From positions 302,413-366,412 of the forward strand of contig JALGPX010000014.1 of the NCBI GenBank assembly GCA_023515795.1: 64,000 nt of DNA. The letters are read 5' to 3'. Origin of the DNA: Amoeboaphelidium occidentale. Taxonomy: Eukaryota > Aphelidiomycota > Aphelidea. Below, piece after piece: positions 1 to 64,000 of this stretch (the stretch's first letter is position 1; the number at the start of each line of letters is the position of its first letter). The position numbers and the translations under genes are program-made. The notes beneath the pieces are model-generated. The model searched no databases, was not told the DNA's origin, and saw only the letters and a list, made by a program, of their open reading frames with translations.

Positions 1-496
1 CAGAAGCCTTTAACATTTCCAGCTCCAACAGAAGCTCTTTAATAGTCTGTTCGCGTTGCTGTAACTTATTCCACAGCTTTTCAACAACACTTCGCGTCCT
101 TCTAATTAAGCTTAGTGATACAGCCTTAATCCACTCGTCGTAAACATTCTGATCTAGGCACGCTAACACATAATCGACTTCTCCAAACTGATTTACGAGC
201 TGAAATTCATAGTAACCATTTAAAGCATTGTAATTGCTGCCTTCTACGCGGTATCCTTCAAGTAGTATAAAATGTTCAAGCTTTTGTCCAATAAACAGAA
301 AGAGCATATTTCCTTTCAGTATCGCCACGTACTCTTGCAAACTTCCAGGGCTCTCATTGGACTCGCTTCTACGCTCTATAAGACATAAGACATCTTTCTT
401 TTCCACGTGTTCCTCTGACGAGCCAAACGCAGCAATCGCCGCAACGTTGGATCGCATTAGCAAAAGCGAAAAACCAGCTGACTGAAGGCTCAGCAT
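1..496 (-). CDS. PH-domain protein, N-terminal part (cut by window edge)
   Basis: The frame is open from the left edge to an ATG at 494-496, with an in-frame TAG upstream of that ATG, so the start is well placed; the C-terminus lies outside the window. About 165 residues are visible. Residues ~45-130 look like a pleckstrin-homology fold: alternating hydrophobic strands (YVAILKGNMLFLFIG, then YYEFQLVNQFGEVDYVLACL) followed by the hallmark C-terminal helix Trp in YDEWIKAVSLSL. A charged helix that looks like the beginning of a coiled coil follows (LWNKLQQREQTIKELLLELE). PH domains usually bind phosphoinositides or proteins at membranes; the full architecture and thus the family cannot be told. 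It is divergent from the membrane-protein gene starting at 741. Confidence 0.7.
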   Translation of the reverse strand, partial: MLSLQSAGFSLLLMRSNVAAIAAFGSSEEHVEKKDVLCLIERRSESNESPGSLQEYVAILKGNMLFLFIGQKLEHFILLEGYRVEGSNYNALNGYYEFQLVNQFGEVDYVLACLDQNVYDEWIKAVSLSLIRRTRSVVEKLWNKLQQREQTIKELLLELEMLKAS

Positions 497-740
497 GATG
501 CACACTGAGCCGAACCGTGTAAGAAGCCTGGGAAATGGAAAATTGGTCCTGTTGAGCTACGTTTCGTTGTCCTGTTAATTCTGCGGAGATGCCTTGTAGT
601 GTTCTACATGATCGCATTTGCTTCAGGCATTATAAGACCATTATCAGACCGCTATGATACTAAATAGTTTCGAGATACTAAGTAGCCTCGAAGCTACCAA
701 AATGTCGCTTCATCCCTGTGGTTTTCTTGTTGCGCACGAT

Positions 741-2258
741 ATGAAACAAGTTTTGTTGCTTGCTCTTGCAGTCGTATTTCTAGCTGGCAGCTCCCAGCAG
801 TACAACCTTGTGGATAAAATGAACTCTGCTTACGATGACATCATCAAGAAGATTATAAATTACGATCATTTACTAAAGAGCACCTCACCAAAGAAGGTCA
901 AGCTTCATGCAAACCAAATCCAACAACAGCTGAGGCAACAGCAGAAGACGAATACACTGAAACCATCGCAATTTGATAGTCGATTTATTGAAGCATTCTT
1001 TTCTAATTACGCATTCAACTCTGATGGCAGCAGGTCTGCTTTGGCGTCTGAAGATTCAATGCTGTGGAGAGACTTTGTCCCACAAATTCTTAATAATCGA
1101 GACTTGCTTCATTCGCTGCCGGAGAATTACATTTCTGCATTGGCTGAAGTTCTTTCCGTGGATGACGCTCCTTTGAATTCTTTGCAGAAGAGGAGCGCAT
1201 TGGCAGCATTTAATGAAACTGGCCCCACGATTGAACTTCCTCAAACACAAACTTCAGCGAACTGTTCAAACGTCGGCTATGAACGAAGAGTTGTAGAAGA
1301 AGCGTATAATTGCAGTGGGACTATTGTCAGCAAACAGAAATTCAAAGAGTCTCCTGAATATTACACTTGTGATCAATGCAGTGCTCCAGGTGGAACATCT
1401 TCTCCTCTTCCAGAACCTACCAGTATACCCGTAGACGAGGGAGTAAATGCAACCTGTCTGGCTACTTGTTGTACTGAAACTGCTCCTATTGAAGTGAGTG
1501 TTTGTGAATGTCCTGCTGATCGTTCTGGATCATCTTGTCAAACAGCGGCTCGTTTGGATTGCACCGTTGCAATTGAACCAAAGTACGACTGTGACTCATC
1601 TGTGGTATTGTCTTATGAAGATGCTAAAGAATGTCCCGTGTTCGATCGAAACACAGACAAGTTTATTCGGACTTATGGAATCAAGTGTAAATCCAGCCAG
1701 GCAGATTTAGGTCCATTGGGAAACTTCACTTATGTTTACAATTCATCTGATGTAAATTTTAAGATTGACAATCTTAGTCTAATTTATTAGCTCGTACTCA
1801 CTACTATTCCAAACTTGTTCCTCTTTGTGCATCTGGCAGACTTTCATCAACTGTGGGACAACATGCAAACTGCGGTGCTAGGACCACTCCAACCAGTACA
1901 CCTCAACGGCTCAAGAACACTTTCGATAATTGCAAACATGACAGAAATTAATAGCCTTCGTGTGCCTTTCAAAATCGATTACACAGTCGGGAGTAGAATG
2001 TATTTTGAATCATGGATATTTGCTGCACCGACACAAGAACCTTCAAACCCTGTTATAGAATTTGTTAGGATCCCAACCAAGAATGTCTTTCTGAATTTAA
2101 CTCCAGAGCAGAATAATTCATGGATGCCTCAGAGTTGGTCTGCTGGCGTATGGTTTGCAATCGCTCTATCCATTGTTTTCGTTGTAATTGTGGTTCCTGT
2201 CACTATTTGGTACTTTTGGGTATGGAAACCAAATTCTTTGAAGTCAAAAATTGAATAA
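741..2258 (+). CDS. Orphan type I membrane protein with Cys-rich ectodomain
   Basis: Exons 741-1751 and 1791-2258, 492 residues. The intron (1752-1790, 39 nt, GT..TTATTAG with a TCTAAT branch-like site) is a multiple of three and carries an in-frame TAG, so the two halves are one frame. I chose ATG 741 because it opens directly into a signal peptide (KQVLLLALAVVFLAG); ATGs at 654 and 702 are in frame upstream. The ectodomain has a helical N-terminal third, then a stretch with many paired cysteines around residues 185-310 and several N-glycosylation sequons. Near the C-terminus is one strong transmembrane segment (WFAIALSIVFVVIVVPVTIWYF) and a short basic tail. I do not recognise the family. 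A surface receptor, adhesin or wall-associated protein is possible. AATAAA at 2254-2259 overlaps the stop codon. Confidence 0.7.
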
Positions 2259-2293
2259 ATATCAATATGCATGGGTATTAATTTTTCCAAAGA

Positions 2294-3058
2294 ATGTTGC
2301 TTCAAAGCGAACTATCAACATCGCAAGACAAAACACCCGTCGTAAGCCCAGATAATGACTTTGCTCTTGCTAAAACATTCATTTCACTTATTCCTAAATT
2401 CGCATTACGGGAAAATCTATTAGAGTGCAGACTTCTGGGTTATGCTGCGATTGAATTTAAGTTGAAACAGGGTCATGCTATTCCGCTACTCACCGAAGAG
2501 GAGACATACCTGACTTGCGATATTCTGCTATCCAAAGAAAAAGGCTCAGAAAAGTTATGCCTGAGATTATTTGAATTGATTTACGAAGTTCAGTGGGACC
2601 ATATTGAACTGCTTGAGAACATGAAAATGATCATTAGCATGGAACACTTTGATATTTATTTGACTTCAGTGGAATGGACTGTAGACTCTAAAGAATTGGA
2701 ATCTGTACTGTCAAGGCTCGTTAGCGACAATTCCAAAGTAGAAGATGATAACATCATTCGGTATAATTTGGACGTGTTGCAACAATATGATCACTTCCTT
2801 CAAGATGTGCCATGGGATGAAGGCAACGAAGTAAATGACTTTATAAAAACATTCCTTGCAAGCCTGATACCTCAAAACAAAGTCTCAGACAAGGACTGGC
2901 TATCTGTTTTCCAGTCGCGCAAGGCAGAGCTTGACGCTGAAAGCAAAGCGCTATTGGGAAATTCGACAATGACGGATGGATCATCGACAGAAGAGGCATT
3001 AGACGCTCTTCTGGACCAAATGAAGGAACTCTACGATGACTTTCTCTGTCTAATTTGA
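2294..3058 (+). CDS. Hypothetical protein, mainly helical, acidic
   Basis: A single exon of 254 residues starting at an ATG only 35 nt after the preceding stop. The sequence is rich in Leu, Glu and Asp with long predicted helices, has no signal peptide or transmembrane segment, and shows no motif I can name. The C-terminal ~25 residues (EEALDALLDQMKELYDDFL) look like an amphipathic helix. Codon use resembles its neighbours and the frame is uninterrupted, so it is probably a real cytosolic or nuclear protein. It could be a small subunit of a complex, but nothing in the context says which: ELP1 follows on the same strand after 47 nt, and close same-strand spacing is common across this window. 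Confidence 0.6.
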   Translation: MLLQSELSTSQDKTPVVSPDNDFALAKTFISLIPKFALRENLLECRLLGYAAIEFKLKQGHAIPLLTEEETYLTCDILLSKEKGSEKLCLRLFELIYEVQWDHIELLENMKMIISMEHFDIYLTSVEWTVDSKELESVLSRLVSDNSKVEDDNIIRYNLDVLQQYDHFLQDVPWDEGNEVNDFIKTFLASLIPQNKVSDKDWLSVFQSRKAELDAESKALLGNSTMTDGSSTEEALDALLDQMKELYDDFLCLI

Positions 3059-3105
3059 ATAGAAACCCAATGATCAAATAGCAATTTTCGTTTTTCTATA
3101 CTCAA

Positions 3106-6100
3106 ATGGATAATCTGCTGATAACAAAACACGCCATTTACGAATCCTTCCTAAAGAATGCCAAAGTGGCTGTTGATACTCTGGCAGACACGAAATTCGC
3201 GTGTGTCTTGAATGATAATGCTTTGCATGTATCCGCGTCCAAGCCTGGACAAAATCCAATCGATTATTGCTTTGAACTGCCTGAACACGAAGGGGACACG
3301 GAAGAGCTTTTGGTTTTGAAATATTTTGCTGAAGTTGACGCCATCGTGGCAGTGACCAGTTGGAGAATATTCACGGCAAAGATCGGAAGCCAAACTGCAA
3401 CTGTGATCGCAGACTTGTCGTCGAGATTAGTCGCGGCAGAGTTCTCGCCAGATGAAGAATTGTTGGCCTTAGTTTCTTCTGAGCGAACATTTCTTCTGTT
3501 GGTATTAGCTTCCGGTGATGATGATATGGAATGTGATTTGTTGAAGGAAGTTTACTTGGATGATTTAGAACACGGCCATGGCTTGGTCTCCGTTGGTTGG
3601 GGTACAGAAGAAACGCAATTCAAGGGCGCTGGTATGAAGGCTATCGAGAGATCTCAAGCTGTTTCTGCGGCAGTGTCCTCTTTGGAAGAGAAGGAGTTGG
3701 TTGATGAGGATGAGTCTTTTGCTATGATTAAGGCTGGTATTTGCTGGAGACAAGATTCTGATTACTGCTGCGTTTCTTACTGTGATAAGCAGAATGCATG
3801 CAAGCGTTTCTTGAGAGTGTTTGACAAGAATGGCGAGTTGATTTCTACTTCTGAGCCAGATGTAGTTGAAGATCCTTCAGAAGTTGCAATTATTGCATGG
3901 AGGTCTATAAATTTGGTATCAGTTATTTCAAAGAAAGATGTTGCTTTTTATGAGAAGAACGGTTTACGGCACGGTGGTTTCTTGTTGAAGAAAGGACACA
4001 CAACAGAGAAAGTTGTTAACATGGCCTGGAATTACGATTCTTCAATTCTCGCTCTGTGCATGGAAAGAAATGGTGTTATTGAATGTGAGTTATGGACTAA
4101 TGCAAACTATCACTTTTACCGCAAACTAATATTGCCAATGCCATCAGTTTGCAATGTTAGATTTGAAGGCAATAGCATTTATTGTTCTGAATTTTCCGGG
4201 AAGTTGCACGAGTATCTTTTGTCGAAGGAAGTATTCAATTGTTCTCGAGGTGAAGAGAATCAAGCCGTTATCAAAGTTATTGACGGAGAGGAAATTCTTG
4301 TCACAGATTTTGCAAAGTTTGTTATGCCGCCTCCAATGTGCCAGACAAAGGTCAAGTGTAGTGCACAAGCTCTTCATGTGAATGGAGATTTAGCGCTGCT
4401 TAGTGGTGGTACTGTTTGCTCTCTATCTAGAGGGTTTGAAGATTTTCAAACATCCGAAAAGGCCAGACAAGTTGCTCCTGTATGTGCCAATATTGTGGCT
4501 GTTTTGAGCAAAGATGACATGGGAACAGATATTATTTCAATCTACGACACAACAGGCAAGATTTTGAGGCAAATGGAAATAGTAAAAGGCGTTTCAAGGA
4601 TGCTTCAAAACTCCTCCAAGTTGTATTGCTACACTCTCAGCAACGAACTGGTCCAAGTTGATTTCGAAAGTGGAAGAACAGGAACAGTTTTGAGTTTCAC
4701 ACAGAAAATGTCAAAGTTTATCGATATACTTTACTACCAGGACGAGTTGTTCTGTTTCCGCATACTTGCTGACAATTCTTTGGTTGTTAATGATGATCTG
4801 ACTATTTCAAATGCATGCACATCTTTTCTGTTGACTGATTCTAGACTGGTTTATACGACTTCTAATCACGATGTCAACTTTGTTCTATTCTCTTCATTAC
4901 AGAGTGTAAGAGACGATCCTAGTTTATTTACGAAGTTTGTCTACAAGCGTGCAGTCGAAAGAGGTTCTGTAATAGTTACGGCTGCAACAAAGAAAATGAA
5001 GATGATCTTTCAGCTTCCTCGTGGAAATCTGGAGTGCGTTGCACCACGTCCTTTCGTTATTGATTTCATTGTAGAGAGCATTTTAGAGAAGAAGGCATAC
5101 AAGGCTGCATTCACTGCTGCGCGTAAACACAGAATTGATCTGAACTTGGTGGTTGATTTAAATCCTAGCGATTTTATTGAAAACCTGTCCGAGCTACTGC
5201 ATAGTATTAGTGTTGATGACGCAAACTTGCTTGTTTCATCACTAAGAGATGTCAATGTTATCGAAGAAAAATTCAAGGCCTTGTTTGCTGGATCATCTTT
5301 ATTGAACAATGCTTCTTTTGACTTTACTTCAAAGGTTAACTTTGTTTGCGAGGCGATAAGAAATGCCCTATCTAATGAATATTATCAGGATGCAGAGAAG
5401 AAGGAACAGTTCTTGACAATTTTAACTACTTACTTATGCCAGAGCCCTCCAAAGACTGAAGAAATGATGTCGTACCTCTCTGCCACAGTGAAGAGAACGA
5501 AAAAATCAGGTATACTTGACGAGGGACTCAAGTATGTTAGAAGTTTTATGAATTTAGAATCTCTTTTTGAGATATCTTTGGGTCTTTATGATTTCGAGTT
5601 GGCTGTGTCTGTTGCCCAGCATGCTAACATGGACCCACGTGAATATGCTCCTATCGTAGAGTCTTTCAATGCAGAACCGAATGTGTTTTACCAAAAATAC
5701 TTGGTTGATAATCACTTGCGTCGCTTTGACAAGGCTTTTGAGAACTTGGTCTGCGGTGCGTTTTACAAACAAGCTGTTAAATACATGGACGAAAAGAAGC
5801 TGTACAAGAATGGGCTTGTTCAATTCTCAAAATTAGAATTCGGCGACGTGGAAGAATACTTTAATGAGACTGCTAGGTTGTTTGCGGAATATTTGGAAAC
5901 AGAAGGAAAATTATCAGATGCTGCTGGCGCTTATTTGCTGTCCAACGATAGTTCACTAGCAGAGAAAGCTTTTGAGCTTTATGTGTCAGTTGGTGAATAT
6001 GAAAAGGCACAATTGGTTTCTTTGAAGTATCCTGCTTTGAAGCAAAATGTAGAATGGTATATCGAGAATATGCAGAAATTGAGTGATATTCTAGCTGCAA

Positions 6101-6990
6101 ACAGGCAATTTAAGGAAGCAGCTATTGTACGTTTGGAGCTCGTTAATACGTTCAAGTGCGGCGATATTGATGAAGCCATCAGCTTATTTATTGAAGGAAA
6201 GCTTTTCTGTGAAGCTGTCAAAGCTGCCTGCGAAAATGGCGTTCTGCAAATGTATGAGAGTGAATTGAAGGATGAACTAAAGAACGCTTTTGAATCCACC
6301 TTGATTCTCATTGAAGATTATTCGAATACATTCACCGCTAAATGCAAAAGATTAGCAACGATAAGACAAGAGAAGCCAAACATTCTAGTCAATGAGGATG
6401 CTGGTTTGAATGATAAAATGGTTGATATGATTAGCAATGCATCTCATTATACAGGAATGACAGGCGCAACTGGAGCGACAGGAGCGACTGGCTCTTCTAG
6501 ATATTCACAGACCTCAACTAGAACTTTTAAATCCGCAAGGAGCAAACGAAAGTTCGAGAGAAAGAAATACGATGCCCGTGAAGGCGGTTTTTATGAAGAA
6601 CAGGGTCTTGTTAATGAGCTGAAATCGTTTATTACCAAATTTGGTGCTCTTAAGGACCTTGTTGTTTCTCTTACTGAAGCGGTTCCTTTCTTGAATACTT
6701 TTAAAATCATTCAGCTAGCTTCAAAGGTTCAAGAAAGTTACGAGGATCTTGTTGCACTTGCTGTCTCGAAAAGGTCAGAAATATTTGAACCAAAGAATCC
6801 TTCCCTAAATGAACTGCCAGTTGAAAGAAGGTTTCAAATATCAGATTGTCTGCAGAATCCTGATGCGCCTCAGAGTGAAGCTATATCATATCTTCTTCAA
6901 GTGTACATTCCTCTTGAAAAACCAGAGTTCTTTGCTTTCAAGTCTAAGAGTGGCACTAGCACTCTGTGGAAGTCAGAATTATTTCATTAG
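3106..6990 (+). CDS. ELP1: Elongator complex subunit 1 (IKI3/ELP1)
   Basis: An intronless ORF of 1294 residues, close to the usual ~1300 of the family. ELP1 is the scaffold of Elongator, which makes the cm5U/mcm5 modification at wobble uridine of tRNAs. The N-terminal ~700 residues are WD40-like beta-propeller sequence; the VGWGTEETQFKG stretch near residue 165 is typical of IKI3 proteins. The C-terminal half is an alpha-solenoid (TPR-like helices). Near residue 1145 is the basic segment RSKRKFERKKYDAREGG, followed by YEEQGLVNELK, matching the conserved tRNA-binding/dimerisation end of ELP1. Just before it sits a small GATGATGATG tract not expected in the family. Soluble, cytosolic. Identification is firm from the propeller plus the conserved C-terminal block. 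Confidence 0.93.
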   Translation: MDNLLITKHAIYESFLKNAKVAVDTLADTKFACVLNDNALHVSASKPGQNPIDYCFELPEHEGDTEELLVLKYFAEVDAIVAVTSWRIFTAKIGSQTATVIADLSSRLVAAEFSPDEELLALVSSERTFLLLVLASGDDDMECDLLKEVYLDDLEHGHGLVSVGWGTEETQFKGAGMKAIERSQAVSAAVSSLEEKELVDEDESFAMIKAGICWRQDSDYCCVSYCDKQNACKRFLRVFDKNGELISTSEPDVVEDPSEVAIIAWRSINLVSVISKKDVAFYEKNGLRHGGFLLKKGHTTEKVVNMAWNYDSSILALCMERNGVIECELWTNANYHFYRKLILPMPSVCNVRFEGNSIYCSEFSGKLHEYLLSKEVFNCSRGEENQAVIKVIDGEEILVTDFAKFVMPPPMCQTKVKCSAQALHVNGDLALLSGGTVCSLSRGFEDFQTSEKARQVAPVCANIVAVLSKDDMGTDIISIYDTTGKILRQMEIVKGVSRMLQNSSKLYCYTLSNELVQVDFESGRTGTVLSFTQKMSKFIDILYYQDELFCFRILADNSLVVNDDLTISNACTSFLLTDSRLVYTTSNHDVNFVLFSSLQSVRDDPSLFTKFVYKRAVERGSVIVTAATKKMKMIFQLPRGNLECVAPRPFVIDFIVESILEKKAYKAAFTAARKHRIDLNLVVDLNPSDFIENLSELLHSISVDDANLLVSSLRDVNVIEEKFKALFAGSSLLNNASFDFTSKVNFVCEAIRNALSNEYYQDAEKKEQFLTILTTYLCQSPPKTEEMMSYLSATVKRTKKSGILDEGLKYVRSFMNLESLFEISLGLYDFELAVSVAQHANMDPREYAPIVESFNAEPNVFYQKYLVDNHLRRFDKAFENLVCGAFYKQAVKYMDEKKLYKNGLVQFSKLEFGDVEEYFNETARLFAEYLETEGKLSDAAGAYLLSNDSSLAEKAFELYVSVGEYEKAQLVSLKYPALKQNVEWYIENMQKLSDILAANRQFKEAAIVRLELVNTFKCGDIDEAISLFIEGKLFCEAVKAACENGVLQMYESELKDELKNAFESTLILIEDYSNTFTAKCKRLATIRQEKPNILVNEDAGLNDKMVDMISNASHYTGMTGATGATGATGSSRYSQTSTRTFKSARSKRKFERKKYDAREGGFYEEQGLVNELKSFITKFGALKDLVVSLTEAVPFLNTFKIIQLASKVQESYEDLVALAVSKRSEIFEPKNPSLNELPVERRFQISDCLQNPDAPQSEAISYLLQVYIPLEKPEFFAFKSKSGTSTLWKSELFH

Positions 6991-7191
6991 ATTTTTAGTG
7001 AATAATTGATCATGGCGGGCTTTTAGGCAAAAATTACGCAATAAAGAGAATATTGGCTTCACTGAGGAAAGCATTAAACGTCATGGATAATTTAGAACAA
7101 AGCTCGCATGACGAAACGCTAAAAAATGAATTTCGCATAGCACTTTCTAATCCGACACATAGATTGTTCTATTAAGCGCATATGTTATGTC

Positions 7192-10100
7192 TCAGGACCA
7201 CGGAGTTGTTTTTGTCATAATCTCATACATAACACAGGACAACGAGTAAATATCGAACTTTTTGAAATCAATCCCAGCATAATTCTTTGATCTAAAACTT
7301 CTGTAAGCTTCAGGGGCCGCATATTGTGCTGACAGTCCACGCAAATTGATGAACTGGAACATCTTTGATGCAAGAATTCTATCAGACAGAATTTGAGTGA
7401 TTCCAAAATCAGTCAGGTAACTGGAAGGCCTACCATTGTTATCTTGAACAAGGATATTCTGTGGTTTGATATCGCAATGTGCTAAATAGTGGGAATGCAT
7501 AATATTCAATGCTGTCGCAAGTTCAGCAATTAATCTCAGAATGGCGGCATCTTTGCATTGTCTCTTGCGTAACCATTCGTAAAGCGAACCATCCGGATAA
7601 TATTTCAAAATGATAGACAAAGGCTTTTCCGTATAGCCAATAATCTCACAGAAGTGGGGGAAAGTCGACAGCATAATCATTATTCCAACTTCTTGATAGA
7701 AAGCTTCTTCCATAGCCGAGTTTGTGATTGTAACGACCTTCTGTATAACAAATTCAGCAACTTTCTTTCGTAACGCCGAATCCATCACTTTTGCTAGGAA
7801 TACTTCACCACCGCCACCAGATGCGACCTTTTTTACCCTGGCAAAAGCCGAGTGTTCAATTAGGTATGTAGCGTGTTTAGAGATGCCAATGACAGAGTTG
7901 ATAACGGTCTGTAAGTCTGTGACAGTAAAATCGGATTTTTCAACGGTATTTTCAGTGACTGTGGAATGTATAATCTTTCCCTGTTGCTTCTTAATCCTTG
8001 CCATGTAGGCACCTATGATTGCAACGGCAAATATTGCCGCAACAACGCCTATAATCAGCGAGATTGATCCTTCAAACTTCCAACTGTCGGTTAAGGAAGC
8101 TCTGACAGCCCTTTTCTGTCTAGTTCTCGCTTTTTTTGTTTCAATTAGAGCCGTAGAATGGGAGCCATAGCGCACAGGAAGGACTGGATCAAACAGCAAG
8201 ACAGAGCGATCCTCACTGCCTGCAATCACCGAGGAATTATGGCATAAAACAGCGGAAACGGACTTTGAGAAACCAGAGTATAAATCTTCATGTTTCTTAG
8301 TTACAGTATTCCAACGGCGAACGGCCCCTTCAGATCCACCGGAGAACAATGTATCGAAACAGAAAGCCAATGAAGTAACCGGGCCTAAATGTCCAGGTGA
8401 ACTCGAAGACGTCCTTTTGTACCTGAACTTTGGAGACATTTCTTCTAAAGACCATTCGATTATACTCTTATCATCTGAGGCAGAAAAGAGACTGCCGCCG
8501 TTAACAAGAAGATCATTAACTTGACCAACATGCCCTTTTAACTCAGATAGCTTTTCTTGGGTTTCAATTCTGAGTGAATAAATAACTCCTGATCTAGAGC
8601 CTGCATAAATCAATGCGTCTGTCGCAGCAACGCATACCAAGGGTGTCTGGAAATCAATAGTGATGGATGATTTTGTAGAATCTTTTCTGTCTTTAAGCAC
8701 GACCTTGTCATCATCAGAAATAATAACGAAATTGAAGTTATTAATTGCAAGATCCTTGAGTGGTAGAGACTTCGAGTTGTACACATCAATTGATTCGTTT
8801 TCTTCTGCAAGCGAAGATTGTAAAATAAGTCCATCAAGGCCCGAAGAATAAAGCGTGCCGTCAATGGCTGACAACGAGGTAACCGTTTTATCGTGATAGC
8901 TAAAGATTTTCATTAAAAACGCATTCTCAACGTCATATGATATAATTGATCCGCTTTTCAAACCAACAAATAACAAATTATTTTCAGCAGCAAGCGCGGT
9001 GACAGACGCATTCCTGTTTTCAAACGAGAATGCCACCTTTCGGGTTGCCATATTCCATTTTTTGATTGTTCCGTCAAATCCTGTGGAGTACAAAATATTT
9101 GATTCATCAAAGCAAAGAGAAAATACAACATCGTTGTGTCCTTGAAACAATTCGATAACCTGAAGCGAGTAAGAATCCCTCACTCTGATAATTCCATCTG
9201 CGTGGCTAGTGTAAATCCTCATTCCCCGAGAAATCATGTTACCGCATGCAATTGTCTCTACAAATTAGACAGAATTAGTATGATTTTACCGTCGATATTC
9301 GCCAAGACTTCACCACTCAGACTTGAAAGCCTCACTAACCCATCGGCTGTGCATGCTGCAATAGACTCTTCTGCGATCGAGATAACGAGAACACTTGCGA
9401 GTGCTATGAATTAAACTTCCGAAAGTAGGATTACCATTGAAAGTCTGAACAGTTTCAAGAGACTCGATATTCCATGCACGAATAGAAAAATCTGACGAAC
9501 CAGAATACAAAAAGCTTGAATATCGCTGAATAGATTCCACAATAGTAGTGTGTCCTTCAAATAATCCCAATTGAGACCCGGATGAAATGTTCCAGTGGTA
9601 AATAGAAGTACCAATTGGGACTGCATACACATTGTTCTGATCAACAGCAATTGAGATAATCGCCCTATTCGAACCTAAAATTTTAATTAATTACAGTAAG
9701 AGAATGTTACCAGTGAATGTTTTTGCAAGGGCCATGAGGGCGAGATCCCATTGCCTCACAGTTCTATCAGAACTCCCGGAGTATAAGTAGTTCTCGCTCG
9801 ATACTAAGCAATTAATCGAGACTGAGTTAGCGGCGAGAGCGGCGAATGGCTCTGTGCTATCAACAGTTGCATCCCATGCAGTTATCATGTCATCTTCTCC
9901 TCCGCTTATGATCAAATTCCTCCATGCAACAACAGCTCTGAGTTTAATGCTTCGACCATAGTATGAAAACAAATATGTTCCATTACGTGTATCCCATCGT
10001 AGAACACTGCCGTCAAGCGATCCGGTGTAAAGTGTTTCCTGTCCATAACCCATGCACATAATGGTACCGCCCTGGAAAGCAGGAAATTTAGCTAGAATTG

Positions 10101-10937
10101 CCCCGTCAGTCAAATTCCATTTTATGACTTCTTTTTCTGCGCCAGCCGAGTATAGATAACTGTCAAAACCCGCCACTACATAAACTCGATTCGAATGCCC
10201 TGTAAAGGAACGCTCCAAATCACCGGTCATAACATCCCAAGATAATACAGTTGTATCAGCAGAGGCAGAAAATAATACACCTTGGGACAAATAGATTGAA
10301 AAAACTGCCGCAGAGTGTCCCACGAAGCCAACAACTCGGTTACCGGTTTCGACAGATATTTTTTCAACGTATGGAGGCGATTCTGCTGCAACATAGAGGT
10401 GATCTCCATCTGCGATTATACTGAACACAAATCCACCAAACCCTACCAAAATTAGAAAGCTGTTTCAAGGTGAACATAACCTAATGTTTTGACAATTCTT
10501 CCAGAATTCAAATCCAATTCTCTAACTTTCGTATCACCGCCACCGCAAAAAACTCGATCATTATCAACTGTAATAGTCTCAATTTGAGCCCCAACAGATC
10601 CGAGCCATATCCTTTTGAGAACTGATCCTGTTTCCAAATCCCAAACTATGATCATATCATCGTAACCAGATGTGATCATTTTTGTATGGTTTGTGACAAG
10701 AAAAGATACCACCTTACTCTTATGGGCTCTGAATGTTCTTTGAACAATTCCTGTTTGGATGTCCTTCTGGATGATGTCGTTAGATGATGTGATCAATATC
10801 GAGTCTTCATAAACAGCCATTGAGCGCACGCTGGAAGCACCATCTTGCAACAAGAAACTTTTTCGGTGCTCTAAAGAAGCAACGGAGAGGCTAAAAGATG
10901 ACAGTGAGAAGAGGTACACTAGAAGGTTTGCAATCAT
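7192..10937 (-). CDS. Receptor-like protein: signal peptide, WD40 ectodomain, one TM, kinase domain
   Basis: Five exons: 10481-10937, 9711-10442, 9435-9674, 9290-9403, 7192-9257 (introns 38, 36, 31 and 32 nt). They total 1203 codons and keep frame at every join. A signal peptide (LLVYLFSLSSFSLSVAS) begins at ATG 10937. Residues ~25-900 consist of WD40-type repeats (IIVWDLETG, VLSWDVMTG, VIKWNLTDG, VLRWDTRNG, VRQWDLAL, IRAWNIES, IKKWNMAT, IIEWSLEE, VRRWNTVTK). A transmembrane helix (ISLIIGVVAAIFAVAIIGAYM) at ~911-932 is followed by basic residues. A protein kinase domain begins near 985: Gly-rich loop GGGGEV, HCDIKPQN catalytic loop, DFG, and an APE-like AAPEA. The ORF ends just after the helix-F region (MYEIMTKTTPWS), so the last ~80 residues of a kinase C-lobe are absent. 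Orientation predicts an extracellular or lumenal propeller and a cytosolic kinase. I know of no standard eukaryotic family with this order. Confidence 0.85.
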
Positions 10938-11226
10938 TTAGTCTGGTAAGCTTGAAACAAACAGCGCTAGTTCTTGCGGCGCATGTTTTCAGTTATAGTT
11001 GAAGACGTATACAACTCAAGGCGCACTGTTTAAAAGTGACGGGATTGCTCTTAAATTAGAACATAAAGGCTTATCAAATGTCAGCTGAGTTATCCTACAG
11101 TATTATCGGGATCTTAGTTCTTCAAGGCCGCGACTTACAACATTGATGCCACTCCTAAATATTCATACCGAAACAGCCAATTTGTGGTAGCGTTTGATTA
11201 ATAGAGAACTTGATTTGTTCAGTGTT

Positions 11227-11244
11227 CCATCATGGTCATGATGG
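11227..11244. repeat. Short palindrome CCATCATG-GT-CATGATGG
   Basis: Two perfect 8-nt inverted arms separated by GT, in the intergenic region between two divergent genes. It could be a dimeric transcription-factor site; it is too short to call on its own. Confidence 0.4.
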
Positions 11245-11449
11245 TTATGAAGAGGCCGAGACAACCATAGACTTCTGGCGCAAAGATCATAGCCAACAAG
11301 AACTTCACACCGATTACGTGATGCTTGCCATAGTCTCGCCTAATTTAAAATACTTTTAATGGCGGTTAGGCTGGGATCTTTAAGTTTACGACACTGGACG
11401 TATCAGCTGCATCTCACAAGCGAATGATTGCATTCGTCGGTGGGTAAGC

Positions 11450-11457
11450 TATAAATA
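11450..11457 (+). promoter_or_regulatory. TATA-box-like sequence upstream of the C2H2 gene
   Basis: The sequence TATAAATA occurs about 85 nt before the ATG at 11539. Position and sequence suit a core promoter; there is no transcript evidence in the window. Confidence 0.35.
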
Positions 11458-11538
11458 GTTACCGTCATTCAGCAGAACGTGATTAGATCAATTAAAATTT
11501 GACCACTCTTCTCTCCTGGATAAGCGTTTGTCCGCTAA

Positions 11539-13230
11539 ATGTCGTCTAAACAGAATTATCAGCAATACACTGGTGGTAAAGATCAGTCTGCACCGCAGAG
11601 ACCGTATCCAATTTCTACCGTGCCAAGTTCGGAGAGAAACGGATATCATATAAACCAGCAAGCAAGATACTTTCAAGATTCATATGGTCAGCCGCAATAC
11701 GATTCACTTCAACAAGAGAAGATGGCACTTGATCAGTCTCCATCTGTTGATAAGTCCATGCTGAGCGATTCTATGCCTGACACAAGAACTTCTGATGGAC
11801 CTTCCCTGGTTGGTGGTGAAAGTAGTCAGTTTGAAAATAGTCCCACAACTACATCTCGTCAAAATGATATTTACTCAAGGATGATGCCTCCTCAAGAGGT
11901 TCCAGTTAGAGGTTCTGACGCAAAGAAAGCTTTTACTCCACTAGATTTGGAAAAATACAGACAAGCTGCACCTCCTTTGCTTTCACCTCGAGGTACGCGT
12001 GGTCCTTTGCCTTCTCCCTCTGATGAACGACGGTTTCATCCGTATTCTCCAGGAAGAGCAACATCTCCGCGATCATATCAGAAATCTGCACAGTTTGAAG
12101 CTATTCAGTCACGAAACGCGCTTAATTATCCTATACAGAATGGTTATAATTACGAAAGATATAATCAGGCTCCTGTGGATAATATCCATATGTATGGTGG
12201 TCCTCAGATATATGGAAACGCTGGACCTATGCAATACGCACAATTTCGCCCAGTCCCATCTCAAATCACCATCCAACAGCATCAGCAACAGTATCAGCGA
12301 AATTATGGGTATCCTTACGCAAATCAGATTGTTACTGTACGTCCAGCAATACCTATTCAGGAACAGCTGCGTCAAAATTACACAAGTCAACTGCAGCGAG
12401 CCTCGCCAATGCAAGCAACACAGAGGTTTGTCCCTGGGCAAGAAATGTACAACCCTCAACAAGACTATATGTATCAGCAACGAAATAATCAGTACATGGA
12501 ACAAGAAGCTGCGTTTGCTATTGCATCCTTATCAACAATGTCTCCAGTAGAAAATCGGAGAAGGCCCTCAACAACAGATGATATACCACAACGAGGGTAT
12601 ACGCAAAGTTCATTAGGAAATATGGCTTATCAGACAAATTATGGCCTTAATTCATTTCCTAGAACCGGAACGCCTCCAAAGTCTATATCACTCACAGATA
12701 GGATTCCAAGCAATTATAATCCTATACAGAAGCTTAACCTTACTCCAAAAGAGTTGCAAGCATACAAACAGCACGCAAAGTATGGCTCTGACGAAAAGCT
12801 GTCAACCAATGCTGTGTTTGAAAAGGCTAAATTCTCTTACATTGACCGTGACGCTGCTACTGGGTTAAATTCAATCAAAAACCGGACTCAGAGTGAAGAA
12901 AAGCCGTTGCAGGAAAGCAACGAGAAGAAGAACAGCAGCACATCAGCTCAAGTTTTACCAAGTTTACGACAGGTATTGCTGCCACACACTCCTAATCAAG
13001 CATCAGTGCAGCGGCCAAGTAAACAAGAGCCTCTTGAAAGTATCCCGGAAACACCTAAAGAAGCTCCAGCGACACCCAAGAAGAGAGCTATTGGTCGTAT
13101 CGCTTCGTTACTGACCTCAAGTCAGAAGAAACCTTTCAAGTGTCCTGTGGTCGGTTGTGATAAAGCGTTCTACAAGGAATCTCACTTAAAGTATCACGTT
13201 AATTCTAAAGTTCACAAGAGCGATCGATAA
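11539..13230 (+). CDS. Disordered protein with one C-terminal C2H2 zinc finger
   Basis: A single exon of 563 residues. The first ~510 residues are low-complexity, rich in Gln, Pro, Tyr, Ser and Asn, with QQ runs and several S/T-P sites, and look unstructured. The C-terminal ~35 residues form one classical zinc finger: C-x4-C (CPVVGC), 12 residues, then H-x5-H (HVNSKVH), preceded by a basic patch (KKRAIGR). This layout is common in fungal-type transcription regulators, where a Q-rich activation region precedes a DNA-binding finger, but a lone finger rarely gives specific DNA binding, so RNA- or protein-binding roles are open. No orthologue recognised. Confidence 0.75.
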   Translation: MSSKQNYQQYTGGKDQSAPQRPYPISTVPSSERNGYHINQQARYFQDSYGQPQYDSLQQEKMALDQSPSVDKSMLSDSMPDTRTSDGPSLVGGESSQFENSPTTTSRQNDIYSRMMPPQEVPVRGSDAKKAFTPLDLEKYRQAAPPLLSPRGTRGPLPSPSDERRFHPYSPGRATSPRSYQKSAQFEAIQSRNALNYPIQNGYNYERYNQAPVDNIHMYGGPQIYGNAGPMQYAQFRPVPSQITIQQHQQQYQRNYGYPYANQIVTVRPAIPIQEQLRQNYTSQLQRASPMQATQRFVPGQEMYNPQQDYMYQQRNNQYMEQEAAFAIASLSTMSPVENRRRPSTTDDIPQRGYTQSSLGNMAYQTNYGLNSFPRTGTPPKSISLTDRIPSNYNPIQKLNLTPKELQAYKQHAKYGSDEKLSTNAVFEKAKFSYIDRDAATGLNSIKNRTQSEEKPLQESNEKKNSSTSAQVLPSLRQVLLPHTPNQASVQRPSKQEPLESIPETPKEAPATPKKRAIGRIASLLTSSQKKPFKCPVVGCDKAFYKESHLKYHVNSKVHKSDR

Positions 13231-13350
13231 CTATGGTGTTACGGTGAAGGAAGCTGCCGGATAATTGTTAGGGTTTTGAAAATTGATCATCGTTCTAAGC
13301 TTTTCTTCCACGTTTGCGAGTAGCATCTTTTGTTTGGACAAGAATTCGAG

Positions 13351-16300
13351 ATGCCTTTAAACAAAATAAAAGTATTCATTAGCACCAACAGGAAAGATTT
13401 GCTTCAGGATAAGAAAGAATTTGTTCTGGATGAAGTAATGCCCTTGGACAAGTTTCAAAACAACTTCTTTCAGAAAGCTAAAGTGTACTTCGATTACGTC
13501 GATGGTTTTACTACTTCCTTTACCAGCCAAAGCCAAAAAGGCTCTTGCTTGACTTTATTGGATTACTGCTTCGGTGCCCTTCTTCTATTTGATGTTTCGA
13601 CCAGGATTGTTCCGGATTCACAACCAGCATCCCCAACTACTGCAGACGGTGCGCCTGGATTATCAAACGATTCAGGCCCAAAAGAAGAAGCTACTTCGAA
13701 TGCGCTAGGCCCTGTTTCTGGTCAACAGTCCCCGATATCGATCGAATCCATAACGGCCGGATACGCTCGCATAAAGAAACAGTTTCCTACTTCACGCTGC
13801 ATCATAATAGCGGATGATATCATTGATAATTCGGATTTCAGAATTGTTATTAATAATCGGAATATGGCAAACTGTTTACAGGCAGAGATCGAGGATTATG
13901 TCAAAGAAGTTGTTACATACATCCTTTCGTCGATCGTCTTGGTTGAGAGTCAAAAAAGTGGATTCCCCAGTTATCAGAAATACTTGAAAGACGATGAAAA
14001 GGTTGTGGAAGAAACATCTGCCGTTGAATCTCCCTTGAGCTCTTTTAATGAACAGCTAAAAGAAAAGAAGCGCCTACCAGGAAGAGTGCAGAAACGAATA
14101 GGTGAACTTTATTTGCTAGGCGGATGTTGGGGGAAAGCGATCATAAGTTTTCAGAATGCAATCGAGTTGTTAAGGAAAATGGATGATCCGATACATTACT
14201 CTTCAACGCTGGAAGGCTTTCTTACTACGCAATTGCTGATAAATCCTTCGTTTGTAACAAGTGCAGAATTTATTGAGAAAGAAGAGGAGCTTAATCAGCT
14301 GTTATCGGATATCGTAGATCCTCTTGTTAAATGTCAACTTGTTTTGCGTCTAAGCAATCTTTATTTAGAGTACAAGAAGGATCCATGGGAATGTTGTAAA
14401 AGGATAATGAAAGTTTGGGATTGTGGAGTAGATGAACTTCTGAAAGAACCAAAAGGCATTGATCAAATTCGTATTGCATCTCAAATGTCAGACTTGTTTG
14501 GTAGGATTAAGTATCAAAGGAAACGCGCATTCTTTACTAGACAGTGTGCTCTGCTTATTCTTGCTAGAGTCATAGATTTAGGACCCAAAGTGTTGGCGAT
14601 TCAGGAGAAAAACTTATACTCGCATAGCTCTCGAGGATCTAAATCTTCTTCAACTAGTGTAACACCATTGGATCACTTTGAAGAGGAAGAAATTGTAAGA
14701 ACATACTATGAGTACAGCAAAAGAATGGTCGAGTATATTGTTGAGAGTCTAGTAACTTACTGTTGTATGGACAATTATGATGAGTTTACTACCGATCTAA
14801 AAGAAACTAATCGTGTCCGAAACTCTCTGTTTGTTGTCATTCATCGTCCAAAAAAGTCAGAGGGAAAATATGCTTGCTACGACATGGAAAAATCTTGGAG
14901 GTCTATATTTACTGAAGTGGCAAAGGAAGCTGTTCGAATGTGTGAACTTGTGCAAGAGTATGAGCTTGCTTCTCTTTTTCTTGGATACCTTCTTCTTGAC
15001 TCCTTATCAAACCCTTCAGCGAATGCACAATTTCGATACTGGAATACGCTTTGCAAAATAGCAAACAAAATGACATACAAGCCTTCATTGTACACATTTC
15101 CTTCAAGGATACCAACAGTTTTGTCTACGAGCGATGAATCGAGATACAGGAGAAGAAAGTTGCCGCATTCTTTACTTGGTCATTTTGTGAAAAGATATTC
15201 TATTGCTACTGAACCTTCTCAGAGCCGTTATCCTTCTAAAGTTGAAGTCGAAAAGGCCAGTCAAGAGGTCATTGCGGCAAAGGATGGTTTGTTTTTGCAT
15301 GACCCTTTTGCAAAGAAAAAAGAGTCGACTCAAAAGGTTGAATGGGTCATTGTTGGTGAGACTTTTGAGATGAACTTTGTGATCATGAATCCATTTGAAT
15401 GCAACATTCAAGTCTTGGAGGTTGGACTAGTTGTAGATTGTAAAAGTATAGCAGAGCACGTTCATGTCGAATTGGCAGGGCTTCCGGTAAACTTTGATCC
15501 GAAGGAAGAGTTTGAGCTTACCATTCCTGTGACAATAGTCAAATTTATGGAGAAATTTACTGTAGATGGTTTGATGGTCAAGTTTAGTAATGGATGGATC
15601 GAGTATTTAAGGTTTCCTTCGCAGTTTTCTTTGCAAGTTCATAAATACAATCCGCCCATTCTAAAATTGTTGCGATCATCATTGGTGCGCAATACTGATT
15701 TAATGATATATGAAGGAGAGAGAGCGGAAGTACTATATGAAATGGATTTGATCCCTTCACACGAGCACGGTGATTTGAAGCTAGATTTTGTTGTGGTTGA
15801 TACTACTGAGACATGTGATTCTCCAATTACCTGGATTACACATAGATCTGTTGGTGAAGCAAAGTTTGAATCGCGACTGTATGATGCATCCGTTACTGCG
15901 CTGGCTGTCAAGAAAATCACATCTATGTCAGGAGATACATTGCATTTTCCTTTCAAGCCTGTCAAATCTACCCAAAACAGTGTGAATTTTATCTTCTCTT
16001 GTGTCGGAAAAAGAGGTCTGAATGGCTGCTCGATTAGAATCAAGTACGGACAAATTATCGATGGGACTACATACAGTAGAACCTTAAGGCTGAAGATAAA
16101 CACGACCGTCGAATCTCCATTAGAAGTTGTTAATCTAGAGTTCGCAAGAAACTTTATTGGATCTAATCCCACAATTCGGAGCGATTCTGGCCCAAGGATA
16201 ACGAAGAGTCTTTCTGTAGAAGAAATCGCATTGATGGATGCGCCTTCATCCAATGCAGCAGATGATTCTTGTCTGTGCGTTATCGACATCCGAAACAACT

Positions 16301-17409
16301 GGAATTCGCTGTTCTCTGTTAGGTTTTTATTACCTCAGAGCTCAACGGAATCGGAGGAGAATTACTTTGTTGGGCCGTCTGCAGATACTACCACGAAAAC
16401 AGACTTCACTGCAATATACCCGAAGCAAACAAAACGATTTGTGCTACTTGTTGAAAAAATCTCGATTGATGACATTATTAAGAGACTACAAACGATCCTT
16501 CCGCCTAGACAAGATGATCTCTTCAATTTTAATCTGTTACCATTCGACCCGCTGTATCATTGCGGAAGCTTGAACAAGAGATTGCCTCCTATTCCGCAAC
16601 CAAACAAAGTATCTCTTGGTCCAAAGCCTGTAGTAGCAGATACTGCTAGAGACTATACTACCAATCTTACGCTTTACGAAAAGAAATTAAAAAGTACTGA
16701 TGCCGAAGTTTTTGAATTAGAGAATGCGAAGAAAGATTTTCTAGAATCTTACATTGCTGAGCGGCAAAGCAGGCTTTCATTCTTCTGCAAGCATCATTTC
16801 TTTCAAACTGGACTTTTAGGAATGGAATGGACTAATAGCGCAAACTCTGTAGTTGATAGCCTCTCTAGAAGTGGCTTCTTTGTGCTTCGCTCATATGCTT
16901 CTTTATCTGCGTCTGATTTGCTTAATCTTTGCAGCCGGGAAATATCTGTTAAGTACGATGTAATTGCTGGAGGAAATTATGTTGCCCCAACTCAAGAAAA
17001 TGTTTATTTAGTTCCAAAAGATCACATTACAGAACTGGTATTAAAGGTACAATCAACATCAAGAAGATTGTGTTATCTTCGGACTCAATACTGTTATGAT
17101 GTTTGCGAAAATGATGGTTTAGTGGGCTTTGACATTTCGAACAAAATGCTTGTTAATGGATCGCTTCAGGCTCTCTTGTGTACAGAAGAAGACCCGAATG
17201 AAGGTTTCACATCTAATCATTCTATTTCATTGAAATTCAGAGCTACTGGAAGTTACAAAATGTTATACCACCTTGAGTATATTGAAGAAATTGATAACTT
17301 TGACAAAAGCCAAGAAGCATTAATAACCAGATACAAAAAGCTTTTCGGAGACGACTCTTTAGACGCAGTTGAATGGTGCCAGGAGCCCATAATCTTTAAA
17401 GTAGAATAG
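13351..17409 (+). CDS. TRAPPC9: TRAPP II subunit TRAPPC9/Trs120
   Basis: The frame runs from a non-ATG codon at 13330, but the first ATG is 13351, giving 1352 residues (family ~1150-1290). TRAPPC9/Trs120 is a specific subunit of the TRAPP II complex, the Golgi exchange factor for Rab11/Ypt31-type GTPases. The N-terminal region (IKVFISTNRKDLL) leads into the TPR-like segment with GRVQKRIGELYLLGGCWGKAI, then AIELLRKMDDP and a LEGF signature, which match Trs120 rather than Trs130. After residue ~650 come Ig-like beta-sandwich blocks (GLFLHDPF, WVIVGETFEMNFVIMNPFE), the usual ASPM-SPD-2-like C-terminal half. No introns seen. I first considered TRAPPC10 and rejected it on these motifs. Confidence 0.85.
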   Translation: MPLNKIKVFISTNRKDLLQDKKEFVLDEVMPLDKFQNNFFQKAKVYFDYVDGFTTSFTSQSQKGSCLTLLDYCFGALLLFDVSTRIVPDSQPASPTTADGAPGLSNDSGPKEEATSNALGPVSGQQSPISIESITAGYARIKKQFPTSRCIIIADDIIDNSDFRIVINNRNMANCLQAEIEDYVKEVVTYILSSIVLVESQKSGFPSYQKYLKDDEKVVEETSAVESPLSSFNEQLKEKKRLPGRVQKRIGELYLLGGCWGKAIISFQNAIELLRKMDDPIHYSSTLEGFLTTQLLINPSFVTSAEFIEKEEELNQLLSDIVDPLVKCQLVLRLSNLYLEYKKDPWECCKRIMKVWDCGVDELLKEPKGIDQIRIASQMSDLFGRIKYQRKRAFFTRQCALLILARVIDLGPKVLAIQEKNLYSHSSRGSKSSSTSVTPLDHFEEEEIVRTYYEYSKRMVEYIVESLVTYCCMDNYDEFTTDLKETNRVRNSLFVVIHRPKKSEGKYACYDMEKSWRSIFTEVAKEAVRMCELVQEYELASLFLGYLLLDSLSNPSANAQFRYWNTLCKIANKMTYKPSLYTFPSRIPTVLSTSDESRYRRRKLPHSLLGHFVKRYSIATEPSQSRYPSKVEVEKASQEVIAAKDGLFLHDPFAKKKESTQKVEWVIVGETFEMNFVIMNPFECNIQVLEVGLVVDCKSIAEHVHVELAGLPVNFDPKEEFELTIPVTIVKFMEKFTVDGLMVKFSNGWIEYLRFPSQFSLQVHKYNPPILKLLRSSLVRNTDLMIYEGERAEVLYEMDLIPSHEHGDLKLDFVVVDTTETCDSPITWITHRSVGEAKFESRLYDASVTALAVKKITSMSGDTLHFPFKPVKSTQNSVNFIFSCVGKRGLNGCSIRIKYGQIIDGTTYSRTLRLKINTTVESPLEVVNLEFARNFIGSNPTIRSDSGPRITKSLSVEEIALMDAPSSNAADDSCLCVIDIRNNWNSLFSVRFLLPQSSTESEENYFVGPSADTTTKTDFTAIYPKQTKRFVLLVEKISIDDIIKRLQTILPPRQDDLFNFNLLPFDPLYHCGSLNKRLPPIPQPNKVSLGPKPVVADTARDYTTNLTLYEKKLKSTDAEVFELENAKKDFLESYIAERQSRLSFFCKHHFFQTGLLGMEWTNSANSVVDSLSRSGFFVLRSYASLSASDLLNLCSREISVKYDVIAGGNYVAPTQENVYLVPKDHITELVLKVQSTSRRLCYLRTQYCYDVCENDGLVGFDISNKMLVNGSLQALLCTEEDPNEGFTSNHSISLKFRATGSYKMLYHLEYIEEIDNFDKSQEALITRYKKLFGDDSLDAVEWCQEPIIFKVE

Positions 17410-17500
17410 ATTTCGTGGAGTTTGATGCACTCTCTCATAAACTTTCAAGATCGTGGAGTACATGGAGAAGGTTTATTACACAGCTTACAAAAATCTAAAA

Positions 17501-18451
17501 TTAGTATGCCATCCCTTGTTGATGACTTTTGCGTCTTGGCGGAGGAGGTCTACGTGGAGGCGGTGGACGTGCTGTTGTTGTGCGTGGACGAGGAGTAGTT
17601 GAGGTTGAAACTGTTGAAGTTGTAAGAGTTAAAGTTGACGTCGTGCTAGAGATTGGAACTGTAACACTGGAAGTTGGAGTAGGGCGCATAGGTGTACTGC
17701 TAGTAGGAGGTGGAGGAGGTGGAGGTACCCTTGTGGATGACTGCGGAGTTGGACGCGTTGAAGTTCTTGTAATTACCGTTGTGCGCGTAATTGAAGTAGT
17801 CCTCGTGGTTGGGCGGGTACTTGTGGTTGGCGTTGTGCGCGTAATTGAAGTAGTCCTTGTGGTTGGCGTTGTTGTCGTTGTTGTTGGCGGCGGTGCCATT
17901 GGAGTTGTACTAGTAGATGGTTTTGGAAAAGGAACGCTGGTTGAAACAGTTTCTGATGGAGGTGAAGGTGGAGGTGCAATTGGAGTTGTACTAGTAGATG
18001 GTTCTGGAAAAGGAACGCTGGTTGAAACAGTTTCTGATGGAGGTGGAGGTGGAACATATGAAGGAACGCTTGTTGTTGAAGTCTCGTATCCAGGAGGAGG
18101 TACAACATATGAAGGAACGCAGGTTGAAACAGTTTCTGATGGAGGTGGAGGCGGAGGTGGAACATATGCAGGAGGAGGTTCGGGGTACGTAGGAGTTTCA
18201 GATGGTGTCGGAACAACATAACTTGGAATTTCATGATAGTCTGTTGGTGGAACTTCGTAAACAAGTGAGGTTGAGGCATCAGGGTACACAATTTCGTATG
18301 TTGAAGAAGCGGGGTACGCGATTTCGTATGTGGAAGCATCAGGATAAGCAACACTTGAAGTAGCAGCACTTGGACATGGCGCAGCATCATTTGGTTCCGG
18401 AATTGCCAATTGCAATGAAATCAGAGTTGAAACAATGCACAAGAGCTTCAT
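17501..18451 (-). CDS. Secreted Pro/Thr/Ser-rich protein A
   Basis: 316 residues, single exon. A clear signal peptide (KLLCIVSTLISLQLA) is followed by PCPS and then almost entirely Pro, Thr, Ser, Tyr and Val: degenerate tandem blocks of P-runs plus SETVSTSVP, then TTTxTRTTSITRTT-type Thr/Arg repeats, ending in a basic Pro-rich tail. Such composition is typical of heavily O-glycosylated wall or mucin-like proteins. There is no transmembrane segment and no evident GPI signal at the C-terminus. The adjacent gene at 19100-20005 on the same strand is a paralogue with the same signal-peptide pattern (MKL...P.PCPS) and the same block order, so this is a tandem duplication. Role (extracellular matrix, wall or host-attachment) is inference from composition. 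Confidence 0.8.
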   Translation of the reverse strand: MKLLCIVSTLISLQLAIPEPNDAAPCPSAATSSVAYPDASTYEIAYPASSTYEIVYPDASTSLVYEVPPTDYHEIPSYVVPTPSETPTYPEPPPAYVPPPPPPPSETVSTCVPSYVVPPPGYETSTTSVPSYVPPPPPSETVSTSVPFPEPSTSTTPIAPPPSPPSETVSTSVPFPKPSTSTTPMAPPPTTTTTTPTTRTTSITRTTPTTSTRPTTRTTSITRTTVITRTSTRPTPQSSTRVPPPPPPPTSSTPMRPTPTSSVTVPISSTTSTLTLTTSTVSTSTTPRPRTTTARPPPPRRPPPPRRKSHQQGMAY

Positions 18452-18544
18452 GATACTTGTTTTCTAATATATTTTTGGGAAAACAAATATTACGGGATCT
18501 ATTGGTCGTTATTGTAAGGCCAGTTGTGTCTGTGTCACCCAGCA

Positions 18545-18590
18545 TTGGTTGGTCTTGTCTGTTGCACAAAGCCTATCAAGCGTCACACAA
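18545..18590 (-). promoter_or_regulatory. Promoter block shared with the paralogous gene (copy A)
   Basis: About 100 nt upstream of the ATG at 18451. It aligns by eye with 20103-20146, which sits ~100 nt upstream of the paralogue's ATG: TTGGTC, then CACAAA, ATCAA, GTC and CACACAA in the same order. Surrounding upstream sequence is otherwise divergent, suggesting selected promoter elements or residual duplication. Confidence 0.5.
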
Positions 18591-18667
18591 TAGATCACAC
18601 AGACACGATTACGGCGCGCCAAGAAACAAAATACAGAGGAAGTGTAACCAAAGTTTTATTATCGTTT

Positions 18668-19029
18668 AGCTCCAGCTCATGCGTCTACATGCTGCGAGCT
18701 GGAGTGCGAATGAGCTTTCTTAAAGGGTGAATATCTAGCTCGCTCTGAATCCAGAAACTTAAGTTCATTCTGTTTACATGAGTTGAAACAGACAAAGTTT
18801 TGGGCGGTTAAAGTCTAATTTAGATTGCTTAACTGTTTGGAACAGGGACATCAACGCTGCACGAAATATCAGACACGTTTTCTTGGATTTGAATGCAAAT
18901 GAAGGTTAAAGACAGGTGATTATGCTTGCATATTTACTTGTACAGTCTCCACCAGCGTAGCCGAGAAATCGGCGATTCGTGTAACGCTCTTCTAAGTAAG
19001 ATTTTGTTCTATTTGAACTAATCCTGTAG
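18668..19029. repeat. Dispersed ~365-bp repeat, copy A (inverted relative to copy B at 62829-63193)
   Basis: Its reverse complement matches 62829-63193 over the whole length at roughly nine bases in ten by eye, with a few 1-4 nt indels. No long ORF is shared and the indels are not multiples of three, so it is not coding. On the + strand it holds a hairpin near 18960 with stem GCCGA/TCGGC and a GAAA loop, and a 9-nt inverted repeat CTCCAGCTC/GAGCTGGAG at its left end. Weaker similarity appears to run ~25 nt further right, corresponding to the last codons and stop of the acyltransferase next to copy B. No terminal TG..CA, target-site duplication or transposase was seen. Confidence 0.85.
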
Positions 19030-19099
19030 TGAAAGGCAAGTTATTCTTGTCAAAACGGTTTCATTTGAGTATTGATAGTAATTACAATGTTAACTTGAC

Positions 19100-20005
19100 C
19101 TAACGCATTCCACCTACGCTAGGAGCCCTGCCATTTGGTCCATAACGGTTTACGCGGTTTACAGGAGGTGGTGGTGGAGCATCAATACGCCTTGGAGGTG
19201 GCGCGACAGGTACACGAGGAGGTGGCGGAGTTGGTACACTAGGAGTTGTTGTGGGAACTGCAGGTGTTGTTCTCGGAACTCCTGGCGTTGGTGTGATAGA
19301 CGTGGTCGTGGTGCTTGTTGTTCGAGGAGTGAATACTGGTGATGATGATGTAACAATTAAAGTTGTCGAAGGAGTTGGCATTGTTCTTGTCCTTACTGTT
19401 GCCGTCGTGGAAGGAGTGAAAGACGTTCTTGGTGTGGTTGCAGTCGTTGTCGTCATGATGAATGAAGTTGTTGTTCTTGTTCTTGTCCTAGTTCTCGTTC
19501 TGGGCCTTGTTCTAGTTCGTGTTGTTGTCGTCAATTGAGTAGACGGCGTTGGCTCAACCAATGTAGAGGTTAATATTGTTGATGGGTAAGTTGACGGAGT
19601 TGGTTCTACCAAAGTGCTTGTTCATGTTGTTGAGAAGGGCGGCTCGGTCGTAGGAGGATACATAACCGACGTGGAAGCTGTACAAGTAGTTGGTGGTGCG
19701 GGATATTCAACTGTAACTGTTGTTTCAACGGAGCTCGGAGGCGCCGGAGGAACAACGTATGAAACAGGAGGCAAACTTGATTCTGGCGCATCAGGAACAG
19801 GAACGCTTGGTGGAACGCTAGGATAGCTTGGCGACTCAGTACCTGGCGCATCAGGAACAGGAGCCTCGGGTGGAGGGCTTGAGTAGCTTGGTGGAGCAGC
19901 ATCTGGTGTTGTTGAGCCTGAACTAGGGCATGGTGGTCCACCAGGAACTTCTGGAAGAGCAAAGTAAACCGACAAGAATGATGATACAAGTAGAACCAAT
20001 TTCAT
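19100..20005 (-). CDS. Secreted Pro/Thr-rich protein B (paralogue of 17501-18451), with in-frame TGA or small intron
   Basis: Signal peptide KLVLLVSSFLSVYFA, then PCPS and Pro/Ser/Ala-rich blocks, then Thr/Arg repeats (TRTRTRPRTRTRTRTR region) and a Pro-rich basic end: the same plan as the neighbouring paralogue. The frame is open across 302 codons except for one TGA at 19622-19624. A 45-nt, frame-preserving GT..AG intron at 19617-19661 would remove it (giving 286 residues), but it lacks the CTAAT-like branch and T-rich tail of other introns here. The alternatives are a nonsense mutation, readthrough, or a sequence error. Both halves keep the same composition and frame, so disruption, if real, is recent. 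Confidence 0.65.
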
Positions 20006-20102
20006 TTCTGCAGAAGAGATAAATGATCAAAATGAAATAATAAAGACTTCTCCCTGGAGAGCTTCTTCTTGGTGTCACGCTTGTCTGTCGCAGACAAAGT
20101 CA

Positions 20103-20146
20103 ATTGGTCTAAGTGTCTCACAAAAACCAATCAAATGTCGCACAAG
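20103..20146 (-). promoter_or_regulatory. Promoter block shared with the paralogous gene (copy B)
   Basis: It lies ~100 nt upstream of the ATG at 20005 and resembles 18545-18590 in sequence and in distance to the start codon. It shares TTGGTC, CACAAA, ATCAA and GTCGCACAA-type words. Confidence 0.5.
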
Positions 20147-20344
20147 CAAGCTTAGACAACTCAGGTTCCACGGGCACAGCAAAAAACAGCAATCCCAGAC
20201 AGCAGGAATATGACCGATCTCACTCCGATAATGCGCTCGTAATTTTCTTGAAGTCTTCTTGGTTTGAATCTGTTCAGAACATACTGCATTTCTCTCCACT
20301 TATTGAACATCAACATTCAGAAGACTTGTCACTGAAAAAGTTTA

Positions 20345-22402
20345 TTAAATTGCCCCCGTGATGGTTTCATTCACCGCTTTTGTAGAAGACACCAATTGAT
20401 AAAGAGAGTTGAAGAATTCTTCAGGAGGAACTTCGCGAGCGTCGCTATCTTCTAAACTTGAAATTTCATTCAATTTCACCAGAGCACGGGTATACTCTGC
20501 AGATATATGTGAAACAGACATTGAAAGTGTCGCGATTGCAGCTTGAACATTCTTTAAAGACTTTGAGAGCTGCTCCTTACAACAATCATCAGGAACACTG
20601 GCAAGCAAGGCCTTCACTTTACTCATTCCTTCTTTGAGCAATGATATTTCCTTTTTAAAGTGAATGTCCTTTACTTGCGTTTCTCTCAAAGGATGCCATT
20701 TTTCGTAAAACTTTGCAACTTTCGGTTTCTGTAAGGATAACTGGGACATAAAGAAATGAAACAAAGACTTCCACGCCAAGTGCTTCTTAGGAGCGTTTTG
20801 TTGCCGAGCGATAGGTATTTTTCCCGTTGAATGCCTTAAGCTAGCATAAACTGAAGCCATGTCATTGGGCTTAATTTCTTCAAACTTCAAAATGTCTCTG
20901 ATTCTGAAAGCAGGAGGTTTCCAAGCTGAACTGTTCTTCATCCATCCTGCCCTACCCTGGTTCATAAAGAGAGCAAGTTTCAAAGCTTGCTTTACAAATT
21001 CCTCTAATAATTCTCCATTCTCCGATATATCCACAAGAGCTTGATGGAAGAAATCTAGACTGTTACCAACATCTTTAATTAGCTCTTTGTAGCTGTGCAA
21101 AAATTGTAATACTTCTAACCGTAACGTATAATCAGGTATACCGCTAGCCATCAACATGAATCTATCAGGCGGAAGGAGTAAATGTGATTTCTGAGCATAA
21201 GGTTCAAGTGCCATTACTTCTTGTTCATTAGGAGCAAATCTAACCAAGTCTTTTGCAATTTGTAGGGATATCACATTCAGATCCATTTTCAGGATACCAC
21301 TTTCGATGACTTCAATTGAAAGACGCATCTGCTTTAATGTTAAATCTAAAGTGTACTGTTTCCTATCATCAATAACACTAATGGGTTTCTTTGGAGAACC
21401 ATTAGGCGAACTCTTGATATCATCACCAAAGTCATCGCCATCGCCGTCCTCGATTCCAGAATCTCTTCTTGTTGGACTAGAAGCTATAGATAGAAAACCA
21501 GATCTGGCGGGTTTCAGACCAAACTGAACTCTAAAATCATCCTTATGCTCTCCAATTAAGCCATCCAGATCTTCATCTAAAATAGTCTCGTCGAGTTGAG
21601 AGAATAAAGAATTGGGATTTCGTGGCACAATAGATAAAGGACACATGCGATATTTTGGCTGAACTTTCTTGACTGGTGAGCTATTAAGTGCAGATGGTAG
21701 TGGCGGAGGTAACGGCGCACTTGGCATTGGTGGAGGTGCAGGAGGTGGCGGAGCATCTGGAGTCGCAAGGACAGTAGCAGCGGATATTTCCGGTATCTTA
21801 GCAGAATCCTCGCTAGACCTGAAACCATCAGGCGTAACAAGATCCCTCTGATCAAGACAAACTTCATCAATACTTTTCAGCTGTGTTATCCACTGCGGCT
21901 TAGGCGATTCTTCAATATCCGTTTGAACTTCAACAGATACTCCAACGGGAGGCCTAACTTGAATAGCGATCGTCTTCATCTGCTTAGGCTCATCTGTAAC
22001 ATCAACCTGACAGCCAAACTCCATCGTCTCATGCTTTTTGCCATTAGAGTTCAGAGGCTCCAGTTCTATCGCAGAATCCGCTTTTGTGATATCATCAGCT
22101 GAACTCTTGTCTGGTCTGAACTTGTCCCCAGAATTAGAGTAGAAGAACATGTAAGTGATCATCCCAAACAGAATCGAAATGTCAATGAGTCCTTTCAGGC
22201 TGTGCTCTAAGGATGAATTCATTTGAAACGGAACAGAATCCACTATTCGATCAGTCAATATCTTGGCCAAGACAACCAACGCACAAAGAACAGTTATACG
22301 ACGCTGCACAAACAATCCCATGTTTTGATACAACTGCATCGACGTATCATCCACTCCATCAGGGTTCTCTGTCCGATTACTCTCAGAGTGTTCGGAGCTC
22401 AT
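20345..22402 (-). CDS. Membrane-anchored formin (TM-FH1-FH2)
   Basis: 685 residues from the first ATG at 22402 (the open frame extends 20 codons upstream without an ATG). Two hydrophobic segments, ~36-55 (ITVLCALVVLAKIL) and ~71-89 (LIDISILFGMITYMFFYS), suggest a membrane-inserted N-terminus. A short FH1 follows near 217-240 (APPPPAPPPMPSAPLPPPLP). The FH2 actin-nucleating domain occupies ~365-660, with recognisable blocks: DRFMLMASGIPDYTLRLEVL, LEEFVKQALKLALFMNQG, and KFYEKWHPL near the end. Formins nucleate and elongate unbranched actin filaments. The lasso/GNxMN-like region is divergent, and no GBD/FH3 regulatory region or DAD is evident, so it is not a diaphanous-type formin. Its membrane anchor recalls plant class I formins. 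Confidence 0.8.
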   Translation of the reverse strand: MSSEHSESNRTENPDGVDDTSMQLYQNMGLFVQRRITVLCALVVLAKILTDRIVDSVPFQMNSSLEHSLKGLIDISILFGMITYMFFYSNSGDKFRPDKSSADDITKADSAIELEPLNSNGKKHETMEFGCQVDVTDEPKQMKTIAIQVRPPVGVSVEVQTDIEESPKPQWITQLKSIDEVCLDQRDLVTPDGFRSSEDSAKIPEISAATVLATPDAPPPPAPPPMPSAPLPPPLPSALNSSPVKKVQPKYRMCPLSIVPRNPNSLFSQLDETILDEDLDGLIGEHKDDFRVQFGLKPARSGFLSIASSPTRRDSGIEDGDGDDFGDDIKSSPNGSPKKPISVIDDRKQYTLDLTLKQMRLSIEVIESGILKMDLNVISLQIAKDLVRFAPNEQEVMALEPYAQKSHLLLPPDRFMLMASGIPDYTLRLEVLQFLHSYKELIKDVGNSLDFFHQALVDISENGELLEEFVKQALKLALFMNQGRAGWMKNSSAWKPPAFRIRDILKFEEIKPNDMASVYASLRHSTGKIPIARQQNAPKKHLAWKSLFHFFMSQLSLQKPKVAKFYEKWHPLRETQVKDIHFKKEISLLKEGMSKVKALLASVPDDCCKEQLSKSLKNVQAAIATLSMSVSHISAEYTRALVKLNEISSLEDSDAREVPPEEFFNSLYQLVSSTKAVNETITGAI

Positions 22403-22501
22403 CAAAGTGATATTCAATGTAGTCGCTGCACAAAGAGAAACAAAAGGTGGTTTGTGCGACAAAGGCTCTGATTCAACGATAAAAATCTACAGAGAGTTCT
22501 A

Positions 22502-22937
22502 TTAGTCAGAAGGTTGCTGCACCACCAAAAGAAAATATTCATTTTCTACAACAGAAAGTTTAAAACTGACTCCTTCTGAGGTTGATACCCACCTGGCGCA
22601 ATCATTATATCGTGCTTTTTGGTTCTGATCCGTAGAAAACTTAAATCATTCTAATAGACATCAGTAAGAACCGGAAACTTAAACGTTACAGTGATATCAA
22701 TTTCTTTAATAGCATTTCGGGCATTTAAAAGTAACTGTGAAAACAGGGCTGCGTATTGGTTAGTAAGAGAATTATCAGGCAAAGTCGATCTGATCGGTGC
22801 ACCATCTGCATTCACCACAACAATCCCAATAACTCCCTTTTGACTTTGTAATCGTTTAAGCGTTGTTTCTACTTCAGCCTACGACAGATTTAAAGTTTAG
22901 CTGAGGGAAACGTGTTGATTTTAAGGAAGGTTACCAT
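22502..22937 (-). CDS. DYNLRB1: Dynein light chain roadblock (DYNLRB/LC7)
   Basis: Four exons: 22935-22937 (the ATG alone), 22690-22878, 22593-22650 and 22502-22545, with introns of 56, 39 and 47 nt. They join to 97 residues, the usual roadblock length. The protein begins [15 protein letters not shown], continues [16 protein letters not shown] and ends [14 protein letters not shown]...[12 protein letters not shown], matching roadblock domains end to end. It binds the dynein intermediate chain in cytoplasmic and ciliary dynein; its presence fits an organism with dynein-based transport and possibly a flagellum. All exons are short, so no single long reading frame reveals the gene. It shares a ~98-nt divergent promoter region with ATP synthase gamma. 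Confidence 0.93.
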
Positions 22938-23035
22938 GTTCGCAATTCCAAAGGGCTTGGGACAAACTCGCTCGACGATCACAAAAGTTTTCCGTTCGCA
23001 ATTGAGTCGCTTTCATCACTCAAAGAAATCTGGAA

Positions 23036-24040
23036 ATGTTTCTGAACGTCGGTAAATCCGCTTTAGCTACTCAAGGCAGAAGGTTTGTCTTTTAGTTTGT
23101 CGTAGAAGTAAAATGTCTTTTAATTGCTTAGCTTGCTTTTGAATCAGAGCCGCAATATGGCAACTTTGAAAGAAAGTAATTATTCGGAATTATTCTAACT
23201 TCATTTGTAAAGTTCAAATTAGATTAAAGTCTGTCAAGAATATTGCCAAGATCACAAAGTCCATGAAGATGATTGCTTCTACTAAACTAACACGCGCTCA
23301 AAAGCAGATGCACACCGCAAAGTCTTTTGGAAAAGCTTCTAATGCGACTTTGAAGATGTTGGAGCCAAAAGTTCCTGAGGATTCCAAGAAGAAGTTGTTG
23401 ATTGCTTGCAGCTCAGATCGTGGTTTGTGTGGTGCTATTCACTCTACAGTTTCAAAACCTGTCAAGAAGGCTGTGGCTGCTGATCCTGCAAATAGTTTGG
23501 TCGTTGTTATTGGTGATAAGCCAAAGACTCAGATTCAGAGAACTGCTCGTGAGAATATTGTATTGTCTGTTGGTTCTATCGGAAAACAGACTCCAACTTA
23601 TGCTGAAGTTGCCGCAATTACTGATTTGATCTTTGGCTTGAAGTTAGAGTTCGGAGAGGCACAGCTTTTCTACAATGAATTCAAGAGTGTCATTGCTTAT
23701 GAGCTTGGTGTAATGAAGGTTTACCCTGATACCGTCTTGTCTGCTTCTGAAAAGTTGACGCAGTACGAGATTGAAGATGATGTATTGAAGAACTATGCTG
23801 AGTTCACATTTGCAAACGCTTTGTACAGTGCTTTGGCTGAAGGTCATGCATCTGAAATTGCCGCAAGAAGAACAGCCATGGAGAACGCTACAAAGAATGC
23901 TGGTGAAGTTATTGAAGATTTGACCATGAAATTCAACAGAGGAAGACAGGCTGCTATTACCAATGAATTGGTTGAAGTTATTACAGGTAAATTAGTTTAT
24001 GTTTTTTGTTGCTTATATTCTAGGTGCTTCTGCTCTGTGA
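23036..24040 (+). CDS. ATP5F1C: Mitochondrial ATP synthase F1 gamma subunit
   Basis: Exons 23036-23082, 23150-23175, 23213-23986, 24024-24040 (introns 67, 37 and 37 nt); 287 residues. A short presequence (MFLNVGKSALATQGRSRN) precedes the gamma-subunit start MATLKEIQIRLKSVKNI and TKSMKMIA, the conserved N-terminal helix of the central rotor stalk. The middle has SSDRGLCGAIHS, and the C-terminal helix ends RQAAITNELVEVITGASAL, as in the family. The gamma subunit turns inside the alpha3beta3 hexamer and couples proton flow to ATP synthesis. The third-intron reading explains why the unspliced frame seems to run on into the convergent neighbour at 24090. Confidence 0.95.
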
Positions 24041-24089
24041 ATCTCTTGTTAAAGCAAAGAACAATAAATAAGAACAGCCATTCCGAGAT

Positions 24090-26219
24090 CTATTTTGCTA
24101 CTTTTGTTACAAGTTTGACTAAATTAGCCAAAGGAGACTGTATGAAGACGTAAAGGCAGGAACCCAAGAGACAAGACCATAAGAATATTCCACCAAGACT
24201 CAAGAACAAAGAAGCAAGTCTGAAAGGATACTCACGAAGAACGGTTCCAAAGAAAACATGTAGCACGATTATATGAACAAGATACATCGAAAATGTGAGT
24301 CTTCCTAAAACAGCCCATCCTCTCCATGACGCAAATCGAGTAAGAATGTGTGTGGATTCCGGCGAGACAACAGAAGGTAGAGCCAATAGTCCTAAGCCTA
24401 AAGCCCAAAATATTCTAGATAATCCATTATAAGCAGCATTCATGTAAATACCATGGTCCTTCTCTGTCTCTTTCAATTCTTCAGTTGCGTTTCGGATCAC
24501 AAATGGCAAGTACAGAGTGACGAGCAACAATACTCCGCCAAGTATTTGAAGTAAAGGAGTAACAAGTCTACTAATTGTGACTCTTCTTTTTCTCAGACTG
24601 AAACTGTAGTATGCAAAAATCACTCCGATCGTAGATGAATTCAAGTGATTGTAAGGTTTTGTCAAGAACTCTTTTAGGAACAATGGCATACCCTTTGCAT
24701 CTCTATCAAATAATACTGTTGGAATACTGTACTTCATAGTAAGCAACGCACTTGTGCATGACGCTGCAATTATTGCAAGAATTAATGCGAGGAAACCAAA
24801 ATATTTCCAGCATTTGCCAAACCACAAAGGAACAATGAAAAGAGGTAGTAGAAGATACAATTGAAAATTGATAGACATGAACCATGACCACGGGACACAT
24901 ACATCCTTTGTTTCAGTAGGATAAAAGTTATTGATGTACAATAGATTTGTCCACCAGAATCGCGAGCAAGTAGATTCGACACTATCCACTTGTTTGAACC
25001 AAACAGGACCATTGCCCATTAGTGGGAACAAAAAGAACCAAGTAAACAAAGTGATAGCATACAAAGGCGTAACTCTGAAAAGGAAAGAAAATACGTAGTC
25101 AATGTAATTGAACATTTTTCTCGTGACATTCTTGGAAAAAGTCAAGTAAGCAGCAAAAAAGGCAGTTGTAAACAAAAAAGTATCAAGCGACAAGGGAGAA
25201 TTGCTGAGAATCATCATAGCCGAGTAATCAGTCATTTCCAAAACAGTTTTCAAATCTACAGGAGCAATGTCCATGATCAGAAGAAATGTAACACCTAGCA
25301 TTGCCCAAAGTAAAGATATGACTTTGAAGACATTGAATAGATTGACTTCTTCATGAGCTTGTGGTGAGCCTCTAAAAAGAGATGGTATTGTAGAGTAAAG
25401 CGAGAAGCAAGTAATCAGGCGGAATAGGAAAGATCTCTCCGGTGGTTCTTGGGTTTTGATTATCAAAGGTGTATCTTCTAGAGGTTCAGCCAATGTGTCT
25501 GAACTCGATGAGGACAAATATTCCTTCGGTGGTTTTCCTTCTTCTTGTGTAATATCACAAGTAGCCGGAGTGCTCTTGTCCTTTGCTCTCAGAGCGTAAA
25601 CTAGAACATACTCTAGAATTGTAGCGCCAACGCTGAACAGGACAATTATGACCAAACAGCTGAGAAATGTAATCGCAGAAGCTGACCATTCAACTTTACC
25701 AAAAGGATGTACATTTGTAACATTATAGGAAAAGTTTAACTGTTCATCTTGAACAAAGTTTGAAACAAGTAGAGTGAATGGTGCCTGCTTGTAGAAAGCT
25801 TCTACTTTGGAGGTCATCATAACTTGATCACTCCCATCACCTGGAATCGCACCTTTGATATACTCAATGATCTGATTCACAACATCTTTGACATCTTCAG
25901 TATCACATGTAGATGGTAAGCAAACACCCAAGCTCGATGGCAAAACATTCCCAGCCACAACAAGATCACCTTCAACCAGATTATAAGTGAAATTGAAACC
26001 ATCTTCGCTATCATCAACAAGTGAAACACATTCTTCAAGATCACCCAGAGATGTGAATGATCCACGCAGAGCACCAACTGGTTTGCCCCATGAGTCCAAA
26101 GCTTTTACTAACAAAATCTTCTTTTCCAACAAGCCTGAGATAGAGCCAATACATTCCCAGGACAATGATAGAGAGCCAGTAAGCGATAAGAGTAATATCG
26201 CAAGTCTCACAGCCAACAT
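24090..26219 (-). CDS. NRF-6-like acyltransferase-3 family membrane protein, catalytic residues missing
   Basis: 709 residues from ATG 26219, which opens into a signal peptide (LAVRLAILLLSLTGSLSLS); the frame extends upstream without ATG. The N-terminal lumenal domain has the NRF motifs (DSWGKPVGALRGSFTSLGDLEEC, then SLGVCLPSTCD), then a TM near 205, a cytosolic loop, and about ten TM helices of the acyltransferase-3 fold. Family members transfer acyl groups across membranes using an R-x10-H motif in the first helix of that fold. Here the corresponding residues are Lys299 and Val310 (KVISLLWAMLGV), so catalysis is doubtful. The paralogue at 60688-62817 has the same length and keeps Arg and His. 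It may be a pseudo-enzyme, transporter or regulator. Confidence 0.85.
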   Translation of the reverse strand: MLAVRLAILLLSLTGSLSLSWECIGSISGLLEKKILLVKALDSWGKPVGALRGSFTSLGDLEECVSLVDDSEDGFNFTYNLVEGDLVVAGNVLPSSLGVCLPSTCDTEDVKDVVNQIIEYIKGAIPGDGSDQVMMTSKVEAFYKQAPFTLLVSNFVQDEQLNFSYNVTNVHPFGKVEWSASAITFLSCLVIIVLFSVGATILEYVLVYALRAKDKSTPATCDITQEEGKPPKEYLSSSSSDTLAEPLEDTPLIIKTQEPPERSFLFRLITCFSLYSTIPSLFRGSPQAHEEVNLFNVFKVISLLWAMLGVTFLLIMDIAPVDLKTVLEMTDYSAMMILSNSPLSLDTFLFTTAFFAAYLTFSKNVTRKMFNYIDYVFSFLFRVTPLYAITLFTWFFLFPLMGNGPVWFKQVDSVESTCSRFWWTNLLYINNFYPTETKDVCVPWSWFMSINFQLYLLLPLFIVPLWFGKCWKYFGFLALILAIIAASCTSALLTMKYSIPTVLFDRDAKGMPLFLKEFLTKPYNHLNSSTIGVIFAYYSFSLRKRRVTISRLVTPLLQILGGVLLLVTLYLPFVIRNATEELKETEKDHGIYMNAAYNGLSRIFWALGLGLLALPSVVSPESTHILTRFASWRGWAVLGRLTFSMYLVHIIVLHVFFGTVLREYPFRLASLFLSLGGIFLWSCLLGSCLYVFIQSPLANLVKLVTKVAK

Positions 26220-26390
26220 GACCTGTGAGCTGAAACAAGTTTTTGCGAAAGAACAAACAACGCCAAACAATTCCCAGGACCTTAAGACCTCTATGAGCCA
26301 TTAAATTTTAACCTAATCACTGTTGGATGACTCATCCTCTGCAAATTAACATGCGCCAACTCACTCTGTCCTAAACTTTTTACTGAAAGA

Positions 26391-27359
26391 ATGAGTGATA
26401 CTTACACGATCGCGCTCAATGATGGTGAGGAATATGTGATCACCAAAGAAACTTTTGATGACCTGCCTTATGACTCGTTGCTTTACAATCTGCTCAAAGA
26501 CAATCAGACCATGTCGACAAAGAACGCTCAAGGCAAGTACCCGCTGATTCTAAAAACTCCACAAGTATTCAAGTACGTGCTACAGATTCTTACTGAGAGG
26601 CAATTTTCGTTATCGGCAATGCGCGAAGAGTTGAAACAATTTGGATTCAGCGCAACTGGCAGCATAGAGTGCCTAAAAGAGACTCTCGATTACATGGGCT
26701 TATCGATGCCTTTCTACATGAAAGACTATGGTCAGACTCAAATTGATAAAATTAAAGAAGAGATTCACAATATGCCTATGACTACAGTCAGGGAACAATT
26801 GTTTACGCTGTCATGGGAACTTTACAACCATCTTGCACGGCATGTGGCTGCTAATCCGTTTCGTGTAGTGTTTGACAAGCGCTTCAGAGCTCATGGAAAA
26901 TTGGTTGGAACAGAGAAGAAAACATGTTCAATTTTCGTCAAAAACGAGAAGGCAAGAATTGACTCCATCGACCTCATGGGGACACAATCCACTCCCAAAG
27001 AAATATTCTTGCAGAGTTATCCCGTCAAGATCGGGCCGTACAACCCGCGAATAAGCTATCTGAGCCTCTGCTGGCTAATGGATCCCAATTTGCTTAAAGA
27101 TCTTGCGTTGGAGTATTTTACGCCTGTTTTAGAATTGATTGCGACCGAATTGTTGGGTTATGAATTCAAAGGCATCACGTTATTCATCGCTCCTGAAACT
27201 AACTGGGACCTCTGGATAGATTTTAAACTTGAGTATGGGCCAGAGGAGGAGCCGGAAGTGAAGCAAGAAGAGCAGAAGATTGAAGAACAGAATGATCCAA
27301 CAGAGATTGACAAGAAACCCACGAAAAGAAAAGCAGAAAGCTCATGCACTTGTACATGA
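26391..27359 (+). CDS. BTB (T1/KCTD-like) domain protein
   Basis: 322 residues, intronless. Residues ~5-95 resemble a T1/KCTD-type BTB: IALNDGEEYVITKETFDDLP, SLLYNLL, then YPLILKTPQVFKYVLQIL and EELKQFGF, the expected order of strands and helices. The remaining ~200 residues are folded but not recognised, and the tail is Glu/Lys-rich, ending in KRK..SSCTCT. KCTD-type BTBs often tetramerise or pentamerise and serve as Cullin-3 adaptors, but neither partner nor substrate is evident here. It is divergent from the acyltransferase gene across ~170 nt and is the first of a close + strand series. Confidence 0.65.
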   Translation: MSDTYTIALNDGEEYVITKETFDDLPYDSLLYNLLKDNQTMSTKNAQGKYPLILKTPQVFKYVLQILTERQFSLSAMREELKQFGFSATGSIECLKETLDYMGLSMPFYMKDYGQTQIDKIKEEIHNMPMTTVREQLFTLSWELYNHLARHVAANPFRVVFDKRFRAHGKLVGTEKKTCSIFVKNEKARIDSIDLMGTQSTPKEIFLQSYPVKIGPYNPRISYLSLCWLMDPNLLKDLALEYFTPVLELIATELLGYEFKGITLFIAPETNWDLWIDFKLEYGPEEEPEVKQEEQKIEEQNDPTEIDKKPTKRKAESSCTCT

Positions 27360-27522
27360 TCATTTTTCATGATGGATATGAAGCATTAAAGCTGATGCGT
27401 GACAGGCTCAATAATTCAATAAAACCTTTGGAAGATACTTTTGCCTGAAGCGTTGAAACACAATCTTTGCTCTTTTGCTTTGGTCGCTCTTCTGTGATTC
27501 AAAATTCTCTTAAACCTCAAGA

Positions 27523-28374
27523 ATGAAGATTTACCTGGATAATTTAAAGACTAAAAAAATACAGCCTTCTTCGCTGTATCCGGCTGCATCCGTAAACCGG
27601 GAGTATGTGAGGAAGAACTCATGGAAGAAGACTATGATCAGAAGCGACATTCCGTCTCTGCTCCATTGGACAAAGAACGAAGCAGAGCTGAATGATTACG
27701 CCAAGTTCAACCAAAAGATGGAAGATTTTATCCAAGTCGAAGGTGTGCTCTCTGATGGCTGGTCTAAAGAAGAGGACGAGTATTTGATTAAATTGTGTGC
27801 GGCACTTGATTTAAGGTTTCCTATTATACACGACCGGTATGAATTCAACAGAGAGCGCACTATTGAGCAATTGAAAGCGCGATACTACACACTTAAAGGC
27901 ATCAACTACCCAATGGAGCAGGAGGTCAAAAGGAAAGAGTATGTCAACAAACTGTTAGACAGAGACACAGATGCATGGAACACAGAGCTGGAATTGAACA
28001 GACAATTAAGAGTACTACAGCAGAACATTAAAAGACTTGACAGAGAAAGGGATGATCTGCTTACTGTGAATAATGCTGCTCCTGCGACTGGTGCGACACT
28101 AATTGATATTCTGCACAAGCACTCTGTGAGCTCAAGTACCGACAAGATGAAAAAGATCAAGAAACCACCTCCACCGCAGCCAAAGAAGAAACCGGTCACT
28201 TTGAGATCTGCTTCGATAACTCAAATCAAACCTAAACTGTATCCGTTGTTTGAAGAATTCCACATTCCGTATGAACTCAGCGTGTCTACGGAGAAGACTG
28301 TCAAGCTTTACAACGAACTTATACAAGAAGTTAGTGATCTTTATGAACTAAGAAGAAAGAATGCGCAAGAATGA
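27523..28374 (+). CDS. DMAP1: DMAP1/SWC4 subunit of NuA4/SWR1-type chromatin complexes
   Basis: 283 residues, intronless; shorter than human DMAP1 (467) because the C-terminal region is reduced. The SANT/Myb-like core is diagnostic: WSKEEDEYLIKLC, then LDLRFPIIHDRYEF and TIEQLKARYYTLK, preceded by YAKFNQKMEDF. A coiled-coil stretch (LRVLQQNIKRLDRERDD) and a C-terminal domain (VKLYNELIQEVSDLYELRR) follow. SWC4/DMAP1 is shared by NuA4 acetyltransferase and SWR1, which deposits H2A.Z. Nuclear. The next gene's open frame overlaps its last codons in a different frame. Confidence 0.9.
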   Translation: MKIYLDNLKTKKIQPSSLYPAASVNREYVRKNSWKKTMIRSDIPSLLHWTKNEAELNDYAKFNQKMEDFIQVEGVLSDGWSKEEDEYLIKLCAALDLRFPIIHDRYEFNRERTIEQLKARYYTLKGINYPMEQEVKRKEYVNKLLDRDTDAWNTELELNRQLRVLQQNIKRLDRERDDLLTVNNAAPATGATLIDILHKHSVSSSTDKMKKIKKPPPPQPKKKPVTLRSASITQIKPKLYPLFEEFHIPYELSVSTEKTVKLYNELIQEVSDLYELRRKNAQE

Positions 28375-28408
28375 ATTGTTCAATTTGATCATTGATCGCA
28401 TTGTTATC

Positions 28409-29524
28409 ATGAGCGAACCTGTGCGAAATAAACGCTTAGCTTTCCGTGTATATCGTTTACTTCAATGGATACTGGAAATATTGTACTTGCTCTTGATAAA
28501 GTATACGCGGAAACCGTTGATATCATTGAAGAAAAGCCATTTTAGTGCCAAGATTGTGCCGGTGTATGATGCAGAGCTCAAAGCCCAAAAAGACATTCAA
28601 GTATTATACCACGACTCAGATTTTATAATTCTAAACAAACCGTATGATATGAACTTTGATAGTGGTGCGCCAGTGGAAGGAAAGACCTTTGTGCACTTCA
28701 GGACAGAAGCAGATGCGAAAGGATATTATGCAAAGAGTACGAAAAGGCCTGATATGATGTCGTGTGTAGAAAGTCACTTTGATGGTTATCAGCTAAGGAA
28801 TGTGCATCAGTTAGATTATGCGACATCTGGCGTGTTCTGTTGCGGTATTACAAAGGAAGCAGCATCAGAAACTAGCTACTTGTTCAGAAAGAAGCTCTTG
28901 AAGAAGACATACTTGGCCATAGTCAGAGGGCATGTTGCTACAGATGATCAAATTATTATTGCCCCAATTGGTGATCATCCTACACATCCAATGAAGCGAC
29001 AAGTGAATGGTAACAAAGCTAAACATTGCGAGACGCATTGCATCGTTCTAAAACGAGGATACTTCGAGTCAATGCCTTGCTCTTTGGTTAAGCTCCATCC
29101 GATAACTGGCAGAACGCATCAGCTCAGAATTCACATGAACCACATTGGCCACCCAATAATTGGAGATTTACATTACGAAGAACCTGTTACCCATGCATTT
29201 AGAATGATGCTTCACGCTTATGAGCTTGAGCTGTATTTTGGCAAAGTAAAGCGCGGTTCAACAAGATTCTGGAACAAGAATATGATTAAGAAGGCCTCAG
29301 ATATTCTGGTTTTTATGGAGTTTGTTCTATCAAGGGTTCTATCTGTAGTCAGAAACATTCCTGTTAGGACCGAAAACTTGGTTATCAAAAGCCCAGATCC
29401 ATTCTCGAAACTGATCTCTGAAGAGCCTAACGAACAAGCATTTAACGAAGAAGTCAAAGCTCAAAGAATGGATCGACATGAATGGGTTCAGGCTAATATT
29501 GTTTATGGAACGCAGCAGCTTTAA
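28409..29524 (+). CDS. RluA-family RNA pseudouridine synthase, RPUSD1-like
   Basis: 371 residues from ATG 28409; an in-frame ATG at 28361 would overlap DMAP1 by 14 nt. It isomerises uridine to pseudouridine in RNA. Catalytic motif HQLDYATSG supplies the Asp; the Gln in place of the usual Arg also occurs in RPUSD1-type proteins. Other family blocks are ILNKPYDMNFDSG, KKTYLAIVRGH, HPITGRTHQLRIHM, HPIIGDLHY and FRMMLHAYELEL. The first ~45 residues are basic with a hydrophobic stretch (LLQWILEILYLLLI) that could be a targeting sequence or an anchor. Likely RNA substrate is unknown. A 61-nt gap separates it from the next ATG. Confidence 0.85.
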   Translation: MSEPVRNKRLAFRVYRLLQWILEILYLLLIKYTRKPLISLKKSHFSAKIVPVYDAELKAQKDIQVLYHDSDFIILNKPYDMNFDSGAPVEGKTFVHFRTEADAKGYYAKSTKRPDMMSCVESHFDGYQLRNVHQLDYATSGVFCCGITKEAASETSYLFRKKLLKKTYLAIVRGHVATDDQIIIAPIGDHPTHPMKRQVNGNKAKHCETHCIVLKRGYFESMPCSLVKLHPITGRTHQLRIHMNHIGHPIIGDLHYEEPVTHAFRMMLHAYELELYFGKVKRGSTRFWNKNMIKKASDILVFMEFVLSRVLSVVRNIPVRTENLVIKSPDPFSKLISEEPNEQAFNEEVKAQRMDRHEWVQANIVYGTQQL

Positions 29525-29585
29525 AATAGAACTATCTCAAAGACGCTTGAAACATGTGCGCCACAAAAATGTCTCAAAAACGATA

Positions 29586-30512
29586 ATGGACTTTGAAACA
29601 CAAGAAAATGCAGACAGAGAAAATTACCAGACGCTCCTTGTGAGAGCCCTTGAAAAGGCAGCGCGTTTTAGCGGAAGAGAGCGATTGTTTATATTTAAGA
29701 GGATAACGAGCGGACAAGAACATCAGCTCAAAAGATATGTGCATTTCAGTATCACGAAAGAACAACTTGATTTCCTTTTGGATCATATTCACGCGAAGAA
29801 CACCTATGACACGGAATCGGAAACTGAAGAGCCTGATGCGGTGCCGATTCCTGTGAAGCGAAGGGACAGGCCAAGCAAGAAACAACTAAAGAAAGGGGTA
29901 AAAGCCACGCCTCCGTCGGAATCTGAGCAAGACGAAGACTGTGACGAAGTTAAAATTCCTGTCAACAGAAGAATTACCTTCTCAAGCGATGAACCATTTG
30001 GTCTATTTTCCACAAATGCTCCAGACCCTAAGCCTTCAGCTGAGAACGAAATTCCTGAAGCAGAAGACGAGCCCGTGCAATCACCGCAGTTCATGCCAAA
30101 ATCGCTAAAGCCTGAGCAAAAACATCAACAGCCTCCCATAATCAGTTGGGCAACGGAATCGTCACCACGCTACGATGTGTTTTTGAAGCATATGTGCACG
30201 ATACTGAACAGTTTCAAGGACAAGGCGAGTTTCAACCGACAGTACTACATCAAATTCGTCCAGGAGATCAAGCGACTCAATGAAGCAAATGCAGAGTGTT
30301 CTTCTAATGATGTCACTTACGCCCTGGAATTACTGGAGTTGACTTTACCACAGGGTTGCTTGAGAAACACTTATGACACGAACACTTTTGAAGACTTGAA
30401 AGAGCGCGCAATGTTCAGAGAAGCCATAGGTTACATTTCAATGAATATCAGGGATACTTTCGTGACGGAGAGGTTTAGATCTCAAATGAGTGACTGGATG
30501 TTGAATGAATAG
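29586..30512 (+). CDS. Hypothetical protein with charged disordered centre
   Basis: 308 residues from ATG 29586; the open frame extends upstream into the pseudouridine synthase gene, and that part is probably untranslated. An N-terminal helical region (~1-70), an acidic/Ser-rich disordered middle with two similar xIPVxRR motifs (VPIPVKRR, VKIPVNRR), and a helical C-terminal third (~195-308). No recognised domain. The repeated Pro-Val-Arg-Arg sites could be short binding motifs. Nuclear location is plausible from the basic clusters but not shown. Confidence 0.6.
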   Translation: MDFETQENADRENYQTLLVRALEKAARFSGRERLFIFKRITSGQEHQLKRYVHFSITKEQLDFLLDHIHAKNTYDTESETEEPDAVPIPVKRRDRPSKKQLKKGVKATPPSESEQDEDCDEVKIPVNRRITFSSDEPFGLFSTNAPDPKPSAENEIPEAEDEPVQSPQFMPKSLKPEQKHQQPPIISWATESSPRYDVFLKHMCTILNSFKDKASFNRQYYIKFVQEIKRLNEANAECSSNDVTYALELLELTLPQGCLRNTYDTNTFEDLKERAMFREAIGYISMNIRDTFVTERFRSQMSDWMLNE

Positions 30513-30528
30513 AATTGTATTTCGTCTA

Positions 30529-31792
30529 ATGTTTCGCTTGTCAAGGCTTTCGATCGCGGTGTTGGTTGTGGAAGTTGCCCTTCTGTTTCAGCTTGGGCTG
30601 CTGGACTTCTGGTCCCACAGCACAGCAAAATTGCCCTCGGTGCTGTTCTGTCCCAATTACATCCCTTTGGATTTGGGATTTGTTACAGACAGACCAAACG
30701 CTTCATTCCCTCTGACAACTCGTGGACCGAATGAAGTGCACACAACTCAACAAGAGAAAGAACTTATAAAAGTAGTCAAATTAAATGGGGAACTCATTCA
30801 AGTTACGCAACCCGTGAATCGGTATCCAGGTCGCAGAGGTTCTGTTTGAATTACTGCGAAATTTAGCTCATTGTTGTGTAGCTGGTATGCCAATTGAAGC
30901 ATACATGTATTCATGGTTTCCTGCTGATACTGTTCAAGCGATAATTGTCGAGCCTAAAGTTATCATACTGGGCGATGGCTATCATGATACGCCTGCGGGT
31001 GATGCAAGCGAGAAGGATTTGGTTGTTACGCATGTTTTGACTCCCAGAGAGCGGTCATTAGTCGTGCCAAATGTAAAGGGCATAGGAAAGCTGGAAAATA
31101 ATCAGATTATGAAGCATACGAAGAAAGAGCAGGGCAAAAGGAAGAGTAACGGAGACAGTGAGAAGGACAAACCAACTGGATTTAGTCGTATTTTGTCAGT
31201 TCAATGCCTTCATGTTCGTTCAGATGGTAAAACGGAACATTCGTGGCCAATAGCTTCTGAAAAAGAGAGCGCTGCATATTATCATGCTCAAATTGGGACT
31301 GTGCTTCTATGGAAGAATGGTTGTCATGTTGTCGATCCATATCATTCTGTTCCAGCTCGACCGGACGACTACATAATTTGTGATATTGAACTAACTGGGG
31401 ATGGGAATGGTGTTCGGGCTTTGGCGTTCGAAACTGGCAAATATTCATATCAAGACTTGAAACGGTTTATACATCTGCAGGAGAATAATTGGATTGATGT
31501 GTTGGTTAAGAATGTCATTAACGTTGACAGCTGCATTAAAATGCTTATTAAGAATGCTTATAACTTCATTGCTTCTACAGTTTTTGGTTTATCAGTGGAT
31601 GAGAGCTCAAACGAAAGTACCGCATGGTCACAATATGTTGTTGATCGGTTGGAAGCAGTTCCTCAACTGTCGCAACAGAGTATCGGAAAGAGAATGAGTG
31701 TCACATTTCGAATGAACACGGATGGTACAATTTTGCAGTTTGGAACAAAGGCTGCTGCGATACTATGCATTGTTGCAACTCTTTTCCTATGA
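30529..31792 (+). CDS. Orphan two-TM protein with large lumenal/cytosolic domain
   Basis: Exons 30529-30829 and 30867-31792 (37-nt intron, weak donor GTCGCA); 408 residues. An alternative acceptor at 30881 is also in frame. The ATG at 30505 would overlap the previous stop; ATG 30529 starts 16 nt after it. An N-terminal transmembrane segment (IAVLVVEVALLFQLGLLDFW), a ~350-residue domain with strands such as VQAIIVEPKVIILGDG and VLLWKNGCHVVDP, and a C-terminal hydrophobic tail (AAAILCIVATLFL) suggest both ends are in a membrane. This layout recalls TMEM43-like proteins, but I do not see their motifs, so I leave it unnamed. Confidence 0.6.
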
Positions 31793-31833
31793 CTGTCGAA
31801 TTAAACAAACTAGCAAATCTATTTTTCATTGTT

Positions 31834-32205
31834 CTACCTTAAACCTAAACCCAGGTTTCGCACGCGTCTAAGATGTTTCAATTTCTTTGGAGCTTCAATC
31901 CAAGAATCTTCTGACAGGTATTTTTCCCAGCTAATTCTCGCAACAGATTCTTTGATCGGCATTTCTCGAGCCACAGCGTTGTAATATCGCACAAGCTGTT
32001 CATCAAGCGGGTCAGGACAGACCGGATCAATACTTGGATTATTGTACAACGCGTAACAAGTAACAAGAAGTTGTCCGTCTTCATTTGAATCCAGAACATC
32101 GTCCTTCAGGAAATGTCCTTCTCGCGCGTAAAACCAATTGTAGGTATTCATCGACATGACGCAAGCACTTGACAAAAGTAAAACGAAAGAAGATTTGAAT
32201 AACAT
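31834..32205 (-). CDS. Small protein with N-terminal signal/anchor
   Basis: 123 residues from ATG 32205 (further in-frame ATG at 32265). The start is hydrophobic (LFKSSFVLLLSSACVMS), followed by a compact acidic region with YNWFYAREGHFL and two cysteines, then a basic end. It may be secreted or an inner-membrane mitochondrial protein. No family recognised. It is convergent with the two-TM gene (stop to stop 41 nt) and lies just downstream of TMEM135 on the same strand. Confidence 0.5.
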   Translation of the reverse strand: MLFKSSFVLLLSSACVMSMNTYNWFYAREGHFLKDDVLDSNEDGQLLVTCYALYNNPSIDPVCPDPLDEQLVRYYNAVAREMPIKESVARISWEKYLSEDSWIEAPKKLKHLRRVRNLGLGLR

Positions 32206-32311
32206 TTGAGGAAAACATCTTTTCGTGGGAAAATTTTCTTCAACTCCTGTGCTCGTGATCGACATGTGACAGCCGTGAAGCAATAGTCTTCCCAAACAGA
32301 GAAATGCATTT

Positions 32312-33844
32312 CTATTTTCCGACTAGACGACCCATCATACCACGCACCATCGGTGACATGAATTCATCATGTTCTGGGTAAAGACTCATCATCATTCCGA
32401 ATGCGATCATGCTAACAACCGTGTGAACTGATGAAGGTAGCTTTTTGTGATAAACACTTTCAACTCCCTTCTCAAAAGCATACAATGCAAGTTCACCTCT
32501 TCTCTTCTTGTCTTCCACATAAATTGATACAATCGCACAAATGAAACCACCAAAAGTATATACAAAATTATGAGCTGGTTTCGTTGCCAAAATATCATGC
32601 AACCATATTGGAGTAACTGAAGGCAGAGACAACAACCTATGAATACAAATAACAACCTGATAAACTGCAACATAAACTCCCAAGAATGCAGAAGATCTTG
32701 ATGCATGATACAATGATTTAACTACAACCGAGCTTGGATTCTTCAAAAAATCCTTCATCTTCAACAAAACAGAAGGTACAACATTCAACGCCAAATTTAC
32801 AGGAAAGATCTTTCTAAATACATCGACTACAAGCCTAAGAGAATTGAATGTACAGCTATCAAATTTGGGGTGTATCACAGAACATGGAACAATGATTCTT
32901 CCTTCATTGCTCATTACATAATCTTGACACTTGTGCATGGCATCGACACTTCCACCAAGTAGATATGTAAGCGCAGGGAGAGTATCAAACGCATTACCGA
33001 CATACCCATCACTCTCAATGATTCTTCGATTCTCCATCAATGCTTCATGATGAACATCACACATGCGCAACATGAAGTTGTAATATGACTTTGGCAGCGA
33101 TTGATAATCCATAGCAAAATGATACATGATGGGCATACATGATAAAGCAAATAACAATGAGTCTCCGTGTGGAAACGATATGCGACCTTTTGACTTGTTG
33201 TAATTATACGTCATTTGCAGAGCTCTGAGCATTGTTTGAATAGAGAACGCAGCTCTGGTACCACGAGGTAGGAAGACAAGTGATAAAGATGCAACAGAAC
33301 CAGCAACACCTGAAGACAACCTTTCTGATAATTCATACTTCATCTTCAAAGCGTATCGTATCAAGTACCACAAGAACGAGAAGCCACCCAATGAAGCTCC
33401 GTATTTAAGAGAATCTTCCTTGAACAGCGCACTGGTAACAGCCTCAACCAATGAGTACTTGTTTCGAAACACTTTCATAAGTTTCAATAACAGAAGGAAC
33501 CCAGAGCGCAAAGACAAACCAAGAATGAATGAACGTAAGCCTTTCTTAACAGCATAGAGAAGCAGAGCCTGATAATTCGCAAAGTTTCGAACTTTCAAAG
33601 GAGATTTTGATGCAGCGATATTCTTCTGAGCAGGTGCAGCATTAGTTGAAGGCAAGGCACTCTTCTTTGGTGTCGGCTTGATTCTTGCGGGATCAGGCAA
33701 CGACGTCAATACCAAGTCAGCCACTGTTTCAGTACCGGGAGTCCGTGGGCTGACGTAATCCGGAGGTTCCTCATATGCCAGTCGTTCAGTTTCAATTTTC
33801 AAATCTCCGGGAAACGTGAGGGAATCCTCTGCGACTGCTCTCAT
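32312..33844 (-). CDS. TMEM135: TMEM135-like peroxisomal/mitochondrial membrane protein
   Basis: 510 residues, intronless. After a ~95-residue disordered N-terminus come multiple hydrophobic segments. The central block is family-diagnostic: PCSVIHPKFDSCTFNS, then VFRKIFPVNLALNVVPSVLLK, and SLYHASRSSAFLGVYVAVYQ, aligning with the TMEM135 segment around its CSVIHP-type motif. TMEM135 acts in peroxisome/mitochondrial membranes and lipid handling and is related to the Tim17/PMP24 group. It is head-to-head with EMC7, with only 24 nt between the two start codons. Confidence 0.85.
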   Translation of the reverse strand: MRAVAEDSLTFPGDLKIETERLAYEEPPDYVSPRTPGTETVADLVLTSLPDPARIKPTPKKSALPSTNAAPAQKNIAASKSPLKVRNFANYQALLLYAVKKGLRSFILGLSLRSGFLLLLKLMKVFRNKYSLVEAVTSALFKEDSLKYGASLGGFSFLWYLIRYALKMKYELSERLSSGVAGSVASLSLVFLPRGTRAAFSIQTMLRALQMTYNYNKSKGRISFPHGDSLLFALSCMPIMYHFAMDYQSLPKSYYNFMLRMCDVHHEALMENRRIIESDGYVGNAFDTLPALTYLLGGSVDAMHKCQDYVMSNEGRIIVPCSVIHPKFDSCTFNSLRLVVDVFRKIFPVNLALNVVPSVLLKMKDFLKNPSSVVVKSLYHASRSSAFLGVYVAVYQVVICIHRLLSLPSVTPIWLHDILATKPAHNFVYTFGGFICAIVSIYVEDKKRRGELALYAFEKGVESVYHKKLPSSVHTVVSMIAFGMMMSLYPEHDEFMSPMVRGMMGRLVGK

Positions 33845-33868
33845 TTTTGTTCTCTGAAAACCTGATCG
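33845..33868. promoter_or_regulatory. 24-nt gap between divergent TMEM135 and EMC7 start codons
   Basis: Both start codons are well supported, so the core promoters and 5' leaders must lie inside one another's coding regions or the leaders must be nearly absent. No TATA sequence fits. Confidence 0.5.
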
Positions 33869-34626
33869 ATGAGCTCAAACAACCGCCACTCGAAGACGAC
33901 GACAACGACCAGTCTGATGCTGCTGATGCTTTTGGCTTTAGCAAAGTAAATTATGCGGAATTTAAAGCGATTCTCTTAAATATTTTAAAGTTTCTGTGGA
34001 CTGCGTATAGCTGCTACCACGCCATTCGAGCTTTTTACCGGAGAACTGGTAACGCCAAAGAATGAGTCCATCGAAGCAAGAATACAAGTAATCCCAGACA
34101 TGACTTATTATCCAACAGATTCTAATGGAAGATTTGTTATACCTATGAGGCCTGGACAGTTCTCTTTGTATCCATGCTCTTTAACACACAAGTTCAATCC
34201 GATTAGAGTAGAAGTTGGTGCTGATTTAGATGTGACTTTGTATCAGATTGTGCCTGGTATGTTCCTAGTTGTGCTATTGCGTAAAAGTCTAATTATCGTT
34301 TCGTAGGCGTCGAGTATGATACTGCAGTTCCTATTCAGACAAGTTCAGGTGTATTCAGATGGTATTCAATTGGAGAGAATGATTATTATACGGTAATGTT
34401 TCATGGTCAAATACACGCGTACTGATATTCCAAGGCTAAAGCTGGTTTCGCTCTAACAGGTTTACTACTCAACCCAATGTTCCTATTGATGGGATTCTCA
34501 ATGCTTTTAATGTTCGCAATGCCTAAACTTATGGAAAACATGGAAGAAATGGTCAAAGAAGAAAAGCAAGCTGCCGCTGTAACAGCTCCAGCTCAAAACA
34601 AAGCGCGAGCCACGCCAAAGAAATAA
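33869..34626 (+). CDS. EMC7: ER membrane protein complex subunit 7
   Basis: Exons 33869-33945, 33991-34256, 34307-34392, 34435-34626 (introns 45, 50 and 42 nt); 206 residues. A Thr-rich leader runs into a signal peptide (SLMLLMLLALA). The lumenal beta-sandwich contains YYPTDSNGRFVIPMRPGQFSL and HKFNPIRVEV, typical of EMC7. The C-terminus has the transmembrane segment preceded by LNPMFLLMGFSMLLMFAMPK, then a charged cytosolic tail with coiled-coil character. EMC inserts tail-anchored and multi-pass proteins into the ER membrane; subunit 7 is a lumenal/peripheral component. The stop codon overlaps AATAAA. Confidence 0.92.
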
Positions 34627-34811
34627 AGCTCTTACTTGTGTCCTTAAAGAAGTATCAGTTTCAAGTGGAGGCCTTATAGGAGATCGACTTAAAGTGGTTC
34701 AATTACAGGTCGTTCCCTGCGGTTGTCTTGGGGCTTTTGCGACAAAAGCTTCTGCACATTGATCCGCACAATCTTTTCCTTTCAGTTTTCAAAGCCAAAG
34801 ATTTATCGAAG

Positions 34812-35122
34812 ATGACTGCAGACGCTTCTTTGGAACCTCCGAAAATGATCGCAACGAATGAGGAAATGGACGCTGCCAGAATTCCTGTCGCTTACAGGGA
34901 TTACTGCGCTCATTTGTTTATTAAATTTCAGGGCTGCCTACGGAAAGAGTTTTTCCATTGGCGCTGCCATCATGAGGAATTAGAATGGGAACATTGTTCT
35001 TTAGCAGAGTGAGTTTAGCCTTGGCTTTAAAGGGTTTTGATTAATCTCATTATAGGTCACAAAGGAAGCGACGTGTCAGGGATAAGCAAAGGATGGAATC
35101 TTATTTGGCACAGAAAGAATGA
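34812..35122 (+). CDS. NDUFB7: Complex I subunit NDUFB7
   Basis: Exons 34812-35008 and 35056-35122 (47-nt intron); 87 residues. The upstream open frame has no ATG before 34812. The twin Cx9C motif is visible (CAHLFIKFQGC and CHHEELEWEHC) with flanking RIPVAYRDY and a basic C-terminal helix (SQRKRRVRDKQRMESYL), which defines this accessory subunit of NADH:ubiquinone oxidoreductase on the intermembrane-space side. Twin Cx9C proteins are imported through the Mia40 oxidative pathway. Its presence shows that the organism keeps respiratory complex I. Confidence 0.92.
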
Positions 35123-35181
35123 ATACCCACCATCGGACAAATAAAGTTTCTTACTTTGAGATCTTAAGTTCTATGTTATTG

Positions 35182-37976
35182 CTATTTGTCCCCATCTTCT
35201 TCTTCTTTAGCTTCCGATGACGCAAGTATCGGTGGTAACTTCAACTTTGATCCAGCGCGAACAGATGGAACGGATCCCTGCATCGCTGTTGGTATCAGCA
35301 CAATAGGTCCCGGCGGGGATACCTGTTGGTTCTTTGTGTTTTCTGATCGTTCTTTCCATATTTCTCGGTTCGTTTCAATGTTGTTCATCAAGACTTTAAG
35401 TTCCTCGCCGAAAAAGCTTGTCCACGGTTCAAACAGAGGTTTTACAATATAATCGATAAATGCCTAAAATAAATTTAAACTACAGCAACAACTGAAATAC
35501 TTACCACTTGTGATTTTGGAACATCTGCATTTACTCTGTTCATAAACGCGGATATTGGTAAGCCTCTCCGCTTCTCCTCATCGCCTTGCAAAAAGAACTC
35601 TTCAGTTATCAGTTCGGTCCATTTAACGCATACGTCGAATGGCTTACTTGCATTATTCACATCAGACGCTTTCATGGCCAAATTCAGTACTAGTGTTCTA
35701 TCGGCGGGTTTCGTCCAGTCGAATCCAGCCTCTGTAATCAACCTGTTCTTGAACTTTCCGATCCATTCAAAATGCTGTGCCATATCTGTACTCAAAACCA
35801 TAGAAATAACCAGTTCACGTATCCGTTTCTTCACATCTTTCTGAAGACCAGCCATAAAATCGGTTGATTTATCATCCATCGCTTCGAAAGCAGACGCAAC
35901 ATGAAAATGCTCCAGCACCGCAGAATCGTTGTATCGAACCGCAAGGGGATCTAATGTGTTAACATGGAAGGCGTTGTTTAGTCCAGGATGCTTGTAGTCG
36001 TGAATGGCTGCAGCTATCAGTGCAGCAAATACCTCTTCCGGATCGAACTTCAAATCTGTAGCAAACTTTTTCCGTGTTAAAAAGAAGTACATCATATAAA
36101 CCACGTCAGCAGCATGCAAAGCATTATGATAAGGATTCTTAGGCAAGTAACCAGATTCGATTCTCTTTGTCCAGGCCAAAAACTTTTCCGAAGGAATCTG
36201 CAAAAGTTTTGCACATCCAGACTTGTTGATAGCAGCCATAAAGATAATCAAGAGTGGTTTTTGTATATCAAGATTACTTAATTCCAAAACATTTAAATCT
36301 CCATAAGGAGAGTCCAGCTTTTCAAGGAAAGAGATCCCTTTTGGATCCATATGAATAGAATCATGCTTGTGTCCAGATGGCGAATGATCAATTTCTCTGT
36401 TAGAACTGGAAACCAAGCTTTGATTTGTATTCGATAGAGTCTGAAGAACATTTTGCAGAAAGAACCGAACATCCTGATCTACAGGTTTGTCTCCAAGCGT
36501 TGGTTTATACAGTTGATCAGAAGCAAGCGCAATTAAGACCTTATCAATAGCCTCGATATCTTGCGGCGTCGTAAGATCCTTCCTTATTTCTTTCAACTGC
36601 TCAATGGCTTTTACCAATGGAGATACGATGTCCAGTTGATCTCTGGAGCCAAGTTTGGTTAGTCGTTTTCGAAGTTCAGCATTTGCTTGCTCCATTGTGA
36701 TTAAATGGCGTTCTCTTTCTAAAAATTCCACTGCAAAAGCCTTTATGAAACGTTCTAAAGCTATTCCATTGATGATAAGATGAGAACAAGCGAGGATCAA
36801 AATCCCTTCGTCTGGCCATACTATTCTTAGCGAAAGATTTGTATTTGATGCTGAGCATATCGAGCCTAGAACATCATCACACGCAAAAATCCTCTCCATA
36901 AATGATACAATAAGAATATAGCTGGACAAAAATATAAACGAGAATGCAAGTAAATGTCGATGCAAATCTACATTTCCAACCTGGAGGAAGATCGCAAATA
37001 TTGACACATACCACAGAACCATTATCAACATATGAGCCCTCCTTGAATAAAATAGTAGGATACCGAATGGAATAATTGAAGTGTAAAGAGGAATAGCAGA
37101 GAATGGATTCACAAATCTGAGTAGTCTTGATGCTTGAATGTCCAGACAAAATGCAACGATGTAGAACACAATTGACGGCAGCTTCAGTCTGGGAGACCAC
37201 GTTAACTGTGCAGTTATAAATATCACAATAAAAGACACATAGTGCAATAGAGATTGCCATAGAACTGAGCCTTGCAACGGTCTGGTGCTCATCTGATAAG
37301 CTGCACGCTCATTAGGATCCGCGCTTGGCTTTCGAAACATCGGTACAAACTTTCTGTGAGATGATGTAGCAGATGCGGGCCTCTTGGCACTTCCTGCATC
37401 ATTCACTCGCATACTTGGTGAGCTTTGAGGATTAACTTGTCCATGATTTGAAGACATTAAGTTCAAACGTGCTAGAGTTCCAAGAGTAACATGTCCACCT
37501 GTAGGATGAGAAAGTGGCGCAACTGAAGCTCTTCGACTATCCCTATTCGGGTATGGTCGAAAATCATCCAATTCTATGCTTCCGTGCCGAACAGCTGGTC
37601 CTCTAAAGGCTGCTGGGTTGGTGATCTCATCATTGCCAATGCTGCTGGATTTTACTGGTGCTGTGTTCTCCCCAAAATGGTTCGAATGGTTCCTTTTCAT
37701 CAATCTGTCTGGTTGTGATTGTAACATAGATCTCGTTTGAATGGATGGCCTGATCATTTTCTGCTGGGCCCTGACCCTAAGTCTATCCATTTCCTTCTCC
37801 ATTTCAGAGGATTTTGATGATGTTCTTCGCTCAGATGTTCCATTGATGTGATGCATTGATTTACTCGAACCTGCTGAAACCTTGATTTGAGGTTGATGAG
37901 AACTTAACGAAGCATTAATATCCTGACTGAGTGAAGTATCTCTACGCCGAACTTCATGGCTCGATGTACTTTTCAT
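35182..37976 (-). CDS. Membrane-bound class I 3',5'-cyclic nucleotide phosphodiesterase
   Basis: Exons 35505-37976 and 35182-35463 (41-nt intron); 917 residues. The first ~240 residues are disordered and Ser/Arg-rich. About six hydrophobic helices follow (~242-430), then a short coiled coil (ITMEQANAELRKRLTKL). The catalytic domain (~565-850) holds the class I signature: HNALHAADV, then AAAIHDYKHPGLNN metal ligands, HFHVASAF, and the conserved exit helix region FFLQGDEEKRRGLPISAFMNR. It hydrolyses cAMP and/or cGMP; selectivity cannot be read here. The C-terminal exon (FIDYIVKPLFEPW) completes the domain. The polytopic N-terminus would place hydrolysis at a membrane. Confidence 0.88.
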
Positions 37977-38512
37977 CTCGTTATGGCTGCAGAATCGTGG
38001 GCTGCAAACAATATTCCAACAATCCTTAGACCATAAGATGATTGATCAACGGCGACTTCGATATAATTAGATTTCCGTTTGTATCGTCATCATCCCCACA
38101 ATTTGAAACAAAGCTTAACTTTTAGCGCTTCAAGATCATTATGACATTACCACCATATCCTTTTCTCTCGCTGAACCTGTTCATCTTTGACAGAATTCAT
38201 CTTGTGCATCAAGTTTAACAAGGTGCTTCCCCGAACCTCATGGTCTGTCCTTAGATATATTAGAGACAGTTCATCAACAAGCGGCTTAATAGAATTTTTT
38301 TAGAAACTTCAGGATCCCGGCAGCTTGGTGCAAAATCAAACATCAATTGATAAAAACTTTCACACAACTCACAAAGATGAAACTCCTTAATAAAGATCAG
38401 TATTTGATGTGAGAGCATGATATAAGCTCCATTAAAACGACTTCGAAAGATCAAGTAAACTAGCAGATGCTTCGGATCTCAAAAAATACGTCTATTCAAG
38501 GATAATAGATCT
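37977..38512. other. 536-base gap between the phosphodiesterase and anoctamin genes
   Basis: Both flanking genes are on the minus strand, so this should contain the anoctamin 3' end and the phosphodiesterase promoter. A 60-residue minus-strand frame (38260-38439) has protein-like composition (FHLCELCESFYQLMFDF) but no good start or splice context, so I do not call it a gene. Confidence 0.4.
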
Positions 38513-41433
38513 TTACGGAGCCATTTTGTTGGACTTGGCAACCGAGTTGTCAACATTGCCGCCCAACATAGCGATGGCTTCTTCGTCATCTTGTTCCTCT
38601 TCAGCTCCTTCAACTGCAACCTTTGCGATATATCTTTCACGTTCAATAGCCAAACGAACTTTCTCAGGAACATCAGGAACGAGGTAGGCCAAAAGCAATT
38701 TAATACCAAACATCAAGTGCTCATAGAAAAGAACAAAGCATATTCTACCAATTAATTTCGAGTTTCTGTCCAGACTTCTCAAGAAAGTATACTCAAACCA
38801 GTCGCTGGAAAACGCAACAAGAGAAGCATTGGTTATAACTGCAAGATAACTGATACTTGTCAAGATCGACATCCAAGAACCAATACCTTCAGAGCCACTA
38901 GGAACAGGTCTCTGATATTCAATTAACAACTTCCTTGCATCCAGACGGATCTCTGTCAAATTATTCAGTAACGCACACAAAGCTCCAAGAGGGAAAGCAG
39001 AGACAAATAAAGTGACGTATCCAAACTGCAAAGCCATCTCATTGTACTCTGCGGTTAAATCAGTAAACTTGTTTAGAGCGTCGTCTTTAGCGTATTGAGG
39101 AATATGGTCATCGTCTTCTTCAATCTCCAGCTGCTTTTCGTCGACTGTTTCACCTGCGGCACGTTTCGCTTCAAGTTCTTCAATTCTACGCTTTTTCTCT
39201 GCTTTTGTCGCCAAGTAACGAGTGCCCCAACTACAAGTTAATCATGTCATCGAAAAAATTACGGTATCAATCCTTCCATAACTTGACCGATAGCTTGACT
39301 TCCAACAAAAATGAAGACAAGCGAAATGAACAAGTCGTAAATACAGGATCTTCCTCCTTGTGAACAAGTATCCTCCCAACCAAGACCGAGGACATTCTGA
39401 CCTGCGTACTGTTTGATCAAACCGACATAAAACAAAGTGGAGTAAGAGTTGACAAAGTCAAACAAGAATCTCTTAGAAATCAATGCGTCTACATATCAGC
39501 ATGAATGTTAAAGATAGAAGTACTTTCGAAATCTGTTTCAGTGCGATGATTCTCCCAGTTCGTCAATTTTAGCGAAACACCTTTGTAAATTGCACCCATG
39601 ATTTGAATCGTAACTAACGATAGGATTGAAGCAATAACGGCGGCGCCTACATCGGACTCCTTGAATGAATTTGTTACACCCGCCTAGAGATAAGAATAAA
39701 CCGAATGCACAACATACCTTAAAGACAATAATGCCACCGACGACCGCGATAACTATAAAGATAGCCAAAACACCAACTAATACCGATACAAACTTTTTAA
39801 ATTTATACTCAAAGTCTGGAACGTATTTCTCAAACTTTCCAGTAATTGGAGATTTTCTAGCACTTGTCGGCTAAAACGGTCAAATCAAACATTCCTGAGG
39901 CTTACCTTCCATTCGGGTCTAGCAACCTCTTCTTCTTCATAATCAAGCATTCCCCAACGGAATGATAAGGTAACACTTCTTCTCTTCCAGAATTCAAGGA
40001 ACAAAGTTGTCCAGATAGACATTGCCAAAGTGTAAGCAAGGGTAAACGGATGATCAAATATCTTCGAAGCACCGCTAGGAGGCAATTCAAACTCATTGGT
40101 AGAACTTGGATCGGTTGAATTAGCCATAGTTCCATTTAAAGAAACAATTGGCAAAGGATCACTTGCATAATCTGAAACACCATACAAAAAGGCGATGAAG
40201 CCAACAAACGAAGCAATGGTCAGCCAAGCTGTATAAAAGCCCAACCATGCAAAGTAGAAAGCAATCTTCTCTCCATAGTACTCTCTGATATCATCATATG
40301 GTTGAACAGAGAACCATTTTTGAACCCAAGTTCTGTTCAAGTGGGCTCTCATATTGGTGTACTGTGGGTCTTTTTTAAAAGTGCCATCATGCAAAGGATA
40401 GTATTCTGTGAACACTTTCATATCTAGCAAATTTCTAATACCACGTTTGGTCTTTTTCTTAACACCAGTTATACGAACATGACTGATTATGTGGTTCGTA
40501 ATCAAGATCCTTTTTGCAGTTTTAAAGAAATTCTGCTGGACAATAGCAAGACCCAATTTCTTGACATTGCCATTCGCAAAAGAGCTCAATTTTTCAACTC
40601 TGAAATATGCACGAGGCTTGTTACTTTCTGTGGATCCCATGAAGATCAACTGGGTGATTTGGTCAATAGCATTCGTGTTGTCATCATTTTCAATTGGTTT
40701 ATCGAGAAAGAAATTCAATTTCATATCCTCAGCATTTTGAGCCATGACATCAAATGGAGTGATCACTTTGATGTAGACCTCATCACCTTTTGATGTTGGT
40801 TCATATTCAAAATACAAACCAGCATTCATCATCTCATCTTCAAACTTGGTGCGATATCTTTGGAAATCATCCTTTTCATCTTCGCACTTATACTTCAAGA
40901 TGTAATCATAAAAGGGTGCACCATAAACTAACTTCACAATCGCATCACCATTTGGTTCACCTCCTACAGATAATAATGATCACACTATTGATCACACACA
41001 GAAGCTTACCATACTTTTGCAAGGCAGCCAAATAATTGTTTTCTTTGGTATTTCCTCTATGGAAAGCTTCGATCCTTTCAAACAGCTCAACATCCTCCAA
41101 CTTCTTCAAAACCACAAGTCTGTTTTTCATTCTCTTCATCACTCTTTCATCAGTCTTCTCTGTAGTGTAGCGAAACATATTTCCAGCCTCTTGATCATCG
41201 GTTTTATCACCCCTGGTCAAAGATCCAGCCATGATCATGCTTGGTGGTTGCTGTGGGGACGGCACTTCCGGAGTAGGCATATGAGGAATCTCCGGTGTGG
41301 GCATGCGCTCAGTTGTAGGATCTTCTCTGATCTTAAAATTTATTAGGGATTTATTAAAGTAAACTTACAGAGGACATCCTTTGATCAGTTGGTACTTTGA
41401 AACAAGTCGTTTGGCTCCCGGTTGTTTGATCAT
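38513..41433 (-). CDS. Anoctamin/TMEM16-family channel or lipid scramblase
   Basis: Seven exons: 41369-41433, 41010-41326, 39906-40963, 39718-39870, 39524-39683, 39263-39488, 38513-39230, with introns of 32-46 nt; 898 residues. The N-terminal cytosolic domain leads into IREYYGEKIAFYFAWLGFYTAWL, WKRRSVTLSFRWGM, ENHRTETDFENALISKRFLFDFVNSY and LGWEDTC. The Ca2+-site helices are present: EYNEMALQFGYVTLF and NNLTEIRLDARKLL (acidic residues kept), then RPVPSGSEGIGSW. Members are Ca2+-activated chloride channels or phospholipid scramblases at plasma membrane or ER; single-celled members are usually scramblases. Cytosolic N-terminus carries a small PTPEIPHMPTPEVP repeat. Confidence 0.93.
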
Positions 41434-42036
41434 GGCAACAGCGCCGCAGCGGGAAAGCCCGAAGAATCTAGTCATTTCGTATAAGTGGTTGTTAAGGAAG
41501 AGGACGATAATCCAGTGGTATTTGGATAGTTACTTACATATTGTCTTGATTGTTCACTCGAGTGGTCGACAAGTTGAAGGTTCAGTATCGTGTTTCAAGC
41601 TAAAGCAACAATCCTGGTAGATATGAATCCCTATAGGCTTTCCATGATATCATTTACTTGAGAACTACAGAACATTTATCAGGAAAACTCTCGGCTTAAA
41701 TCGCCAATTAAACCCAGCTTCTGATTGGGGACATGAAAAGCACTTCTTCCACAATTTTCAAGGAATGTGGCCGGCTCTTTAAAGTCCTCTCCTTCTGCCT
41801 TTTACCGAAGTAGACCATGGAGTCGGTCTTAAGCATTCCTCAAATTTTTGAGTCTCCGCCCATACGGGCTACTTTAAATCTGTCTTTATGTCTGTGAGCT
41901 TAAAATTATCGTAATTTGAAATTCCCTGTAAGCTCCTGCAGTCTTCCCATCGACGCAAAACCTAAGTTACCCACGTGCTTTCCCACACGCTGCCATTAAA
42001 GCACTTCTCTTCTCGTCAGCTTTTTTTGTTTACGGA
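41434..42036. other. 600-base intergenic region upstream of phosphoglucomutase
   Basis: This lies between divergent anoctamin and phosphoglucomutase starts. Only short chance frames are visible. It contains a CACGTG E-box (41972-41977) ~60 nt before the PGM ATG and pyrimidine-rich stretches. No tRNA or snRNA signature was found. Confidence 0.45.
41972..41977 (+). promoter_or_regulatory. CACGTG E-box upstream of phosphoglucomutase
   Basis: A palindromic bHLH-type site 60 nt before the start codon. Such boxes occur by chance; position in a promoter makes it worth noting. Confidence 0.3.
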
Positions 42037-43710
42037 ATGACGACGCACGAAGCCAAGAAAGTTGAAACGACGCCCTTCAAAGACCAGAAGCCTGGAACTT
42101 CCGGTCTGCGCAAGAAAGTTAAAGTCTTTCAGCAGTCGAATTATACGGAGAACTTTATTCAGGCCATTTGGAATTCCATCGAGCACAAGGGCTGCACATT
42201 TGTCATTGGCGGAGATGGTCGCTTCTTCATGCAAGACGCAATTCAAATCATTATCAGAATGGCTGCCGCTAACGAAGTAAAGAAACTTGTAATTGGCAAA
42301 GATGGTATTCTGTCTACACCAGCGGCTTCGAATCTGATAAGAAAGCGCAAAGCTTCCGGAGGAATTGTTTTAACTGCGAGCCACAATCCAGGCGGACAGA
42401 ACGCTGACTTTGGTATCAAGTACAATGTTTCTAATGGTGGTCCTGCGCCTGAGGCCGTGACCAATAAGATTTACGAGCAATCGAAACAGTTGCAGCATTA
42501 TTTGATATCGCAGTTTGAACCTGTTGACTTGTCGAAGCTTGGTTCTGTTCGTCGTGGCAATTTGGTAGTCGAAATTGTGGACAGCGTTGAAGATTATGTT
42601 GAGCTGATGAAGGAGATATTCGATTTCGGCATGATCAAAGAATTCTTTGCTGCACGCCCTGATTTCAAGTTTGTTTTTGATGGAATGAATGGTGTTACAG
42701 GTCCTTATGGTCAGCGTATTTTTGTGAAGGAGCTTGGTTTGCCAAAAGAATCTGTTATTAGAGGAGAACCTTTGAATGACTTTGGTGGTGAACATCCAGA
42801 TCCTAATTTGACTTATGCTAAAGAGTTGGTTGACAAGGTTCAAAAGGAAAAGATTTCATTTGGTTGTGCGGCTGATGGAGATGGTGACAGAAACATGATA
42901 ATTGCTCACGATGTTTTTGTTAATCCTTGTGATTCTGTTGCTATAATTGCTGCATACGCTGACAAGGCCATTCCTTATTTTGCTAAAACTGGTGTGAAAG
43001 GTTTGGCTAGATCTATGCCTTCAAGTTGTGCTCTTGACCGTGTTGCTGCGAAACATAGTATTGAAATATTTGAAACTCCTACTGGATGGAAATTCTTTGG
43101 CAATTTGATGGATGCAGGTAAATTGTCTATTTGCGGTGAAGAAAGCTTTGGCACTGGTTCTGATCATGTTAGAGAGAAGGACGGATTATGGGCAATGTTG
43201 GCATGGCTGTCCATTTTGGCGTTTATAAACAAGACAGATAAGACTGTCTCTATTAAGTCTGTCTTACAGAAGCATTATCAAGAGTATGGACGTAACTTCT
43301 TTTCCAGATATGATTACGAAGAAGTAGATTCCGATAAAGCGAACAAGATGATGGATCATTTGAAGCATTTAACCAAAGACGGCTTAAAAGATTTCGTTGG
43401 ACAGACTATTGGCGATTTCACAGTTGCAAAGTGTGATGACTTCTCGTACACTGATCCAATTGACTCTAGCGTCTCATCAGGTCAAGGAATCAGAATTATA
43501 TTCACTGATACATCAAGACTGGTTTTTAGATTATCAGGTACAGGTTCATCAGGTGCTACTATTCGTGTTTACATTGAGAAATACTCTAATGACAAGGCGC
43601 AATATGATAAAGATGCAGCTGATGTATTGAAACCATTAATCGAAACTGCATTGAAGATATCCAAACTTGAAGAATTCACAGGAAGACGTGAACCAACAGT
43701 AATCACTTAA
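42037..43710 (+). CDS. PGM1: Phosphoglucomutase
   Basis: 557 residues, intronless, full family length (~560). It interconverts glucose-1-phosphate and glucose-6-phosphate in the cytosol. The N-terminus has [15 protein letters not shown]; the catalytic phosphoserine loop is TASHNPGG (Ser ~114); the metal-binding loop is DGDGDRNM; the sugar-binding loop is [20 protein letters not shown]; and the C-terminal phosphate-binding loop is [17 protein letters not shown]. All motifs are intact, so it should be active. Confidence 0.97.
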
Positions 43711-43839
43711 AATAAAATCGAAATTTTCTAATATGAAAGCTCTGTACGACGGTTACAGTGTCGTGATACCGTTCCTGTCGTGTTGATTGGCAGCGAGCTT
43801 GTTCAAAACAAGATTTTCAGTAAAAAACGACTTGCCGCA

Positions 43840-44844
43840 ATGTCTGCCCAGGAACAACAGAGGACAATATTTCAAATGTTGGCTCAGGTCTATGCTCTGG
43901 ACAAGAACCAGAAGTGGAGCCCATTGACTCAAGACATAATAACAGTATCATTCATTTGGAACGAACAAACTGGTGTAACGAGACTATTTGGACAGGATGA
44001 TAAAGGAACAGTCATTGTGAACTCAACTATTCTACCAAATATGGCATACCGACGCCCATCCGATACTTTTGTGCAGTGGTTTGATAGTCAACATATTCTA
44101 TTTGGCCTGAATTTAACTTCGACATCTGATGCGGAAGCTTTTGAGAGGGAATTCGAAATTGCTACCGGAAAGCGAGGAAGGAAACCTAAAGCCGGAAGTT
44201 CTTCTCCAAGCCCTAGTCAAAAGCTGATGAATTATACTGCTGCTTCAACGGAGAAAACGACATCTCCTGCATTGTCAACAACAACAGCAGCAGCGAATGT
44301 GAACGGAACTGGAGCGACTGTAACGAACCAATCAGCAAACGCTACGGACGCCAAAGAGAAAGTTATCGATAATAACATGCCGGCAGATAACAAATCAGAA
44401 CTCGGCCAGAACGCAACATCAACCACGCAATCCATCAAGCTGCTACGATCAGATGTAAGTTTTTGTTGTTTATAGGAAGTAGTCCTCTAACAATTTCTGT
44501 AGGCATCACAACAATCTCTATCAGACATGAAACAAATGACTCAGCTAAAAGCAAGAATCAAAGAACTTGAATTGCAAAATGTCACTTTGGAAGCAGAGAA
44601 AAGCTCTTTAAATGAAACGATCGCTTCTCAAACGAAAACCATCAGTGGCCTGAACACGATAATCAAACAGTTGGAAGCTGACATTGACAAATTGAAGGCA
44701 GCTTTCCAACAGAACGCATCAAATGTCTCTATTTGGAAACAGCAACTTCAGACCTATCAGGAAGTCAATGAACAGCTGAGCAGGAAAACAACGGAATTGG
44801 CAGAATTGTACGAACGCTTTGGGGAAATTCTGAGACGAGATTAA
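43840..44844 (+). CDS. Homer-like protein: EVH1 domain plus coiled coil
   Basis: Exons 43840-44454 and 44503-44844 (48-nt intron); 318 residues. The open frame extends to a GTG upstream, but ATG 43840 directly precedes the EVH1 domain. Residues 1-112 match Homer EVH1 (QRTIFQMLAQVYALDKNQKW, IVNSTILPNMAYRRPSDTF, QWFDSQHILFGLNLTS), closer to Homer than to Ena/VASP or WASP. A Ser/Thr/Ala-rich linker is followed by a long C-terminal coiled coil (~205-318), as in Homer, where it tetramerises. Homer binds PPxxF-type ligands and cross-links receptors and scaffolds to actin. Partners here are unknown. Confidence 0.85.
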
Positions 44845-44906
44845 TTAATTGCGAACTGTCCAGCAATAAAACCTGTTTTTTGTATTTTCCAAATTTGAAA
44901 CAGCGA

Positions 44907-46351
44907 ATGGACGACGATACAATTTCGAACTTTATGGCGATTACCGGTAACCCTTTCAATTGGGCTTCCATGCCCCCAATTTCTGACTAGTTGTTAACGT
45001 TTTCCCTTTACAGGCGCAACCACAGAAAAGGCTACACAGTATCTCCAAGTGGCAGACTTCAATTTCGAACAGGCTGTTAATTTGTACTTGGAAACAGACG
45101 GAGGCCTTCAGCTGGAAGCTCAAGATTCTGTCAGCGCTGAAGTCAGATCTCCCACAAGTGACAATTTAGACCAGATCGGCACAATAGCGGATGCCCTGCA
45201 AAGTAGAGCGTCTGAAATGGAAGAGTTTCATGATGCTGAAGAGTTTCTGGATACTTCCTTCAGGAGGTCTGGCGATTTGCAGGAAAGAATTGCTGCTTAT
45301 GATCCCACCTCTTTACGCTCAATGCACGACTTCTTGGCTGGCGGTATGACAGGAATCCCTATGCCGCTTAGACAGACAAATCGCCCTGTCGCAATTGGTG
45401 ATGGCGAGGAAGATGGTAATTGTTTCACTTTGAATATTAATTGGTAATTTTGGTAGAACAGGGAATGCGTTTGGCAAGGCTGTTTTCGCCTCCTTATGAG
45501 ATTATGTTCAGAGGTTCATTCTTTGATGCCAGGGATACCGCAAACAATGAGCAGAAATGGTTGATTGTTACCCTGCATGATCCACAAATATTTCAGTGTC
45601 AAGTCATGAACAGAGATTTATGGAAGAATTCTGCTATTATGGAATTGATCAAATCTTCTTGTATCTTTCAGCAGTTTGTTGTAGAGACACCAGAAGCTCT
45701 TGCTTATCGGAATTTTTATCCGGTTGACAGTATTCCACACATTGCAATTATCGATCCACGAACAGGAGAGCGTGTGAAAGTTTGGAGTCATGCTCCTGAT
45801 GTTAGCGAGTTTTCTGTGGATTTGGCTGACTTTTTGGAATCAAATTCATTGCACAAGTTCACTGCTGCAAAGAGTAAAACAGAGCATGTGGATTTAACTG
45901 AAGATGAACAAGTAGAATTGGCAATGGCACTTTCAAATGACGAAAAATCTACGAAAGAAAAACCAGATGAAGTTGTTATAATTGACTCTAACGCCCCGTC
46001 GCCATCAAAATCTGCACCAACGGCTGCGCATATATCATTGTCTATACCCGCAAAAGAGCATGAAAATCCACCTGCTGATAAGCCATCCACTTCGATACAG
46101 TTTAGATTTTCTGATGGTCAGAAGATTGTAAAAAAGTTTTTGAAGTCAGACATGGTACGAGCATTGTTTGAGCATTTGAAAGCAGTCAGGGAAGATTTGA
46201 AAACGAAACCTTTTGAGGTATGTCAATTTCATTATCGATCGTTCTTACTGTTTAGATTATGTTTCATAGAGATCAACTCAGCACCAAATTATCATCTACA
46301 CTCGAGGAACTTTCAATAGTTTCTGCAATGTTGAATGTTGATTTGGTCTAG
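44907..46351 (+). CDS. UBXN7: UBXN7-like p97/Cdc48 adaptor (UBA-UAS-UIM-UBX)
   Basis: Exons 44907-44946, 45014-45415, 45457-46217, 46256-46351 (introns 67, 41 and 38 nt); 432 residues. Domains in order: N-terminal UBA-like helices (ITGATTEKATQYLQVADFN), a UAS thioredoxin-like domain (~150-280: LFSPPYEIMFRGSFFDARD, WLIVTLHDPQIFQCQ, FYPVDSIPHIAIIDPRTG), a ubiquitin-interacting motif (EDEQVELAMALSNDE), and a C-terminal UBX domain (IQFRFSDGQ ... DQLSTKLSSTLEELSIV). This order is that of UBXN7/Ubx5, which links Cdc48/p97 to ubiquitylated substrates and cullin ligases. Cytosol and nucleus. Confidence 0.92.
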
Positions 46352-46428
46352 GGCTTGAAAGATGCAATCCGGCAGAGAATCTAAAAATAAATTTCATTTC
46401 ATTTCAATATCATTCTGCGTGTTACAAG

Positions 46429-47891
46429 ATGTCAAGCTTACAGACACCAGGCAATCCAGAAGATGTGTATCAGAAAGTTGTTCGAATCGGAAAGGGTTCG
46501 TTCGGTGAAGTGTTCAAAGGGTAAGCATCATATTGGTTGTGATGATCTTCTAAAACCTCTTAAATAGACTCGACAAGAAGACCAAGCAACCTGTTGCCAT
46601 TAAGATCATCGATTTAGAGAGTGCTGAAGATGAAATCGAAGACATCCAGCAAGAGATCAAGATTCTCGCTACTTTGGACTCCGAGTTCTGTACCAGATAC
46701 TTTGGTAGTTACTTGGATGGAAGCAAATTGTGGATCATCATGGAGTTCTGCGCTGGTGGAAGTTGTCTCGACTTGGTAAGATGGAAGCTCGATAAGGTCG
46801 CATTAACTTTTGCAGATGAAACCTGGACCTTTTGAAGAGGTCTTCACTGCCATTATTTTGCGCGAAGTTTTGAAGGGTTTGGAGTATCTTCATGATCATC
46901 AGAAGCTGCATCGTGATATTAAGGCAGCTAATATCCTACTGACTGCTACTGGCGATGTGAAACTTGCTGACTTTGGTGTCTCTGGTCAAATCACTGCAAC
47001 CATGACCAAAAAGAATACCTTTGTCGGAACACCATTCTGGATGGCACCAGAGGTTATCCAGCAGTCAGGATATGACTATAAAGCGGATATTTGGTCTCTA
47101 GGTATCACTGCTATCGAAATGTCCAAAGGAACACCTCCATATGCTGACATGCATCCAATGAGAGTCTTGTTCTTGATCCCAAAGAACGAACCTCCACAAC
47201 TTGAAGGAACTTTCTCTAAAGCATTCAAAGAATTTTTGGCATTGTGCCTATTGAAGGATCCGAATGCGCGTCAACCAGCAAAGGAATTGTTAAAGCACAG
47301 ATTCATTAAGGCTGCAAAGAAGACATCATACTTGACTGAGTTGATTGAACGTAAGGAAAGATGGACTCAAGAGCACGGTGACGAAGGATCAAGTAACTCT
47401 GATGACGAAGAAGAAGGCGAGGAAAATGCTGATAAAGCCGGTGGGGCTGGATGGGATTTTGGTACCACCAAGGCAAAACCAGGTGCACAATCATCAGAAT
47501 CTACTCTTGGAAAGGACAAAGCTATTGCTGCTGGAGGAACTATCAGAGGTAAGTTGCAGCTTCTAAAAATGACTAATTTTTAAGCTCCATCTGGTGCTCC
47601 AGCTCCTGGCATTGAAGCCAACAGTAAGTTCTTTCTGATGCTTATTAATATTATAGAAAAATCTGGAGATGCTTCTCAGTCAAAGTTCAAATCTGTTGTA
47701 GAACCAATATTGTCAAAGGTACGCGTTTATTTCTAAAGCGTCGATTAATGTTTTAGTTGGAATCAAACACTCCAAAAGCTCAATCTGCTTTGCAGGCTAT
47801 CAAGAAAGCATTTGAAGATGCAGAGAAGGAAGATCCAACTGTCACGGAAAAGTTCTTAATCGAAATTGCTCAAAAATTGTCAACTTCTTAA
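46429..47891 (+). CDS. GCKIII (MST3/MST4/STK24-26 type) protein kinase
   Basis: Six exons: 46429-46520, 46568-46775, 46816-47548, 47585-47623, 47657-47718, 47757-47891 (introns 33-47 nt); 422 residues. The kinase domain starts at residue ~14 with [48 protein letters not shown] and [12 protein letters not shown], all intact. Residues after ~270 are an acidic linker and a helical C-terminal domain ending FLIEIAQKL, resembling the GCKIII dimerisation region that binds PDCD10/CCM3. These kinases work in STRIPAK-linked control of polarity, Golgi and cytokinesis. Fungal counterparts are Sid1/SepL/Kic1-like. Confidence 0.92.
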
Positions 47892-47972
47892 TTCCGAAAT
47901 CACCAATAAAAAGTTTTCGAAGGTTTCACGGCCAAAGTTGTAAAAATAGTTTTTTGTGATAAAACCAAATAT

Positions 47973-50900
47973 ATGGAGTTTCAGTTACTTTACAGCCACA
48001 AGCCTAACCGAAGACTTGCGATAAGACCCAGAGGAAGCTCTGATAAGAAGGCAAACTTTGTGCTAGTGCTTGAAACAATCGAAAGATCATCAAAATCAAG
48101 CTCAAGTAACAATGTCAATTGCACCGCACGTTTTCAACCAGCCTCATCTTTTCAGTTAACCGACTATTCTCCCTTGACTAATGCGACGATATATGGATGT
48201 TTGGGCCTAGTGCTCGTTGATAATGGTAAGTGATATCAGAAGTTTCTAATGTGATTTTATTGTTAGAACCTTTCGTATGTCTGGTAACAGATGGACAATC
48301 AGTTGGTGATATCGAGGGCTCGGCGATCTATCGTATCAATAATGTCATGTTCTTTTCGCTGGTATCAGATAAGTATGATGAGCTCGTGGAGAATGGAGCG
48401 TCTTATCTCCAACAAAGGGATCCTGGGCTGCAACCTATTTCTCTGGACAACGCGAACGATCAAATGGAAACATTGAGGCATCCATGCCAGCCTTTGCAAA
48501 AGTTCTTACAGTCCGGATCATTCTATTTCTCATATGATTTTGACTTGACACGACAAGCTTCAGTGCGTTTGAAAGGAACAGAATACTCAAGCATTTGGGA
48601 GTCATCTGATGAAAGATTCTTTTGGAATCGTCATATCATTAAAGAGCTGCTTAAGTTTAGAAAACAATTGCCCGAGTATGATCAAAAGGTTTTGGACTCT
48701 GAGGGAATACTCGTGATGGCGATCAGTGGTTTTGTTCGTATCGATGATGTTCAGTATAATGGCGACAATCTGAAAGTAGCATTGATTTCGCGTTTGTCTT
48801 GCAAGAGAGCCGGAACTCGTTTCAATGCGAGAGGTGTTGATGATGATGGTTGCGCAGCGAACAATGTTGAAACAGAGACGCTACTTTACACTAAGGACTT
48901 TTGTTATTCACACGTTTTGTTGAGGGGATCAGTTCCATTATTTTGGGAACAGCAGGGATTGCAGCTTGGTCAACATAAAATTCAAATCACAAGAAGTTTT
49001 GAAGCTACACATCCAGCGGTCGAAAGGCATTTCAATGATTTGATCGACAAGTATGGAAAACAACATGTAGTAAATCTACTTAGCACAAAAGAAGGTTCAG
49101 CAGAACTACAATTGTCTGAGGCATTCAGAACTCATGTCATAAAGTTGAATCAACCAGATCTGATATCAATGACTAATTTCGACTTTCATGCCCACGTGAA
49201 GGGAAACCAATATGAGAACCTTAGCATGCTGACTAGTATGCTGAGAGATGCTACAAAGTCTTTTGGATACTTTTTGTTTAACAGAAAAACAAAAGAGGTC
49301 CTTTTAACTCAATCTGGCACATTCAGAGTAAATTGTCTGGATTGTCTTGACAGAACAAATGTGGTCGAAGGTCTCCTCTGCAAAGATACTTTGAATTCTT
49401 TTCTTGTTAATTTCATGAGATCAAGTGCGGATATTCTGTTCAATATGTGTCTTAACGAGCAATGGGCTGATAATGGAGACGAGTTGTCAAGAATTTATAC
49501 TGGCACGGGAGCCTTGAAATCAGGATTTACCAGAAGCGGTAAACGGACTCTCGCAGGACTAATGGATGATGCCAAGAAGTCTGCAACTAGATTTTATCAG
49601 AACAATTTTCAAGATAAGTATAAACAAGAGGTGATTGATCTTCTGTTGGGAAAACTTGGTGATCGCAGCGAAATTCGGTTGTTCAATCCTATAAGAGAAG
49701 CTGTGATGCAGTCTTTACAAAGTCGTTTCTCAGAGTTTGCCAAAATTGTATCTTTGAAAACGCACGTTGCGACATGGAACGTTAACGGGAAACAACCACA
49801 AGGAGAAAGTCTTCTTCCATGGCTCACATTTGACAGCAACTCATCGCTAGCAGATATATACATTGTAGGCTTCCAAGAAATTGTTGAACTATCTCCTCAA
49901 CAAATGATGGCCACAGATAACTCCAAGAGGCTAGGATGGGAGGAACTGTTGCTCAAGACTCTAAATAGTGTTTCAGGCTCAAATTTCGTGCTTCTCCGAT
50001 CTGGCCAATTAGTTGGAGCTGCACTTATTATACTGGTCCGAGCTCCTCTTGCGGCAAACATAAGAAATGTTGACATCGCCACGAAGAAGACTGGATTTGC
50101 TGGTCTTGCTGGAAACAAAGGTGGTGTAGCCATTAGAATGGAAATCTTTGATACTTCTGTTTGCTTCTTATGTGCTCATTTGGCAGCGGGGCATTCTAAT
50201 GTAGAAGATCGTAATCAAGATTACAGAACCATAAGTGAAGGTCTTGTATTTAAAAAAGGAAAAACGATTAGAGACCACGAAATGATATTTTTCTTTGGGG
50301 ATTTCAATTACAGAATTGACATGGCTTATGAAGATGTTCTTAATTGCATAGGAAAAGGAGAGATTGATTATTTGTTGAAATATGATCAGGTAAACTTCAG
50401 TCAAAGTAACGCTAAATATTAGCTTTTGAACCAAATGAGAAAGGAGTACACGTTCCCCCAATACTCAGAGGGCGCAATCAAATTCTTACCGACCTACAAA
50501 TACGACAATGGAACAAACCAGTATGACACTAGTGAGAAACAAAGAATCCCAGCTTGGACAGATAGAATTTTGTTTACTGGCAGCGGTATTACTGTGCAAA
50601 AATACGAAAGAGCTGAGCTTCTATCATCTGATCATAAACCTGTTAAAGGATTGTTTCAGCTTGATGTTCGTGTGGTCAACAAAGAAGTCAAAGAAAGAAT
50701 ACAACAAGAACTGTATAGAAAATACACTGAAGTTGGATCTACTCTTACTGTTCCGCCTGCAAATACTATGGGTTCTTCTAAGAGTAAGTTTATGTTTGTA
50801 CTTATGCTTAATGTTTAGGTTTGAATAGTTTGACACCATCTGTCCCAATTGCGCCATTAATTGACCTAGGAGAAAACACGTCAGCCTTTACAGCGCCTGC

Positions 50901-51432
50901 AACAGTACAGCCTACCAAAGTTAATGCATCTTTTAATTGGTGGGAAGATAATTCAGGTGATGTGAATGCTTTAACCACGCAAGCAAAACAGTTGGATCTG
51001 AATTCCACAGCAAAAGCATCGCCTCCAGTTCCAAAGAAGCCGGCATATTTGGTTAATAACTCAAACGTGCAGTCTTTCTCAAGTCCAGTGCAAACTTTTG
51101 GGTTTCCGCCTCAAAGTCAGAACTTTGGACAATACGGTGCATCACAACCTCCTGCATTACCACCAAGACCTCAACCTAACGCGTTTTCCTACCAAGACAC
51201 GAGCCTATTTGGAAACAGCAGTCACAGTACAGGAAATGGCTGGGCTGTACCTACTGCAAGCGTTAACCCGTCAAATTTCGCTCATTCTCCGCTTCTGGTC
51301 CAACAAAGGGTAGACGTAGGCAACATGAAAGTTGATCCTTTAAGAATGCAACCACCAGCAAAGAACGCAATGAAACAGACTGTAGACCCCTTTGGAGATC
51401 CTTTTGGTGACCCATGGGCTTCATCAAAATAG
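47973..51432 (+). CDS. Synaptojanin: Sac1 and inositol 5-phosphatase with Pro-rich tail
   Basis: Exons 47973-48225, 48267-50389, 50423-50783, 50819-51432 (introns 41, 33 and 35 nt); 1116 residues. The Sac domain includes the catalytic CLDCLDRTN (CX5R) near 441. The 5-phosphatase domain begins ~590: VATWNVNGKQP, GFQEIVELSPQQM, LAGNKGGVAIRM, FFGDFNYRID, PAWTDRILF and SSDHKPVKG. The C-terminal ~200 residues are Pro-rich (ALPPRPQP) and end with DPFGDPFGDPW, matching AP-2 ear-binding DPF/DPW motifs. It removes phosphates from PI(4,5)P2 and other phosphoinositides during endocytosis and vesicle uncoating. Confidence 0.95.
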
Positions 51433-51485
51433 ATTGATAGATTCATCGATAAGCTTTTCTGGAAGTTTGTTTCAGCTTTCTGAAC

Positions 51486-52892
51486 ATGACAGATGATCAT
51501 ACAAGACATGAGAGATCTGCGAGTGATCATGTACAGGGCAGAGTGAAAACCATTCATAATAAGCGAGTATCAAGGTTTACTTTGCATCGGATGTCTTCAA
51601 GTCAACTGTATGACGATTTTGATCTGGCTTTTCCAAGTGCCTGGTTGGAAGAAGAATCCAAGCCACTGCCTGAGGAGGATGTTTCGCAATCCGGGTCAAT
51701 ATCAAAGATCGTGGTACTTATAAATATTTTCCTGTATGCTGTTGCCGTATACCTGTGGAACCCTTTGATGAGCAATCACATTGCTGAATTGGGAGGAACT
51801 TCTGTAGATTATGGATACGTTTCAGGATTTTCTTCGTTGATGCAAATGATCGGTGCTGTGTACATAGGGTCTTTAATCGATATGAAGGGCTCATTTCTGC
51901 CTCTGGTTGTTGCATTTGTATCATTGATCATTGGACAATTCACTTGCTACTTGGCACCAAACACTCTTCTACTTGGCCTGACTAGAATATTTGTGCTGTT
52001 TCAACAAACTATGCTTGCTTCACGAGCATGGATATCTGCACAATCTGATGATACAGCTCGTGATATGGGTCTAGTCTCATTAGTTTATGGTGCCGGAACA
52101 ATGGTTGGACCTGCATTATCAAATTTGATCGTGAAAGAGACCGGAAGTGTTCGTGGTACTGCCTTGGCTTCCGCTTTAGTATCTGCTATATCTCTGATTC
52201 TTCATTTACTCTTGGTATCAAATGCTCAACCTAAACCTCAAGAGAAGACTAAACGGAGGAAAAGTTTTATGGATGATGCTTCCAAGACATGGTTAAGTTT
52301 GATTACTTACGCAAATCTTTTGAAAAATAACAAACACCTACAAAACACATTTATCGTTAAGATGCTAACTTCCTTCGCAATGTCTTTATTTCATACAATT
52401 TTGTCGTTACTTCTCGTGGAAGTTTATCAAGTTCCGCCGACTCAATCCGGGTTTATTTACTCACTTATCGGAGTTACTATTGTTATTGCACAAGGCGCCT
52501 TCCAAGTATGGCTATATCGGTGTAGAAGCAAAATGTTGTTGGTTTTATCTTGCGTTGCAATGTCAGTATCGATTCTATTAATGTTCTACACAACAAAAAT
52601 CACTTCATTTCTTGCTCTGATTTGCCCCTTGTTCGCCTCTGGGACCATTATGTACTCAGTCAGTATCGGGAAACTGACCTCTGGCGTTGAGAAGAAAGAT
52701 CAAGGATCTATTCTTGGGCTTGACATGGCACTTACACAGCTCCAGAGAATTATTGCTCCTTTAGTTGCGACAAGATTAGCATCAGATTACTCGCTCCAAC
52801 ATGTTCTTGTTCTATCAGCAATTATGTGTTCTATTTCGATAATATTCTGTCTAATTGATACCGACAAGGATCATGTTAAAAAAACTGACTAA
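51486..52892 (+). CDS. Major facilitator superfamily transporter
   Basis: 468 residues, intronless. A ~75-residue cytosolic N-terminus is followed by about 11-12 hydrophobic helices split by a basic central loop (KPQEKTKRRKSFMDDASK). The loop after helix 2 (GSLIDMKGSF) stands where the MFS GxLaDrxGrr signature lies, in reduced form. The subfamily is unclear; the nearest impression is MFSD9/10- or drug:H+ antiporter-like proteins. Substrate unknown. Its TAA stop (52890-52892) overlaps the stop of the convergent PIN-like carrier. Confidence 0.8.
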   Translation: MTDDHTRHERSASDHVQGRVKTIHNKRVSRFTLHRMSSSQLYDDFDLAFPSAWLEEESKPLPEEDVSQSGSISKIVVLINIFLYAVAVYLWNPLMSNHIAELGGTSVDYGYVSGFSSLMQMIGAVYIGSLIDMKGSFLPLVVAFVSLIIGQFTCYLAPNTLLLGLTRIFVLFQQTMLASRAWISAQSDDTARDMGLVSLVYGAGTMVGPALSNLIVKETGSVRGTALASALVSAISLILHLLLVSNAQPKPQEKTKRRKSFMDDASKTWLSLITYANLLKNNKHLQNTFIVKMLTSFAMSLFHTILSLLLVEVYQVPPTQSGFIYSLIGVTIVIAQGAFQVWLYRCRSKMLLVLSCVAMSVSILLMFYTTKITSFLALICPLFASGTIMYSVSIGKLTSGVEKKDQGSILGLDMALTQLQRIIAPLVATRLASDYSLQHVLVLSAIMCSISIIFCLIDTDKDHVKKTD

Positions 52893-54143
52893 GACATCAG
52901 CAAGTAGTAAATTCCAGTGAGCCATCCGCTTATTGTTATTAAACTTAAAAAGTACTGCAGAATAGACACACAAGAAACATTCCAGCCTTTACCGGATGGA
53001 TCGAGAAGTTGACTGAGAAGGATGACCATTTGAGCTGTAGGGACTAAAGACTGGAACATCAAAACGAATCGAAGCATCTTGTCTTCCATACTTATCACTG
53101 ACAACGCCTGGGTCATCATAAACTCCCAGAAAGCAATACCAATAATAGGAATAAGAATTAATCGAATAAATGAGACAGAAAGAGCTTCCATGACATTTTG
53201 CTTGGAAATACTATTTGATCCATCATAATCATCATCCTTCTTCTTCAACGAAGCTGTAAATCCTTGAATAACTCGCATAAAAGAAGCGCCAATGTTCAAA
53301 ACCCCCATTTGAACACAAGCATCACCAAGAAACTCCGTCGTTTCCAAGAGAAATCCCAACGGAGCTTCGGCTGTTCGTTCAGTTGGTGTCAAACTCGTGT
53401 CTGGCGAAATAAAGATTGATCTAAACACTGGAACACCACCTAGAATTAATGCTGCAACCATTGCGATATTTGGCGGATTAAAAAGCTTCTTGGTAAAGTC
53501 CCACACAAACTCTTTAAAATTGAAAGAAGGTCTTGCTTCCACAGGCGGCTCGATTGTTACTCTGTCAGAATTCAGCTGCAAATTATCTTCAGCATGATCA
53601 AAATCCTTCTTAAGAAGTCTATAGCCTGCCGAAAATAGAAGCAGCGTGGATGGGAAGTTGAATACCGAAGTGTACGCAATACCGAGATCAATGTCCCCTT
53701 GCTTGAAAGGCGGATCATTACCCAAAGCCATAATCACCGCATTAGTGAGATCGCCCCAATTCCCAAAAGTGCACGCAACAACGTATCCATTCCAGAATGT
53801 CTTTGGTGGTTTAACGAACACTCTAAAGACCAAGCCCAGTATACCACCAAGAAAGACATAAAACAGGTTTGATAGTAGAAGATAACCAAGTGAAGAGACT
53901 TCCATAATTTCCATTGACCAGAGTGTTTTAGAGAAGAGTAGACAAGGGGACAGGATATGCACAATAATCTTCGAAATCACCCTCGAACCAGAAGTCGTTA
54001 TGATGTCAGCGTAAGCGCAATATGCACCAGCAGCTACAGAATAATGATCAGCTGTATCGGAGGCTTTAGGGCATACCCAAAACTAGAAATACTTTAATGA
54101 GAGGCCTCACAGATACCCAAATTAAATCTCCAGCTGAAATCAT
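52889..54143 (-). CDS. PIN-like/auxin-efflux-family membrane transport protein
   Basis: Exons 54077-54143 and 52889-54033 (43-nt intron); 403 residues. The true ATG lies in a short first exon (MISAGDLIWVSVRPLIKVF); the second-exon frame alone begins without an ATG. The N-terminal helices (LAAGAYCAYADIIT, then SKIIVHILSPCLLFSK) and the GNWGDLTNAVIMALG block match the membrane transport protein/auxin efflux carrier family that includes yeast ECM3 and plant PILS proteins. About ten helices in two groups of five flank a cytosolic loop (~170-200). Probably an ER or endomembrane carrier; substrate unknown. Confidence 0.88.
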
Positions 54144-54302
54144 CTTGAAGACACGAATATCACGATCGATCTGCAGCTTTTTTTAACAGGGGTCATGCAC
54201 CCAGACTTGTTACAACTAAGACAAGTAAACATTGAACGCGACAGCTATTCGTAGATTCCAAACGTCTATTTATAGTGAAACGTTTGCGTTGCATTTCTCT
54301 TC

Positions 54303-54308
54303 TATAAA
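54303..54308 (+). promoter_or_regulatory. TATAAA upstream of the LRR gene
   Basis: TATAAA begins 27 nt before the ATG at 54330. If used as a TATA box the transcript leader would be only a few bases. Confidence 0.3.
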
Positions 54309-54329
54309 TCAATATCTTGCGCTCACAAC

Positions 54330-55616
54330 ATGGAAAGTCGGTTAGAGGGAATGATCAGGGCTGATCCCATGGCCATTCAGAAGACTGTACTTAATCTCGA
54401 CGGGCTGAACTTAAGTAGTATGGGAGCACAGAGACATCATTCGGAATTCATGCTGATTGCAAGATTTTCCCATTTAAAGAGCCTCAGTATGGCATCAACA
54501 GGATGTGTTTCATTGTATGCTTTCCCGTTTCTGCCAAAATTAAGAAAGGTACACTTGATCTGTTCGTGTCTGATGAGTAGATGAACCTGGCCAACAACAA
54601 GATCACAACGACTGAACCTCTACTTAGGGCTAGATTAACACAACTATCTAGTTTGAACCTTTCAAATAATCCAATATCAGACTTTAAAGCCATAGAATCT
54701 TTGGCATACTTTCCATTGGTCAACTTGAACTTGAGTGGATGTCCTGTAACACAGATCAAGGAATACAGAGAGATGCTGTTCTCTTTGATCCCAACCCTAG
54801 AGGTTTTAGATGAAATGGATAGGTATATCGTACAATATAACGGGTAATCTGATGGTTTGTAGTCGAGGAAAGCCCGTTTCAAGTGTGTCGTTGGACTATG
54901 ATGATGATTCTGAGCTTGACGACGAAGATCAAATAGTGACATCGCCAGTTATACGCAGAGCCGGAAAGGGATTGATGTCTAAAAGCAAAGGAAAAGGAAA
55001 GAACGCTGGAAAGAAAACTATGGGAAAGTCCATGAAACGCGGCGAGACAAATGATATTGATGAAGAACAGGAAGATTACAGCGAAGCAGAGAGCATTGTA
55101 GAAGCAGAAGAAGAAGTATTAGATGCTTTAGGAAACGACGACAGCGTGTCTGGAAGCGAAGATGAAGAAGATTCAGAACCTCATGATGTAGAAGTAAGTG
55201 TTAAACCGTTTGATTCTAACCTCTAGAGCGAATACGATGAAGGAGATGATAATGAGTTTGAGCTTGAGGAGTCAAGTGAGCCAGATAATGAAGCGGTGTT
55301 ACATGAAATTTTCAGTCAGATGCAGAATGAATTCCAAGAGAGTGCATACAAGTATCAGGAACAAGTTGCAGCAGAAAATTATGCAACCTTTAATCTGAAC
55401 GATACAACAGTTGTCAATTCAGGACCTCAAGGGGACGACGACGATGATGTTTTGAGTGATAACTTTTCCTTGCACGCGCACAATAACGATGAACTATTAG
55501 CCGTGCATCAAATGAGTAACACAGCAAAACGAAAACAAGACTACGTGAATGAGGAACATGGATTCAATGGCTATTCCCCCGAGTCAGAGTACAATGATTT
55601 TAAAAGGCGAAGATAG
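54330..55616 (+). CDS. ANP32-like leucine-rich-repeat acidic protein
   Basis: Exons 54330-54548, 54581-54822, 54863-55193, 55227-55616 (introns 32, 40 and 33 nt); 393 residues. Residues ~20-150 are four to five leucine-rich repeats (LNLDGLNL, LKSLSMAST, KLRKMNLANNKI, LSSLNLSNNPI, LVNLNLSGCPV) closed by an LRR cap like ANP32 (MLFSLIPTLEVLDEMD). A basic Lys/Gly-rich patch and long Asp/Glu-rich stretches follow, ending in a basic KRRR that may be a nuclear signal. ANP32 proteins are acidic nuclear histone chaperone/PP2A-inhibitor proteins; the longer tail here is unusual. Confidence 0.78.
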
Positions 55617-55712
55617 TGATTATGTAAGTGTTACATGATAGATTCAAAGTATAATAAAAATTCGACTGTTTCCAAAGATTAAGCCGTTTTAATACGTGTT
55701 TTTACAAGTACA

Positions 55713-57143
<1,431 letters not shown>

Positions 57144-57204
57144 GTGTCGCAGAAGTTGTGTCGAATTGCTTTTTCCTTCCGGAACGATTCACGCAAAAGA
57201 TTGA

Positions 57205-58458
57205 ATGGAAACAGAAACGGCCAGAGCGCAGGTAATTCTTCGACTTCCAAAAGAAACTTTAATTTAAAAGAAACTCGTGGAAGAACAGTACGCATCTACT
57301 GATCATTCCGAGCCATTTGTATTGCACAGCTTGAAACATCGTGGATATGTTGCTAAAGTCTTGCTATCGTCGAAATTGCCTTTAAGTAAACGGTTCGTAT
57401 CGCTGGATGCTTCTCAGCCTTGGATTTGCTATTGGGCTATACATTCTTTAAACTTGCTTGGATATGATATCACGCTAGATTTTGAGTTTGCTAAGGATTC
57501 TGTGTACCAACGAGCTATTGATACACTTTCGTCATGGCAAGATCAAGATCATGGTGGGTTCAAGGGAGGCAATACTCAGATACCTCATATGGCTTCAACT
57601 TATGCTGCAGTGATGTCCCTTGTGTCGATATCTAGCGAGGAACATCCAGAAGCCCTCGATGCCATAAACAGAGAAGCTCTGTACGAATTTCTGTTAGCAA
57701 TGAAGCAAGATGATGGCAGTTTTATAATGCACAAGAATGGTGAGGTCGATATACGAGGAGTGTATTGTGCATTATCTATGGCATCCATCACGAACATTCT
57801 AACAGAAGATCTTGTTTCAAATACAGGGAAATGGTTGGGTAAATGCCAAAGTAAATGGGAGGGTGGGTTTGGCGGCTTGCCTGAAGCTGAAGCCCATGGT
57901 GGTTATACTTATTGTGGCCTTGCAGCTTTGTGTGTGCTTATAAGCTTTTATAAAAACAGAAATATTAAGGACCTGATGAAAGAATGGGACATCAACATCA
58001 AAATGTTGAAGAATTGGCTAGTTAAGCGCCAGATGGCATTAGAAGGCGGCTTTCAAGGCAGGACAAACAAACTCGTCGATGGATGTTATTCATTTTGGGT
58101 TGGTGCTTCCTTTCCTCTTATAAGATCATTCTTTAAGCTTAACGGCGACACAGATGAACCTTTTGATATGAGCACTAAGAAACTCCAAGAATACATTCTG
58201 ACGTACTCACAGGACCCTGATTATGGAGGGTTCAGTGATCGTGCCGAGAATGGAGTTGATTTCTATCACACTTGTTACTGCCTTTCAGGATTATCTTTAG
58301 CATTTGATGATGTTCTTGTGAACAAGGAGAGCCTTGAAGGACATAAATTGAACAAGGAATCTGAACTAAAAATCAAAAGATCTCATCCTTTATTTAATTG
58401 TTTGTTAGACAGATCAAACTTTGCATTACAGTACTTTAGAAAGAAGAGCGCAAAATAA
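57205..58458 (+). CDS. FNTB: Protein farnesyltransferase beta subunit
   Basis: Exons 57205-57231 and 57271-58458 (39-nt intron); 404 residues. It carries LDASQPWICYWAIHSL near the N-terminus, then the alpha-alpha barrel repeats (GGFKGGNTQIPHMASTYAAV, GGFGGLPEAEAHGGYTYCGLAAL, GGFQGRTNKLVDGCYSFW, GGFSDRAENGVDFYHTCYC). The zinc ligands are present: Asp and Cys in KLVDGCYSFW and His in DFYHTCY. It attaches a farnesyl group to CaaX cysteines of Ras-type proteins, working with the alpha subunit (not in this window). It starts 61 nt from the divergent RBBP4 ATG and ends 2 nt from the convergent RFC stop. Confidence 0.93.
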
Positions 58459-58460
58459 AA

Positions 58461-59531
58461 TTAGTAGTTTCTTTTCTTCATTGCGTGCTCTCTGTACACA
58501 GCCATGACACGAATAGCGTATGCTTCCAAATGATAGATCGCTTTACTGCCCAACTTCAAACGGTGTTCATAAATAGCAGCTTGTTTTACAATTTCAGGAA
58601 CAAGCTCCTTATCAACTCTCTTTAAAAAGCACATGGTCATGTATTCAAGAATTGTTTCAGGAGGAATGCAATGAGTGATAAGTTCATACAACTTGGAACG
58701 AACCAATAAAATACGTTCCTGCGATTGTTCACCCAACACCAAAGCAGCAACTTGTTCAACAAATTCTTCCCAGTCAGTAACATTAACTGGAGCTTTTTCG
58801 TCAAATCTTCCACCAGATTGAACATTAGTAGCCTCCAACATCAATAAGGCCTGTCTCATGTTACCCTTGCAGTGTGCATGAACTTTAGTCAAGTAACCTT
58901 CAGACGGAACTTCAAACTTCTCTTTTGATGCAATACGACTAACAACCAAAGAAAGATCATTAACAGAAGCCACAGGAACACGAACAGTGAAGCAACGTGA
59001 GCGAATCGGTGCCATGATGCGACTAATCTCATCTGCAATCATTATGATTCTCAGATTGCCCATATACTTTTCCATGGTCCTACGCAGTGCCTGTTGGGCA
59101 TCTCTACTGAGATTGTGGGCTTCATGAATTACAATGACTTTAAAGTGCTTTCCTTGGCCACGAGTAACATCCATCGCTTGTGTCTGAGCCATTTCCTTCA
59201 CTAGAGTCTGCACAATAATTCTGTCATAGGAACCAACATCGCTAGGATTCAGCTCCAAGTGAACAGGAGACGAAATCAAATGAAGAGTGAACTTTGTACC
59301 GGAAGGCGTCTCGAACTCACGAGCGGTAATGGTGAGCTTGTCTGCTGTTGGCCCAAACATTTCCGACATTAGCGCACGGACTCTAGTCTTCCTTCCGGAG
59401 CCAGACATGCCGTAAACCAGTAAATGCGGAAGATCATCCTGCTTAGCCAACTGCTCAAATCTTTTGTTTAAGTCCTTATGGAAACTTAAATCCTCCAAAT
59501 GTTTTGGTGAATGTTTGTCGACCCAAAGCAT
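58461..59531 (-). CDS. RFC3: Replication factor C subunit 3 type (yeast Rfc5)
   Basis: 356 residues from ATG 59531 (five codons upstream lack ATG). It begins LWVDKHSPKHLEDL as in this subunit. The P-loop is GMSGSGRKT, with Arg in place of the first Lys of GKKT. The Walker-B region is IHEAHNLSRDAQQALRRTMEKY, followed by the SRC motif (IRSRCFTVRVP). The C-terminal collar helices are present. RFC loads PCNA onto primer-template junctions; this subunit is the least active ATPase. Identification with human RFC3/yeast Rfc5 rests on N-terminus and the ALRRTMEKY block. Confidence 0.93.
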   Translation of the reverse strand: MLWVDKHSPKHLEDLSFHKDLNKRFEQLAKQDDLPHLLVYGMSGSGRKTRVRALMSEMFGPTADKLTITAREFETPSGTKFTLHLISSPVHLELNPSDVGSYDRIIVQTLVKEMAQTQAMDVTRGQGKHFKVIVIHEAHNLSRDAQQALRRTMEKYMGNLRIIMIADEISRIMAPIRSRCFTVRVPVASVNDLSLVVSRIASKEKFEVPSEGYLTKVHAHCKGNMRQALLMLEATNVQSGGRFDEKAPVNVTDWEEFVEQVAALVLGEQSQERILLVRSKLYELITHCIPPETILEYMTMCFLKRVDKELVPEIVKQAAIYEHRLKLGSKAIYHLEAYAIRVMAVYREHAMKKRNY

Positions 59532-59569
59532 CTTATTATTAAACAAAAGAATACAAAGCGCATGAACCT

Positions 59570-60493
59570 TTATTGTCCTTCTTCGTTACTCTTCTTCATT
59601 TCCGATAATGATCCTGTCTGATCTAAAGGTGCACCAATAAAGACCAACTTACTTAGCGCAGTTGTGTCAGATCCAGACTGATTATCCTCAATAAAGATTA
59701 CCATACTGGAGACATTCTGGAATCTGACAAAACGCAACTCATTCGTAACCTTCTCTTCAAAATCAGCTGGGGTCAGGACCAAAGTCTGCGTAGGCTCAAT
59801 TGAACCAACTTCATCAAAGCCCAAATGTGAGCGATTAACAAAGATCTTGACTGTCTTTGGCCCATTATCAGCAGGCGCAACAAATTTCAAAGAGTGAATC
59901 TTCACAAACTGATGAAAGTTAATGGAAATTATCAGCTGTTCATCGCAGTCAGACTCCACATTCGTTTTGTTCTTGAGGTCGAATATCGAGTTGATCTTTG
60001 CGTTCGATTTCAAGTTCAAGCACTCCAACTGCTTAGGATCAATAGACGCATTAAGTTCATGAAAGCCAACTAAGCCATACGCAGACGGAACACCACCAGA
60101 AGCAGCTGCTGCAGCAGCGTTTCCGCCTTCAGAGTGCAATTTAACATAATCCTCTAGCTTTTTCTTATCAGCACCAGAGAACTCTGCAATCTTCTTGCCC
60201 TGCTTGTAAAACTGAAATGTTGGCATGGCTTTTACGCCGGCAACCTGTGCGACCTGCTGAAGTTCATCCACATCGACTTTCAGAAAGTTCACTGAAGGGT
60301 ATTCATTAGAAAGCTTTTCGAAAACAGGGCCAATAACTTTACATGGGCCACACCATCTGCTCAAGTTAGACTTTAAACCTCTTTAAATAATTAAAAGTTA
60401 CGCTGCAGTGAAGTCTACAACTACAAGCTTCTGTCCTGAAGGGGACAAATACTTTAAAAATTCATCGGGAGATTTGATGTGAACGGAAGGCAT
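59570..60493 (-). CDS. TXNL1: Thioredoxin-like protein 1 (thioredoxin plus PITH domain)
   Basis: Exons 60402-60493 and 59570-60356 (45-nt intron); 292 residues (human TXNL1 289). The thioredoxin domain has the active site WCGPC and [15 protein letters not shown]. After a ~15-residue Ala/Gly linker the PITH domain (~125-285) contains [50 protein letters not shown] and [17 protein letters not shown]1 associates with the 26S proteasome through the PITH domain and has reductase activity. Choosing the acceptor just before TGG gives the canonical AAWCGPCK. Confidence 0.94.
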
Positions 60494-60687
60494 GGCTGAT
60501 GAACGTTGTAAGGAAAAATAACTATGGAAAAATTGCAGAACACTTTAAACTTTAATTAAATGCAGTTGCTCTTCAGTTGCAGCCGTGGCGAAGGATTACG
60601 GTAATGCCCCGCGTGTTTTGACGCTGAAACGTTATCTGAAGCGGCCACATGATGACGTAAAACAAGTTGCCACTTTAACACTTCATT

Positions 60688-62817
60688 ATGAAATCATTCC
60701 GATTGGCCCTGTGGGCTGCGCTCTCTGCCTCCGTTGCATTTAGTATCTCTGATAACTGCACGGCTGATATCCAATCCCTCTTGGCGAAGCAGACGTTGCT
60801 TACTCAAGCGATCGACTCTTTTGGTAAGCCTGTTGGTGCTTTTCGTGGTTCCTTCTCTTCTCTTGGAGACTACGTTGAGTGCACAGAGTTAATTGATGCA
60901 GATCTCGAGAATCCTTTATCATTCCGATATGCTTTGGTTGAAGGTGCATTGATTCTGCAAGCTGGAAATGCTCCAATTCCTCCTTTGGCTTCATCGCTTG
61001 GTGTTTGTTTTCCTTCTCAGTGTGATAAGGATGATATCACGGAAGGAATGGGTCTGATTTTTGAGTTCTTGAAGAGTAAATTGGGTGGTGGCGGTGGTGG
61101 TCCTCCTGGTCTTGACGGTGTTTCACAGTTAGCTGGACAATCATCATCATTTTTCAGGACTGTAGCAAATACCGCGTACTCGGCGCTATTTGACGAGAGT
61201 GCACCTGAGCAGCCTGGCCTTAATGTTGCGTATATTGTTAATAGTGTTAATTTTGCGTATGAAGCAGATTGGGATACTCCATCGATCGTTGTTTTGTCTG
61301 TATTGGGAGGATTAACGGCCATCTGTATTTTGGCTACTCTGGCTGATTATTTGATGAAACGCTTTACCGAGTCGGAACTGGATAAGGAAGCTCTTTCAAT
61401 GCTTGGTCATTCTGGTAGTGATGCCACGCTGGGTGAAAGATCACCATTGCTAACTGATCTATCTGCTTCTCGCGCCACCGATTATTCCGTTCATCCAAGA
61501 AAGAAGAATATTTTCGTGAAAATATTGCATGCATTCTCATTGTACAAGAATATTCCAATTTTGTTATCTAACAAAACACCCGCACCTGAGTTGAATATCC
61601 TTAACCTTTTGAGGTTGGTCTCAATTTGGTGGGTTGTAATGGGACACACTTTCCTTACAACGGCTTTAGAGTATGCGCATGTCGACTTGTTGAATGTATT
61701 CAGTGTTACCAAAGATTCATCTGTAATGATATTTTTAAATGCATTCTTTTCTGTTGAGACATTCTTCTACTTGAGTGCTTTCTTGGTCTCCTATATTGCA
61801 TTCAACACCGAGAATTTCCTCAAGAAGTTTAACTACTTGAAGTATGCATTGTTTCGTTATTTGAGATTGACTCCGTCTTATGCATTGACTTTATTCTTTT
61901 GGACTTATGTTTTCAAGAATCTTGGTGAAGGTCCTGTTTGGTTCAGGAAAGTTCAGAATATTAAGGAATCCTGTAGTAATTATTGGTGGACAAACATGCT
62001 TTACATTAATAATATTTACATGGATAAGATTGAGTCGGTTTGCATGCCATGGTCTTGGTACTTGAGCGTTGATTATCAGTTGTGGTTAGCATTGCCATTG
62101 TTCTTGCTCCCATTGTTTTACCTTTCGCACAGAAAATGGATCGGATACTTGTGGTTGGGTGCTGGAACCATTGGTGGTCTAATTTCTGTAATCGTCTCCA
62201 ATTACGTTGAAGAAATTCCTGCTACGTTTACAGGTCAAGGCGATGGCTCTATGCGTTGGATGACCTTGTTCTACTTTAGGCCTTACAGTCATTTGTCTGT
62301 TTCATTGCTTGCAGTCTTTGCTGCTGCTTGCGCCTCAAGTTTGAGAGCAAGAAATTACAAGATCAATTATGTTTTAATTGCATTGAGTCAAGCGTTGGGA
62401 GCTGTTTTAATGATAATCACCGTGTACTATCCTTATGATGAAGTCAAGAATCCTGGAACATGGACCAACTTGAGAAATGCAATGTTCAATGGCTTCTCAA
62501 AGATCTTATGGTCTCTTGGGTTATCATTCTTCATCTTGCCATCAATTATTAACCCACAAAGAACAAGATTATTGACAACTTTTAGCGCTTGGTCTGGATG
62601 GAAAGTTGCTGCAAAATTAACTTACTCGGTTTACTTGGTACATTACATGCTCAACTACGTTTTCTTTGCTTCTAGATTGAGAGAGGAAGCTTACAAACCT
62701 GCCACTTTTGTGTTTAACTTTGGTGGCGTCTTATGGTGGTCATACTTGGCAGCTGTTCTGATGTTCCTGTTCATTGAAGCACCCTTCGGAAACTTGCTGA
62801 AACTCTTGAAGAAATAA
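60688..62817 (+). CDS. NRF-6-like acyltransferase-3 family membrane protein (catalytic motif intact)
   Basis: 709 residues, intronless, starting with a signal peptide (LALWAALSASVAFS). The N-terminal NRF domain has DSFGKPVGAFRGSFSSLGDYVEC and SLGVCFPSQCD; a Gly-run (GGGGGG) lies near 137. A TM near 205-225 is followed by a cytosolic loop and a ~10-helix acyltransferase-3 region. The R-x10-H motif is intact: Arg309 and His320 in RLVSIWWVVMGH. Later blocks PVWFRKV, CSNYWWTNMLYINN and CMPWSWYLSVDYQL are shared with the paralogue at 24090-26219. Probably acylates a lumenal or extracellular lipid/glycan; substrate unknown. Confidence 0.9.
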   Translation: MKSFRLALWAALSASVAFSISDNCTADIQSLLAKQTLLTQAIDSFGKPVGAFRGSFSSLGDYVECTELIDADLENPLSFRYALVEGALILQAGNAPIPPLASSLGVCFPSQCDKDDITEGMGLIFEFLKSKLGGGGGGPPGLDGVSQLAGQSSSFFRTVANTAYSALFDESAPEQPGLNVAYIVNSVNFAYEADWDTPSIVVLSVLGGLTAICILATLADYLMKRFTESELDKEALSMLGHSGSDATLGERSPLLTDLSASRATDYSVHPRKKNIFVKILHAFSLYKNIPILLSNKTPAPELNILNLLRLVSIWWVVMGHTFLTTALEYAHVDLLNVFSVTKDSSVMIFLNAFFSVETFFYLSAFLVSYIAFNTENFLKKFNYLKYALFRYLRLTPSYALTLFFWTYVFKNLGEGPVWFRKVQNIKESCSNYWWTNMLYINNIYMDKIESVCMPWSWYLSVDYQLWLALPLFLLPLFYLSHRKWIGYLWLGAGTIGGLISVIVSNYVEEIPATFTGQGDGSMRWMTLFYFRPYSHLSVSLLAVFAAACASSLRARNYKINYVLIALSQALGAVLMIITVYYPYDEVKNPGTWTNLRNAMFNGFSKILWSLGLSFFILPSIINPQRTRLLTTFSAWSGWKVAAKLTYSVYLVHYMLNYVFFASRLREEAYKPATFVFNFGGVLWWSYLAAVLMFLFIEAPFGNLLKLLKK

Positions 62818-62828
62818 CTGGCCCTTCG

Positions 62829-63193
62829 CTACAGGATTAGTTCAAATAAAATCCAAATCTTACTTAGAAGAGCGTTACACGAATCGCCGATTTCTCAGCT
62901 ACGCTGGCGGAGACTGTACAAGTAAATATGCTGCCATAATCACCTGTCATTAACCTTCATTTGCATTCAAATCCAAAAATACGTGTCTGATATTTCGTGC
63001 AGCGTTGATGTCCCTCTTCCAAACAGTTAAGCAATCTAAATTTCAGACTTTAACCGCCCAAAACTTTGTCTGTTTCAACTCATGTAAACAGAATGAGCAT
63101 AACTTGCAGGGTTCAGATCGAGCTAGATATTCACCCTTTAAGAAAGCGCATTCGCACTCCAGCTCGCAGCTTGTAGACGCTTGAGGTGGAGCT
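62829..63193. repeat. Dispersed ~365-bp repeat, copy B (inverted relative to copy A at 18668-19029)
   Basis: It begins 12 nt after the acyltransferase stop and ends 33 nt before the next gene's ATG. It matches the reverse complement of 18668-19029 throughout; differences are scattered substitutions and short indels. Weaker similarity to copy A seems to extend leftwards over the acyltransferase stop codon. On the minus strand the GAAA-loop hairpin is kept with one G-C pair changed to a G-U-type pair. It may include the 3' UTR of one gene and the promoter of the next. Confidence 0.85.
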
Positions 63194-63226
63194 CTGCGCG
63201 ATCAATTGATCGATTAATTTTGAGCA

Positions 63227-63877
63227 ATGAATTCAGCATCTGTGCTCTTTGATGCGAGACAAAACAAGCATATCCTGAAAACTTTAACTCACTTAAGAAT
63301 GCTTATAAATCAATTTCATTCAGAACGACAGAAAGCTATTAATGTATTGGTGCTCATACAGCGCGAGTTTTACCAGTTCAACGCGTTTTCGTTTGTGCAA
63401 GAGTACAAAGAATTTCCTCGTGCTCGCCTCGAGACTGTTTGCGCGACCGCTATAGAGAAGTTCAGACGAGAACTCTTAAATATCATGTAAGGCTGACTGA
63501 TTTTGCCGAATAATTTGTATAGAGAATCAGGACTTGAAGAGATTTATAAGAACGTGGCCTCCGAATCCACTAAATTAGGCCAGAACTGGAAAATGTTACA
63601 AAGCAACGGAGTATCACTTGAGTCCATAGCATTTAGACGAGATTTGGCTGAAACTTTGGCGGCATCTCAATTGACGCAGATTGAACTTTGGAACTCTTTG
63701 AGTAAAGACGTTGATGCAGACAATATCCTGTCAGTTATAGATGAATGGGAAAAGCCCCGATTTATACGGCGCGATGTCGGTAAGACCTGAAGGGCGAAGG
63801 TAGCTGACTTTTTCTTAGAGAATTGTATTTTAGATTCCTACAGAATAGCTACCATGGTTTCAAAGCTCAAAGAATGA
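63227..63877 (+). CDS. Hypothetical helical protein
   Basis: Exons 63227-63486, 63523-63779, and 63834-63877 (or from 63819 with an alternative in-frame acceptor); introns 36 and 54 (or 39) nt; 186 residues in the longer-intron form. Nearly all helix, with heptad-like stretches (ILKTLTHLRMLINQFHSERQKAINVLVLI; STKLGQNWKMLQSNGVSLESI). No signal peptide or named domain. The pattern suits a small coiled-coil subunit, for example of a Mediator- or kinetochore-like assembly, but this is only an impression. Repeat copy B lies immediately upstream. Confidence 0.6.
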
Positions 63878-64000
63878 TAGCCTGCTTGTTTAACAGTGTT
63901 AGTTTTTTAATTAAGGAACACTTTTTGTTATAAACCTCCTGGAAAGTGGCACATGGCTTGTGACATTGAATGTAAGCGATTTCTAAGTTTGATGGCACGC
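63878..64000. other. Right-edge sequence with no feature seen
   Basis: AT-rich, with no coding frame and no RNA-like fold visible; probably 3' flank of the hypothetical gene or the start of an intergenic region. Confidence 0.4.

Follow-up and report, generated by a model that had tools for sequence, protein, structure and literature searches.

A predicted WD40 receptor-like kinase and its large short-kinase family in the aphelid Amoeboaphelidium occidentale

A gene on the minus strand of the window, the 64,000-nucleotide stretch of Amoeboaphelidium occidentale DNA analysed here, is best explained as coding for a receptor-like Ser/Thr kinase with type I membrane topology that senses cues from outside the cell (probability about 0.75). 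The protein is predicted to have a WD40 ectodomain of about 21 blades and a short kinase, and belongs to a family of about 65 loci. An earlier note on this DNA had arrived at the receptor-like kinase layout with a WD40 ectodomain, and this part stands; it had missed that the family has grown to about 65 loci and that kinase helices G-I are absent throughout it.

Five exons spliced over four GT-AG introns (10937-7192, minus strand) give a single frame of 1202 residues. The coordinates, strand, introns and length that had been proposed were all reproduced from the sequence, as were the intron sizes (38, 36, 31 and 32 nt, put at 31-38 nt before) and, in the spliced translation, the HCDIKPQN and DFG kinase motifs. 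By hydropathy, the strongest hydrophobic 19-mer begins at residue 913, in agreement with a transmembrane (TM) helix placed at about 911-932, and after it the most hydrophobic stretch elsewhere in the protein is at the N-terminus, in agreement with the signal peptide. The predicted parts are as follows, with the basis of each in brackets.

10481..10937, minus strand: exon 1, with the start codon, signal peptide and first WD40 repeats (splicing and translation, frame)
10875..10937, minus strand: signal peptide, residues about 1-21, ahead of the mature start LEHxKSF (hydropathy; cleavage site by eye)
10443..10480, minus strand: intron 1, 38 nt, GT-AG (splicing)
9711..10442, minus strand: exon 2, WD40 repeats (splicing)
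9675..9710, minus strand: intron 2, 36 nt, GT-AG (splicing)
9435..9674, minus strand: exon 3, WD40 repeats (splicing)
9404..9434, minus strand: intron 3, 31 nt, GT-AG (splicing)
9290..9403, minus strand: exon 4, WD40 repeats (splicing)
9258..9289, minus strand: intron 4, 32 nt, GT-AG (splicing)
7192..9257, minus strand: exon 5, with the last WD40 repeats, stalk, TM helix, juxtamembrane part, kinase and stop codon at 7194-7192 (splicing, model)
8191..10853, minus strand: WD40 ectodomain, residues about 29-870, introns included in the span (Pfam; paralog model)
8005..8070, minus strand: transmembrane helix, residues about 911-932 (hydropathy; helix in model; paralog frames)
7195..7839, minus strand: kinase domain, residues 988-1202, ending after helix F (Pfam, models, VIA match to Csk)
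7456..7479, minus strand: catalytic loop HCDIKPQN, residues 1108-1115, non-RD type (motif; HCD invariant in the family)
7402..7410, minus strand: DFG motif, residues 1131-1133 (motif; invariant in the family)

A fifth intron that would prolong the kinase was dropped, as it brings no gain: the reading runs into a stop after residue 1200. Elsewhere in the window are two multi-pass frames that look alike and begin with a signal-like segment (24090-26270, minus strand, and 60688-62817, plus strand), which, judged by eye, presumably resemble acyltransferase-3 of the nose-resistant-to-fluoxetine kind, and a secreted-looking protein frame with Thr/Ser/Pro-rich repeats (17501-18451, minus strand).

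In Pfam searches, WD40-type families match all along the ectodomain; PF00400 is found with E 1.4e-34 for the whole protein, with no single repeat significant alone. Structure models cover a full-length paralog and the last exon of the window gene (pTM below 0.5 in each case). The full-length paralog model has 83 strands, or about 21 blades, and the blades are probably arranged as three seven-bladed propellers. One closed seven-bladed ring is seen at paralog residues 313-582, which align over 265 residues with an rmsd of 1.6, while the strand count of the same model suggests the other two rings. The b-c and d-a loops are the usual binding side of WD40 propellers. In a loop-by-loop variability test the most variable loops are a-b and c-d, not b-c and d-a; the WD40 structure itself constrains b-c and d-a, and this alone may explain the pattern. 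N-glycosylation sequons in the ectodomain part are not enriched over shuffled sequences (123 against 153 expected, z -2.9), and so give no support for an outside location.

The Pkinase match covers residues 988-1202 (E 4.1e-26) and stops at position 198 of a 263-position profile, having begun at position 3, which leaves the C-lobe incomplete. In all 38 best-scoring family genes the kinase ends 1-8 residues past a Pro-Trp that follows helix F, distant metagenomic relatives terminate likewise, and in both structure models the protein ends after helix F, with helices G-I absent. A search with 37 ordinary C-lobe pieces over as much as 1000 bases beyond each of the 38 stops recovered no remnant of these helices. 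The strongest matches there (E 3.6e-5 and 1.3e-4, and 0.002 on the opposite strand) all come from piece P0069, which itself extends only as far as helix F, the first two coinciding with neighbouring kinase copies; the best match from any other piece has E 0.006 across 23 residues. The part that remains appears well conserved at the sequence level: the catalytic Lys and Glu, the Asp of HCD, the Asn and DFG show little or no variation in sets of 25 and 34 diverse sequences, and the APE motif is retained, as is helix F together with its Asp, with HND or HSD replacing HCD in two distant relatives. A PDB sequence search with the kinase retrieved general kinases only, the best (E 1.3e-16) being a chain labelled as epidermal growth factor receptor.

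Lacking helices G-I, the kinase might have no activity, and substrate docking must come from elsewhere, for example from dimer contacts or a partner. The cytoplasmic domain could be a pseudokinase that binds ATP or a partner without phosphorylating and signals by allostery or scaffolding, the loss of helices G-I being then a loss of substrate handling. The early end of both the profile match and the models fits this, but the near-invariant catalytic Lys, Glu, Asp, Asn and DFG would be needless in a pseudokinase, which makes it unlikely. RIO kinases, which are not membrane receptors, also have a kinase fold that lacks subdomains X and XI, but differ in that subdomain VIII is absent as well, whereas the aphelid group keeps VIII (its conserved APE) and IX (helix F with its Asp). 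The relevant part of one paper describes RIO kinases as a trimmed fold without subdomains VIII, X and XI and nevertheless treats them as enzymes (PMC2564912), which again argues against reading truncation as inactivity.

The genome searched comprises 11.3 Mb in 204 contigs; a table in the part of PMC10608142 concerned gives an assembly total of 13.56 Mb and about 7,500 proteins for A. occidentale. At least 65 loci (66 rows), the window gene included, match its 687-residue last exon, which spans the end of the WD40 repeats, the TM helix and the kinase. Their identity to the window gene, self excluded, is 38-54%, some matches being partial, and locus counts are lower bounds, with the best candidates alone scored. 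The kinase alone as query gives at least 144 rows, pieces and general kinases included. Six of the 65 loci lie in open frames of 1172-1248 amino acids, in which, judged by length, the whole protein fits unspliced. The relatives named as A. occidentale in the protein search are paralogs from this same genome and not from another species. The layout predicted for the window gene recurs among the paralogs. A hydrophobic start lies ahead of the mature N-terminus in 14 of 15 paralog upstream stretches, the remaining one having no matching frame; the mature-start motif LEHxKSF was itself part of the search pattern for these N-termini. All 36 paralog frames scored have a TM-like segment, and the Lys and Arg residues flanking it (51 before, 139 after) are more numerous after it in 32 of the 36, making the kinase side positive. 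Because paralogs have long unbroken frames and hydrophobic starts, the objections that the frame might be a split gene or lack a signal peptide are countered at the level of sequence.

Some copies depart from the common form. Stops fall inside the match at three of the 65 loci (C97:83750-85660, C62:4056-5942 and C164:14835-16793), which may be decayed copies or contain introns. Partial kinase copies adjoin full family genes downstream of L026 (contig C148) and L034 (contig C73). Two very long frames carry a family-like kinase that ends near profile position 200-212 (C177:13338-14084, in a frame of 4694 amino acids, and C15:8821-9576, in one of 3198).

Many loci are neighbours: 45 of the 65 share a contig with another, and 16 contigs carry two or more. 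Across the family, ectodomains diverge more than kinases. dN/dS was estimated for five paralog pairs, where two of the 15 comparisons were incomputable owing to saturated synonymous sites. Values are 0.16-0.23 for the ectodomain part (four pairs), 0.08-0.26 for the kinase where computable, and 0.33-0.54 for the stalk and TM helix, the last fitting weak constraint there. The low values indicate that the copies compared are under constraint. In one neighbouring pair (L010 and L012, contig C36), codons 505-669 of the exon alignment, a block of 165 codons in the kinase, are identical, while 25 of 35 codons differ just before the block and 15 of 18 just after. This is a sign of gene conversion between the copies.

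Shared contigs and the conversion tract with its identical kinase codons could also point to adhesion or variable surface proteins, in which neighbouring copies and gene conversion make new combinations and the kinase is secondary. However, conversion here homogenises the kinase, the better conserved part, and not the ectodomain, and the ectodomain dN/dS values of the four pairs give no overall positive selection, so that this reading seems quite unlikely.

Beyond the genome, a metagenome protein is 95% identical to the window gene over 681 last-exon residues and has the same terminal residue. Among 26 close metagenome relatives, 10 have a match of at least 80% to some A. occidentale protein; the other 16, which lack one, may nonetheless have A. 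occidentale counterparts, as the comparison took in part of the family. With two distant members as queries, 19 further proteins pass the filter, 13 of them with WD40-type ectodomains in precomputed domain assignments. In the same assignments, the other six, all metagenome proteins, carry this kind of short kinase on different ectodomains: P0124 (1243 amino acids) has NHL repeats and ephrin-receptor-like cysteine-rich repeats, P0137 and P0138 match a beta-propeller repeat family, and the ectodomains of P0136, P0139 and P0140 have no family match above the cut-off. From the HCD motif to the protein end, this kinase group has 94-121 residues. Of the 144 retrieved homologues, 35 have 409-1691 residues beyond the kinase motif; these are mostly WD40-kinases of the bacterial kind, with one fused model from the A. 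occidentale genome itself and a few proteins without WD40 repeats.

Tentatively, and at somewhat less than even odds, aphelids and their relatives may hold a separate receptor-kinase superfamily, in which a short kinase of their own, without helices G-I, is carried on interchangeable ectodomains (of WD40 type, of NHL type together with cysteine-rich repeats, and of other propeller-like types). It would have expanded in an algal parasite like the plant LRR kinases, with a partner or dimer completing the substrate side of a minimal kinase.

In bacterial WD40-kinases such as PkwA of Thermomonospora curvata, the kinase is N-terminal and the WD40 repeats C-terminal; the window gene has the reverse order, and the claim that the two orders are opposite was confirmed more broadly, the bacterial kinases lying far from the C-terminus and having mostly an HRD loop. 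The bacterial proteins (P0051 and below) are only partial matches, covering 9-67% of the query at 20-33% identity, a range that also contains two relatives of the aphelid family (P0052 and P0060). The receptor kinases MET/RON (Sema) and ROS1 (YWTD) resemble the aphelid proteins in being single-pass receptor kinases whose ectodomain is a beta-propeller, but their propellers belong to other families and their kinases are full tyrosine kinases. The non-RD receptor-like kinases of plants, such as EFR, FLS2 and XA21, form large lineage-specific families. They share with the aphelid family a signal peptide, a repeat ectodomain, one TM helix, a cytoplasmic Ser/Thr-type kinase and a non-RD loop, but have LRRs in place of WD40 repeats, whereas the aphelid kinase is without helices G-I. 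The one plant LRR receptor-like kinase retrieved (P0126), 27% identical to the relative P0048, has 178 residues from HCD to the end, well beyond the 94-121 of the short group. The relevant passage of PMC8463890 gives the non-RD catalytic loop as known from plant immune receptor kinases; the resemblance of the HCD loop to these is a likeness and no proof of function.

IRE1 and PERK each combine a beta-rich domain in the lumen with a single TM helix and a kinase on the C-terminal side, followed in IRE1 by an RNase, while PERK has a full kinase after the TM helix. This shared topology, with signal peptide, lumenal beta domain, TM helix and kinase, and the unenriched sequons would suit an ER stress sensor with its ectodomain facing the ER lumen. 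However, sensing one internal state needs no 65 or so loci with diverging ectodomains, and the window protein ends after helix F, with no RNase or other tail behind the kinase; an ER sensor is therefore very unlikely. An artefact, in which two genes, one for a secreted WD40 protein and one for a kinase, were misjoined or the kinase was cut by a sequencing error or unseen intron, can hardly be the explanation: the introns were read from sequence alone, and a few Pkinase-type matches do pass stops to profile positions 227-247 (C73:46533, C165:2020, C76:33829 and C143:87284), but the last WD40 repeats, TM helix and kinase all lie within one exon, six paralogs have frames long enough for everything, the kinase end is the same in 38 of 38 genes and in the 95% identical metagenome protein, and no helices G-I were found in up to 1000 bases after the 38 stops.

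The earlier suggestion of a previously undescribed class holds in part. The literature matches listed, with several searches having matched far more, contain no account of aphelid WD40 receptor kinases, and the passages on kinase, receptor and related words in PMC11767097, PMC8657485 and PMC10406608 are without these proteins. Aphelid receptor-like kinases are however mentioned, in the passage concerned of a 2023 paper citing Mikhailov et al. 2022 (PMC10608142), so a first description is not claimed.

Taken as a receptor, the protein would be sent by its signal peptide to the outside or into the secretory lumen with its WD40 ectodomain, the single TM helix joining this to a cytoplasmic kinase. 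The propellers would then bind an outside ligand, perhaps on an algal host or other cell, ligand binding would cluster receptors, and the clustered short kinases would phosphorylate one another or a partner.

Aphelids are described, in the part of PMC10608142 concerned, as algal parasitoids and the sister group of Fungi, and Fungi, in a passage of PMC2939053, as without LRR pattern-recognition receptors. The family would represent a large receptor-like kinase repertoire among the roughly 7,500 proteins of a genome in the fungal sister group (PMC10608142). Should it prove real, it would be a candidate for the way in which these parasites sense algae and an independent case of receptor-kinase expansion, and the conserved loss of helices G-I with an intact active site would offer a direct test of the minimal size of a working protein kinase.
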